From positions 62,001 through 126,000 of the forward strand of contig JAIXMF010000022.1 in assembly GCA_025201365.1 (NCBI GenBank): a DNA stretch of 64,000 bases, read 5' to 3'. Origin of the DNA: Syncephalis plumigaleata (Eukaryota; Zoopagomycota; Zoopagomycetes; Zoopagales; Piptocephalidaceae). Below are positions 1 through 64,000 of this stretch, piece after piece (positions within the stretch are counted from its first letter, which is position 1; every line of letters starts with the position of its first letter). Below the pieces are notes generated by a model that was not told where the DNA came from, did not search any database, and saw only the letters and a list, made by a program, of their open reading frames with translations. A program made the translations under genes and the position numbers.

Positions 1-2145
1 TCATTCTGATCGTAATAAATGAGGTACTAATTATGGTATGGCACACGATTAACACATGGCTGCGTATGCTAGTGGGCAAGTAAACATTTCGGTTACAACC
101 TATAGTATGCTAACCTTAGTATGACATACGATCCATGTATATTCCTAAATGGTAGTATGTAAGTAATCATTCTGACTGTAACGTATGCGATACTAATGAT
201 AATGTGACACACGATCCACGTATGTTTCTGTATGACAGTCTGTAAGTCATTATTATGACCGTAACGAACGAGATACTAATTGCATATGACACATGATCCA
301 CGGATGTTTCTGTATGATAGTGGGTAAGTTATCATTTTGATCATAATATATGGATGAGTACTAACTACAGTATGTCTTACAATCCTCGTATGCTCCTATA
401 TAATAGAGAGTAAGTCATTATTCCGATCGTAATGAACGAGATACTAATTGCAATACGATCCATAATCAATACGTGTTTTCGTATGATAGGATGTGAGTAA
501 TAATTCTGATCGTAATCTATGAATGTACTAATCATGTTATGACACACGATCCTCATACGTTCTTGTATGATAGGAAGTAAGTTATAAATCTAATTCAATG
601 TACAAGGTACTAATAATTACGATATGACACATGATCCATACGTATGTCCCGGTATGACAGTGTGTAAGTTATCATTCCATTTATAATCTATGGTGTACTA
701 ATTATGATTGCCACTCTATCCATACGTATATCTACCTATCACAGTGCGTAGGTTACCGTTATGATCGTAATGAATGGATGTACTAACTATGATATCGCAC
801 ATGATCCACATATGTTCCCGTATAATAGATCGTAAGTCATCATTCTGATCATAATATCAGGTGTACTAATCACATATACCATATAATTCACGTCTGCTTG
901 TGTATGATAGAGCGTAAGTAACCATTTTGACTGCAATGAATGAATGAGTACTAACTACAATGACACCAATCCACGTATGTTCGTGTATGATAGAACGTAA
1001 GTAATCACTCTAACTGCAATGAATGAGGCGCTAATTATAGTATACCACATGATTCACGTATGCCTGTGTATGATAGGGCGTAAGTAATCATTTTGATTGC
1101 AATAAATAAGGTACTAATCAAGCTATGACATATGATCCACGTATGTTTCTGTATGATAGAAAGTAAGTTACCACTCTGATTGCAATGAATGAGGTACTAA
1201 CTACGATATGACACATGATCCACGTCTGCTTGTGTACGATAGTGGGTAAGTTATCATTCTGATTGTAATGAATGAACGAGGTATTAATCACTCTATGACA
1301 CACGATCCACATATGTTATCGTATGGCAGTGGGTAAGTTACCATTCTGATTATAATGAATGAACGAGGTACTAATTATGCTACGGCACATGATTCACGTA
1401 TGTTTTTGTATACCAGCCTGTAAGTTATCATTCTAACTGTAATATATGAATGTACTAATCACGCTATGGTACATAATCCACGTGTATTCCTGTATGATAG
1501 GACGTAAGTCATTATTCTGACTACAATGAATGAATGTACTAATTGTAGCGTGGCTCATTACCACATACGTTTGTGTATGATAGAACGTAAGTAATCATTC
1601 TGACTGCAATGAATGAGGTGCTAACTACAATGTGACACATGATCCACGTATGTTCCCGTATGATAGAAAGTAAGTTATCATTCTGGCAGCAACCTATGAG
1701 ATACTAATGATAAAATGCCACATGATCCATATATGTTTCTGTATGATAGGTGGTAAGTTACCATTCCAATCGTAATGTATGGCGTACTAACCACAGTATC
1801 GGCGCATGGCCAACATACATTTGTGTATAATAGGAAGTAAGTTATTATTTTGGTTATAATATACGATGTACTAATGATAGTATGACACATAATCTCCATA
1901 CATTTATGGATAACAGTGCGTAAGTTACTATTCCCAATGATAACGTATAAGTGTATTGATACTAATACGGCACATGATCCATGCATATTCTCGTACGATA
2001 GAAAGTAAGTAACCATTCTGATCGTAATCTATGAAAGAGTACTAACTACAGTATGGCACATGATCCACGTATGTTTTTGTATTATAGCAAGTAAGTTACC
2101 ACTCTGATTGTAATGACTGAGTAAGGTACTAATTGTACTATGGCA
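1..2145 (+). repeat. Tandem array of 84-bp intron-like units, left block
   Basis: About 25 degenerate copies of an 84-bp unit lie head to tail. The common core reads like GTAAGT-ATCATTCTGA-TGTAATGAATGAGG-TACTAAT, then a stretch around CACATGATCCACGTATGTT, then TGTATGATAG. Copies clearly differ from each other, yet donor, branch-site and acceptor motifs are nearly invariant: one donor is GCAAGT (76), one GTGAGT (493), one GTAGGT (748), and the rest are GTAAGT. The units are homologous, so they arose by tandem duplication of an intron together with 3 nt of exon. Confidence 0.9.
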
Positions 2146-5100
2146 CATGATGCAACGCGGTAGCCCACGTTTACATTAATCCCAATTCGCGTTCCCATTT
2201 AACTATCTGTACTACACAAAATCTTAATAAAAAGAGAGCTCCTCGCCACATTATGTGGGAGGGACACCTACGTTTTCACTTCAAAAACCCTAGCGGCAGT
2301 TATCTTTATTCAGTGTGTGCTTATACTTGTTTCAGTGGTAGCAACGGAGGATACGCAACTTCAGTCTGCGTTAAATGAGCACCAGATATCAATCAGCAAG
2401 GGAACGCAGAGCCAATCAGTCACAGCAGTACCAGCGGCAGGATTCAACAGAGAATCAATCGTCAGATAATACAGTTGTCGAGCAACAATCACCACCATCG
2501 TCAGACACAGAAGTTTACTACGACACAGAGGCAGAACTTACAGTTACATACGACTCGGAAGAAGAAAATACGGCTACGACACCCCCATTAACAGGCACTA
2601 GCACGTACCGCGTCCCAAGTACACCATCATCAGAAGGATCAATCAACATCGACTTCCTCCCGGAGACTCACCGGGAATCAGACCTATCGCCTGCCCTAGA
2701 TCAACGGCTATTAACAGCGTCATCACACACATCATCACCAGTACCGCGCTCGTCGTCATCGCAATCGAACAACACCGAAATAGTAGACACGAACATGGGA
2801 GACCCAGTAGATATTCGTGACCTCATCCGCAACCTTATGCAGGAAGCACTACAGGATATGCGTGCAACCATCGCCCACGACATGCAAACGGAGTTACAAC
2901 CTATACAACAACAGTTAAACGACGTCACAAACCCTAATGCGGCGACACACGCAACAACCGTCGATCCCGCAACACCACAACCAATCAATCACGACGCGTT
3001 AGTCGCCGCTATCACGGCAGCAGTCAATGCTAGTAATCACGGACGTTTAGCCGGTGGCCACCGCGACTTGTGGTTATCGCCGAAGGCACCGGAATATCAA
3101 GGCCGCGACAGTGAGGTACCCTTCAATATATGGTGCAGGATGATATCGGACGAGGTCAGAATGTACGCCGATTGGACAGAGGAGCAGAAAGTGTGGGCAA
3201 TCACTCGACAATTGAAGGGTGAAGCCGCCACGTGGTATCAGTTCTATGCAGAACAGGCAGATGCCGGTCGCCCAGGTTACACGCCAATCACCACTTGGGA
3301 ACAGCTGCAAGCGGCGTTACGTAACCACTTCCATCCCAGGGAGCAAACACACGTGCTGCTAACTCGATTCGACAATCTCAGACAGGATCGGCGGCCACTA
3401 TCCGCGTACCTCACGGAATTCCAACAGCTGGTGATGCAACTTCCGGAACTACCCGAGGAACTCAAGATACACCGTTTCCGCAGCGGACTATCCATATCCC
3501 GCTGGCAAACAGAGTTCAACATCCGCAATCCGACCACATTGAACGAAGCCATCGAATTCGCTATGTACCTGGATTCAACACGATCCAACAACAATAGCAA
3601 CAACAACAACCGCTATAGCCGACTCACCTACCAACCGCAACGCTCCGCCCAACCACTACAATACCGCGGACCGCAGCCGATGGAACTCGACGAGATGGCG
3701 TTTCAACCGGGGCCAAACGACTGTTTTAACTGTGGCCAGCCTGGTCACCGGCGTTTCGAGTGCACCAATCAGTCGAGGTGCTACAACTGTGGTCGTCACG
3801 GTCATACGACACGCAATTGTACGCAGAATCGACCCCACGCGCACCGAGCACCCCCAGCCAACCGTCCCGCCGCCACAATGACACCTCGTCAAGCCCCCAT
3901 CGCACGGGCCGGCCAACGCGCAGCTCAGCCAGCCCATCGTCGCCCGCGGCTAAATAATGTTGAGTTCGGCGAAGGTGCGGTACCAACCGCCGACATCCAC
4001 GAATACGAAGCAGATGCGGAGGATTTTGCCGCCGACCAGTAAACACCGGCAGCTTACTGGTCCAAGCCCCCACCTTGCCGGACCCCCCTCTCCTCGCGAT
4101 CTCTGCACTGCTGAATTGTAACACACATTCCGACCCCTCTACCCACACACATCCCCTCCTCACCCTGCCATGTACTATCAATGGCGTTCCGGCACGCGCG
4201 CTCGTAGACTGCGGTGCCACAAACAACTTCATAGATACACAGCTAGCCCGCCAATTCCCCTCTCAATTCATGCCTTACAATTCCAACGGTCCTAAAGTTC
4301 GGTTAGGAGACGGCTCGGTCCGTCCGGTTACTGGGTTTGCAAAGAATGTCACAGTTAATATTAAAGATATTATTTTAAACCTTGATTTTGAAATTATGTC
4401 ACTGGGACGATACGATGCAATACTAGGTATGCCGTGGCTGGCCAAACACGACCCAGATATCGACTGGAAGAATCGTGTGTTACGATGCCTCCGTCGTGGA
4501 ATATCGGTAGTAGAAACTATACCGTCAGTGTTAGATGTTAAACTGTTGTCACCAAACGCGACGTTACCCACACGAGGTTCGAATCAAGCAGCTGGATACG
4601 ACCTCCACGCCGCCGAGGAAGTAACTATCCTACCCGGCCAATCGAAACTCGTATCCACAGGATTAGCAATGAAGCCACCCGAAGGGACATACATACGAAT
4701 TGCTCCACGCTCTGGCATGGCGGTTAAGCACTCGGTCGACGTGCTAGCAGGCGTAGTTGATGCAGACTACCGTGGCGAAGTTAAAGGTGTTTTAATGAAT
4801 CACGGCAGCGACGAGGTACACATCCAGAGAGGCGAACGTTTCGCACAAATCATTTGTGAGGAGCACAAGTCTCCAACAGTACGTCAGGTAACGGAACTTG
4901 ACGATACGCAACGCGGCCAAGCCGGATTTGGATCCACCGGCGTTAGGAAGGCACTCGACCAACCAACTGCGACGGCAAAAGGAATCGAAAGTGAGACACC
5001 CGTGGAACTGCGAACGATCGACGGCGAACCGTTGGACCTAGTGGAAGACACTCCAATGTTACTGTTTATAACGGAGTCTACCCCGACGACACCGCGTAAA

Positions 5101-8100
5101 GCTAAGATGGCCGATGACGTAACGGGCGACATTATAGAAGAATACGCGGACGTGTTTCCAGACGATCTCCCAGCGGGACTACCACCTCATCGTACCGTTG
5201 ATTTCGCCATCGACATCATACCAGGATCAACACCACCATCGAAGCCACCTTATCGACTATCGCAGGACGAACTGGAGGAATTGAAGAAGCAGTTAGACGA
5301 CCTACTGAGCAAAGGCTTCATCCAACCGAGCGTCTCACCTTACGGCGCGCCAGTGCTATTTGTGAAGAAGAAAGACGGTACTTCACGCATGTGTATCGAC
5401 TACCGTATGTTGAACGACATAACGATCAAGAACAAATATGCGTTGCCGTACATCGACGATCTGTTCCGACAACTACATGGCGCCAGGATATTCAGCAAGA
5501 TCGACTTACGCTCCGGTTATCACCAAGTTAGGATCAAGGACGAACACGCGGAACGTACGGCTTTCCGTACCCGTTACGGCCACTACGAATTCCGCGTCCT
5601 ACCGTTCGGCCTTACTAACGCGCCGGCAACGTTCATGCGCCTAATGAATGACATACTGCGGCCGTTGCTCGATAAATGTTGCGTTGTATTCTTGGACGAC
5701 ATACTCATCTATAGTAAATCCGAGGAGGAACACCGTCAACACGTGCGACAGGTGTTGCAACTGCTGCGCGACAACCAATTATACGCCAAGCACAGCAAAT
5801 GTACATTTGGCGCGCAACAGGTAGAATTCCTCGGGCATATGGTCAGCGGCGAAGGTATTCACATGTGTCACGACAAGCTAGCCGCCATTCGCAACTGGCC
5901 ACCACTCAGCAACGTACACGACGTTCGCAGTTTCCTAGGCCTGACCGGTTACTACCGACACTTCATACGGAACTATTCCAAGATTGCACAACCTCTCACC
6001 AACCTCACGAAAACCAATGTGCCATTCAACATGGAAGGAGGACCGACCGCAGCATTCGAAGAACTGAAACGGAGGATGATGGAAGCGCCAGTATTGATGA
6101 TACCCGACCCAAAGAAACACTTCATGGTTACGACGGACGCGTCAGACTTCGCGATAGGTGCCGTATTAGAACAGTCGGACGGAAAGAAGGCACGACCATG
6201 CGCGTACCTATCGCGCACGCTTACAACCGCAGAACGTAAGTGGCCAGTGTACGATAAGGAATTGTACGCCATTATGGAGGCGATCCGTGTCTGGGACGTC
6301 TGGCTAAAATGTGTGAAGTTCGACGTATACACGGACCACCAACCACTACGCTACCTTCGCAAGCAGACAAGTCTACCGAAACGACAGTCGGGTTATTTAG
6401 ACCTGTTAGCAGACTACGATTTTGACGTCCACTACAAACCCGGACGTAAGAACGTAGTAGCCGACGCATTGTCACGACAAGCGCCTCACAGGATGGAGCT
6501 AGCTAATGTGTCATCAGTGGTACCGGAAGGAGCATTGGTAGAGCGTATTCGAAAAGGCTATACATCGGATACGTTTTTCAGTACGCTAGCGGGAGTATTG
6601 AACGGAGAGGAAACAACAACAACAACCAGAGACCGCAAGTGGAAACGGCAGTTCAGACGAGTAGACGAAGATGGATTAATATACGAAATGCGGTCAGCCA
6701 ATCCACGATTATGTATACCGAAAGTCGGCGACCTACGCGTGCAATTGATCCGCGAACATCACGACGCGCCGACAGCGGGGCACTATGGAGTAGAGCGCAC
6801 AGTAGCACGATTGAAACGACTGTACTGGTGGCCCACACTCCGCGCGGATGTACAACGGTACGTGTTATCATGTGATAAGTGCCAACGGAACAAGTCACGT
6901 AATCGACACCCAGCAGGCCTACTAAAACCGTTGACAGTACCGGAACAGCGTTGGCAGGAAGTATCGATGGACCTAATCGTTAAATTACCAGCAACAAAGC
7001 GGAATGTAGACGCCATATTTGTTGTAGTCGACCGACTGACAAAACGAGCCCACTTCATGGCTACCAAGACTAGTGCGTCAGCCCGCGACTTAGCTCGATT
7101 ATTCATCGACAACGTGTTCAAGCTACACGGCATGCCAACGCGTATTGTATCGGATCGCGACACGCGCTTCATGTCACAATTCTGGAAGTCAATGTTCGAC
7201 ATATTGGGCACGCAATTACGGCCATCATCTGCATATCACCCACAAACGGATGGCCAAACGGAACGCACGAACCGCACGTTGGAAACGATGATACGACACT
7301 ACGTCAACTTCGCACAGGATGATTGGGATGAATGGCTAACCGCATTAGAATTCGCATACAACGACGCGGAACAAGAATCGATTCGCATGTCGCCGTTCTA
7401 CTGCGACACGGGACGCCACCCACGACGACCGGATGCGCTATCGCGCTCTTTCGACATACGAGGTGCAACAAACGTGGCGGAAACGGAGAATTTCGTAGGC
7501 AGAATGCGCGAAATCATCCTAGAAGCGCAAGCTGCAATGGCGGACGCCCAGGCCAAGCAAAAGTATTACGCCGACCAACATAGACGTGCCGAAGAATTCG
7601 AGAAAGACGATCGGGTATGGCTATCAGCAGAGAATATCAATACAGAAGCAAGTAAAGAACGACCAACACGCAAGTTCAACGCACTTTATTATGGACCGTT
7701 CAGAATCACAAAGAAGATCTCGACAGTATCGTACGAACTGGAACTGCCCGGAAACTGGCGCATTCATAACGTGTTCCACATATCCTTATTGAAGAAGTAC
7801 GTACCGGAACCGGAAGACATGCAAGGACGAGCGCCAAGTCGACCAGAACCGGAAATTGTCGATAACGAGGAGGAATACGAAGTAGAAGCAATATTAGAAA
7901 CACGTGGCACAGGACGAAAACAGCAATTTCTAGTCAAATGGAAAGGGTGGAGTTACGACGACGCCACCTGGCAAACGCGAGAAGACTTACGTAATGCGCC
8001 CGAAATCCTACGACAATTCGAACAAAGAAGAACAAGACGTAGCAGAAGAGTCGAGGTCGACTCTTTCAATAGGAGGGAAGGTGCAACGCGGTAGCCCACG

Positions 8101-8453
8101 TTTACATTAATCCCAATTCGCGTTCCCATTTAACTATCTGTACTACACAAAATCTTAATAAAAAGAGAGCTCCTCGCCACATTATGTGGGAGGGACACCT
8201 ACGTTTTCACTTCAAAAACCCTAGCGGCAGTTATCTTTATTCAGTGTGTGCTTATACTTGTTTCACATGATTTCATTACGTTCCCGTATATCAGCCTGTA
8301 AGTTATCATTCTGACCGTAAGGAATGGAGTACTAATACCAATATGTCATATAATTCACATATGCCTGTGTATGCTAGTGGGTAAGTTACTATTCTGACCG
8401 TAATGAATGAGGCACTAATCATAATACAATACACGTTAATTGAATGATAGTAA
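1..8453 (+). CDS. 3' part of a candidate gene made of single-codon exons
   Basis: I recognise no family. Twenty-seven consecutive units show the order GTAAGT, about 32 nt, TACTAAC/T, about 40 nt, TAG or CAG, then exactly 3 nt before the next GTAAGT. The 3-nt pieces lie at 73-75, 156-158, 239-241, 321-323, 407-409, 490-492, 574-576, 661-663, 745-747, 829-831, 911-913, 994-996 and so on to 2088-2090, then 8295-8297 and 8378-8380. Intron length varies (79-84 nt, one of 70), but the spacer is 3 nt in 27 of 27 cases. Read as codons, the first fourteen give WYSWRDECCISNGK. None of the 27 is a stop. The next exon, 8451-8459, opens with TAA TAA in phase. The start lies before the window. The visible peptide is rich in Trp, Cys and charged residues, so a small structured or secreted peptide is possible. 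That the units are spliced is inferred from motif conservation. Confidence 0.6.
2151..2334 (+). repeat. 5' LTR of the chromovirus
   Basis: 184 bp, begins TGCAACGCGG and ends CTTGTTTCA. It matches the copy at 8082-8265 with no difference that I can see. It contains AATAAAAAG-like poly(A) signal sequence in its middle. Confidence 0.95.
2336..2352 (+). promoter_or_regulatory. Primer-binding site
   Basis: TGGTAGCAACGGAGG starts one base after the 5' LTR. TGGTAGC is complementary to the 3' end of initiator methionine tRNA (GCTACCA), the usual primer in many Ty3/gypsy elements. Confidence 0.6.
2375..4042 (+). CDS. gag: Gag of the chromovirus
   Basis: 555 codons from the ATG at 2375. The N-terminal third is low complexity (Ser, Thr, Gln). 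The middle (about residues 235-400) is a retrotransposon Gag/capsid region, with sequence such as the Trp-rich stretch near 280 (TWYQFYAEQ). Two CCHC zinc knuckles follow at about residues 449-482 ([14 protein letters not shown] and [14 protein letters not shown]), and the tail is basic. It would form the particle and bind element RNA. Confidence 0.9.
4075..8094 (+). CDS. pol: Pol of the chromovirus (PR-dUTPase-RT-RH-IN-chromodomain)
   Basis: This frame stays open for about 1,339 codons and begins without its own ATG, so expression through gag is likely, as in related elements. Domains in order: aspartic protease ([10 protein letters not shown], near residue 45); a complete trimeric-type dUTPase (about 155-285) with all five motifs ([39 protein letters not shown]); reverse transcriptase with FLDDIL near 540; RNase H ([10 protein letters not shown] near 685); integrase with an HHCC finger (about 892-938) and a D,D-35-E core ([17 protein letters not shown]); a GPF module; and a C-terminal chromodomain ([15 protein letters not shown], near 1290). 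The end of the frame overlaps the first bases of the 3' LTR. Confidence 0.93.
8082..8265 (+). repeat. 3' LTR of the chromovirus
   Basis: 184 bp, same as 2151-2334 by eye. It is preceded by the purine-rich tract AGGAGGGAAGG and followed by the target duplication CATGA. Confidence 0.95.
8271..8450 (+). repeat. Tandem intron-like array, right block
   Basis: This block continues the same array after the retroelement. It holds the end of the interrupted unit (acceptor CAG at 8292-8294), one full unit (8298-8377) and a shorter 70-nt terminal unit (8381-8450). Without the inserted element and one copy of its target duplication, the interrupted unit is 84 nt, which is normal for the array. Confidence 0.9.
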
Positions 8454-8735
8454 TAAGCGGTAAGTAATAATCCAACAAATAATTATACCCATACTAATCC
8501 ATTATGATTACAGGACAAGACAAGGACATCATCAAGTAGATATTATAGGTATTCAAGTCAAGAATGGATTGGTGCAAGACCCTTTAGTGTCCACGCTATT
8601 CAAGTCATTATTCCTTGGTACAACAACTACAAGTATATCTACAAGTCTCTTACGTCTATTCATCCATGGTCCTATTACATAAATATCAACTAATGGCTGG
8701 TTCATTGATTGAATAAATATGTAATGCTATAGGGC
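8454..8735 (+). other. Putative 3' UTR of the single-codon-exon gene, with one intron
   Basis: After TAATAAGCG (8451-8459) comes one more intron-like segment, 8460-8513. It has a GTAAGT donor, a CATACTAAT branch site and an ATTACAG acceptor, but its body is not related to the array unit. The following stretch has no array similarity and ends near AATAAATATGTAATG (about 8710), a plausible poly(A) region. The sequence therefore behaves like the end of a transcription unit reading left to right. Confidence 0.4.
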
Positions 8736-9280
8736 ATTCTTCTACTCTATTCATCGTCCGATTCTTTCTTCTACTCCAACTATGCTTATTACTTATCGTA
8801 TGCCATGAATGAGCATTTTATATCGAGTGAGGTCATCGAGTATTGCTTACACGAGTGCTATTTCATCACATATGTCAGTATCCTTAGAACTATGCTTCCT
8901 ACATATTGTCATTACACTTGGATTACAGCATGTCATAACTATATCTAGTGTTGCAGTATTGCTAAGAACAAAGACAACGTCTACGTTTCTATACTTTAAT
9001 GCTTAAACGATACAACAGCATGGAAGCGAGTGATGACAACAGCAATCAATGGGAGTGGTGAAAACACGATTCGATACACATACAAGTGATTACGGAGGAC
9101 GTAGTCAAATGTGAAAAGAGAAAGAGAGAGAAAGAGAGAGAGGTAATTGCAACGGATACGTATTCTTCAATACTAATAGTAACTGTATTAATAAAATGAA
9201 TCATTTAGTCAGCAGGATAGAAAGATGTGAATGCTAATAGTAAATGCAATTGTATAATAATTAATGAGCAGCCTACAATA
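8736..9280. other. Intergenic region between the array gene and the 7-TM gene
   Basis: No gene supported. The two flanking genes converge here. It holds a GA-rich microsatellite (about 9115-9142) and no recognisable RNA gene or mobile element end. Confidence 0.6.
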
Positions 9281-10284
9281 TTAACAATCATGCTCATCCT
9301 GACTATGTGCCGTGCTGATCTGTGATACGTGCAACAGATGTTCCGTCTTTGGCTTACGGTCAGTAGGTGATTTAATCTTCTTGTTGCAGCAATGATTCGC
9401 AAGTATTGTTGTAACTATGACCCTAATTATGATATTGTTAGGGTGGCATTTATCATTACTATTACCGTTGCTTACCAATCTACAACAATGAACACGTCCT
9501 TATTCACGGTATTACTGGAGAAAACGATGATAATTATACTGACAAGGTTGCATAATAGGACAAAGCACATTGTTTGTATGCCTTCACGCATCAGTCGTTT
9601 CCAGATGTCAGAGCCAAATATCACGTATTGATTATAGGCTCTACGACAGAAAATAACAGAGAATAATATGTTGTGTGGAATATTAACACCAGCCCAAAAC
9701 CACAATATAACCTGCGAGTAGTAAGCGACACAGCCGAGGTAGACTTCTGGAACAACTGTACAGTATTGTATCCAAACTATTGGATTTGCAAGTTGTGTCA
9801 TGATCAATGGGATGCCCACATATAATACTCGATTCTTCTTGAGTGACATTAGGTATGCCTTACGAAGCAGTATTATGCTATTACAAAACATCGACAAACT
9901 CATACCGACCGTTTGTAGCCAAAGACATATGTTGCAGTTGAAACGACCTGTTATAAATCCTATTAGAATAGTACCCTCGGTGACCGCACCCGAGAATGAG
10001 GATACGAAAGAGCACCATAAAAGCAGTGAGCGTGGGTTTAATATTAGCGCTTTAGATAACTTGATGAGGTTCCGACTAAACAAGCAGAAAATGAATAGAA
10101 CGAAAACTAGTTCGAATTGTGTTCCCAATAATCGATTGCGCTGTTCAGGAATATCTCCAGATGCCCTCATGTAAAACTCGTTGATGCTGAGTTTGGCCAT
10201 GTCATCAAACGGCATGCCATACTTTTCCTCGAGCGCTTTAATTAGTTTGATATCATCAGGCTTGCTGTAGTCGATAACAGGCAT
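9281..10284 (-). CDS. Seven-transmembrane protein, receptor-like
   Basis: The start ATG is at 10284. The first exon gives about 269 residues; a GTAAGC donor and an ATTAG acceptor, with a CCCTAAC branch site, remove about 54 nt and continue the frame to TAA at 9281, for about 313 residues. Seven hydrophobic segments are visible: near residues 54-75, 84-110, 118-145, 150-175, 185-213, 238-258, and a last one (VFIVVDWVIVTTILANH) completed only after splicing. There is no signal peptide. A hydrophilic N-terminus of about 50 residues and a Lys/Ser/His-rich tail flank the bundle. The topology fits a G-protein-coupled-receptor-like protein, but I see no family motif (such as DRY or NPxxY), so the function is unknown. 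It converges with the single-codon-exon gene. Confidence 0.7.
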
Positions 10285-11154
10285 TGTGAAGTAAATATAT
10301 ACAATTATAATAATCTATAGAGCGATAGAAAGTGGCAGGTGATTATGGAAACAGAATATAAAATTGGAAATGATTGTTTGTAAATGGGATTAAATCTGCC
10401 GGTAGAACAAAGACTAATAGTATTACTGTGTCGTCAAAGGATAGACTTGATAGTAGCTTGATAATAAAGCAATGGCAATATGGGTAAACTGGTTTATGCA
10501 ATGCATATTGATATCATCCGTGTAAAACAGTACTGCTAAATGGGACCTGTAGACATGGCCTCAACGTGTCTTCTTCATTAGAATCAAATGCAGTGTTCAT
10601 TCAATGCATGTTGTATTGCTATAGTATACTCATAGTATGTCCGTTTTGAATGGCAATTAATTAGCCAGCCAGTTATATCATCCATTCAATCATAATTATG
10701 CTCACTGGCAATAGCACTGATGCAACAATCAACGCATGAGGTGCCGGACATAAACTGTGACATGCATTAACGAATCATATAAATTGGATATGCGCGTCGT
10801 ATCACGCTATTGGTACCATCGAGTATGCTCAGGCTTCATTGATATGCCCATATGGTCGTGGGATTATTTGATGACATATCGTGATAGATTGCAATCAGTA
10901 TCAATCACATCAAGCGACTATGGATTGCGCAATGATAGATGACATACGAATGAACATGTCATGTAGATGTCATGATAATGAATAACACTTGTATGATCAT
11001 TCTAATTCCAATGTAAAAATAACAATAAACATGGTCAAGCAATGTTATATACTTGCAATGACAATATTAGTAACACGTATCCAGATTACTTTTTCAAATG
11101 GTACAACGTAATCATAGAATTGGATGGTACTTTATAATGATGAACATCTACTAT
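10285..11154. other. Intergenic region upstream of the 7-TM gene
   Basis: Mostly AT-rich with no supported complete gene. One possible F-box-like gene fragment lies at 10757-10942. The right edge meets the TA target site of TIR element 1. Confidence 0.5.
10757..10942 (+). pseudogene. Possible F-box-type gene fragment
   Basis: A 61-codon open stretch contains VSRYWYHRVCSGFIDMPIW followed by LQSVSITSSDYG. The spacing of Arg-Tyr-Trp, Cys and Trp resembles the second half of fungal F-box domains (CRYWR..V..IP.LW), with the start of a leucine-rich-like segment after it. No flanking exons could be linked to it. Chance resemblance is quite possible. Confidence 0.2.
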
Positions 11155-11226
11155 TACAGGCTTTTTCCATCCAATTTGCGCAGTTAGCCTTCTGTTATTA
11201 CGAATAAATAATGATGATGTTAACAC

Positions 11227-11650
11227 TTACCGGCCTTTTGAGCCCCCTGCATTCTGTTTCCCAGCCCCCTCTGGAGAAGAACTGGGGTGGTTGACGATAC
11301 AACCCCGGTAATTTGTTATTTGTTGTTTGGTTCCTCGATGTCCTTGTCCTCCTTGTCTTGAATGATTGGAAGCAATGACACTTGGATGAGGGTGTGTTGG
11401 AACATCAGTTCCACTACGAAGGCAGTTGGTGATTTGAATGAAATCCAGACGAGCAACCATAACCCCGATTCCACAAACGATACTCGTATCCTTTAACTTG
11501 CATGTCCTCTTTATATTGTTTGATGTGTGCATCTAGTAGAATAATGAATTAGTATACTGTAATAAATATCAAAGTGTAATGAGGTATACTTACCGTAAGG
11601 GATCATGACAAGTAGTAGGACACTTTCTCATTGATAGTGTGGGAGCTATG
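11227..11650 (-). pseudogene. Fanzor/TnpB-like C-terminal remnant in TIR element 1
   Basis: The minus strand is homologous in DNA to 30330-30632 and 62012-62351. It keeps a clean intron (11533-11593: GTAAGT donor, TACTAAT branch site, CTACTAG acceptor) that has lost its donor in the other two copies. Before the intron is CPTTCH, a possible zinc-ribbon half; after it comes an aligned GYEYRLWNR motif, which is out of frame with what follows. It is broken by several frame changes and stops. The family assignment rests on the better-preserved copies. Confidence 0.5.
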
Positions 11651-11924
11651 GTTGCTCGATTTGCTCAAGCACAATGTGTAGGCGATATACGATAAGGTAG
11701 TGTGAGTAGAGTGTAATAGGGACGATTGAACTGGAAGATGAAGATAAGTTTATTCAATTCGTACAAAATAGGACCCATATTTATAGTGGATAATGTAACA
11801 TTATTCAATATTGAAACTATGGTGAGTGTTGAAGGGACATGGCTGTAATACCAGCATAGACACCAATCTCATGATGCAGGAATGGTTGGGGGTAATAATG
11901 AGCAATAAGGAGCGCATCTCAGAA

Positions 11925-12055
11925 AGGATTACGTATACCTCTAGATACATTTAGTCAGTGGTGTTACCTTCAGATGCTCAAAAAAAGAGGATTACGTATA
12001 CCTCTAGATACATTTCATCAATGGTGTTACCTTCAGGTGCTCAAGAAAAGGAGGA
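11925..12055 (+). repeat. Tandem duplication of about 65 bp inside TIR element 1
   Basis: Two adjacent copies begin GGATTACGTATACCTCTAGA and contain TGGTGTTACCTTCAG(A/G)TGCTCAA. They differ at a handful of bases. A third, poorer relative (GGTTCAAAGAAAAGGAGGAT) follows near 12090. Confidence 0.8.
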
Positions 12056-12496
12056 TCAATGCATCAAAGTGGCACAACTCCAAAGGTTCAAAGAAAAGGA
12101 GGATTAGTGCAACAACGAGGATCAAACAGCGGAAAACAACTTATCCGTAATGGTTATCACTTTGCATTCAAGGTATGTAAGTTCTATCAACATGTCTATT
12201 ATTAATATCACTGATTGCAATATGTGATATCGCTATCATTAACATTTCCCTCAACTGCTAGGGCAATGACAACTACTCATTAATAATAGCAATGCGATAA
12301 TGGTGTTAACAACTGTGCAAATTTATCTATTAATAAACTGCAAATGTTAAAGGATAAATGCGCAAATTGGATGGAAAAACACTGTATTGATTTGTTTTTT
12401 TCTTTTTTTCCATCAACACAAGGTTCTTTCCTTCACTGAATCTCTAACTAATCTTTTCTACTTTTATACATTTCCCCTTCTAAATCACAAACAAGT

Positions 12497-13685
12497 ATGG
12501 GTAAACGAAAGACTGACGATCGTATGGAAGGTATGGAGAATGACAGTGAAGAGGACGTCGCTCAGTCACCGTCAGAGCAAGATGATTCCATGGATGTAAG
12601 TAGAGGACGCTTTATCACTACGCTATAACGATAAACTTTAACATAACAATAGGAGGATATGGCCGATTTGAATGTGGACGAGAACGGTATGGTCAATGTG
12701 GATTTCGAGTTCTTCGATCCACGTCCCAGTGATTTCCACGTCGTTAAACGGTTTTTAACGCAACTCTTTGGACCGGACCAGGAGTTACTCGCGTTGTCGG
12801 CACTCGCCGATATGACTGTCGAGCAGCGTCTACTCGGCACCTGCATCAAAGTCGATGGTAGCGAGTCAGATCCATACGCCCTATTGAGTGTATTGAACCT
12901 TACCGAGCATAAGGAGCAGTCGCATGTACGTGGTCTCATCGATTACTTGCTTGATCGGTGTCGTAAGAATGAGCAAGCCACACAAGTGTTACAGGGATCG
13001 CTCGAACGATGTACGGGCACTGTCACCGATGTGGCATTCCTCGTTAATGAACGTCTAATTAATATGCCGGCTCAAGTGGTACCACCCATGTTTAAAATGT
13101 TAGCTGAAGAAATTGAATGGGCCATCGAGGATGTAAGTAACATGAACATATTACTTATATGTATATAATGCCGATAGAGTGTACAAACTAACGAATATAC
13201 ATGTCATTGTAGAAAGAACCCTATCAATTTGCATGGTATATCCTACTCTCCAAAACTTATCGCGAAGTAGCCCCAGTTGCCGATGATGATCTACCAGATG
13301 CACCATTGCCACAAGGAAAGAAAAAGAAAAATAAGGCAAGTGTTTGTATACGTAGATAATAACAGCAATAGCAATACTAATATTCATTAATAAACTAGTC
13401 TACTGAACCTGCTATCTTCCATTATCATCCTGAAGATGAGATCATTGAACAGGTAGGATATACACTGTATCAATCATGTAGACACTCTCTTATTTATTAA
13501 CATGATTGATTATATAGTTTGCCGATATTAAACATGACTTCAACTTCCGTAAACCACCACCAGTAGCAGATGCTATGCGAGCATTCCAAGAAACAGGCAT
13601 TGCACCAGCACGTCGTCTTTATTTCATTCGTCAAGAGAAAATGTCACAACTTATATCAGCATTAGAAATGGCAATTCAAGCCTAG
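12497..13685 (+). CDS. BCP1: BCP1/BCCIP family protein
   Basis: Five exons: 12497-12595, 12653-13132, 13213-13335, 13399-13452, 13518-13685. The protein begins with a Lys/Arg then acidic stretch (MGKRKTDDRMEGMENDSEED). It then follows the BCP1/BCCIP pattern: VNVDFEFFDPRPSDFH, a Gly-Thr-containing TCIKVDG segment, LTEHKEQSHVRGLIDYLL and a C-terminal FNFRKPPPVADAM with FIRQEKM. In yeast Bcp1 acts in nuclear export of Mss4 and as a chaperone of ribosomal protein Rpl23; human BCCIP binds BRCA2. Intron 3 has a GC donor (AAG|GCAAGT at 13336) and a TAG acceptor, a GC-AG intron. TIR element 1 ends 111 bp upstream of the ATG, so the promoter is short or uses element sequence. Confidence 0.93.
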
Positions 13686-13876
13686 ATGAGCACACGACAC
13701 TATTGTACGGATTAACAGGAATGATATCAAATAAGAGTAAAGCACGATTATCTATCTATTATATATCTTTATTGCAATTGAATAATACAATAGTAATCGG
13801 TATTATTATGAACGGAATCTATACAATATTATTAGATTAACTAGTTAATTGATATACATGTATATATCTACAAGAC

Positions 13877-16800
13877 TTACTTCTCAAATAGGGCCATTAC
13901 CATAGCCGGCTTAAGACGAGAGTATTTACGATTACGTATTTGTATATCGAGATACTCATCTTGACTATCCAATGAGAACAGAGTAATCACCTAACAATAA
14001 TAATCATCATCATCATTTAGTAACCCTAATCATCATCATCATCATAATCAATTTACCTGTCGTAATTCAATGAATGAATCCAATAACATAGGATCACCGA
14101 GATCATCGAGAAATCGTTCCAAATACTTTACATCAATATCCATATTAGCAACGAAATTACCATTGAATTTCTTCATCTTGGATCCCAATAGTAATTCCTA
14201 ATCATTATCATCAACATCATTAGTAATAGTAGTAATAGTAATAGTCATTTACATACATTCATGGAAGTAGCCAAATGATCCATAGCTTCAAAGGTGACAA
14301 GTGATTTGATATTCGCCGGTAGATGTGTAAGTACCGTGGTAAACATTTCCTTCAAGTAGCCAACCAATTCTATAGGGGAATAGTTACATGTTATCATTCT
14401 ACTACTACTACAAGTAATCACACGCTTTAATCTTACCAACTAAATAGTTCGCCGGTTGTGTACGCACTTTCTTGGGTGTCCTAATACATTGATGACATTG
14501 AGTATTTCTGTAGATCATGCTTGATGCATACTAACCAATCATAATCGGATGTGACCAAGAATGAGTCCAATTTACTGTTAATCAATTCGAATATACGTTT
14601 CTCCGCTTGTTTCCTAATATCCTCGAATGCATCGCGTGCCTTTAACTTGATCTTACTATGGTCAGTGGGTTGAATAGCCCTAGATAATACTCGCTAGTCA
14701 GTCAAACGCCTTGATTCTTTCTAGTCATTATCGCTACTTACCGACGTTCAGTAAGGAATTTTTCAAATTCACCGCAAACATGATCGAAATGCTCGACATT
14801 GGCATTCAATTGGACTACTTGCATCATGGACGTGGTCTTCAACTCTAGTCGAAGTACATCAGGTACTGTTTTACTTAGAAAACCATCTACCGCCTAGTAT
14901 ACAATAGAATCAAATAATGCAAGCTATCACGTTCAGTTATCTTTAAGCATAATACTTACATTTTGAACAATGCTATCTACTTGTGGCACTACCGGTTGAC
15001 CTGATTCATTCACTGCAAAACTATAGAATTGATCGACACTTCGCTTAATATCAGCGCAAATAAGCGGGATAACACTGCCAAATGGAAGTGTACGAGGGAA
15101 TCTAATCACAATCATCATTAGAATGATATATATGATATACATAGGACATTAATACAATCAATAATATTACCCTTGTTTACGTGCATCAGGCTCTTCAGGA
15201 AACTTGTACAGACCACGTAACACTTTATACTCTTTCTCATCTCGAATAGTCATCGGTTGGAATCCCTTATCAGCCACTCGCTAATCATAATCATTACTAC
15301 TAGATCATCATATATATGTATATATAAATACCTCTTTGAATTGACTACCACAGTTAGAAAGGGTTAGAGCAGCACAACGTTCAATGAGTATTTGTGTTAA
15401 TTCGCGTGGTTTTCTCGTGTCAAACATGTAATGCTACCATTCATGAATGTCAGTCTAGTTCATTACTATTCAATCATGACAATCATAGTAAACTCACCTC
15501 TAATGCCGGTACAAACAAGGTAGTCGATTGTTTTACTTGACTGAGTGCATCAATGTCAGAACACTGTCTAATTGAATCAGATATCATACGAGTAATACGT
15601 TCAGCCACCATTGTCCATAATACTTCCACCTATATCGATGTAATAAATGTCTATTAATATTATAGAGTAGTTAAATAGACATCATCTTACTCTAGCTTTA
15701 GATCGGAATTCCCGTGTTGTATGAGCAATTCGATGTTCTATAATAAAGAATCCCAATATCTCTTGTAGCATATCACCGAGTGCTTTCTTTCCCTCTGGTG
15801 TTGCATCGATCTTTGCCTTTAGAATCAAATCTACTTGAGCCTAGATATATATATGTATATTATTAGTTGTTGACTATAATGACATGTATTCTACTCTATT
15901 CTATTTCTTGTTTGTCTATAGCTCACCTGTCGATCCTCTTCATAATGTTTTTTGAATTCATTTTTACGTCCCAATTTCTCGTAAATATGAATGCATTGAT
16001 AGAGTGGTTTGAAATCAATAGTAACACGTTTATCCTCGAGTAGATCAGCTAGATTCATCTATTAGTTATCTATAGAGCTTTATCCTCTTATTGTCTCACT
16101 TACTATCATTCTCTTCATCTAATACTAGTTCTAATGCCGTGTCTACCGTCTCTCCTTTAGGTGATCTAGCCTGTAAATCACTTGCTTCTTGCATGGCTAG
16201 TTCACCGACCATACGTGATTGTTCACGTAGACTATTCGATATATATATTATAGATTAGCATTATACTATGTATGCATTAATCAATTACTCACTTGAATAG
16301 CCATTCCTTTAGATCGGACATGACTGAACTTTTGATATTCTCCTTCATTAGAGGAATCCACTTTTCTAATAATAACATCATGTTTAGATATGAATATATA
16401 TATAGATATATAGATTACTCACCCATATGCTTAGCAAATTCATATTTGGCCACTTTACGCAAATGAACATCCTCCAATTCTTCGAGTGTCTATATTCATT
16501 CATCTATAAGTAACTATCCTGTATAATAATGATATATTAATCAACTTACCCGTAATCCAGTATAGTAGTTACGATGTTCCAATTGTATACGCACTTTATT
16601 CGCTAATTTGAGTACGTGTAGACAGCGTTGTAATTGATCAATGCCCAGTTGTATATTCTCGCGAATACGTTGAGCTGCATATAATTTTGCTCGCTAATTC
16701 ACGTAGTAAGCATTTATCCACTCACTATTATCACTATTATCACTATCCTTACCTTGGCTACTAGATCTTCACCGGATACTTGTAGTTCACCATTCAATTG

Positions 16801-17360
16801 TAAGACATCCTCTTTCAATGCTACCGTGCCCTGACGTACAAGTAATAGTTCTTCTACAGCTTTAATGAAATCCTATAGATATATCAATATATATCAATAT
16901 ATATATATGCTACTTCTAGATGATAATGGCGTATGCTTGTATGACTCCTTACCTGATAATGCATATTGCATAGACGTTCAATCTCGCCCTCCTTTCGTTC
17001 GACGAATCCCGCCACCTCACCGATAAACGCTTGTTCACGACCAGTCTGACATATGGCTTGAATGGCCGGTCCCATTTGGTCTAGCGAGTCGAATTCAGTG
17101 CCGGCATCTGATAATAATGTGAACTCGCGTGACGGCGACTTCAACCCGGCAGATACTGTTCCAGCAGAGGCTGTAGTATTCACAGATAAATGACGTGGAT
17201 TGTTACGAGGTCCGCCTAGACCAGGTGACTTGACAGAAGGTGGTGCAAGTGCTTGATTATGTCCATGACCACTATTAAGCGAAGTACGATGAGATTCGCG
17301 TGTGTTATGCGAACTAGGAAGTGTAGACTGTCCATGGGCATCAGCAGATGATGGCGACAT
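13877..17360 (-). CDS. SEC15: Exocyst complex subunit Sec15 (EXOC6)
   Basis: About 18 exons run from the ATG at 17360 to TAA at 13877. The first exon (16953-17360) has a Ser/Pro/Asn-rich N-terminus, followed by a typical Sec15 start (GREQAFIGEVAGFVERKEGEIERLCNMHYQ, residues about 107-136). Next come DFIKAVEELLLVRQGTVALKEDVLQLN, QRCLHVLKLANKVRIQLEHRNYYTGLR and TLEELEDVHLRKVAKYEF, hallmark Sec15 helices. The C-terminus ends RLKPAMVMALFEK. Sec15 links the exocyst to the Rab Sec4/Rab11 and tethers secretory vesicles at the plasma membrane. A Ty3/gypsy element (17436-23027, same strand) sits 76 bp before the start codon, so the native promoter is displaced by 5.6 kb. Confidence 0.9.
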
Positions 17361-17435
17361 GTTGAACGGGATAATAAGTAAATAACAATAATGAATAGAG
17401 AGAGAGAGGTAGTAATAGTAAGGGTAAACAGAATA

Positions 17436-17745
17436 TGAGGTACGGGTTGGTTGACTCGTGTCATGGGGAGTGGAGTCTCTCCGGTCCCGGATGTATTATT
17501 CTGGGTAGTGCTCGACATAGCTTCGCTCACGTATAGTATCTCGCTGTTGAACTCTCAACAACCTCTTGCACTCGCAATAACACTAGACAATAAAACGATA
17601 TGATAACTCGAACGATGATTCTTTTATTCATAATAATGTGTACTGGTATTTATACTAAAGCTTAAGTAGCGGAGCGCTACAAGCTTATCAACTTTTACCC
17701 AGGTATTTATCTATATTCCAGCGGCGACCGGGTTATAGTCCCACA
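17436..17745 (-). repeat. 3' LTR of the second Ty3/gypsy element
   Basis: 310 bp, same as 22718-23027 by eye. Being part of a direct repeat, it also carries the ATG and about the first 28 codons of gag, here reading towards SEC15. Confidence 0.93.
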
Positions 17746-17784
17746 ACCACCGGGGCCCACTTGAAGTCTCTAAATCTACTTCAA

Positions 17785-20700
17785 CTAGTAGCCGATCTTT
17801 ATCGGCGCATTATACCTTTTCAGCCGGTTGCCGGATACCGAAGTTTTTAACCTGGTTCCATCTAGTTCCGCAAGACCGTATACTCCTTTGTTCGGTCGTT
17901 CCACTACTACATACGGCCCGACCCATCTATCCTTTAGCTTCCGGTCTAACTTCTTCATTGGTCTGGTATCCAACATCAAGACCATGTCTCCTTCTTCGAG
18001 CGGTTCCTTCCTTAAAGTCTTCTTACTGTCATAATACCGCTTGTTATATTCTCTTGACCTATCGAGCTTTACTCCCGATATCTCCCTCACCCATCCATTC
18101 CTCAATAGTTGCGTTGCCCGAGCAGCTATCAATTCTGATGTCGTCATCTCCTTCTTCCACTCTATCCCCATCCACGTCTCTTCTTCTAAATCAAAAGGCA
18201 GCGCGCACTCCTGTCCATATACCAGTCGGTACGGACTTTGCTGAGTTGTCCTTTTCGTTGTGATCCGATCAGCCCATAATACCGCATGTAGGTATTTTGG
18301 CCAGTTGTCCTTGTCGTCACCAACTACTTTCGCTAAACCTTGAATAATCTCCTGATGTCCTCTCTCCACCATCCCGTTCGCTTGCGGATGATAAGCTGTC
18401 GTCAAATTAAGCTGAATTCCATTCGCCATCGCTAGCTCCTTCATCTTCTTCACGTTCAACTCGCCTCGATCTGCCACCACCTGTCCAGGTATGCCGAATC
18501 GACATATGACGTCCTCGTACAGGAATCTGTAAGCCTCCCCGGATGTCTTGTCGGTAAGCGCTCTCGCCTCTACCCAGCCACTAAAGTCGTCTCTAGCCAC
18601 GGCAAGATACTTCTCACCCGTGGTAGCTGTAGGAAATTGTACTAAGTCAAATCCTATCCTCTTGAATAGTGTCGAACCTATAAATGGCCGTAATTCCTCC
18701 ACTTGCTGATGTTGACTCCTTCTTTGACACGCATCACACGCGCTAACCACTTCCTTACAAGTCTCGTACATCCCTTTCCAATGAAACCGATCACTACACA
18801 ACCTGTACGTCGCTTCCACTCCTCGGTGTGCGAACGGACTCTTCTGATGCACAGTGTTAGCTATTCTTGTTTGCTCTTCTTCCTTAATGATGGCCCTCTT
18901 CGGCATCCCACTCTTCGTTCGTCGGAACAATAGCCCGTTGTGCAGGAAGTACTTCCTCGCCTGCGCTATGACACGTCTACGTTCCTTCGGCTCCATCCCT
19001 TTGTGTAACTCCCCCTTCTCAAGATAATGAAGCAGGTAATAAAAAGGGTGATCGCTGTAAGTTGTCCCCACACTACCTTGCTCAACTCTTTCTTCCATCA
19101 TTCCGTCTTCGCCTCCCACTTCTTGTATAGAATATACCCATAGTGACTCGTCCTCTCCGTCGTCGGCATCACTCAGCTCTTCTTGCTCCGAGTACGTTCG
19201 GCTCAACGCGTCAGCCACTACGTTCTTCTTCCCCGGCACATGACGTATTCCGAAATCGAATAACGTAAGGTAAGCCACCCACCTACTGGCCGCGTCATTC
19301 GGTAGGTCGGGCTTCTGAAGCATCCCGATCACCGGTCGTGCGTCGGTTTCTATCACAAATCGTACTCCATTCACATATTTACGCATCTTCTTCACCATTT
19401 GGTATAGACCAAACAGCTCTCTCTTGATTTGCGCGTACCTTCTCTGTGTTGCGTTAAAGAGGCAACTCTCGTATCGCACGGCGTAACGCTTGCCCTCCTC
19501 GTCTTCTTGCCCTAGTACCGCTCCTGCTCCCACCGGACTCGCGTCCACGGTGAGAATGAGTGGCCTGTCCTCGTTTCCGTACACTGGAGGTCTAATGACA
19601 GGTTGACTGCTAAGACTGTCCTTCAACTTGTCAAATGCATGTTGTTGACCTTCGCCCCAATGAAAACATACGCTCTTCTTCTATAAGTGATACAACGGCT
19701 CCGCGATGATCGAGAAGTTAGGCACGAACACACGATAAAACGCGCAGCATGCTACAAATGACCTAACATCTTTCTTCGTCCTGGGCACTGGCCACTTACG
19801 AATCCGCTCTACCTTGTCAGGCGTAGTAGTTCGCCCTTCCCGCGTACACTGAAAACCCAATACCTCGACCTCAGACATGCCGAAATAACACTTCTTCCCA
19901 CTGACTGTCAGTCCGGCCTCCTTCAGCGTGCTGAGTACATTCACTACATCCTCGACGTGTTCGTGTACGAACTTTCGAACACCCTTCGTCACCTCGGTGG
20001 AGTCCGCCACGGTAGGTCCCTTGATTACCCCGTCGTCGACGAATATGGCCACCTTCTCTGGAATGTATCGTTGTAACACATGATTCACTATCCTCTGGAA
20101 TACTCCTACGCTGTTGCACCATCCCATAGGTAGTCTAGTCATGCGGACTAAACCTATTGGCGTACTCAGCGAGAATATATCGCGATCCCTGCGGTCAACT
20201 GGTATCTGATCGTATCCTGAATATAAATCGAACGTCGTAATGATAGATCTTCCCGACACGTCCTCGGTCAACTCCTCACTCAACGGCGGCGCATTCGCGT
20301 TCTTCACGGTAACGGAATTCACTTGCTGCAGGTCTTGTATGAATCGCAACTTCGACCTGTCCTTCTTGGCGATAACAAACCAACGATTGCTGTACGCGCC
20401 AGTACTCGGCTCGATAATCCCGTTGTCCATCTTGTCCCTCAGTAACTTCACTACCTGGTCAAACATAGCTCGCGGAAGTGGAATGGACTGTTGTTGCCAC
20501 GGCGTATGCGCGACCGTAGGTATTCTAACGGGCGCCTGAAACTCCGGCTTGACCATGCCCATCTCACTGTCGTCGAACGCGAAGGCTCGATCTACCTCCT
20601 TCAACCGATCCTTGAAATGCTGTATCTCCTCCAGGGATAGATTCCCGTCACCTATCTTCAATTCGTCGATCCTTTCCTCGGTCAATCGTATGTTGTCCTT

Positions 20701-22800
20701 CGTTACATTGATCGGACTTCGCTCCTCGGTTTCGGCACTCGGCACCGGTACAGACACTGGCAACTTCTTCTTACCCACTGGCTTGTACTTTGCCGCATTC
20801 ACCTGTCTCAACGTCACCGCTCCCATGACTTCTTCACTATTGTCCACAGCAAGGTTCACCATGCCCAGCTTGTTCACCATGCCTGACAAATTGACTCTAG
20901 CATTTGTCGTCCGTATCCTCGCCGTTGGCGCCGCCACAAACTTCACAACCTGACCACCATCGCGAAGATATACCCATGAACGATCTTGTTCACGTCTCAC
21001 TTCCCATTCCGCCAACTCCAACCACGGTATACCCACTAGCGCGTCGAATGGTATGTCGTCGATGACCAAAGCGTTGGCATTATGAGTTACGCTGCCAACC
21101 GTGATAGGTACACCTCGGCACAATCCTCTTGCCTTCTTGGTGTCTCCTGTAGCACTGGACATACCCCATTCTCCTGTACTCTCCAACGGCCGATTCACCA
21201 CCCTGTCGTAGAGCCTCCCGGAGATAATCGACATTTCTGCTCCAGGGTCAACAAGGATTTCCACCGTCGCGTGCTCGATCTTTCCCGACACTTTCGGTGT
21301 AGGCCTCGCCACTATGTCCTCACTATTCACAGAAGTTCCATCCTCACGCATAACCACCCGATTCACCATAGGGTCTATGGGCATCTTTTTTCGGCTCACG
21401 ATCTGGTTGACTCGCTTCCTCGCCGTCTCCGATATTCCCATAAATTCTTTCATCGTTAGTTCGACACGAGTCTCCGACAGAACCTTCTCGATTACTTGAT
21501 CTTGATCGACCTCTTCTTGTATGGGAGCACGGTACCTGAAAGTAGGGGGCTGTCGTTCCTTCTTCTCAGTCATCGTACCGGCATTCTTCTTCTCCGCGAT
21601 TACTACAGTGTCGTCTGCCGATTCTTCCGTGATAACTCCTCGCGATTCCGCTCGAGTGCCCACACGAGCTCTCTTCTGATTCACCTCACCATAAATTATA
21701 GGTTGAAAATCCGCGGTGAGTTCTATCGGTTCCTCGGCTGGCTGAGCTTCAGTGTCTTCCCATACGACCTCGTACTCAGGCTGCGGTGCTTCCCCTCGAA
21801 ATGTAATCAGATTTACTTGATTCCTCGTGGGAGCTATCTCCTCTACCAACTTCTTCATTCCGCCGTTTCCCGTGTTCAACGGCACCAACTGTCCGTTCGG
21901 ATATGTCACCTTCCCAGCGGCGGTCTTGACCAGCCCTTTTCCGATATCTTCGGTAAGTCGATCACATCTAGCCTTCATATGGTCGGTAGAATCGCAATAC
22001 AAACATCTTGCAACCCTGGCTGTCGTTCGCACGCGTTCGTCGGTCCGGTTCTCCACTAACGAAGCCAATCGTGTGATCATAGAGTACAGATCTTGATACC
22101 CCGTTGGACCTTCTTCCTTAGACACAGTTGGGGCTTTCTTCACTTCGACGTTCCCATCTTCCATCAACTCGGACAATGACGTTCCGACTTTCTTCTCTCG
22201 ATACCAAATCTTCTCTAGCTCGTCTATTAAAGGTAGTAGCGATAGATTGTTGCTATCCAAAGCCACAAGCACCTGGCGTTTCAGATTCGTGCTCAGCATT
22301 CCAAACAACCTTTCCGCCTTCATGGTCGTTGTCATAGCTCCTACACAGCTGGCCATAATCTGGAATTTCTCAAGGTAAGCTGGCAAATTCTTGTAGTCGA
22401 TTCCCTTGCTGAGGAAATCCTCGAACATGCCTTCAGGCGTTGTTGTGCTGGCGTTTGTCTTGTATACTCTTGTAAGTGCTTCCTTCACATCGGTCCACCT
22501 CCCATCCTGTGCAGCAGGGTAGTGTATAATAAAGTTTTGAATTTCCTCGTCCACGTAACTGTTTAGGCAGCGAATCCTCATGCTAGCGTCCCATCCTAGT
22601 TTGTCGGCGTAGCTGTCGTACTGCGATAAAAACTCGTGTATGTTTCCTCCTTCAAATCTCTTTGGTTGAGTATACGCTCCAGAACCGTATGAGCCACTCC
22701 CCGCATTGGGCTCCATTTGAGGTACGGGTTGGTTGACTCGTGTCATGGGGAGTGGAGTCTCTCCGGTCCCGGATGTATTATTCTGGGTAGTGCTCGACAT
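17785..22800 (-). pseudogene. Gag-Pol coding region of the second Ty3/gypsy element
   Basis: Read on the minus strand from the ATG at 22800, inside the 5' LTR. Order: Gag with a coiled, low-complexity N-terminus and one zinc-knuckle-like motif (CLYCDSTDHMKARC); aspartic protease (ILVDPGAEMSIISG and LVGIPWLELAEW); reverse transcriptase with DLYSGYDQIP and the variant active site FVDDG; RNase H (LTVDASPVGAGAVL); integrase with HHCC finger (ending CDACQRRSQ) and D,D-35-E residues (VADRGE, HPQANGMVERGH); and a GPY-type tail (RWVGPYVVV). Gag and Pol share one frame over most of the length. About one interruption is present, so it is listed as nearly intact. Confidence 0.85.
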
Positions 22801-23027
22801 AGCTTCGCTCACGTATAGTATCTCGCTGTTGAACTCTCAACAACCTCTTGCACTCGCAATAACACTAGACAATAAAACGATATGATAACTCGAACGATGA
22901 TTCTTTTATTCATAATAATGTGTACTGGTATTTATACTAAAGCTTAAGTAGCGGAGCGCTACAAGCTTATCAACTTTTACCCAGGTATTTATCTATATTC
23001 CAGCGGCGACCGGGTTATAGTCCCACA
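22718..23027 (-). repeat. 5' LTR of the second Ty3/gypsy element
   Basis: 310 bp. On the minus strand it starts TGTGGGACTATAACCC and ends AACCCGTACCTCA. The gag ATG (22800) and its first codons lie within it. A TGG that could begin the primer-binding site follows two bases after the LTR, which would place it inside gag. Confidence 0.93.
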
Positions 23028-23220
23028 AATAAGTGACAGCGATATCACTTCATTAATTATTATGTGTTATTTCAACAATTTATTAATGTAGTATCATCCT
23101 CACACTTGTGCATTACTTGTAATGATAATGCATTATATGTACCTACTAATCTACTACTAGTACTAATAGTAATGTAGTAGCATGTTAATGTGAATGATAT
23201 CCAATGATTTTATACTGATT

Positions 23221-25895
23221 CTATAGAGAGTTTGGACATTCCCACTTCCATCGGGATAGTAGACGAGCCCGTTCACAATAGGATGTGGTTACAGGTAAGC
23301 CATAGATCCAAGGGGAATAAATCCAGAATGCGGCTACTATGCCTACACTTAGTATGACCAGTAATGCATGTGATATCGCACTTGATGCTGATCGATCCAA
23401 GTAGCGGAAGGCAATATCGAATAGAACACAGCTTAAAAGTACGGAAAAGTAGAAGGCAGGCAAATACTCGGTGATGAATAATGGTCGTTCCATAGTAAAG
23501 TAGGGAATGTAGTGAACGAGCCATCCAGTCACTAAGAATCCAGCCATATTCATGATAGGGAATCGATAACCTAATCATTCATCGTTACTTTGCTATTACT
23601 CTTAGTAGTAGTACAATAGAAACTTACCATGCCAGTTATCGGTATAACCTCGTTGATCACGTAGAACAAGTACTAATTGTAATAGGGCCCATACAGCAAT
23701 GGATAAGGCAGAGCATAACCATATAGGAATATTACCAATAACAAGTATGCTATAGTTGGGGGATTCAACAAGTGGAACACCCTTCTTAAATAGAGGCCAC
23801 CAAGCAGTGGGACGAGAGGCAGCAGGATGAAGTTTATCCACAAGATTACGCTTTACCGTTTGAATGGCTTTATACGTTTCCTTGAATTTCGACCAGAAAC
23901 TCGGTGAGACAATCGTGGACATTGGCGCATCTACCGGCATGGTGGGATGTTGATGCGCGGTAATACGCCATAGTAAATTATCGGGATTACCATCTCGAAT
24001 ACAGGTCACTTCATTCTGTCCGAATGCCCATGAAGGTAATACGGCATTATGCGATGATAGATAGCAGCCTAGATTGGCATGACGCAAACGGAAATACGTG
24101 TAGAGTGCCATGATTTGATGCTTTGACTGAGGAATATCACGATTATAATCGATGACATCGACAATCCAGTCATCATTGGCATCACCGGGGAAATCAGGGA
24201 ATCCATAAGCACTATTAGATACAGAAAGGAGATACATCAATGAATAAGTGAATCAATTAGTTATCATACACAACATACCTCACTTCTTTGTGATGTTCAT
24301 TCTCTGTTAATGGCGCCTTATGATCATGACTATGTAAACGACAATTGGTCATGGTGTGCATGAGACGAATACGCTCGCCGTTATATATGGGTGCCGGTGG
24401 TTCCTTATCATAGGCTACATCCGGTCTGTCGAATCGTTCTACACGCCATGTATTGAATATATCTTCATGTTGATAGAGTGTCACTTGTTGCTGACGACTA
24501 CCACCCGGATAGTAGTGCTTGTGAGAGTGTAGGAAGCTGTGCGATTTAACATGTTCTATGGTTATTTCCGAACCAAATGAGATATTCTGTGGCATGGCCG
24601 GGGTAACAATGCCATTTGACAGGGTAGAACGATACTCTAGCGACATCAATTGAGCTGAATGTGTATGTTGATTCAATACGCTAAAATGAACGGCGAAACA
24701 GGCTAGATAAACGACAGTAGGAATGGCAACTAGTGTGATAGCACGCGCTACAGCATGATGAGCCAATGCACACTAATGATTAATTGATTGATTAGTACAT
24801 GAACAATAAGACAGAGCATTATAGTCATAAGCGGGATATTTACCAGACTAACACGACGATCGCCTAATAATCGATAGAATTCCACGAGGGTAGCCATACC
24901 AATAGTACCTAGAAGGAATATGCCCGATTGCTTTGTACTAATGGTAAGGGCTAAACTCAAACCGGTAGCACCAAGCCACGACCACCAAGTAGTAGTGAAT
25001 GCCTGTTCATCGTAACGTCTAAACATCGTATAGCTTAGTACAGTGGAACCCGTAAAGAATAGCAATATAGGATCAATGGAGATATAACGGGAATTTGTAA
25101 TAAAAGCATGCTCTATAATATCATCATCATTAGTAAATTAATTAATTAATTAGTAATAGCTATGACTGCTTACCAAATAATACCATAATTGCTGCGAGTA
25201 AGGATGCCGTTGATGATTGATAGGCTGCTTTCATGGTTATATACGCCATGGTTGAGAGTAGTGCACCTAATATTGCAGAAAAGATACGTAACTCGATAAA
25301 TGGCATGTTGAATCCAATAAAAGAACTTGAAACAAATGCGTATCATAGATTAGCAACACTTAATATACGCTCGCTCTCTCTCCTTCTATAGATCGATTAC
25401 TTACGCGGCAATATTCGTAAAGTCATATTCGCCATCGTAGCCAAACAGACGAGCTATTCCTGCCAACAGTAACTTGCCAAATGGTGGTTCCACATCAATG
25501 AAAAAGGTGCCCTTAATATATTGCGACAGGTAATCACCAGTGGGTATTTCATCAAATACCGCTTGATGTGGATGCGATATATAGAATGTGCGCACTATCA
25601 ATGCAATAAGCGTGACACCGATAACCGAACGAATATCCGTGCTAGTAAGTAGTGGAGTGGAAGTAGATGGCAGATCCCGACGAGGATGACTGGTTATCGT
25701 CTTTGCCACCGAGGTAGACACCGTGCTATCCTGACTGATATGACGCGTCTCAATAGTGTTATCACTAGTAGTAGTATCGCCACTACCGCTACTACTACGC
25801 GTGGTGATAGTAGTAGTAGTCGTGGTCTCTGTAGTGGTCTCCTCTACAATAGCTACGTATTTCGACGACTCGCTCTTTTCAGATGGAGTCGCCAT
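23221..25895 (-). CDS. Protein O-mannosyltransferase (PMT family)
   Basis: About six exons run from the ATG at 25895 to TAG at 23221. A Thr/Ser-rich cytosolic N-terminus leads to the first membrane segment and the PMT loop-1 signature HQAVFDEIPTGDYLSQYIKG with FFIDVEPPFGKLLLAG; the Asp-Glu pair is the catalytic motif. The lumenal MIR domains carry FLHSHKHYYPGGSRQQQVT, LHSHDHKAPL and FPGDANDDWIVDV. The C-terminal multi-pass region ends with a PMT-type MERPLFITEYLPAFYFSVLL. It transfers mannose from dolichyl-phosphate mannose to Ser/Thr in the ER. Signature details fit the PMT1/PMT2 subfamilies; I cannot choose between them. It is divergent from the AP-3 gene, with about 266 bp between the starts. 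Confidence 0.9.
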
Positions 25896-26161
25896 ATTTT
25901 GACCAGAAGAACAGGAACTAGCTGTGTACTATAGTGTAAAGATAAGAAAGAATGAAATAGAGATAGAGTGAACAACAGGCGAGAGAAAGAGAGTAATAAG
26001 AGGAGAGACAAAGGGCGCATACAAGTTGTTGTATTATACGAGAATGAGTTTGTCGTCATCAATGTTTATCAATATAGAAACGATGATCCACGTCATAAAT
26101 AAAAATAAGTTACTCCTCTCTCTCTTTATTCTATCTATCCCTTTACTTTCTTGTCTATACA

Positions 26162-26858
26162 ATGATCAAGTCTATTCTTATATTCAATAATCAGGGTAAA
26201 CCACGTCTTACCAAGTTCTATCAGCAAGTAGTACGTTACAATAAATATAAATCTAGTCATTGTCTTTCTATTTCTTATCAAACAAACTTATCACTATTAC
26301 TAGGATACAGTTGCACAACAACACATCTTACAAGAGATTCACCAGCTACTAGTGCAACGACCAGAAACCGACTGCAACTTTCTCGAAGGGACACGTCTAG
26401 TAGGTGGCGAGGATACACGCGTAATCTATCGTCACTATGCAACCCTATACTTTGTATTTGTAGTTGATAGAGCAGAAAGTGAACTAGGCATCTTGGATCT
26501 GATTCATGTAAGAGAGGATATACAATCTTGTCAGTATTAGTATTCACTGTGATGTATCTCTGTCATTAGACGTTTGTCGAGTGTCTAGATCGTTGTTTCG
26601 AGAATGTCTGTGAACTCGATCTTATATTCCACTTTGATCAAGTACATAATATACTGGCAGAAATGGTTTGTGGTGGCATGGTAAGTCTACCTAGTGTATA
26701 TACAATATATATCTCTTGTTAATCTATCTATTTATTTATATTAGGTATTGGAAACGAATGTTAACGAGATTACCAGTGCAGCCAAACAAACTAATAAACC
26801 TAACAATCGACGTGCATCAACATTACATACACCAGTAGTAGGATTAGGTCGTCGTTAA
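26162..26858 (+). CDS. APS3: AP-3 adaptor complex sigma subunit
   Basis: Four exons: 26162-26227, 26304-26507, 26570-26680, 26745-26858 (165 codons). The N-terminus MIKSILIFNNQGKPRLTKFY is the AP-3 sigma signature. CNFLEGTRLVGGEDTRVIYR, HYATLYFVFVVDRAESELGI and FVECLDRCFENVCELDLIF follow, and the Lys/Arg-rich tail after VLETN is short. The protein is the small longin-like subunit of AP-3, which sorts cargo from endosome or Golgi to the vacuole. It converges with the SAM carrier gene; the stop codons are 72 bp apart. Confidence 0.95.
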
Positions 26859-26930
26859 TCATCATTATTCATCAATGTAATAAATACTACATATCAATAT
26901 CATTATAGGATAGTTTACTTTCATGTATTT

Positions 26931-28194
26931 CTACGACAATTCCTTGATTACTTTTTCATAAACACCTAGAAATATGGCACCACCAATACTAATCCATAAT
27001 ACACGCGGTACCACGCCTTTAAGTAGAACTTGCGGTCCTTCTTCGCGTACCATTCGACGTAATAAACTTATTGAACTACATTGCTACTCATCATATACAT
27101 TGATTATCATTGATGTTATTGCTTCATTTCCCTTCTTTCCTTGCTACTCACCTCATCTGATAACATTTTACGCGTTTTAAGTACGTCTAATGGTGTGGTT
27201 AGAGCGGCAGCACATCCACCTGCCACTACACCACATAGAGCAGCACGCCATGGAGTAAGCGATGTTTGATCACGTTGATGAGCCCATAATTGCTAGTGTC
27301 ATCATCGATTACTAGACCAATTCATTATTATTCTTCAAGCCTACTTACTTTTAGATATTCATAGAGTGGGAATTGTATACACGTAAATGGAATCTATAAT
27401 ACAAATGTTGATCTATCCTATCCAGTAGAGAGAACACATAATAATCACTTACTTCTCGCATGATAGTAGTGCCAAATCCTCGGTAGAATTCACGTAGTCC
27501 ATCTCGTTGCCATAGTTTAATAGCCACCGATAATGAACTTAATGATCGTGTACGATGATGGTGATGATGCTGTTGTTGTTGTTGATGTGGTACCGGATTG
27601 TTTTGTGTTTGTGCTCGTTGTTTAACCACTTCAACTGGGACACGTATTAAACAAGCAGCCTAGTTATCTCATTAGTTTACTAATTCATACTAATAGTAGT
27701 TACATTACCATTTCAGCGGTAGATGCAGCCAACATATGATGCCACGCTGCTTGTCGACTATTCGATGCTGTGCCGAACCATTGCTTTAATTGATCGTAAA
27801 CACAAAAGAAAATGGCCGCTAATCAATGATGACACCATTATATTACTACTACTATAAGTACTCTATTATTACGAAGCAACAAGCAAGTAACTCACCATTG
27901 GGTGCCGATCCTAATAAGACAGATGGCATACCACGATAAATACCGCGAAAACCACCCGATTGACGAAATCCTTCTTTAGCTTGTAGTCGTGTTTTTAACG
28001 TATCCAATGGATATAAACTTAAATCAACTGTCATACCCGCTACCGCTCCTGCCTATGAATAACATATAAGTGTCGGTGATTATATTGACATACCGCTGAC
28101 TTGCCACTAATGAATGCTTAAATGTCGGTGACACATTTGATAGAACGCGTGTATTACTACTAGTAGTAGTAGTTGAGTCGCGTATATCATTCAT
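26931..28194 (-). CDS. PET8: Mitochondrial S-adenosylmethionine carrier (Pet8/SLC25A26 type)
   Basis: This is a member of the mitochondrial carrier family, from the ATG at 28194 to TAG at 26931 over about seven exons. Repeat 1 has [19 protein letters not shown] with [20 protein letters not shown], very close to SAM carriers. Repeat 2 has [15 protein letters not shown] and a His/Gln-rich insert, then [15 protein letters not shown]. Repeat 3 has [18 protein letters not shown] and [16 protein letters not shown]. The first intron appears to use a GC donor (SLV|GCAAGT, donor base at 28104), which restores the expected SLVAGAVAG junction; the nearby GTATGT would break the frame. It imports SAM into mitochondria. 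TIR element 2 begins about 109 bp upstream of the ATG. Confidence 0.88.
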
Positions 28195-28577
28195 TATAAA
28201 TATCCTATGACTTTTATTCTTTCTCTCGTTATTAAGAAGAGATTAGTAAAGGTAAAGGTCAAATGTGGAGAAAAGAGAAAGAAGAAACTATTATTGTTGT
28301 CATACAGGGGTTTTTCAACCGATTAACACTGCTGGCCTTTAACATTTGTTGTTTATCAATAAATAATCTTGCACAATTGTTAGCATCATTATCGCATTAA
28401 TATTATTATTGAGTAGTTGTCATTGCTCTAGCAGTTGAGGGATATGTTAATGATTGCGATATCATCTATTACAATTAGTGATAATAAACAATCGTTATTC
28501 CTCATTATTAGTTAATAGAAACATATTGCTCGCTCTAATGTAATCAATAACAATATAATATGGTTTATTAATGTTTG

Positions 28578-30206
28578 TTAGAGTTCACCATATTCATGTA
28601 TAATTTCCACACGACTGTTAAATGAATTATATATCATACCAAGCATTGCATAAGTATCCAATCCTTCGTCCATATTTGATACTTCCAATTCGCGTATTGT
28701 TTCTTTTGTATTGATGTCTACAAGCAATTGGCTGCACCCGCCCTTAAGATCTCTTACATCAAAAATATAGAGATCTCCAATAATATGTTTGATGGACTTT
28801 GTACCCGGTATTCGTAATACTTGATCGTCATTGTAGGATAAGTCTGTCCATACTTTTGTTGAGCTGGACTCGGGTATTGAATAATCGCATCCAGCCCTTA
28901 ACAATGGGGTAGGTATATGTTGGTCAATTATGGTGTAGCAATTACGTGTAGTATGGCTTTGACCATTGGATGTTATACTATGTATTACGTGTATAGCATA
29001 ATCAGCATAATCATGTAATCTGATGATCATATGCGAATCGTATGAACTAAATATTTCCAGCCCCACATTCGGTACCCTCTCAGGTAGTTGAAGCCAGCCA
29101 CTTTGCAATTGTATAACAGTATTATTGCTCGAGAACTGGTATAATGCCCATTCAAGACGGCCCACATCATCATCGGCTAGTCTTGCCGTGTATACTATTG
29201 CTGTATTATTGGTTGTCTTATAGAAACATGACGTCTCCCATGCATCATCAATGCTTCCTTGACACATGATACTATTATCTATATCGAATACCATTACATT
29301 CACTAAATTCATTGGTTATTAGCACTAGTTATATGGTATCATTGTATAGGTATCATTCTTACAAATAGGTGAAAACATGTATTGCAGGTATCCCTTGTTC
29401 ACTAATAATACCCATTTCCCCTGAATTGTCTTCACTTCATATGGTGCTGGAATGGCAGATGTGGTGATAACACCACCATGTTTGCGAGAGAGCATTCTTA
29501 CATAATAGTCGGTGTCGCTCTCGATTACAAAAGGAAAAACAACTATGTAATGGTCGCCCGTAGCATATTTACACCATTTTTCATTACCGTTATCCAGTGA
29601 AAGAACATTTGGCGATGTGGAGAATGTGCTGTTATACACAGTATTGTTACTTGATCTCAGATTTGGATGTGGCAAATATTCTAGAGTATAATTATGAATT
29701 GGTGTTTCGTCTGAACGATCTTGCTGCTTAATAAATATCCGATTATCATAACCATATCTACGGTACCATACTCCATCCTTATCAGCTTTCATATCGATAT
29801 TTGTGATATTACATCGTCCATATCGCCAATTATTCTCGGTGCTCACTCGTCGACGATATGTGTTGTACCAGTCCACATTCTCTAGTAGATCGGCTCGTTT
29901 ATCCAATGTACATGGATTGTTGACATCCGTGCGTACACACCACAATACGAAATCCATTTCTTTAACATAATATGCTCCCGATAGGAAATCACTATGGTAT
30001 AGTGCTTGCCATAATATTGGGTCATTTCGAATACTGTTTCTTAACGAGTGACAACATGCTGATAAACGCAATAATGCGGTATGACCAAGTAGACTACGGA
30101 AGACACGCTGATCATGAAATGGAAGACTATTCAGACAAACTAGTAATCTACAAGACAAGTTGGAATTACTCGATACTTCAGTAGTAGTAGAAGTAGTAGT
30201 AGACAT
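28578..30206 (-). CDS. F-box protein within TIR element 2
   Basis: The start ATG is at 30206; a longer reading would need a non-ATG start. One 60-nt intron is inferred (GTAAGA donor, CTAATAAC branch site, TTTAG acceptor, about 29303-29362); it joins YMFSPI to LNVMVFDIDN in phase, and the same intron with GTAAGT is present in the paralogue at 60 kb. The product is about 517 residues. After a Ser/Thr-rich start, an F-box is seen at residues 24-75: SLPFHDQRVFRSLLGH, then LLRLSACCHSLRNSI and LWQALYH. The rest has no motif I recognise, though repeated VWTDLSYNDDQVLRI-type strands could form a beta-propeller-like domain. It would bind Skp1 in an SCF ubiquitin ligase and recruit an unknown substrate. 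It may be cargo or a captured host gene. Confidence 0.7.
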
Positions 30207-30329
30207 AGTGGAATGGAATAAGAAAGACAATAAGGGGTAGAGAAATACGATGACGTTATTTTAATCAAGAATACACAAATAAATCATATGCAAGTGTGGA
30301 TAACAATGAAGCATGGTGTTCAAGTCTTT

Positions 30330-30632
30330 CTAATTGACGAGATATCCTACTGTCACTTGTCATGCCTTCTTAATATGAGTACAATCTATAACAATATACT
30401 AATTCATTATTCTATTAGATGTACACATCAGAATTGTAAAGATGACATGAAAGGTAAAGGATTCGAGTATCGTGTATGGAATCGGGATATGGCAGCATAT
30501 TTGAATTCTAATCAAATTATTCTCAGTCTTCGCAATGGAAATGGTGTTCTAACACAACTACACCAAAGTGCCATTACTTCTAAATGTTCAAGAAATGAAG
30601 GACAAGGACAACAAGAAACAACTTATCCGTGA
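30330..30632 (+). pseudogene. Fanzor/TnpB-like C-terminal remnant in TIR element 2
   Basis: The open stretch contains LIDEISYCHLSC (zinc-ribbon half and upstream strand), a former intron that stays open, then RCTHQNCKDDMKGKGFEY, RVWNRDMAAYLN and QIILSLRNGNG. The WNRDxxAxLN motif followed by an I-L-x-L-x-x-N-G segment matches my knowledge of the RuvC-III end of eukaryotic TnpB homologues (Fanzor), where RDxNAAxNI carries the last catalytic Asp. The ancestral GT donor has become AT. Everything upstream, including the other catalytic residues, is missing. It ends about 95 bp from the transposon terminus, where Fanzor genes typically end. No function expected. Confidence 0.5.
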
Positions 30633-30727
30633 TGGTTATTGCTTCCACATCTAAATACGTATTAACGTGACTATGATTTATTCGTAAAAACGAAATACTA
30701 ACAGCGTTAATCAAAAGGAAAACTCTG

Positions 30728-31451
30728 TAATCACACCATTCTTAAATAATAATAAAAACATCTTCATTTATTTGATGGTATATGTGTATGATGCTTTGTA
30801 CTTGATGGAACAAGATAGTACAATTAGAGTAGCACACATATACCATAGATGCGGGTCAGAATAAAAGCAATTAAAACAAAAGAGGAGCAAAAGAAAACTG
30901 TATGATAAGTGAAAGGGGAACAAGAAGATGGCATCTCTCGTGTATTATTCCAAAGTTATACGATTCAATGATTCTTTCCATTCATTATAAAGATAACTAA
31001 TGAAATGACACTTCAACAATATCGCGTATCATGACAGTAATTGTAATGTTCTAATAGTGTATGAGTGCCTTCATATAGTAGTATAATGGCGCAAAAAGAA
31101 TGGAAATGAACTCGACTATTGTGTTGAAACAGTATAAGAGAGAAAAAGTAATACGATAGATGATAAAAGCAAGAGAACAGTTGCTTCTAAATAGAAGTAA
31201 GTGTAAGAGAGAGAGATACGCAAATAAGAAAAAGAGACTCAAAACTAAATATCAATAGAGGGACAATATTGATAAGTAAAAGAAAAGAGATAATCGCTAC
31301 TCTATATGTATATATGTATATATATATGTTTGTAAGGAAACCACCCGCATCGTTATATGATAGCTATAATAATAATGAAGATGTATATCGTAGATGTTGT
31401 TGATAATATCATGTAATCGTAACTACTATTCTCAATCAATCAAGTATCATT
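30728..31451. other. Intergenic region between TIR element 2 and the RRM gene
   Basis: AT-rich, no supported gene. It should include the 3' UTR of the RRM gene. A TATATG microsatellite lies near 31303-31330. Confidence 0.5.
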
Positions 31452-34400
31452 TTACCATAGACGACCTGCTAGACGAGATTCCAATGAAGATTGACGTTTC
31501 CATGGATTAGCAGTGTTGATCATTGCATCAGTTGATGTTGATGAAGTGATGGCAGCCATTGTAGTTGAAGTAGTAGCGGTAGCAGTACTTCCACAAATAG
31601 TAGGTGACATAATTGGTGACACAATAGAATCACTACTATGATTATTACTATTGCTTATGAATAATTCTTGATAATTATTACTACTACCAGTAGCAGTAGT
31701 AGTAGTAGTAGTAGCAGTAGCATGACGCTCTGCTCCTACGGCCATGGAACGAGGACCACGCGTGCCCCATGAGAACAATGAGACATCCATGGTATTCTGT
31801 GGCATACACGTATCAAGTGGTGGAAATATTTCCAATTGTGACTGATGTGCAGTATTAGCAGCAGTGGTAGTAGTAGTAAGAATCATATCAGGATCCATTG
31901 ACATTTGTGATGAGAATAGTGCTTCAGTCATCCATTGTGATGATGATGCAGATGCAGATGATGCAGGCATTGATGATACTAATGAACCTACAACATTATT
32001 AGATGCAATAGGTGGTGATTGAGCTGGTTCACCTGTAGCATCTACCACATCTATAACCTTATGATTTATCGTAGTAGTTGTCGTAGCAGTTGATGATGAT
32101 TGATCGAACATCCTAGTTAATGATGCGCTTAAACCATTATGACTACTCATAACAGGAGATGATGCAGATGATAATAATTCGCCACTTCCCAAGGCAGGTG
32201 GAAGTGGTGATGACGATTGGTAAAGTGTCTCATCCGATAGATTATTAGACCATGCATCACTAATGGGTAACACGTTGGGTGACATGGCAGGTGATCCAAC
32301 CGAGCCTGCATTGGCATCCAACTCGGGACGAGGCGGATTGGCACATCGATCCTTGCCGAAATTAACGCGAACCCGCTCGTAGCCAGGTTTACCACGAATG
32401 GCATCGACTGCTTTCACGGCAGCGGCCACACTTGTAAAATTAACGAATGCACACTGACGTTCGGGTAGCGTGTTAACTAGTTCAATCTCGCCGTATTCAG
32501 CGAAATCATCACGAAGTCGTTCGACGGTGAACACGCGTGCATCGTCTAGACCGCCTAGGTAAACATTACGACTGGCACCTACACTGACTGCACGCATAAC
32601 CTCGGCGGGCAATGGACGTGGTCTTCCCCAGCCAGGTCGTAAACGCTGATGCTTCACGACTAATCCCGGGTGAAGTGCACGTCGATAAAAGTCGGCCGCA
32701 GAATCAGCAGTAATGAAACTAACAAAGGCAATTCGTTTCTCGGGAATCAATCGAATTCGTTCTAATGCACCGCCACGAATAACATTGCATAGATCTTCCA
32801 CGGTAGTACTACGCTTAAGATTGCCCAAATAGACGGTACGATGATCGGGTGATGGTGGTACCATGGGTTGATCAAGCATCATCATGGCAGTGGGTGATCC
32901 AGGATTGGACAGAATGGTGGTAGCACCTGTATTCGCACCAGTTGGCGTGTTACAATTGCTATCGTTGCCATTCATGCCAACTAGTATCATTGAATCATTA
33001 TTTAATGTCGAGGGTGATTGTACTGCCGCTAATGGTGGTGAACAAACAACCGATTGAATGTTGGTCGGTGGTAGTGTTTGCTGTTGTGCTTGTACAAATA
33101 GATTTGTATTGGGACCATTAATGATAGTATTACCAGTGGAATGGTTGACATGATGATTATGGTTGTGATTATTAGGAGCAGAATTGGCTTGCATCCATGA
33201 TATCGATGATAAAATTGAATTGGGACCTTGTTGTTGTTGTTGCTGGTCTAATGTTACAGCAGCCAATTCTGGTGACATGGTCATGGCTCTACCATTTGTC
33301 GTACTAGCGCTAGGATGATTGTAATTGGCATTAGGTAACATGGCCGTGTTAGATGATAGTGTCGCAGATATTTGAGCTGAAATCGACTGTCCAGCAGCAT
33401 TGGCATTAGCATTAGGTGACACTCCAAATGCCATTGGATTGTGTACTGGTGGCAGTTGTGCATCATTGGAGATAACATTACCAAATGAATCAGTACGATT
33501 ACGTGCAGCTGCCGCGTAGGCCATGGCAGCTACTGCATTCGGTGGATAAATAATAGTATTCGTATTAGTATTCGTAGTATTGTTATTATTACTATTGTTA
33601 TTACTATTACTATTATTATTATTGTTGCTGCTGTTATTGTTAATGAGACCTTGTGCATTCATGGCCATCATCGTTTGTTGATGCTGTTGTAGCAGTTGTT
33701 GTTGTACACGCTGCTGTTGCTGTGCCTGCTGTTGCTGTTGCTGTTGATGCGCCAATTGTTGATGCGCTTGTTGCGATACCGCGCCACGTCCCAGATCCAT
33801 ACGATCGAGTTGCGATAGACCGGTGGATGGTCCATCCGGTTGTAGTGCACCATTAACAAGCACACATCGATCTCGTCCGTATCCAACTTGTCTACCAAGC
33901 CATTGATCGGATGATGATCTGAACCATGCCACGCAACGAATGGCATCGGCAATCGACGTGAAATGCACGAACGCAATACGTCGATCGGGGAACCAGCGTA
34001 AGGTTTCCACTTCACCGAATTGCTCGCAAGCATCTCGTACACGTGGCTCGGTGTCCTCGGGAACGAGTGCACTGATGAAGACAGCACGTGTGGCGCCGTC
34101 TTCTTCGGCTGCGCGTAAAACGTGGAGCGGCACTGGTGATGGCTTGCCCCAGCTAACCTTGATCTCTTGACCGTTGACGATAAGCGAGCGACGAGTAAGA
34201 TGATTGGTAGTGGCACCATTGACGGGACTCGACACGCCACCGTTACTACCACCATTCGAACCGGCATAGTCATTATGGAATGCGGACGCAGCAGCAGCAC
34301 TAAGGAAACTGATAAAGGCACAGCCACGCTCGGGTAACATACGAATGGATTCGATAACGCCATGAGCACGAATCTGCTCCAAGATATCACGCGCGTCGGT

Positions 34401-35462
34401 ATTCGCGGGTAGACCGCCCAGGTAAATGGTACGACATGGCTGACGCATTGGTGATTGATTCGGCGTAAGAGATCCGGATAATGGCGTAGAAGGTAGGGGA
34501 ACACGCTGCGAGCCACCATTGCTATTTGTTTTACTTGGATCCATGGCCACTGATTGTGGAGGAGGGAATGGAAGTATCGTCACCGGGAATGCCGGCGATA
34601 ACGGCGACATTGGTGACATGGGCGTATCGTAAGGCATGGCAGTTGATGTCGAAGCGGGTGACATGATTGGCGTGCGTGGTAGACTCGCGTACATGTCTTC
34701 AATATTGTTGCCGTGGTGGTTGCTGTTGTGATTGACCTGACCACCTGTCACGTAATTGCCGGATGGATTGAATCCATTCTGATTGATGGATGTCGCCGAT
34801 TGAGCTGCCATAGCCGTCAATGAAAGTGTACTATGATTGGGCGACCATACACCGCCAAAGTTAAGACCGGCGGGTGATGCAGGCATATGCCTAGTTGGCG
34901 ATAGACCCGATTGATCCATCGCGTGAATGGAGATGTACGGCGATGATGATCCAGAAAGTGTACCAGCAGCGGCAGCGGCAGCAGCAGCAGCAGCAGCAGC
35001 AGCAGATGAAGGCAGCGACATGCCTGTCGCATGAGATGAACGACGAATAGTAGTCATGTTGGCCTCTTGAACAGCGGCATAACGACCACCATCATCGAAT
35101 ATACTCTCTAGTTGACGCGCTTTATTATCGTCATTGCCGGACAGCATTGACGCGTTAAAGGCATGTCCATTTAATCCGACATTGATATTATTGTTATAGC
35201 CGTTACTACTAGGAGGGTTGGACAATGATATGCCAGCCACAGGGAGCGATGATGCAGCCAGTGTATCGCATGACTCCATAATTGTGTTACCACCATGACT
35301 GTTTGAAGGGGACATTGCCACTGCTTGCAAGGAAGGATTGGTCCAAGAGGTAGCAGCAGCACTGGTTGACATGGGTGGTAGAAACATCGCGGCAGACGAG
35401 AATGGATCCGCGTACCTTAGACGCTTACTCGTATCGCCAGGTGGTTCTACACCACGTTTCAT
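31452..35462 (-). CDS. Four-RRM RNA-binding protein, Mrn1/Nrd1-like
   Basis: A single long exon of about 1,336 codons from the first ATG at 35462; the frame is open a little further upstream, but without an ATG. Two RRM pairs: RTIYLGGLPANTDARDILEQ with GCAFISF and IKVSWGKPSPV, then RAVFISALVPEDTEPRV with IAFVHF and VGYGRDRC; after a long low-complexity linker, RTVYLGNLKRSTTVEDL with IAFVSF and LRPGWGRPRPLP, then RNVYLGGLDDARVFTVERL with CAFVNF and VRVNFGKDRC. The WGKP and GKDRC linkers and the conserved order match fission yeast Nrd1 and budding yeast Mrn1, which bind mRNAs linked to differentiation and mitochondria. Poly-Ala, poly-Gln, poly-Asn and Thr tracts suggest a condensate-forming protein. 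The tail ends WKRQSSLESRLAGRLW. Confidence 0.88.
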   Translation of the reverse strand: MKRGVEPPGDTSKRLRYADPFSSAAMFLPPMSTSAAATSWTNPSLQAVAMSPSNSHGGNTIMESCDTLAASSLPVAGISLSNPPSSNGYNNNINVGLNGHAFNASMLSGNDDNKARQLESIFDDGGRYAAVQEANMTTIRRSSHATGMSLPSSAAAAAAAAAAAAAGTLSGSSSPYISIHAMDQSGLSPTRHMPASPAGLNFGGVWSPNHSTLSLTAMAAQSATSINQNGFNPSGNYVTGGQVNHNSNHHGNNIEDMYASLPRTPIMSPASTSTAMPYDTPMSPMSPLSPAFPVTILPFPPPQSVAMDPSKTNSNGGSQRVPLPSTPLSGSLTPNQSPMRQPCRTIYLGGLPANTDARDILEQIRAHGVIESIRMLPERGCAFISFLSAAAASAFHNDYAGSNGGSNGGVSSPVNGATTNHLTRRSLIVNGQEIKVSWGKPSPVPLHVLRAAEEDGATRAVFISALVPEDTEPRVRDACEQFGEVETLRWFPDRRIAFVHFTSIADAIRCVAWFRSSSDQWLGRQVGYGRDRCVLVNGALQPDGPSTGLSQLDRMDLGRGAVSQQAHQQLAHQQQQQQQAQQQQRVQQQLLQQHQQTMMAMNAQGLINNNSSNNNNNSNSNNNSNNNNTTNTNTNTIIYPPNAVAAMAYAAAARNRTDSFGNVISNDAQLPPVHNPMAFGVSPNANANAAGQSISAQISATLSSNTAMLPNANYNHPSASTTNGRAMTMSPELAAVTLDQQQQQQGPNSILSSISWMQANSAPNNHNHNHHVNHSTGNTIINGPNTNLFVQAQQQTLPPTNIQSVVCSPPLAAVQSPSTLNNDSMILVGMNGNDSNCNTPTGANTGATTILSNPGSPTAMMMLDQPMVPPSPDHRTVYLGNLKRSTTVEDLCNVIRGGALERIRLIPEKRIAFVSFITADSAADFYRRALHPGLVVKHQRLRPGWGRPRPLPAEVMRAVSVGASRNVYLGGLDDARVFTVERLRDDFAEYGEIELVNTLPERQCAFVNFTSVAAAVKAVDAIRGKPGYERVRVNFGKDRCANPPRPELDANAGSVGSPAMSPNVLPISDAWSNNLSDETLYQSSSPLPPALGSGELLSSASSPVMSSHNGLSASLTRMFDQSSSTATTTTTINHKVIDVVDATGEPAQSPPIASNNVVGSLVSSMPASSASASSSQWMTEALFSSQMSMDPDMILTTTTTAANTAHQSQLEIFPPLDTCMPQNTMDVSLFSWGTRGPRSMAVGAERHATATTTTTTATGSSNNYQELFISNSNNHSSDSIVSPIMSPTICGSTATATTSTTMAAITSSTSTDAMINTANPWKRQSSLESRLAGRLW

Positions 35463-36182
35463 GTTAGTTGTTGAGACAGCAACGGTTGCGGCATTCGCCA
35501 CACCGTGCGTCGTTACGTTTATCGCGGCCGTGGTGACGATTGTGGTGGGTGTCGCTCCAATATGGCGACGAATATTGCTATTATTAATGGATGAATTTGC
35601 CGAGTTAACGGTTGCTGTTGTTCGAGTAGTAGTAGTAGAGGTAGTAGAAGAAGGTAGTGGTAAATGAGTTGAATGCGGAATTTTGATATAAACGCGCTAA
35701 GCGCCTCTTACAAATGATTGCCTTTTTGTATGTACCGTCTTCTACCTTCAAACAAAAAATACGACAAACAACACAAGTATGTGAAGCTAATTAACGTGCA
35801 AAATTTAAAAGTTAGCCTATAATACATAGATATACACATACATGATGTTAGTATTTCTAGTTCATTTATCATATTAGTTCATCATCATCATCAAGCATAT
35901 GATAATGATAATGATAATGACGATGACGATTCATGACGTAATAGTGCATCAATAAAATAGTCATATTTCATTACTTACCTCACAAATAAATCACAGTGAT
36001 AATAGCGTAAGAAAACAATAACGGTAGTACAATAATGAACCACCGACACAAAAAACAAAAAAGAATCAACAATAGAATGACGAAAAGAAAAGAGAGAAGT
36101 GATTAATTTTTGTTGACGACAAGTCGTTGAACGTTATCGCCAGCAAAGAGAATAGAATGTCGATAATGGTACTAATAAAGAA

Positions 36183-36216
<34 letters not shown>

Positions 36217-38620
36217 GACTAATACTATTTAAAGTAGTTACGGGTTTTAGACAAGTTAAATGAACGAGAAAATCAAAGAAAAACGAATGAAGTAGGTCAG
36301 AGAGTGAGAAAGACCGTTAACAATGCAGATAATGCTGGAGATGTCTTTTTTTTGGTCGGTTGATTGGTTGTCAATAATAGTAATATATAGTAGAGCGTAA
36401 AAGAGGAAACGAAATAATCTCAATGACTATAATGTGGAGGAGGAATAGCACGCGCGCGCACACACACACACGCACCAACACTCACTAAGAAAATATGTAT
36501 ATAATAGAAATGACTAGATAGAATGTGAACGGGCTCTAAGGATCAAAAGCCTGCCACCAAAAAGTGCAATAATGAAAGAACACAGAAGTAGTAAAAAGGT
36601 AGTCAATGAAAAAAAGAGGAAAGAATAAAACGGTTCCGAAAACAAATGAGATGTTGCGGTGGTGGTGGTATATATTGCTTGACCGTGTTACGGGTCTCCT
36701 TACTTTTTTGAAGCAAGCGGAACCAAAAGAAAGAAAACAAATACGAATGACGTGGTTACTGTGATACTAGTAGTAATAGTAGTGATAATAGTAGTGATAA
36801 TAGTAGTAGTAGAGAGTTACGAATGAATGATGAAGGGAAAGACGTTTGTCGGAAAGAACAGAAAGTGAATGAAAGGAGAAAGAGAAGTAGAATGTAGCAA
36901 TGAATGTGTGTGTGTGTGCAATATATATAGTCAAATAGCAATATGTGTGTTCCGTTATATGCAAGTAGTATAAGCAAGGGTATATAGACGTATGAAATCA
37001 AACTATCAACGACTTGTTATCAAAGAAACTAGTAGCACGAGTCTATCACTTACAATTACTGACTCGAGACTAGTTGAATAACCTATACTAATACCAATAA
37101 TAATAATGACAACGTAGGGCAAGGAATGGAGTAGCACACGAACGATCTATCAAAAGGCAAAGATCAGGTGTATGTATGTGTGTATGTATGCGTAGTTATT
37201 CTGTTATGGTAGAGACACTAGCATATATGCATATACACACGCAGTACAGGTATAACCACCGTTATTGCCACACTAGTAACAACAAGCCCAAACAACGCAA
37301 GCCCAAATGATGAGAAGGAAAGATGAGTAAGAGGTAGGACGGGAAAAAAGGGTAGTGCGAGTGAGAAAGGTAACAAGGTAACAAGGTAGCGAGGTGGAAC
37401 GAGAAAGAAAGAGCGAGAGAGAGAGAGAGAGAGAGAAGGCGTAACCGACGAGAAGAAGAGGATAGAATAGGAAGAAGAGGGAAGAGGAGAGAGTGCGATC
37501 ACAAATGGTAGGCGTAGAAAGAGACAAGTAACAGTAGTGAATAAACGAGTACTACTACTACTACCAATGCAAATGATGTATTAGCATACAGCGTATAATA
37601 GGAATAGGAACGCTGCCAAGTAAGCAAAAGCTAATTCACCGTATTACCGTCTTGACGTAGACTGTCCAATGACGCTGATTGCAATACTAATAGTAATAAG
37701 AATAGTAATAAGAATAATAGGAAACCTAGAGAGCAGCATACACCCACCAACCACACGTATAGAACACGACGTTAGATGAGAGAGAGTGAGTGAGTGAGAG
37801 AGGAGCGTATTCGAATCCTACAGTAGCAATCCAATCACTGTATATATGCTCTACTACCAAAAATAACTGCTTGTCAATCAGCCACAACTACTCAGTACAA
37901 CAAATAAGAGACGTGAACCGAGTAGAACGAGGATGATGTAGACAAGTAGAATGACAGCGGAATAGTAAAAAAAGTTATGATAGGCGAGATAGAAGAAAAG
38001 GCAATGTAGGAAAACAAGCAATATCAATGTGTGTGTGTGTGTGTGTGTTACGAGTGACCACGGATGGAATAGCGTGGTAGTAGTAGTAGCAGCAGTAGTA
38101 GCAATGACGATATGGTAGGAGATGCCATGTCCTACAACATTCACACTACTAGGATAACATGACTCAGTTGTGTAGCAAGTCGCCATTGTATTGATAACTC
38201 TATCCTATCTTCACTCTTCACTCTTCTCTTCTAACCGGTGTGGCTGGATCAGACGCATTCAGTAGGGAATGGCATGCCATTCTCCTTTGATGTCCTCACA
38301 TTGTAATTGTCAGAGAATGGAAGGAATAGACACACGTACACTCATAGTGACGATGATACTAGTCCACGTGAACAGAAAATATAGGCAGCATGCCAAGAAT
38401 AAATAGAAAAGCGACACGGCATTCCGTTTGAGAATCCGACGAAACCGGAATAATAATGGGACGGATTCAAAGTCCGTAGGATATATTCATTGTTATTCAC
38501 CATTGCTAGCATGCATGTATATTGTTCAAGCTTGTCTAGTATTGCTTCTATCATTGTTGTTGTTGTTCATATTGCTATGTAGATAGGTTGAATAGTAAGT
38601 GCGAATTTATTACGTTACGC
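35463..38620. other. Long repeat-rich region upstream of the RRM gene
   Basis: About 3.2 kb without a supported gene. It is dense in simple repeats on the plus strand: (TAA)n near 36190-36220, CGCG then CACA near 36452-36473, (TAG/TGA)n near 36770-36812, GTGTGT near 36906-36918, GAGA near 37410-37437, GTGTGT near 38030-38048, and (TAG)n near 38080-38102. Open frames here are short, low complexity and not conserved in appearance. The stretch may hold a long 5' leader or regulatory region of the RRM gene. Confidence 0.5.
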
Positions 38621-39339
38621 CTAAATACGTTGTGCCTTTTTTAAAAGCATATTGACATCCTTTTCCAATTCAACAATACGACCTCGCCAAGCATATTGGC
38701 TTTCCTCGCTGGCATCCTATATGAAACATGAATACATGGTTATTAGACTATTGGAACATGTATCCTTTCCACTAGTGAGAATACTTGCCATCATGGTACG
38801 TAATTCCTTACGCATATCCTCGAATGTAGCCTGAGTAATCGCTTGTTCCTCTAGACGACGTAGTGTCGATTCAACCTTTTCAATCTTACGAGCATAGTCG
38901 CGCACCTATTTCACCACGACATTAATGGAAAAGCATAAAGTAACTCTCTTATCTATTCTATTTACCTTTCGAGTGGATGACTCAAGGTCTTCGACGGATT
39001 CAAGTAGGGTTCGTGAAGCATACATGTAATCATCTAGGAAACCATACCAGCCTAGTGCACCAGTTAACGTGGCACCCATAAAGAATCCCAATAGACTACA
39101 ATTGATCAAAAGATACAAGGATCAGTATAAAGCTATTCGTGTTCTACGAGTGTAACCACTTACGTTGCTCCTACACGAGAACGACTCTTGACATACTGTT
39201 TTACAACAGGAGGTGTAGTCGTTGCTGATTGCGCTGACGGCGTAGTGGATGCCGTGCTTACCGACACATTACGTCGCCAGGTGGTAGGTAGCGATAGTCG
39301 TCGCACAGTCAGAGGTAATACACGACCTGATAGTAGCAT
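38621..39339 (-). CDS. Small mitochondrial-type membrane protein with coiled coil
   Basis: Not a family I recognise. Four exons from the ATG at 39339 to TAG at 38621, about 170 residues. The N-terminus (MLLSGRVLPLTVRRLSLPTTWRRNVSV) is Arg/Ser/Leu-rich without acidic residues, a typical matrix-targeting peptide. One membrane segment follows (LLGFFMGATLTGALGWYGFL). The remainder is heptad-like and charged (TLLESVEDLESSTRK, YARKIEKVESTLRRLEEQ, WRGRIVELEKDVNMLLKKA), a coiled coil. This fits an inner-membrane protein with one transmembrane helix. The third intron has a GC donor (ATGATG|GCAAGT, donor base 38788); reading it as such joins RTMM to DASEESQYAW in phase. Confidence 0.7.
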
Positions 39340-39663
39340 ATTAGCGTAATGATCAACGAGGAAATAACAAAAATAAACCAATGAGCAAATGGATCTGGCG
39401 TTGGAAGGTGGCGTAAAAAAGCAACACGTATTTGTGGCATTGATAAATAAATATCATTTCTAAATCAGATTCATGTCAACATCATTGTTATCTACTATTG
39501 TTTACACAATAGATCATCAAGCATGATAGCTAGTATTGGATCTTTCTTTAATTGTGACAACGAAATAGATAAACAAGGAGAGCGTGTGTGCGTGGCTCAT
39601 TATTGTCACTACTACTTCACGCTTCTTTCCCTTTGATTACCGTTATTATATAAACTATTACCG

Positions 39664-42600
39664 ATGACTACTGCCACTAGTCCACCTACTTCTAGTCATG
39701 GCGCTATACAAACTACGCCAGCAGTCAATTTCGCTTTTGCCGAACGAGCAAGATACGAATACTTGTGTTTACAACAACCGGATCGTTTCTCGTATCTTAC
39801 ACTTGATGCCACACTACCAGGTTATCAAGTGTATTTAGTAGAGCAATGGTAATTGGAAGTAGTAACAAGGCATACACAACATGTAGTAATTAGTGGTACT
39901 CATTGTTACTTCATATAGGGCACTAGACCGACAACGTTTTTGTAAATCAGTATCTGTATTTACAGGAGACCAACAGCATCAGGTAATAGATACATGAATG
40001 CGCGTGATGGCTGTACTCCTTGACCATCATCATCATCCACTATCAAGCTAATAATAAATGCATGAATGCACGCTTACAGGTCAAGGTGTGCGTGGGTCGT
40101 ACACAATTAAATGAAGACTACGAACGACTATGTATTCAATCGTCAGAACATGAAATATTCCGTACCAAAGAGGTGGAGCACATAGATATATATATATATA
40201 TATATATGAGTATACGCTAACTAACTAATCGAATATTCAATAGACATCATTAGGTCGATTTGCTTTTGCCATCAATGTTAACCGTCTTAACACTTCATTG
40301 AATCTATTACCCGTGCCTGATGGCGATGTTGACGTGGCATTCGGTCGTTTCGGTCTTAATGTCAATCTACGTCGTTTCGGCTGTAGTGGACGAGGCTCAT
40401 TGTCATTAAAAATGCCAAGGTAATTCATTCATCTAATCAATTTGAATCATAATGTGTACACACATCATCTAATATCATGAACAGTGAAGCAATCGAGGAC
40501 TCATTCGAGAATCTATACCATATTGCCGATAATATATCAGTATATTACGCGGTATGGGAATTGGGACGACTCATACAAATGTCACTTTATCTTTTGGGAT
40601 TGACTAGCACCTATTTCGTGGATGGTCTAATATGCGATACAACATTGGCAGCTGCAAAACAGTTCACCATTGAATACGGCGTGAATGAACGAGAGGTAAT
40701 GCATGATGATAGTGTCAATGATTATATAGTTATAGACAACTAGTTGTAACACATCATGTTCACTGTCATCATAGACCGGTGAAGGACCATTGAATCCATC
40801 GAATGTCGCACTACTATTGAGTAAAGTGGTTAGTGCTAGAAACAAGTTGTATCTACTGGGATATCAAGTAGGTAAGGATCCATTTGATGATCCTGCCGCT
40901 TTACTACTTGGTGTTACGGCATTTCAGGCAAGTAGAACAAAGAGAAAATGACTGCAATGTAAACTAGATTTACTTATCTATTCTATTCTATTCTATCTCA
41001 TTGCTAGAAAGCAACAGATAGCACGTTAACCGGTCGTCTTGATCGATCCACCTGTCGTCTACTGGACAATGCCTTTCTACAACGGGGTACTCAAACGCTA
41101 AAAGTACATCGGGTAGGTGATACTAAGAGTAGCATGCATGCAACATGCTAATAAATGCAATCAAGATGTTAAAATCGAAAATAGACGAAAGAAAAGGTAC
41201 TTGGCATAATGATGTGTATACAGTAGAAACAATGTGACACGACACTAATTACTATTGTATTCAGGACATACACATGCCCTTGATGTGGAAACTAGGGATC
41301 TCGAACGATTTGCCGCTACAGTTCACGGCGTGGATCGATTGAAATATCTTTGGCGGGGTAAAGGACGTCCATATAATCTACCGGAAGGAATTCCCGCCAG
41401 TATTGGCATAGGAGAGTTGGAGTATTACTTGGATCATATGTTCATGCAAACACCATCACCGAAAGTGAGTTCAATCCTCTGTCGAATATGTGTAATGCAT
41501 CTACTTATCCCCTACAATAACCATTAGCCTACAACGGGTACTACTAGTAGAAGGGGCGATTTTGCACGTCCAGCTCGTCGACTAGGCATTAAAATGTACG
41601 TAGAATGATGATGATCATCGTAGACTGAACGATAGCTTACGCGATGAATACTCTATGTTAGTACGGGGAATAAGGCATCGTCCATGCCTGTACACCAGCA
41701 GAGTGGTCAAATGTCACCAACAGGTCTTGGTTTATCGCTTGCCTCTGGACCGGCAACAGCAGCGGAAATCGGTCTCTCACTACTCAAACTGGCACGAGCA
41801 CAGTAAGTTTACTATTTGCCATTCATCATGATTATATCCAACTAAGTTGATGATTGTGTATATGTGTATATGTATATATAGCACAGCTGAGAATAAGGGA
41901 AAACAAGCACATGCAGGTGGTCGATTTGAACGAATACGTAAAAGTATGCTGGTCAAAATGTATCTACGCAGAATGTAGATATTAACAATATGGTTCGTAT
42001 TACATTAGATCGTAATAATAGGAAAGCCACAGAGGTGAAATCGACACATCAGCCGGTGGACACGTCGAATCAGCGTAAACATCATACATTGACATTGCAA
42101 AAGTCATTCGATTGCTTGCCCGCATTATATGATCGTGAACGTGCCACGGTTGAGGCTCAACAATTACGACGTGTACGATCTGCGTCACCTGACACTTTCA
42201 CGAATATCACACCAATGTAGGAATCATCTGTAGTGTATACTAGTATAAACAACAGTATCAACTAACTAGACATGATCATTAGCGAACGTTTACGTATGGA
42301 TTTCCGTGTCTATGCTCGTTATGAAGAGTATTTAGATTATGAGAATCAATTATTGGCAGAAATTAACCAGCTAGAGGTAATTCCATTTCTATTGATTGTC
42401 ATCTATTTGTATTTACGTAAATGTCACTATCCATAGACACTCTCTGCCAATATTGATGGTCAAATTGATCATTTGGATAATGTGATTGCCACTCGATCCC
42501 AATCTATCGCTGTAAGTTGTTGTTGTTGTTGCTTACCATTCTTTGTATGTTGACTAATAGTTGTCTTGATAAAGGAAATGCACAAAGTAGCTCAGGAAGC

Positions 42601-42922
42601 ATTGCAGAAACATCAAATGGTCGGTGAAAAGGTGCAATCATCGATGGTGGAAGGATCTAAACTGCAATATGAACTGGGTGTACTCGAGGAGCGTGTCAAG
42701 GAGGCCGACGACTTTATGGATGACTTTGAACAAAAGGCGAGTATTATTGATCTATAATAACAATATCAACTAACGCGTATATGTATATGTATATATGTAT
42801 AGACACATCGCTTACAATCTCGACTACCTAATGTCGATAATCATTCACCACCAATGCGTTTACGAATACTACAACAAATCGCGGGTAGAGGACGAGTCAA
42901 GCATGAAGGTGAACAGCAATGA
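39664..42922 (+). CDS. STB6-like protein with C-terminal coiled coil
   Basis: Many short exons from the ATG at 39664. The N-terminal half matches what I know of the fungal STB6-like N-terminal domain: ATLPGYQVYLVEQW, then ALDRQRFCKSVSVFTGD, LGRFAFAINVNRLNTSLNLLPVPDGD, NVNLRRFGCSGRG, and YFVDGLICDTTL. The middle has Ser/Thr-rich linkers. The C-terminal part (from about 42280) is a long coiled coil (DFRVYARYEEYLDYENQLLAEINQLE, LQYELGVLEERVKEADDFMDDFEQK). In budding yeast Stb6 was found as a Sin3-binding protein of unknown role. I join the two halves by an inferred intron at 41938-42008 (GTAAAA donor, ATATTAAC branch site, ATTAG acceptor). Without it, the first frame would stop at 41978 and a second would start 11 bp later. 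Confidence 0.68.
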
Positions 42923-43287
42923 ATAACGATATCAGCAAGATCAACAACATGATAAATTGGCATAATAATTATAAGCATTTATAATGTATGTGTACACAAA
43001 TAGATGTATCAATAAAAAAGAATCAGTTAATTCATAATTGAATGGTATATAGATAGATAGATAGATAGAGGGGTATGAGTGTATATGTAGGGGTGTAGTA
43101 GCGTATGTATAACGTATAAAATAATTCGTGTGCCTATTTAATAGAAAGCAATTTGGTTAATGTGCATAAGATGAAGAAGTATAATAAAGCCTGATGGAAT
43201 AAAGTAATGAAGATGAAGTTATGGGTTGATATGTATGTATGTTGTTGTTGTTGTTGTTGTTATTCATAGTCAATAGACATGAGAGAT
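42923..43287. other. Intergenic region between convergent genes
   Basis: Contains a GATA microsatellite (about 43051-43070), a TTG microsatellite (about 43241-43260) and poly(A)-like AATAAA signals. No gene seen. Confidence 0.5.
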
Positions 43288-46200
43288 TTAGGCAAAGGAT
43301 AGGGTTCCTAACGCTCCGGTAACTAGAATGGAATAGAAGGAATACATGAATAACGATTAGTATAATGTGATCAAGTAAGTATTATTGCTCTATACTTACA
43401 GCCGGTACCAGTGGATCGCATCACAGTACGGAAGCATTGCATCCAATAGTTGTGTTGATCCGCATTCTCAGCTTGTAGATAAAACTTCTTGCCGGAGTCG
43501 CAGGCGATAACAATAACGCCATGCATCTCTTGAACAGTGGCTGTTCTAGTGTCAATACGATGTTGGAGGACACGACGTCCCTCCGCCTGTTCCTTAGCGA
43601 GCACAAGGAGATCGTCAAATAGAAAGGCGATACGTGGCTCGAATTTGTCCCAGGACTTTTCGCCCTGATAGAGCGATCCCTGGTGGATGAGGCGTCGGGT
43701 CGACGAGACAAACTTGTCGTCAAGACCATTGAGCGAGCTTTGCACTTGGATGACCGATTCACGTTGTTGAACAAATAGAAGCCTGTGCATAGGTGCGTGT
43801 ATATCGGTATGATGATTAGTTATGCCATCTGGAATGTAGGATAGTTTGCATCTACTTACATTAAAGAGCATTCCTTGTCCATACGCTCGAGGTCATCGGC
43901 ACATAGCTTGATCGTCATGTAGTCTGGGTCTTCCGGCTGGTATAGGTCCAATAGTTGAAGGATAAAGGCATTATACTGGTGGACACGTCCCTTTGGTGCA
44001 GCGAGGAGGGCGCGTACATTAACGAAACCAGCATTGGCGGTACATGTCTATTAGTGAGATAACAATAGCAATGAGATGATTGTTAATCATGCGTGTGTAT
44101 CTATAAACGTATTACTCGACTTTTGATTGCTTACCTTCAAGGTGCGACGGAAATGAGTGCTACGCTTCTGCAATTGAACCAAGTCAAAGAGCATTTGTGG
44201 ATATTGGCGCAAATAGTCCATGTGGAGACGAAGCCAGCGGCACTATTCATCATAGAATACATGCATAATAGCAATGATACGTTAGTCACATGTTGAATAG
44301 GACAATAACGACATTTTTCTTTATATTATCATAGTCGATTATGACTAAACTGATACTTACGTTTTGTGTAAAAGCAGCGATGGCATTCTCCATGATACCT
44401 GTTTGCTTACGATCCAATGCACTAATAGATAATAATGAGTAACTATTACATGAACAGTATGGATGATAGCTTACCTTTGCTCTAGATCACGTAGCAACTT
44501 TTCGTGACGTGGCAAGAGTTGTTCGATAGATCCGAAAATGTTGGTAATCTCATCCTTGGTGTATGAGCGATGAATGAACCGATTCGACTTGGCGGCATTA
44601 AGACGCAATGGCTCGATAAACGCATTACGCATCAATTGCAGCGCACGAACAAACTTCTTTTCTGAGGCAATCAAGCTGTAGAGTGCCTTGAGACGTTCCT
44701 CTTCCAAATGCTCGAGTTCTACGTATGCAATGATATATAATAATTAGTAACAATGTATATATATATACATACATATGCATATCTATGTCGCTTACCTTCT
44801 TCTTCCTCACCTAGCCAGGCATCACGGTAGTCGCAGAAAACATCGACGAATGTGCTGTAGCCTGAACCGGACTCTACGGTCGGTGAGCGTTGCATATTTA
44901 TAATGCTTTGCTGGCGTGATTGCACGGATTTCGCCGATCGTCTACGTCCCAATGATGCCTGACTGCTATGGGTGGTAGGGCTAGGTGGCTGGCTACCCAT
45001 CTGATTCTGTAGATGCGATAGCGAGGTAAGAAGCTGTGTGGCTCGGGATGGTTTCGGTGGCAGGCTACCGCTTGAACGACGACCGCCTAGCTCATGTAGC
45101 TCTAGCGCGGCCATCTCGGGAATTGGATTGCTACCGCTGGTGTTGCCACTATGAATACTGCTCGTTTCAACGTGTGTCGGCAACGCGGAACAACCATCCT
45201 GCTGGCTAGGACTATCCTCCTTCTGGTAGCTCTCGATAATACGGTAGACCGAGGCGATGGTCTCCTTCGACACGTAGCGACGTAGTCTCGTGGGTGGTGG
45301 CATCAACTCGTTGCTATTCGCGTTGTGCTCACCGTTAATGAACGCGGTCATACGTGCCGACTCTTCGTCGTCGTCGTCATCGACTTCTTCATCCTCCTCG
45401 GCAATGGTGTAATTATTGAGCTCGGGCATATCACCAGTCTCAGTGGGACCGCTAATCTTCAATAGTGGACTGTGGCGGTTCACCACTTCATGGGGTAATT
45501 CACTATTTTGAGTATTTACACTGTATCTGTTCAGATCGTAAGCTTCGTCTTCATCACCGTAGAGCTCATCAAAGTTCATCGCATGATGCTCAGTGGAGGA
45601 GCCTAGACCAAGATGGAAGTCATGATCGAGGTACTGATCTTCCTCGGCATCTCCCTTGGATCGGAAGATGGCGCCATTGACCTTGCGAACAAGTCCGGTG
45701 AAACCGTTAAGCGTCGATCGCTTACTCTTGCCGGACTCGCGTTGCAAACCCTTTGGCGATGGTGGTGCCATCATGAAATCGATTACTTGTTCGCTCTCGT
45801 GAGGATGGGCCGACATGGTCTATTCATACACACACACACATGCACATATTATTCATGATTAATTGAATGATAAATCATTAAACTTGCTAAACTTACCTGA
45901 ATGTCACGTTCTTCTTCTAAATTAGCATTCGTACGACCAGAGTATAGAACCCATTTGGCGAAATGAGGATCAGACATGGACATATCCGTGTGGTTCAGAC
46001 CGTATTCCTGGCGCATTCTCGAAGCGATGGCAGACTCGGATTTCTTGTCGGAAACGACCGAGCTTCGTCGCGAGTTATCACGCGATCTCTGTGAGGATCC
46101 AACGGACTCCTGATCGTAGCCGATGTTCTGGGCAACTTTGGCCGATTGCTGACGTACATTCTGAGCATTTCTATTAATTACAGTTCTAGGGGATTTGGGA

Positions 46201-46757
46201 TTAAGTAATTTGGGGGACATCATGGCGGATTTGGGATCTGCCATCATTCGTGCGTGATCCATACTACTATTACTACCATTATTATGGATGGCTAGACCAC
46301 GTGCAGCTGCGTCATTAATCATCACGGTTGGTGAGTGTGGCGAGTATTTGCTCATAGGCTGCTGCTGCTGCTGCTGTTGATGATGCTGATGCCAGTCATC
46401 CATGATGGATGATCCGGGCGAATCAGGCGACAACGACGTGGGTGTTGGTAGATCAAAGGTATGGTCACTTCGCATAGTGCTGGATGTCATAACGGAGAGT
46501 CGCTTCCTTAGCATGGGTGAATCGGGTGAACGGTACATGGTGGGCGATGGTGGTACCATGTAATTGGCAGCAGCCGCACCATTAGCCGACATGCCATGCG
46601 TGGGACTGCTAAGATTATTAGCAGCACCGGGCGTGTCGTAATACACGGAAATGGCCGAGGGACGATGGCGTGGATACACCAAATCTGGCATAGCACCACC
46701 GCTGGCATCTCGTGCACCGTTGCTGTTGTTATTTTCAACCCGCTTCCAGGCAAACAT
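43288..46757 (-). CDS. Rho guanine nucleotide exchange factor (DH-PH)
   Basis: About eight exons from the ATG at 46757 to TAA at 43288. The first two exons encode about 620 residues of low-complexity, Ser/Pro/Asn-rich sequence with a poly-Gln tract and an acidic run, probably disordered. The DH domain starts with LEEERLKALYSLIASEKKFVRALQLM, followed by FIEPL, IFGSIEQLLPRHEKLLRDL, and the conserved last helix region NAFILQLLDLYQPEDPDYMTIKLC. The PH domain follows (LIHQGSLYQGEKSW, RIAFLFDDLLVLA, KKFYLQAENADQHNYWMQCF). The protein ends FTGALGTLSFA. It should load GTP on Rho-family GTPases at the membrane. There is no Cdc24-type calponin or PB1 domain, so the exact GTPase is unknown. Confidence 0.88.
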
Positions 46758-48341
46758 GATAGAAAAGGATGATAATTATCTAGGGTATAAACGAACGGAT
46801 TAAAGACAATATAAGGGAGTTATGATGGACTAGTGGCGGATAATATTGTGGTCAATAAACTGGGCGTTGTAGTGTGAAGTAAAGGTAAGGTTGGCGTATT
46901 AATTTGTAGATATCGCAGTATCTGTATTATTACTTATTACTGGCTGGCGTGATGTTGACAAACGTTCAATAAAGCGAGGAAATATGAGTGAGTTTAATGG
47001 AGGTAATGGTTCGAATTTGTGTATATATTGAGAGCGTAGAAATTCAGAATTGTTCAAAGTCGATAAAGAGAGAGAGAGAGAGCGAAAGAGAAGATGGATA
47101 AAGACGAGCAATTCAAACGTACTAAAACAACGTAAACAAGCGTAAATAACAAACGAAAGAAAGAAATTAGATCAACTGTGGAAGTAGACGGGCAAGCAAG
47201 CAAGCAGTAAGTACGACTACGACAAAATACAAAGAAAGAAATTAAAGAAGAAGAAGAAGAGAAGACAAGAGTGGCATCTCGCGGGTTATGTCGTTGAGTT
47301 TATTGAAGTCTGCTACGCCTTGAGTACACTGTTCATCGCATGGAGTTGTCGGTCCGCCTTGTTGTGCCTGTAGGATGCCTGTAGGATGCCTGATGCTTGT
47401 TGAGTGCCTTTGAACATGCGGTGCAGCACCGCATGCGTGAGGTCAACCGGTTATTGGGACGTATGCCTTGGTATATATCCGCATGATTTGAACAGCACGG
47501 CCTATATGCCGGGCATGAACTGGCATACCATCACACATTGGCGCATTATTACTGTGCAGCCTAGAGGGATAAACAATGCGATACCACTGTATACAGGGCG
47601 GGTATAAGTTGGGGGGACAACAAGTCAAGCAACAAACGACAAGTGGCAAACATTCGTCAAGATGATGTTGTCTCCAAATTGGAATGGAATGGGTGCAATT
47701 CATTATGACCCCGCCTTGTCACACCACGCGGTATACCGTATCATACAGATTGTAAGACATGACTACGCTGGATGTGTTGTTTCTCGTGTTGAACTATCTA
47801 CAGTATAACCAGTATAGGCTAGCGACAATAAAGTGCGAGTACTGTTCCGTAGTATGCACATCATTCAAGGTGCTTGTACAATGACATTAATAATGCTTAG
47901 CTTGCTTCATCTGCTGCTTCATCTGCTGCAATATACAATCTATATTCTATCGTATAGTGATCGATATACTTTTGCTGATTGGTACCTTCCTTGAATAAGA
48001 AAGAAAGACAATGAAATACACAAGCTATTAGTGCATCTTAGCATGATGCGTTATTACAATGTTAAGAAACAATATGTTATTACGTTCTAATAATTCAACA
48101 TATATAATTTACAAAGCTTTAGATCTACTATCTTTAATAACCATTCAATACGAGGATAGAGTAGCATGAACTAAATCATTATACGTTATCTTTCGCTATT
48201 ACACTGTCATTACATATACAAGCATTAAATGACAGTGATGCAGACTAAACAACTTGTATCGTCAATAAATAATGAGTCAAATCCAAATTTGAATTTATTA
48301 TCACATTATAGGTTGTTTTTTGTCGACATATATGAAATAGA
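46758..48341. other. Intergenic region with a GC-richer island
   Basis: No supported gene. 46758-47270 is probably the upstream region of the RhoGEF gene, with GAGA and AAGAAG microsatellites. 47270-47760 is visibly richer in G and C than the rest, and contains an 11-bp tandem repeat (GCCTGTAGGAT, near 47368-47389), a palindrome at 47415-47435, and AATAAAGTGCGAG-like signals beyond. It could be an old solo LTR or other decayed element, but I found no partner copy in the window. 47880-48341 is AT-rich and featureless. Confidence 0.45.
47415..47435. repeat. Perfect 10-bp inverted repeat with one-base centre
   Basis: CATGCGGTGC, one A, then GCACCGCATG. This is an unusually GC-rich palindrome for this genome. 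Confidence 0.9.
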
Positions 48342-48891
48342 TCACGTACTAATCGACTGAATAACCGTGATATTGTCGCCTTTTAGTAATATACGACCTA
48401 GTTAGAAACAACATGGTTAGACAATGCTCATTCTCATTACATGCTAATAATAACAGTAGCTTACCAATCTCTTTTCGTGTCTTCTTCTTGTTATCCACTT
48501 CCACGGCATCATCCAATACCACATTCATAAATTCATCAAATCCCTAAATAATGATCAGCATCACTTTGCATAGATTCACTTCCATGCAATCTATCACTTA
48601 CAATAATGCGACCTTCAATACGGGCATGGTGTTGTTCGTAGAGCCAAATGGAAACGGTTGCTTTCTATATATATATATATATTGTAGAGTGCAGAGCAAA
48701 AGGAACATAGTGAACTAGTCAGTCTGTATTCGTAGATATTCCATCCAAGGGGACTTACATTCTGCAGATACCTGAAGATCAGGTTCTATTGCATTATTTC
48801 ATAGTTCATTCGTTAGCATCTACTCGTGTATTACACTCCTGTAACTTACGATCGGCTGCACCATAACCTTTTGCACTTTGTTTTGCGACAT
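48342..48891 (-). CDS. SME1: Spliceosomal Sm protein E
   Basis: About five small exons from the ATG at 48891 to TGA at 48342. The protein reads MSQNKVQKVMVQPI, NLIFRYLQN, KATVSIWLYEQHHARIEGRI, GFDEFMNVVLDDAVEVDNKK and RKEIGRILLKGDNITVIQS. It is nearly collinear with human SNRPE and has both Sm motifs (including the IEGRIIGFDEFMN stretch and LLKGDN). SmE is one of seven proteins in the Sm ring around U1, U2, U4 and U5 snRNAs. It is divergent from the NAD synthetase gene, sharing a 396-bp upstream region. Confidence 0.95.
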
Positions 48892-49287
48892 ATTGATAGA
48901 TAAGCAACGGCTGGTAGTACTGTTGTTATTTAATAGATTGAACGAATGTACGCAGGCAACGATAGATGCAGTACTAATAGGATAAAGAAAAACGTAGATT
49001 GCGTAGATTGGACGACAATAACAACAATAACAATAACGATATGGAAGGCAACCAAGTAAATTTGGCGTTTTTTTCTAAATGGCCATCAATAATATTGAAA
49101 AGTGATTTGATAAAGTCAAATTGAATCAATTACTACTTGCTAACCAAAAGTTAACACCAATTCACGTCACATTCATTGACAACAAGCTAGGTCGTCATAG
49201 TTATTCTCCAAGTGCTCTCTTTCCTTCCTTATTTCTTTCTTTCTTTTCTACTGACTATTTACGAAACTACAAATAACTATAGTTATC
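48892..49287. promoter_or_regulatory. Shared upstream region of SME1 and QNS1
   Basis: Divergent starts at 48891 (-) and 49288 (+). AT-rich, with CAATAACAACAATAACAATAA-like tracts (about 49015-49037) and pyrimidine-rich CTTTCTTTC stretches just before the QNS1 start. No specific factor site identified. Confidence 0.35.
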
Positions 49288-52200
49288 ATGGGACCATACG
49301 CCATAGTGGCTACTTGCTCGCTCAATCAATGGGCACTAGATTTCGAAGGGAATTACGCTCGTATCCTGAAGAGTTGCCAACTAGCCAAGAAAGCCGGGGC
49401 TAAGCTTCGTGTAGGCCCTGAACTAGAAATACCGTAATATATTATTATTACTATTAGTATAGCTTATAAGCTAACCTGTTCTCTTTTCTCTATCTATCTA
49501 TCTATCTATTACAATAGTGGTTATGGTTGTCAAGACCACTTTCTAGAAGGTAAGCATAGTATACTAGTAGTTATATACCAAGTTGATTAACAAGTGTCAT
49601 GTCTAGGCGATACCATACTACATTCATGGGAGATTCTAGGACGATTGCTGACTGAAGAATCATGTTGGGATATGCTCATTGATGTTGGCATGTAAGAAGC
49701 TAGCGACTACGTGTTGTAGCATTACTCCAAATGTACTAATATGTCTGACGTGTTTCCAGGCCAGTTTTACATAGGAATGTCCGGTACAACTGCCGTATTT
49801 TAATCTTCAATGGTCAAATCCTGTTGATACGCCCGAAGCTGCACCTAGCCAATGATGGCAACTACCGCGAGGAAAGATGGTTCTCTCCATGGTGTCATCG
49901 ACGAACAACGCATGAATACGTATTGCCACGAATGATCCAAAAGATCACTGGACAGGTAGGCAAGCAAGATAGCAAGTCAATTTGTATCTAAATAGTACAT
50001 GCTTTATTTAGAGAACAGTACCATTTGGTGAGGCCGTTATTAGCACGAGAGATACGTGTGTAGGCGTAGAGATGTGCGAGGAATTGTTCACGCCAGATAG
50101 GTAAGCGATGCCAACCTAGTAGATCATGCGTTATACATCACTCACCGGTCAATCAATTCGGCAATACCTCGTAGTCCACATATCAGCATGAGTCTAGATG
50201 GTGTCGAGATATTTACGAATAGTAGTGGGTCACACCACGAACTACGTAAGCTACAGTCACGCGTTCGTCTTATTACGGAAGCCACATTGAAGGTAAGCAA
50301 TACAACGAGCTAGCCGTGCTTGATCATTCACACAATAGAACATGCTTATAGTGTGGCGGTGTCTACTTGTACGCGAATCAACAAGGCTGTGACGGCGATC
50401 GACTTTACTACGATGGCTGCGCAATGGCCATTATCAATGGCAAAGTGGTTGGTCAAGGCACGCAATTCTCGTTGAAAGACGTGGTAAGTCAATGGCATGA
50501 CAATCAGCGCGCATCTATACATACATATACATATACACATGCATGTTAATCAACATCATATGGTCGTGTCATCATCATTCTAATAGGAAGTGATTACAGC
50601 TGTGGTCGATCTGGAACAAGTAAGATCGTTTCGCGCTTCGGGCCATAGTCGTAGAGGGCAAGCCGTGATAGCACCGTCTTATCCACGTATCATGATTGAC
50701 TTCTCGTTATCGGCCGACGAGCTGGATCTCTCATTTCACCATCATTACCGGTGGAATTGAGATTCGAGTCACCTGAAGGAGAAATAAGGTAATTGTTACT
50801 AGTGACAGCATGCTTATTAAACGAGTATCTAATCGACTAGCACTCCAGTATGGGTCCAGCATGTTGGCTTTGGGACTACCTAAGACGAAGTGGCCTATCA
50901 GGATTCCTACTACCATTAAGCGGAGGACTTGACAGTTGTGCCGTGGCTGTAATCGTCTACTCTATGTGTCGATTGGTCATGGCAGCTGCGCAATCGAATG
51001 GTAATTACTCTTATTACTACATCTATGATTGATTCATCTATTTATTAGCTAATTTAATTTAAAGACATACAAGTCATTGCCGATATACGTAGAGTGTTAA
51101 AGAACCGGAAGATAGCGAGTATGTACCGGCAAATGCACAAGAACTATGTGGGTAAGTTCAGCACTATTAGATCGTTATCGCTTAATGCTTAACATTCGTG
51201 TCATTGTAGACGTATACTACATACTTGCTACATGGGCACAGAGTATTCAAGTAAGCAAACACGCGAACGTGCCAAACAATTGGCAGATGCTATCGGCAGG
51301 TAATGCAAAATGCTACTTTTATTATAGATATACTAATAACCCCGTATTACTACTACTATTAGCTATCATTTGAATATGGATATGGATTCTGTTGTTACAT
51401 CAGTGCGAACACTATTTGAAACGGTAACGGGACGTCGACCAGTGTTCTCGTCACAGGGTGGCACGAATACTGAAAATCTAGCCTTACAAAATATACAGGT
51501 AAATTGATCATGATCGTCAAACAGAAAACGTTCCATTTAGTAATCATTGCCTATGTTTTAATGATCAAGGCTCGACTTCGTATGGTGTTGGCCTACTTGT
51601 TTGCTCAACTCATGCCATGGTGTCGAGGTAATAATGGCTCATTACTAGTGCTGGGCAGTGCCAATGTCGATGAAAGGTAAACTATTACAATGAATATAAC
51701 ATATATTACTTGTTAACATATTAATTCATTTAGTCTACGCGGCTACTTGACTAAATACGACTGCTCGAGTGCTGATTTAAATCCTATTGGAAGTATCAGT
51801 AAAATAGACTTGTTTAAATTCATTAAATTTGCACAGGATGAATTTGATCTACCAGTACTTGCAAGGTAAAGGAAACTAGAGCTATACTAATATTGAGTAA
51901 ACAACTAATCAAGTTATTATAAATAGTTTCATCGATGCAGTACCATCTGCCGAACTCATTCCAACTGACTCGGATCAACCAGTTCAATCTGATGAGGTAA
52001 ATGACACGATAACACATCACTCAATCGATTGTTTATTTGATACTAACCATGACAACTATACAACTATTAGATTGAAATGGGAATGACCTATGAGGAATTG
52101 TCAATATTTGGACGATTAAGAAAGTTGGAACGCTGCGGTCCATGGAGTATGTTCTCTCGTTTAGTACACGTTTGGACGGAAGATACACCCAATATGGTTA

Positions 52201-52520
52201 GTTAGTTACTTACTTATCTATTAATAATGAATCTTTCACTTACTAAACTACGCTTTCTATTTACTCATTAGATTGCCGACAAAGTAAAGCGATTCTTCTT
52301 CTATTACTCCATTAATCGACACAAGTTAACGACCTTGACACCGGCTTATCATGCAGAAGCGTATAGTCCAGAAGATAATCGTTTTGATCTACGTCCATTC
52401 TTATACCCGGCACAATGGCTATGCCAGTTTGCACGTATTGATAGGGCCATTGCAGCATTGCAATCTAGTAGCACTCCTGTTTCAGAAGCAACTATTGACG
52501 AGGATCCTTCGAGTAAATGA
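49288..52520 (+). CDS. QNS1: Glutamine-dependent NAD+ synthetase
   Basis: About 15 exons from the ATG at 49288 to TGA at 52520. The N-terminal nitrilase-type glutaminase domain has its Glu ([15 protein letters not shown]), Lys ([15 protein letters not shown]) and Cys ([15 protein letters not shown]). The synthetase domain has [15 protein letters not shown], the ATP pyrophosphatase loop [61 protein letters not shown] and a final [19 protein letters not shown]. It makes NAD+ from deamido-NAD using Gln. Two places (near 50735 and near 51100) read in phase only if one base is added to a run of T or A. The rest is fully conserved, so these are probably homopolymer sequencing errors rather than a dead gene. 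Confidence 0.92.
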
Positions 52521-52614
52521 TTATGAGTAGCTTTCAGATGTTTTACATATATTTCCACATTAAAAGTAAATAGTGATAGCACAATAGTTCCCTTGAACTT
52601 GATAGCAATACAAA

Positions 52615-54600
52615 TTATGAATCATTAAGACGGCGTCGTTTAAATAATGCTGAATTAGTAGAAGCAGTAAAAGTAGAAATATTGAATGGTCGCTCATAGT
52701 ATCGAATATCTTTTGGCATAGGCAATAGATTAACAAATAATGATTCCACGCTAGATAATAGTGATGTATGTGATATACGTTGATGCTTTCTACTTGTTTT
52801 ACACGGTGTAGTTGTAGTTATAGCTGCTACTGCTGGTTGTTGTTCTGCAATGACTGAAGGCGTAGTAATAGTCGAGTCACATTTTGTATGATTCAGTAAT
52901 AACTTGCCATTAGATGCTGATGATGAAGTATGCTTGCTATCCTTACAGGTTGTTGATTTAGATGCAACAGTAGATGATAGTTGATTTGTATGATCATTTA
53001 TACCATTTATCTGCTTGTTTACTTGTACTGGTAGTGGAATGGAAGGTGTAGCAGAGCAGGATGATATGTCAGATTGTTTGCTTGATGCATTCTCTGTTCT
53101 TTTACAACTATTAGATGGCGTGTCACCCAGATTCATTGCATCAATGGATTTATCGATCAATTTCTTGATTTGAGATGGTGTTGTAGTGTTTACACGTAAT
53201 GCATCAGTTTGTAGATTATGTGATGCTGATGTTGAAGATGAACATATGGCCACAGATTGACTAGTATTACTAGGCAATGTTGGAAATATCAGACTCATAA
53301 ATGCATTATCAGGTGTGGGTATTAGTGTACTATCCTTGGACTCAATAGTATAGCCCGTATCTTCTGCCTCCGTACTATCATGTTGCTCTTGTAATGGTGT
53401 CAAATCCAGTTGCTTCATATAATCACTCAATGAATTCGCTAATCTCTCATTGAATGTACGTGCATCTTCGATAGCCATATTGAATGGTGTTAGATTCGGC
53501 ATCTGTCCTTGATACAAATCAGCATTTCGCTTTGTTGTCCATGTCCACATATCTGATGCTGTGATATTATCGGCAGTAGTCAAAAGTGCAAAGAATGTCC
53601 CATTATCGTTATCATTGTCTATATCCATATTGTCAGTAGCATTATCTAGTATTATTTGTTAGTTAGCTAGTGCATCCATGTAATAAAAACATCAGCATAG
53701 TAATCATACCATTCAATTGAGCAATCAGTAATTGCAGTTCAGTATCTGTCAAGTAACATTGTTGATCATCCAGATTAAAGTCCTAATAGATTCATGAGCA
53801 TTGTAGCATCACATAGATAGCATTGGCCTACCTTCCACACATGTTTATATGGATCGTTATTATTGCTACTTGTTGCTTCATCTGATCATTGTACATTAGT
53901 AATGGAACCATGCCATAATCTAATAAGTAAATGCTTACTCTTATGCATTGTATTCACTGTATTCGTAGCAGATGGCATCTGTTTATCGATAGTAAACGTA
54001 GCTCCATTTGTCGTAGGGGCTACCGTAGCGACACTAGAAGATACTGGTAATGCTGGCAAATTCAATGCTCGTCGAATAAGTGGATCATCTGTAACGCGAA
54101 TAGACTGACCAATGACCTTCAATGTCGTCGGCCTCTCATATATGCTAGCTTTGTCTATTATCAATCTAATGGCAATAACATTATCCTTTCCCAACCTCCA
54201 ATCTATAGAGTATTTGAGGATAGCGAGTATGGCGTATTCGTACTCTAGCAATTCACTAATAATAATGCTATACGACAATAATGCGGTTAGTCATTCATAG
54301 TATGCATACTGGTAGCATAATCATCACCTCTCGTCGTCCGAATAAAAGCTCTCTGGATGGAATAAAGCAGGAATACGGTGATATCGATCAGATAATATGA
54401 ACATGTTGGGGATAGACACTTCCTATGCAACAATTAGCAACATGTTATTTCCGCGGTATATTACATACTGGTTTGATACGCAATAATTGCACTAGCAAAC
54501 GATTACTAGGCGCTTCTATTATTCCACTAGGTCTGGCAGCCATCTCTGGTGCCAGATTCAGTATTAGAGGCTTGAGCTTGGGATCGCGTAGGTGTTCCAT
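52615..54600 (-). CDS. Candidate TPP1/Tpz1-like telomere protein with OB fold
   Basis: About seven exons from the ATG at 54600 to TAA at 52615. The first three exons and the start of the fourth read in phase: RDPKLKPLILNLAPEMA, SNRLLVQLLRIKP, EVSIPNMFILSDRYHRIPAL, SIIISELLEYEYAILAILKY, NVIAIRLIIDKASIY, then VIGQSIRVTDDPLIRRALNL. The order (leading PW/L-I-x-x-L-I helix, SD-x-x-x-x-I-x-A-L strand, L-x-E-Y strand, final V-x-G-x-x-x-x-x-x-D-x-x-I-x-x-A-L) resembles the OB fold of shelterin TPP1 (ACD)/fission yeast Tpz1. About 450 Ser/Thr-rich residues follow, with a basic C-terminus (KRRRLND). If correct, it would bridge telomerase and the Pot1 end-binding protein. The similarity is by eye and remote; another OB-fold protein is possible. 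Confidence 0.45.
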
Positions 54601-54712
54601 ACTGATAGGGAAAAAGAAAACATGAACGAAAATAAATGGTAATTGTGTTTGTTTATTTGTTTATTTGTAAATCATTAATTTAATAACATAATACGAATCA
54701 ATTGAATAGTAA

Positions 54713-56916
54713 CTAGTCTGAACGTAGAGTTGCTCGAACTCGATAAGCATTGCCTTTAGGCTGAGTCGTGAAAATAAATGTTGGCGTCATATTGGTTTCC
54801 TCGCCTGGTGGCACGGTAAATTCAAAGCGACGCACTAGGGTAGACAATAATAGACGCAATTCCATCCAAGCAAGACTGTGATTGACGAGATGTTAATTGA
54901 TGTTGGTATACGACAGTATTGCACACTTACTTTTGTCCGATGCATGCCCGTGATCCCATGGAGAATGTAATAAATGACTGCTTCATACGCCTTAACTGCT
55001 CGTCGCTTGCTTCGATCCATCGTTCAGGTCGGAATGTATTGACATCATCACCGAATATTTTAGTAGAGAAATGGATGGCCCATTTTGCAGGCACAATGGA
55101 ATACTAGCATGGAATATTAGTAATGCGTCTATTGCTATGAGGATTGAATACATACGCCTTCGGGAATAAAATGACCTTGTATTTCTACGCCACCTGGAGG
55201 TGAATCACGGATACTGCCACCAGCCACTGGACGCATACGCATGGATTCATACAGGACTGCATTCAGATATGGCAGATTCTTGACATCGTTATGGTGGACA
55301 GACTGAGCACGATCAGGAATGGCTTGCTTAAGCTCCTCGAAAAGCTTTTGACACGTGTTTGGATTGTCATGAAGCAAGTGCAATGTCCTAATTGTTGTTG
55401 ATGTTGATGTCATTAGGCGAGTATACTAATTCATGATGATGGTGATGATAACAATGACTTACCAAGTAGTAGTTAATGATGTGGTATCAGTGCCACCAAT
55501 GCTATACAATAATCAATGTAAACAATATGAACAATAGTAAATGTAAACAAGCAATACATACAGTTGGATGATGGACTCGGAAATCAGCTGATCAATATTC
55601 AATTTCTCGCCAGTCTCTGGGTCTTCTGACTCGATCAATCGTAGTAGCACATCCCTAGTACCATTATCAAGTATGCCATCGTCCTTGTCTTTTGCAGCAT
55701 CGGTAATACGTTTAAGAATGGCATTACGTGTAAACTAAGCACAAAGCTATGATAAACAAACACATATACGAACATCAGATCTATAATGAAATTACCTCAA
55801 GTAATTGTTTCTCTGATCTAAAATACGCGGGGAATGTCCATCGATTACATAAGAAGCCTATTGTTTCTTTCTGCCATAATTATTAGTGATTGTCTACTCA
55901 TACCATTGATTCTCATTACCGTGTATCCAAGCACTGTAATATCACGAATCCAATGGATAACGGGATGCGCTTTCTCATCTGGATTCACACTTAGCATATT
56001 GAATGAACCACCGAATGATACGGCACCAATGACATCCTGTAATTAGTTAGCGTTAATACGATGTAACGATGCGATACTAGTCATTTACCAATGTCGCGTA
56101 ATGAAGCAGCTCGAGTATGTCGAATGTCTTTCCTGTCTCTGCGTACGTATTTACACGACCAGATAGACGCTCGATGCCTGCCTCCGAGATGAGTGGTTCC
56201 AATTCGGCCACAGAGGATACCGAGAATACGGGACTAATAATCCGTTTCTATTGATGATTGTCAGCATAATGACTGCATCATTATTGCTACTAGTTACTCA
56301 CCAATTTCCTATGAAATTCGATATCACTATCACGTCACATTAACATCAGTATGTCATCCATCCTATTTACTAGTATTACACACATACCGAGTAGAAAAGA
56401 TATTATCACGATGGAATTGGAAAGAGTTGTACACTTTGCTTTTGATAAATTTCGTAGAAGTGCATATCATTCGAATAGCATCGGCATCGTTAACGACTAC
56501 CGCTCGTGGTCCTAATGATGATTATATACGAATATAATTGATCACTACGACTATTACAGAATAGATACAATAGCAATACTTACGAACACGAATGACATCG
56601 CCGTGCTTTTTAAGCTGCGTATTGATGTGCTGATGACTAAGTCCAAACATGGATTTGTAGATTAAAATGTATTTGCTTAGTATAACTGGTCGCATGCCAG
56701 GAAGTTTGGCACCCGGACAAAGGAATTCATCGTAAATAATCTAATGATGAATGATTGCATATAAATTTTAGGTTACTACTAGTGCAAACGTATGAATGAA
56801 TGATATTCGCGACTTCTTACTTGACCCAACAACCAGGCACCCAATGTCACGCCAACCAATTTCCAGTCTAATAATATATCCAATATAGGAGCTGCCAATC
56901 TTGATAGTACAGTCAT
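54713..56916 (-). CDS. Cytochrome P450 monooxygenase
   Basis: About nine exons from the ATG at 56916 to TAG at 54713. A hydrophobic N-terminal anchor (MTVLSRLAAPILDILLDWKL with GVTLGAWLLG) is followed by FLCPGAKLPGMRPVIL, the usual Pro-rich hinge region. Later motifs: helix K ExxR in YLNAVLYESMRMRP, PERW in TFRPERWIEASDEQL, and the haem-binding loop FSMGSRACIGQK with the Cys ligand. The C-terminus ends PKGNAYRVRATLRSD. It is ER-membrane bound with its catalytic domain in the cytosol. The substrate cannot be told from sequence. It is followed downstream by the TPP1-like gene, whose start codon is about 113 bp from its stop. Confidence 0.9.
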
Positions 56917-57119
56917 AATAGTAATATTTGTAGCAGTAGTAGTAATAGTAGCAGAAGAAGAAAGGAAAAGAAAGAAAGGAGTGTCGATGCTTAATGGTAT
57001 CCCTGATCAACCAAAATATAAATGCAATAAAGGTTGACGCCATGTGCTCATTCTCTCGGTCGTGTCTTCCATGTGTTCATTCCTGATGTCTTCCAATAAC
57101 CAGTTATGACAATCCCTGA

Positions 57120-57260
57120 TTAGGTAGCATTGCCTTTTGCTTTACTACTTGAACCACAAGTATAGCCACGTTGTTGCGTCATGTGACAGCATATTTTATA
57201 ACTTTTCATTGCTAGCACACCTAATAAGACAATTAAGAGTAGAACGACTGTCGCTTCCAT
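57120..57260 (-). CDS. Small single-pass membrane protein, 46 residues
   Basis: Too short for most gene finders. From the ATG at 57260 to TAA at 57120. The N-terminus is one hydrophobic helix (TVVLLLIVLLGVLAM), followed by Cys/Lys-rich KSYKICCHMTQQRGYTCG and a polar end. This looks like a signal-anchored micropeptide. It lies between the P450 and the secreted-protein gene, all on the same strand. There is no support beyond composition, so it may be chance. Confidence 0.3.
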   Translation of the reverse strand: MEATVVLLLIVLLGVLAMKSYKICCHMTQQRGYTCGSSSKAKGNAT

Positions 57261-57431
57261 AGGACAAAATAAAGAAATAACATGAACGTACGTCAATTAT
57301 AATGTAAATTTTAGTTTATTGAATTAATCAACCATCTTAATCTAGGCTATACTGATGATGCTTATGTAGCATATATACCGAAACTAATGTCTGTTTCTCG
57401 TAACCATTAGTGATGAGTAGCATTTCATTCC

Positions 57432-57821
57432 TTAGAGTTGATTGTTAGATTGATCTGGCACGTTCTTGTTCTTGTTCTTGTAGGCATTAACACTCGCTTG
57501 AGTTCCCTTCAAGACAACTGCAGACACAGCATTGGCAGCCATTGGACCGACCGTAGGATGCATGGCGTTAAGTGCCGGTGAAATAGCCGTATGAACACCA
57601 ATGGCAGCGGCAGTACCAACAATAGCACCGGTATTGTCGACAACAAATTGCGAGATACATTGACCGGCCGCGTTGACCTTGTTGCATACTGTTCTCAATC
57701 CATTGGCACCACCGTTATTATTGGCATTAGGGTTGGTGGGTCTTGCCTCGACACCATAAAATGTCGAGTGAACGGCCAACAAGGCGACGATAGAAGCCAA
57801 GGTGATACGTGTGGATAGCAT
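57432..57821 (-). CDS. Small secreted protein of unknown function
   Basis: 129 residues in one exon from the ATG at 57821. There is a clear signal peptide (LSTRITLASIVALLAVHSTF, cleavage probably after VEA). An Asn/Gly-rich linker follows, then VCNKVNAAGQCISQFVVDN with two Cys, and a hydrophobic Ala/Gly-rich stretch (AIVGTAAAIGVHTAISPALN and MAANAVSAVVL) resembling a membrane-inserting or self-associating helix. The tail is Lys/Asn-rich. I do not recognise the family; it could be a cell-surface or effector-like protein. Confidence 0.6.
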   Translation of the reverse strand: MLSTRITLASIVALLAVHSTFYGVEARPTNPNANNNGGANGLRTVCNKVNAAGQCISQFVVDNTGAIVGTAAAIGVHTAISPALNAMHPTVGPMAANAVSAVVLKGTQASVNAYKNKNKNVPDQSNNQL

Positions 57822-58433
57822 GACTAGAAAGCAAGAATGATGATGTAGTAAATCGTAAACCGTTCGTTAATCGATCACAAAAGAACAAGCAAATAAGCAA
57901 GAACAGAAGCGAGTGAGGATGATGATAATAATAAGAATGTGGACATTAGGGTAAGGAAATGCTTGCCATTTTATAGAGGATTGTCCACTTTTATTCGCGC
58001 ATTCTACGCCTAGAATTCAAAGAGAAATCGGAAAAGCATCAAACAAACAATCTCAGCTCAAACACATGCTAATTGCTCGCTTCGTAATATCCATGCCAAA
58101 TACGTTAATTGCTACATATGCTAACTACCATTTACGATTGAAATACACTTTCTTGACTCTTTCTCTCTAATGTAACTATAAATATAGATTTCGACATGAT
58201 CCTATTTGTGTTATTTGTCACATGTATACACCAACATCATACGACAATTAGCATGATTTCAAACACAGCCATGTTCCAAATAGGACATTCCTAGTAATGT
58301 GACCATTTAAGCTTCGAACTATCTCTCCTTCCTTTCCTTTCTTTCTTTCCTTTTTGTTTTATTCTATCATCAATAAATTATGCATCCTCATTTGTTATAC
58401 TTGTGCATGACTATTACTATTAATATTATTGTA
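57822..58433. other. Intergenic region upstream of the secreted protein gene
   Basis: AT-rich, no gene seen. A pyrimidine tract (CTTCCTTTCC repeated, about 58325-58355) lies near the 3' end of the deoxyhypusine synthase gene. Confidence 0.5.
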
Positions 58434-59890
<1,457 letters not shown>

Positions 59891-60257
59891 TGTACACTTG
59901 CAATAGTAACAATACTAATAACCGTAATAACGAGTGTTTACCGTATTAACGAGAATACAAGAGGGGAAAAAAGAAGAAAAAAATACAGGGATTTTCTAAC
60001 CGATTAACACAGCTAGTCTATAACTTTCGTGTTTATTAATAAATAGATTTGCACAATTGTTTACACCATTATCGCATTGCTATTATTATTGAGTAGTTGT
60101 CATTGCCCTAGCAGTTGAGGGAGATGCTAATGATTGCAACATCATATATTGCAATTAGTGATAATAAACAATAACTATTCCTCATTATTAGTCAACAAAA
60201 ACATATTGCTCGCTCTAATGTGATCAATAACAATATAGTATGATTTATTGATGCTTG

Positions 60258-61890
60258 TTATAGTTCACCATACTCTTCTATCACTAGCGCCTGTCTGTCA
60301 TAAGACCTACGTATCATACCAACCATTGCACAATTATCCGAGCTCAAGTTCATTTCTGGTAGTTCCAATTTGCGTATTGTTTTCTTTGTACTGATATCAA
60401 CAAACAATCGTTTGTATGTATGATTAGTTCTTTTTATAGTAAAAGCATAGATGTCTCCAATAATATTGCCAATGGAAGCTGTACGTGGCATTCGTAATAC
60501 TTGATCGTCATAGTAGGATAAGTCTGTCCATACTTTTCCTAGTCTGGAACTAGACGACCCATGATTGTATCCAGCCCTTAACAATGAGATAGGTGCTTGA
60601 TGCCTAGACATCTCGTAGCAATTACGTGGAATATGGCTTTGACCACTGGATGCTACACTATGGATTATGCATGAATAATAAGCAGGATAACCATCTAATT
60701 GGATGATTATATGCGAATCGTATGAATTATACGCATTTAGCCATATGTGTGTTATCTCTTCAGGTAGTTCAAACCAGCCACTTCGCAATTGTACAACAGG
60801 ATTATTGTTCGAGAACTGGTATAGTGCCCATTCAATACGATTTGTATCATCATTGACTCGCCTTGCCGTGTATACTATTGCTGTATCATTGGTTGTTTTG
60901 TAGAAACATATCGTATTCCATACACCACCAGTGCTTCCTGGACACATGACACTATTATCTATATCGAATACCATTACCTCGACTAAATTCATTGATTATT
61001 AGTACTAGTTATATTACAGCATTGCATAGTTAGCACACTTACAAATTGACAAAGACAAGTTTGACTTTTTTAATTCATGCACTAATAACGCCCATTTCCC
61101 CTCAATTGTCTTCACTTCATATTGTACTGGAACATCGAATGTAGTGAAAATACTGCCAGACCCGCGAGAAAGTATTTCTACGTTATAGTTGGTATTGCTC
61201 TCGATTGGATCAGGGGATACAGCTATGTAATGATCACCCGTAACATATTTATGCTGTTTTTCGCTATCATTATCCAGCGGAAGGAAGTTTGCCGATGCGG
61301 AGAATGTATTGTCATACACAATATTGTTGTTTGACCTAAGATTTGAATGTGGCAAATATTCTAAAGCATAATTGCGGCGCAACCTTGATGTCACGTCTGA
61401 GCGATCTAGTTTTGTGGTATATATACGCTCATTCCTAAAATCACTGTAGCAAGTTAGTTGACCCTCATCATATTCCATATCGATATGTAGGGTCCTGCAT
61501 CGTCCAAATCGCCAATTATTCTCGGTGCTCACTCGTCGACGATATACGTTGTACCAGTCAACATTCTCTAGTAGATCGGCTCGTTTATCCGATGTACATG
61601 GATTGTTGATATCCGTGCGTACACACCATAATACGAAATCCATTTCTTTAGTATAATAGGGTCCCAATAAGAAATCCCTATGGTATAGTGCTTGCCATAA
61701 TAATCGTCATTTCGAATACTGTTTCTTAACGAGCGACAACATGCTGATAAACGTAAAAGTCGATATGACCAAGTAGACTACGGAAGACACGCTGGTCATG
61801 AAATGGAAGACTACTCAGGCAAACTAGTAATCTACAAGACGAGTTGGAATTACTCGATATTTCAGTAGTAGTAGTAGTAGTAGTAGACAT
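60258..61890 (-). pseudogene. F-box paralogue in TIR element 3, frame broken in the F-box
   Basis: Collinear with 28578-30206. The ATG at 61890 and the first part of the F-box (SLPFHDQRVFRSLLGH) are kept, then two one-base shortenings relative to the sister copy (near 61702 and near 61762) break the frame within the F-box. The remainder is open and well conserved. The single intron is retained with a better donor (GTAAGTGTGC, then TACTAAT and TTTAG). The downstream conservation suggests recent loss, or sequencing errors, since homopolymer slips appear elsewhere in the window. Confidence 0.75.
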
Positions 61891-62011
61891 AGTGGAATGG
61901 AATAAGAAAGACAATAAGGGGTAGAGAAATACGATGACGTTATTTTAATCAAGAATACACAAATAAATCATATACAAGTGTGGATAACAATGAAGCATGG
62001 TGTTCAAGTAT

Positions 62012-62351
62012 TCTAATTGACGAGATATCCTACTGTCACTTGTCATGCCTTCTTAATATGAGTACAATCTATAACAATATACTAATTCATTATTCTATTA
62101 GATGCACACATCAGAATTGTAAAGATGACATGAAAGGTAAAGGATTCGAGTATCGTTTATGGAATCGGGATATGGCAGCATGTCTGAATGTTATTCAGAT
62201 TATTCTCAGTCTTGCAATGGAAATGGTGTTCCAACACAACTACATCAAAGTACCATTACTTCTAAACGTTCAAGAAATGAGGACAAGGACAACGAGAACA
62301 ACAGAACAACTTATCCGTGATACCGTAACGATTAACGCTAATCACATCTAA
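62012..62351 (+). pseudogene. Fanzor/TnpB-like C-terminal remnant in TIR element 3
   Basis: Homologue of 30330-30632. It has LIDEISYCHLSC, RCTHQNCKDDMKGKGFEY, and RLWNRDMAACLN followed by VIQIILSLAMEM. The zinc-ribbon-like Cys pairs and the RDxxAxLN motif are kept. The frame shifts afterwards relative to element 2, and the catalytic core upstream is absent. The remnant ends about 80 bp from the right terminus. Confidence 0.5.
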
Positions 62352-62537
62352 ATACGCAAGTTTTACATCATAACTATTATCTATTAGTAGAAACAAAAAA
62401 CTCACAGCGCTAATCGGAGGGAAAACCTTGTAATGCGTACACAATCCGTTTAAAATGATGACGCATCACATCCACTCATTAAACAGTAATTCACTTTCTT
62501 TTCTAGCTTGTGTTATTCATAGTGTTTTGTATAGCAA

Positions 62538-63108
62538 TGTCTACCGTAAATAAAAACGATATTATCATGGTCGAGTTCTCTCTCGTACCAATTGGCGAGG
62601 TGTTTCCGTCTCAAAGGTAGTATTTATACTATTACATTAAATAAATGATTGTATTATACTCAATGCAAATTGGATAGTATGTAGCCGCTTGCCAACACGT
62701 ACTAAAGACCTCCAAGTAAGCAGTATCCCATTATTACAAGCAATACGCTAATACGGATGATGATGATGTTGATGATGATGATAGTATTGAACATGAAATG
62801 CATGCTATGGGCACCAATCTAGGCAAGTTGATAATAGATAATGATAATAGCTATACTGACAACATTATTCTATTGCATTTTACAGTTGGTACTTGGCAAG
62901 ATGTGATGCATGCCATCAAGTAAGTCAATACTGCCTTCTTCATAGCTTCTCTACTAATAGTCAAATAAATCATAGTGAGTGTCGTCGAGCTGTTCATGAT
63001 ATGGGTGCTGACCGTGTTTCTGTCTCCATTAAAGTGGATTCACGACGTGATAAACTCCCGTCATTCACGGATAAAGTGGCATCAGTCACCAAGCTAACCA
63101 AAGATTAA
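62538..63108 (+). CDS. UPF0045/ECM15-like protein
   Basis: About five exons from the ATG at 62538 to TAA at 63108: IIMVEFSLVPIGEVFPSQ, then VAACQHVLKTS, IEHEMHAMGTNL, VGTWQDVMHAIK, and ECRRAVHDMGADRVSVSIKV with DSRRDKLPSF. This is the ferredoxin-like UPF0045 (MTH1187/YkoF-related) fold; yeast Ecm15 and bacterial relatives bind thiamine-like ligands as tetramers. The third intron has a GC donor (CTAG|GCAAGT at 62823) and a TTACAG acceptor at 62885. It begins 108 bp after the right end of TIR element 3 and converges with a paralogue. Confidence 0.85.
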
Positions 63109-63322
63109 TTGTAATCATCATCATGATAATAAATGGAATAAATGGTTATTCAAATAGATGGAATGAATGTTATGTTTTTTTTATTAACAAAGAACTCTTT
63201 CAATATACCATTATTATTATGACTACGATTCTATATTACGCTACAATGGTAGTAAAATAGTATCGTGTATAATAACCGTATAATGTGGGGAGAGAGAGAC
63301 TATGCCTAATGGATTCATATTA

Positions 63323-63721
63323 TTACGAGCTAGAGCGAAGATTAAGCATCTTTTCTCGTTCAGCTAAGCTCATTCTATGCTTTTTATGATCTTGATCGGA
63401 CGCAGTCTCCACCGTGACGGTGGTGTAAATACGTGGCACGCCCGACTCGTGCAGTTCCTGATGGCATTCCCGTAGCGTAGTCATCACTTGCTCGAATGGA
63501 CCCTCGTAGTCGGTGCTGCACGGATGCATCGAGTGCTTCAATCCATTACGTTCCATACACTGATGTGCCATCGACATATACTCGCTTAGCGATGAATCGG
63601 CACCTATTGGTGCAATGGAGATACTGCCGAGACAGTAGGGGTCAGCCTCCAAATGAGGCATATCCTCCACTTGCGACTCTTGTGTCTTTTCTTTTCTTTG
63701 ATGCTTTCGAGGATGTGCCAT
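63323..63721 (-). CDS. Second UPF0045/ECM15-like protein
   Basis: Single exon of 132 codons from the ATG at 63721. The open frame extends upstream only through a TGA/ATG microsatellite (poly-Ile), so I start at MAHPRKHQRK. The order matches the family: CLGSISIAPIGADSSLSEYM, CMERNGLKHSMHPCSTDYEG, PFEQVMTTLRECHQELHESG and VPRIYTTVTVETASDQDHK. A basic N-terminal extension and C-terminal tail are extra. It is intronless while its convergent neighbour has four introns, which hints at an origin by retroposition or intron loss. Confidence 0.85.
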   Translation of the reverse strand: MAHPRKHQRKEKTQESQVEDMPHLEADPYCLGSISIAPIGADSSLSEYMSMAHQCMERNGLKHSMHPCSTDYEGPFEQVMTTLRECHQELHESGVPRIYTTVTVETASDQDHKKHRMSLAEREKMLNLRSSS

Positions 63722-63932
63722 GATGATGATGATGATGATGATGATATATTCAATGTACAATCAAGTAGATAAGAAGATCAAACAAGAGGAAAGGAATCCG
63801 AGTACAGTTAATGAATGGTATACGGTTTACCTATTCTTTTATACATGAATCGAATCATTATGTTTAAAACCAAACCAAATTATGCCTGTAAAATAATGAT
63901 TCAAAATGCAGTGACTTATTACTCTAGGAACA

Positions 63933-64000
63933 ATGTCTCTCTCTTCTTTCTTCTTCGTCATTTGCTTTGTATTAGGAGTGATGATAAAGATAGTGATGAT
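63933..64000 (+). CDS. Possible start of a further gene, cut by the window
   Basis: An ATG at 63933 opens a frame that runs to the window edge (SLSSFFFVICFVLGVMIKIV), which looks like a signal peptide or first membrane helix. It is only 22 codons, so this is weak. Confidence 0.2.
   Translation, partial: MSLSSFFFVICFVLGVMIKIVM

Follow-up and report, generated by a model that had tools for sequence, protein, structure and literature searches.

Does an array of introns kept exactly three bases apart encode a peptide, with each codon on an exon of its own? The question is raised by the beginning of the window, the whole 64,000-nucleotide stretch of Syncephalis plumigaleata DNA that was analysed, in which the earlier note saw a peptide gene built of one-codon exons. 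The answer is almost certainly yes: the arrays are best explained as protein-coding genes of a large family in S. plumigaleata, in which nearly all codons of the mature peptide occupy separate exons. The anatomy of these genes, their reading frame, their conservation and their overlap with public gene models are established here. The peptide-gene reading is supported by a signal-peptide exon, codon conservation, absent stops, retrocopies and public models, although it applies to a family and not to a single gene. That every codon forms its own exon holds for nearly all codons; a few exons hold 2, 5, 6, 9 or 12 nt.

Anatomy of the index gene

All 27 acceptor-triplet-donor units described from the window are present, at a spacing of 82-87 bp, retroelement aside. 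Each consists of TAG or CAG, exactly 3 nt and a donor, which is GTAAGT in 24 units and GCAAGT, GTGAGT and GTAGGT in one unit each. None of the 27 triplets is a stop codon. The final thirteen translate to WWPDNKVECKQPW, and the exon that follows (8451-8459) is TAATAAGCG, as had been noted. Bases 1-2152 contain 25 units, compared with a mean of 0.12 and a maximum of 2 in 1,000 first-order Markov sequences. When gaps of 0-12 nt were tried in the strict pattern [TC]AG...GTAAGT, there were 22 matches at gap 3 and none at other gaps.

Extension upstream, where the earlier note had proposed to look for a start codon and a possible signal peptide, located both ahead of the array. The index gene starts ~1.28 kb upstream of the window and opens with a signal-peptide exon; the leader and 10 further array codons also lie outside the window (Table 1). 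The gene has 37 single-codon exons in succession before the stop at 8451, with 42 introns before the stop and one in the 3' UTR. Its predicted product is 73-77 residues long, a range given because the leader acceptors are ambiguous. A frame-aware parse was relied on for the index gene, L015 and L026 only, and frame helped choose among parses.

Table 1. Features of the index gene and of the retroelement that interrupts it. Positions are those of the window unless a contig is named.
Feature	Position	Strand	Details
Index gene, upstream part (L009)	G000:C135:60723 onward		exon 1, leader exons, first 10 array codons CHTDQAPHYQ
Array part 1	1..2090	+	25 single-codon exons and introns
Array part 1, codons 1-5 in window	W73-75 Y156-158 S239-241 W321-323 R407-409	+	
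Array part 1, codons 6-10 in window	D490-492 E574-576 C661-663 C745-747 I829-831	+	
Array part 1, codons 11-15 in window	S911-913 N994-996 G1077-1079 K1160-1162 W1243-1245	+	
Array part 1, codons 16-20 in window	W1330-1332 P1417-1419 D1501-1503 N1584-1586 K1667-1669	+	
Array part 1, codons 21-25 in window	V1750-1752 E1834-1836 C1917-1919 K2002-2004 Q2088-2090	+	
Intron between codons Q and P	2091..8294	+	donor GTAAGT at 2091, acceptor CAG ending 8294
Ty3/gypsy LTR retroelement	2151..8265	+	target duplication CATGA
Retroelement LTRs	2151-2334 and 8082-8265	+	identical
Retroelement gag	2375-4042	+	
Retroelement pol	4075-8094	+	with dUTPase and chromodomain
Array part 2	8295..8380	+	CCT (P, 8295-8297), TGG (W, 8378-8380)
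Last coding exon	8451..8459	+	TAATAAGCG; stop codon 8451-8453, then 3' UTR begins
3' UTR intron	8460..8513	+	GTAAGT...TACTAAT...CAG
3' UTR exon	8514..8740, end approximate	+	AATAAA at 8712-8717

The 6.1-kb break that splits the array is a retroelement, whose insertion has swollen the intron between codons Q and P to 6.2 kb. L015, a second copy of the index gene, is without it. The 3' UTR exon aligns with the 3' UTR of L026 and of the retrocopies L031 and L033. The 3' UTR intron is absent from intronless relatives, and the junction in L033 is exact. A pattern for the index 3' end has 99 genome-wide matches at ≤3 mismatches, and its reversed control has 1.

Arrays across the genome

A genome-wide search pattern that allowed gaps of 1-12 nt gave 647 matches. 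Among the first 100 listed, the gap is 3 in 99, with a sense codon in every one of the 99. The fetched loci were also parsed frame-blind with exon length free between 1 and 40 nt. The 44 chains obtained have 808 internal exons, of which 789 measure 3 nt; the same parse of reversed sequence yielded no chain. No stop occurs in 587 non-redundant triplets, against 19.9 expected from composition, and a probability calculated from this is too optimistic because the units are duplicates, which makes the triplets of a gene dependent on one another. All family statistics are taken from the frame-blind parse, because the frame-aware parse mis-parsed several loci (among them L011, L014, L020, L025, L028, L037 and L038). 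The splice-site models were trained on chains found with a model built from the window. A loose donor pattern took GTATGT inside introns for donors and was dropped in favour of a scored chain.

The donor is GTAAGT in 495 of the 587 units, the acceptor is TAG or CAG in 582, and the median distance of a TACTAAY-like branch site is 32 nt to the donor and 48 nt to the end of the intron, figures that are not independent of the search because those signals defined the units. The array introns have the GT donor, branch site, AG acceptor and spliceable distances of spliceosomal introns. Information content reaches 2 bits in the splice signals and is 0.04-0.12 bits at the triplet positions. Exon 1 ends in phase 1, and the leader restores phase 0 in 8/8 leaders parsed without frame (8 of 25 leaders could be so parsed, and two of the 8 are copies of one gene). 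Of the 25 non-redundant array loci, 13 contain a CC doublet.

A separate unit pattern has 1,671 matches in the genome and recovers 531 of the 789 parsed units. If its catch rate is equal elsewhere, the assembly holds ~2,500 units, second copies counted. One pattern match was present in 32 stretches of the viral and 2 of the prokaryotic collections, and two matches in none; we read these as chance.

Coding constraint and predicted splicing of the triplets

Comparison of six pairs of gene copies reveals 427 differences in 17,373 intron bases and 2 in 615 triplet bases (Fisher p 7e-5). One pair accounts for 252 of the intron differences; with the most diverged pair removed, the counts are 175/14,237 for introns and 0/504 for triplets. 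A single codon in 205 is altered, from V to L, and that the other 204 are unchanged suggests that most codons matter. The frame open from start to stop and the constraint on its codons, both features of protein-coding exons, are thus present here. Within one gene, similar units (pairs picked by intron similarity) have a triplet identity of 37/69 at an intron identity of 0.90. The codons of similar units in the same gene are more diverged than the flanking introns, while between gene copies codons are kept. For similar units of different genes, 12 of 22 single-base changes are synonymous at top similarity, vs 5.9 expected; this excess is absent at the lowest similarity threshold (73/318 vs 87.3 expected), and the pairs are non-independent. 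As controls, the other two readings of the concatenated triplets proved unclean (stops 2/554 in one phase and 54/554 in the other), and stop frequency at fixed intron offsets, which ranges from 8/596 to 321/604, was not used.

Public gene models overlap the predictions. P0001 contains 38 of 42 predicted array exons in order and P0005 contains 40 of 45, with four and five whole array exons missing, respectively. P0001 is also without a 2-nt exon and runs beyond the predicted stop, the leader of P0005 differs from the prediction, and P0003 continues from the array into an intron. The L028 exons in this comparison come from the donor scan and scored chain. The missing exons are dropped in frame, as skipping of a 3-nt exon leaves the frame unchanged, and they would fit a real product whose splicing is largely stochastic, with exons skipped so often that one gene yields a whole cloud of similar peptides. 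Identical omissions would arise, however, if 3-nt exons were lost by a mapping program, and the near-complete identity of codons between paired copies also argues against stochastic splicing, which we consider rather unlikely.

Two mRNA-like retrocopies, which show no promoter similarity, hold the joined leader exons CTG-TTG-TCGAAC-GCC-GTG-CTC, one with a base missing. Leader microexons, 3-nt ones included, are joined as predicted in these retrocopies of a relative; the junctions cover leader exons of L023-type relatives only, not the array proper. The neighbouring acceptor and donor of each unit look like ratchet points, and the array could in principle be spliced into untranslated RNA, or its triplets be steps of recursive splicing that leave no bases in the mRNA; the leader triplets retained in spliced retrocopies, the coding constraint, the leader and the stop make this very improbable. 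It is just as improbable that the array is a non-coding satellite, derived from one intron and removed whole or untranscribed, with triplets as spacer remnants: its units are homologous repeats of ~83 bp, and descent from a template whose spacer was 3 nt long would preserve that spacing, but the triplets are far better kept than introns in paired copies instead of evolving freely, include no stops, spell the recurrent CC doublet, are preceded by a signal-peptide exon and followed by a stop in frame, and occur in public protein models.

The preferred reading is a coding gene with nearly one exon per mature codon. Exon 1 encodes the signal peptide, together with a dibasic (RR) site, and ends in phase 1; short leader exons then shift the frame to phase 0. 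Past the leader, nearly every mature codon is an exon between ~80-nt introns with near-consensus splice signals, until the stop. The spliceosome would presumably work through the array intron by intron, each splice extending the growing exon by one codon. With such growth, the acceptor and donor beside a triplet would need no simultaneous occupation.

The product and its relation to known systems

Ten proteins scanned, array peptides and relatives, have no Pfam match above the curated cut-off, the index peptide has no match above cut-off in PDB, and no contiguous copies of two array peptides were found in the genome, so the function of the product is inferred. A genome search with an intronless protein returned only itself and two copies, and protein searches returned records of S. 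plumigaleata or without species name. The mature product may well be a secreted, often cysteine-rich peptide used to parasitise other fungi. It is equally plausible that the genes diversify via duplication and loss of intron-plus-codon cassettes, which are incapable of shifting the frame. More tentatively, the tandem intron-plus-codon units might form a codon-cassette system that lets recombination or skipping insert, remove or swap one amino acid at a time, and that would serve a mycoparasite in diversifying secreted peptides with the frame kept.

Here exon size is pushed to one codon over whole mature peptides, which tests the limits of step-by-step splicing; a 37-residue stretch requires nearly forty introns to be removed in the correct order. 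The arrays provide a system in which to ask how exons this small are recognised, whether skipping in frame yields peptide clouds, and how gene structure may ease protein evolution. They also suggest that a large secreted-protein family can escape annotation.

No prior account of such one-codon-exon arrays was found in the literature searched. Exons of one to a few nucleotides can be spliced into messages, and exons of 1-3 nt are already known elsewhere, as single exons. A 1-nt exon has reportedly been found in Arabidopsis, and microexons of ≤15 nt are said to occur in plants. These are lone exons in otherwise ordinary genes, whereas the array is a run that spells a protein. In recursive splicing, acceptor and donor are juxtaposed at a ratchet point, and the intron is removed stepwise with no exon left. 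Unlike at a ratchet point, the 3 nt of an array unit would stay in the message, as the leader triplets do in retrocopies.

Aphid bicycle genes have ~17 exons on average, with internal exons of phase 2 (PMC9168663). Bicycle genes and arrays have in common divergent secreted candidate effectors and many small exons of the same phase (PMC9168663); in contrast, array exons are of phase 0 and hold one codon each. The micro-exon genes (MEGs) of Schistosoma contain 10-20 short exons, which range from 6 to 81 bp and mostly measure 15 bp, and introns of 0.1-5 kb (PMC10526429); the abstract of that paper gives the exon range as 3-81. MEGs and arrays share a signal peptide, many tiny exons that are mostly multiples of 3, and variable parasite proteins (PMC10526429). 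The many symmetric micro-exons and variable, predicted secreted protein of MEG architecture are both found in the arrays. No sequence relation or homology to known MEGs was found, a miss that proves little because MEGs are so divergent. Unlike MEGs, the fungal arrays have runs of up to ~40 exons of exactly 3 bp, between ~80 bp introns that are homologous to each other. By analogy, the S. plumigaleata arrays appear to work like an extreme micro-exon gene.

Structure of the index gene and its copies in the genome

An earlier note described the array that opens the window as a peptide gene with every codon as its own exon, in 27 units of an intron (about 80 nt) and a 3-nt exon. The pattern of acceptor, three bases and donor is borne out in all testable details, and the upstream extension asked for there locates the gene's start outside the window (see the table). 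The array is thus confirmed; the gene is not a lone one. Genome-wide, a unit pattern of 19 specified bases (at most 3 mismatches) has 1,671 matches versus 28 for the reversed control, the 3'-end pattern has 99 versus 1, and the leader peptide has at least 150, intronless relatives and second copies among them. With the gap left free from 1 to 12, GTATGATAG...GTAAGT has 647 matches (control, 15); among the 100 listed, the gap is 3 in 99 and 8 in one, and none of the 3-base gaps is a stop codon.

Features of the index gene, the window and related loci (assembly of 32.6 Mb in 383 contigs; window, C135 62,001-126,000; unprefixed positions are those of the window)
Feature	Position	Description
Exon 1	starts C135:60723, upstream of window	94 nt; codes MKFSAVTAIAVAVVALTSLVAVEASPALVRR plus one base
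Leader exons	upstream of window, after exon 1	best parse 3, 3, 3 and 5 nt; 9 nt also possible instead of 3, because some acceptors are ambiguous
Single-codon exons	10 upstream of window, 27 inside	37 in total
Ty3/gypsy chromodomain element	2151-8265	within one index-gene intron
Stop-bearing exon	8451-8459	TAATAAGCG; followed by 3' UTR intron and exon
Retroelement-like reading frames	17785-22812 (-)	two; reverse transcriptase and integrase by eye
Reading-frame pairs	28578-30230 (-) and 60258-61667 (-)	look like mutual paralogues by eye; frame 29325-30230 (-) without a match in Pfam
Intronless relatives	L031, L033, L043, L045, L047, L048, L049	

A second copy of the index gene, L015, lies on contig C6; second gene copies are probably the other haplotype. 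The Ty3/gypsy element has identical 184-bp LTRs, a CATGA target duplication and a dUTPase domain between protease and reverse transcriptase. It is missing from L015, and its insertion is therefore probably recent and heterozygous.

The triplets as codons

Loci L011-L058 and the index gene were parsed without regard to frame, by scoring intron chains on donor, branch site and acceptor and treating exons of 1 to 40 nt alike. This gave 44 chains of at least five introns. Their internal exons number 808, of which 789 have 3 nt, ten have 9, five have 12, two have 11, and one each has 2 and 40 nt. The reversed sequences of these loci gave no chains. Two-codon exons also occur beside the single-codon ones. 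After six second-copy loci were dropped, 587 triplets from 25 loci contained no stop, versus 19.9 expected from base composition, although the nominal probability (2e-9) makes the evidence look stronger than it is because units are related by duplication.

Alignment of six copy pairs gave 427 differences over 17,373 intron bases and 2 over 615 triplet bases. The two triplet differences fall in a single codon (V to L), which leaves 204 of 205 codons intact. Of the intron differences, 252 are contributed by one pair; without it the counts are 175/14,237 in introns versus 0/504 in triplets. This comparison reveals constraint on the triplets. Nearness to splice sites could account for part of this excess. 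The splice signal does not dictate the triplets, however, since they vary freely between units; at 0.04-0.12 bits per base they are the unit's least conserved positions, and the adjoining sites, with up to 2 bits, its most conserved.

When two units have similar introns on both sides, they carry the same codon at a frequency of 0.66 (108 pairs), versus 0.03 as the between-gene base rate; intron and codon are therefore duplicated jointly. Among similar units of the same gene, codons have diverged beyond their introns (codon bases 37/69 identical, introns 0.90, same amino acid in 6/23 pairs; between genes 206/294, 0.92 and 59/98), a contrast inflated by the selection of pairs on intron similarity. 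In L027, L023, L016 and L036/L038, near-alike introns accompany codons that differ at two or three bases (e.g. GCC/GGA, CGT/AGA). Selection or a codon-exchange process may underlie such differences.

The decoded peptides form sensible families. A CC doublet is present in 13 of the 25 non-redundant loci (e.g. CPPGEFWDPKDQNCCFYPPGGDKLCRA, CKPDETFYDGFGGGHCCKKEPVGDCR, CKASFTHKWDDELKKCC) and absent from the remaining 12; in an alignment of 12 of the 13, picked for having CC, the doublet and a later C are invariant. Paralogues L036 and L038 have a long stretch in common, with synonymous changes such as CGT/AGA. Among the 12 loci without CC, the array peptides of L020 and L034 look helical by eye, and that of L027 is G- and A-rich.

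Evidence for splicing

Array codons turn up in public protein models. Of the decoded array exons, P0001 includes 38 of 42 for locus L059 and P0005 includes 40 of 45 for L028; within the arrays, both omit whole exons only. Outside them, P0001 leaves out a 2-nt exon and reads beyond the predicted stop, and P0005 has a different leader. P0003 carries seven codons from the L026 array, with one passed over, then reads on into an intron. The models may rest on RNA: a gene finder working without it seems unlikely to string 38 such exons together. They are nearly direct evidence of splicing.

Intronless relatives with the leader and 3' UTR of array genes also exist. For L031 and for L033, whose near-identical copy is L043, the match to an array gene begins at about the same base of the presumed 5' UTR and does not extend to their promoters. 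Four array genes, by contrast, have a similarity of at least 0.67 to L026 across the 430 bp of upstream sequence compared, except for one 60-bp stretch at 0.48-0.58 in three of them. Because the likeness starts in the presumed 5' UTR and excludes the promoter, at least L031 and L033 have the look of mRNA-derived retrocopies. L033 holds CGTCGTGCTGTTGTCGAACGCCGTGCTC unbroken, which is the end of exon 1 of L023 and its joined leader exons (CTG, TTG, TCGAAC, GCC, GTG, CTC), with six introns gone; L031 has identical joins, with one base missing. These joins, too, are nearly direct evidence of splicing. In L033, L043, L045, L047, L048 and L049 the frame continues beyond the usual stop into the 3' UTR.

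L032 and the intronless gene around 1634 (-) in L020, which share part of the TATA region, may be ordinary genes. This L020 gene, which adjoins an array gene with helical-looking codons, and another intronless gene at 101-532 in L044 have the same leader and long, coiled-coil-like mature parts; both gave only weak, sub-threshold matches in Pfam.

The likeliest route is stepwise, because the sites flanking a 3-nt exon are too close for simultaneous binding: every splice would add one codon to the growing exon and uncover the next GTAAGT. Missing out a codon exon leaves the frame intact, and the price of that error would be one residue. Retention of one intron after the codon brings an in-frame stop inside that intron in 461 of 587 cases.

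Relation to other gene families

Syncephalis plumigaleata, a fungus of the order Zoopagales, is a parasite of moulds. Short relatives of the leader part, P0017-P0024, occur in metagenome and ENA records (47-59% identity over 43% of the query), which suggests that the family is older than the species. These proteins seem to come from related organisms and to be either intronless relatives or exon 1 read on into an intron. A literature search on exons of one codon or 3 nt, microexons in fungi, and the introns or secreted proteins of Syncephalis found no description, most subscription papers and preprints being outside its scope.

The nearest kinds are the schistosome micro-exon genes (PMC10526429) and the aphid bicycle genes (PMC9168663), both secreted and fast-evolving, with many small exons. 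The general design is common to both and to the Syncephalis arrays, with no shared sequence found. The arrays exceed both: their exons are a single codon long, more of them stand in a row, and their introns are copies of each other. The family is at the far edge of known genes with many small exons.
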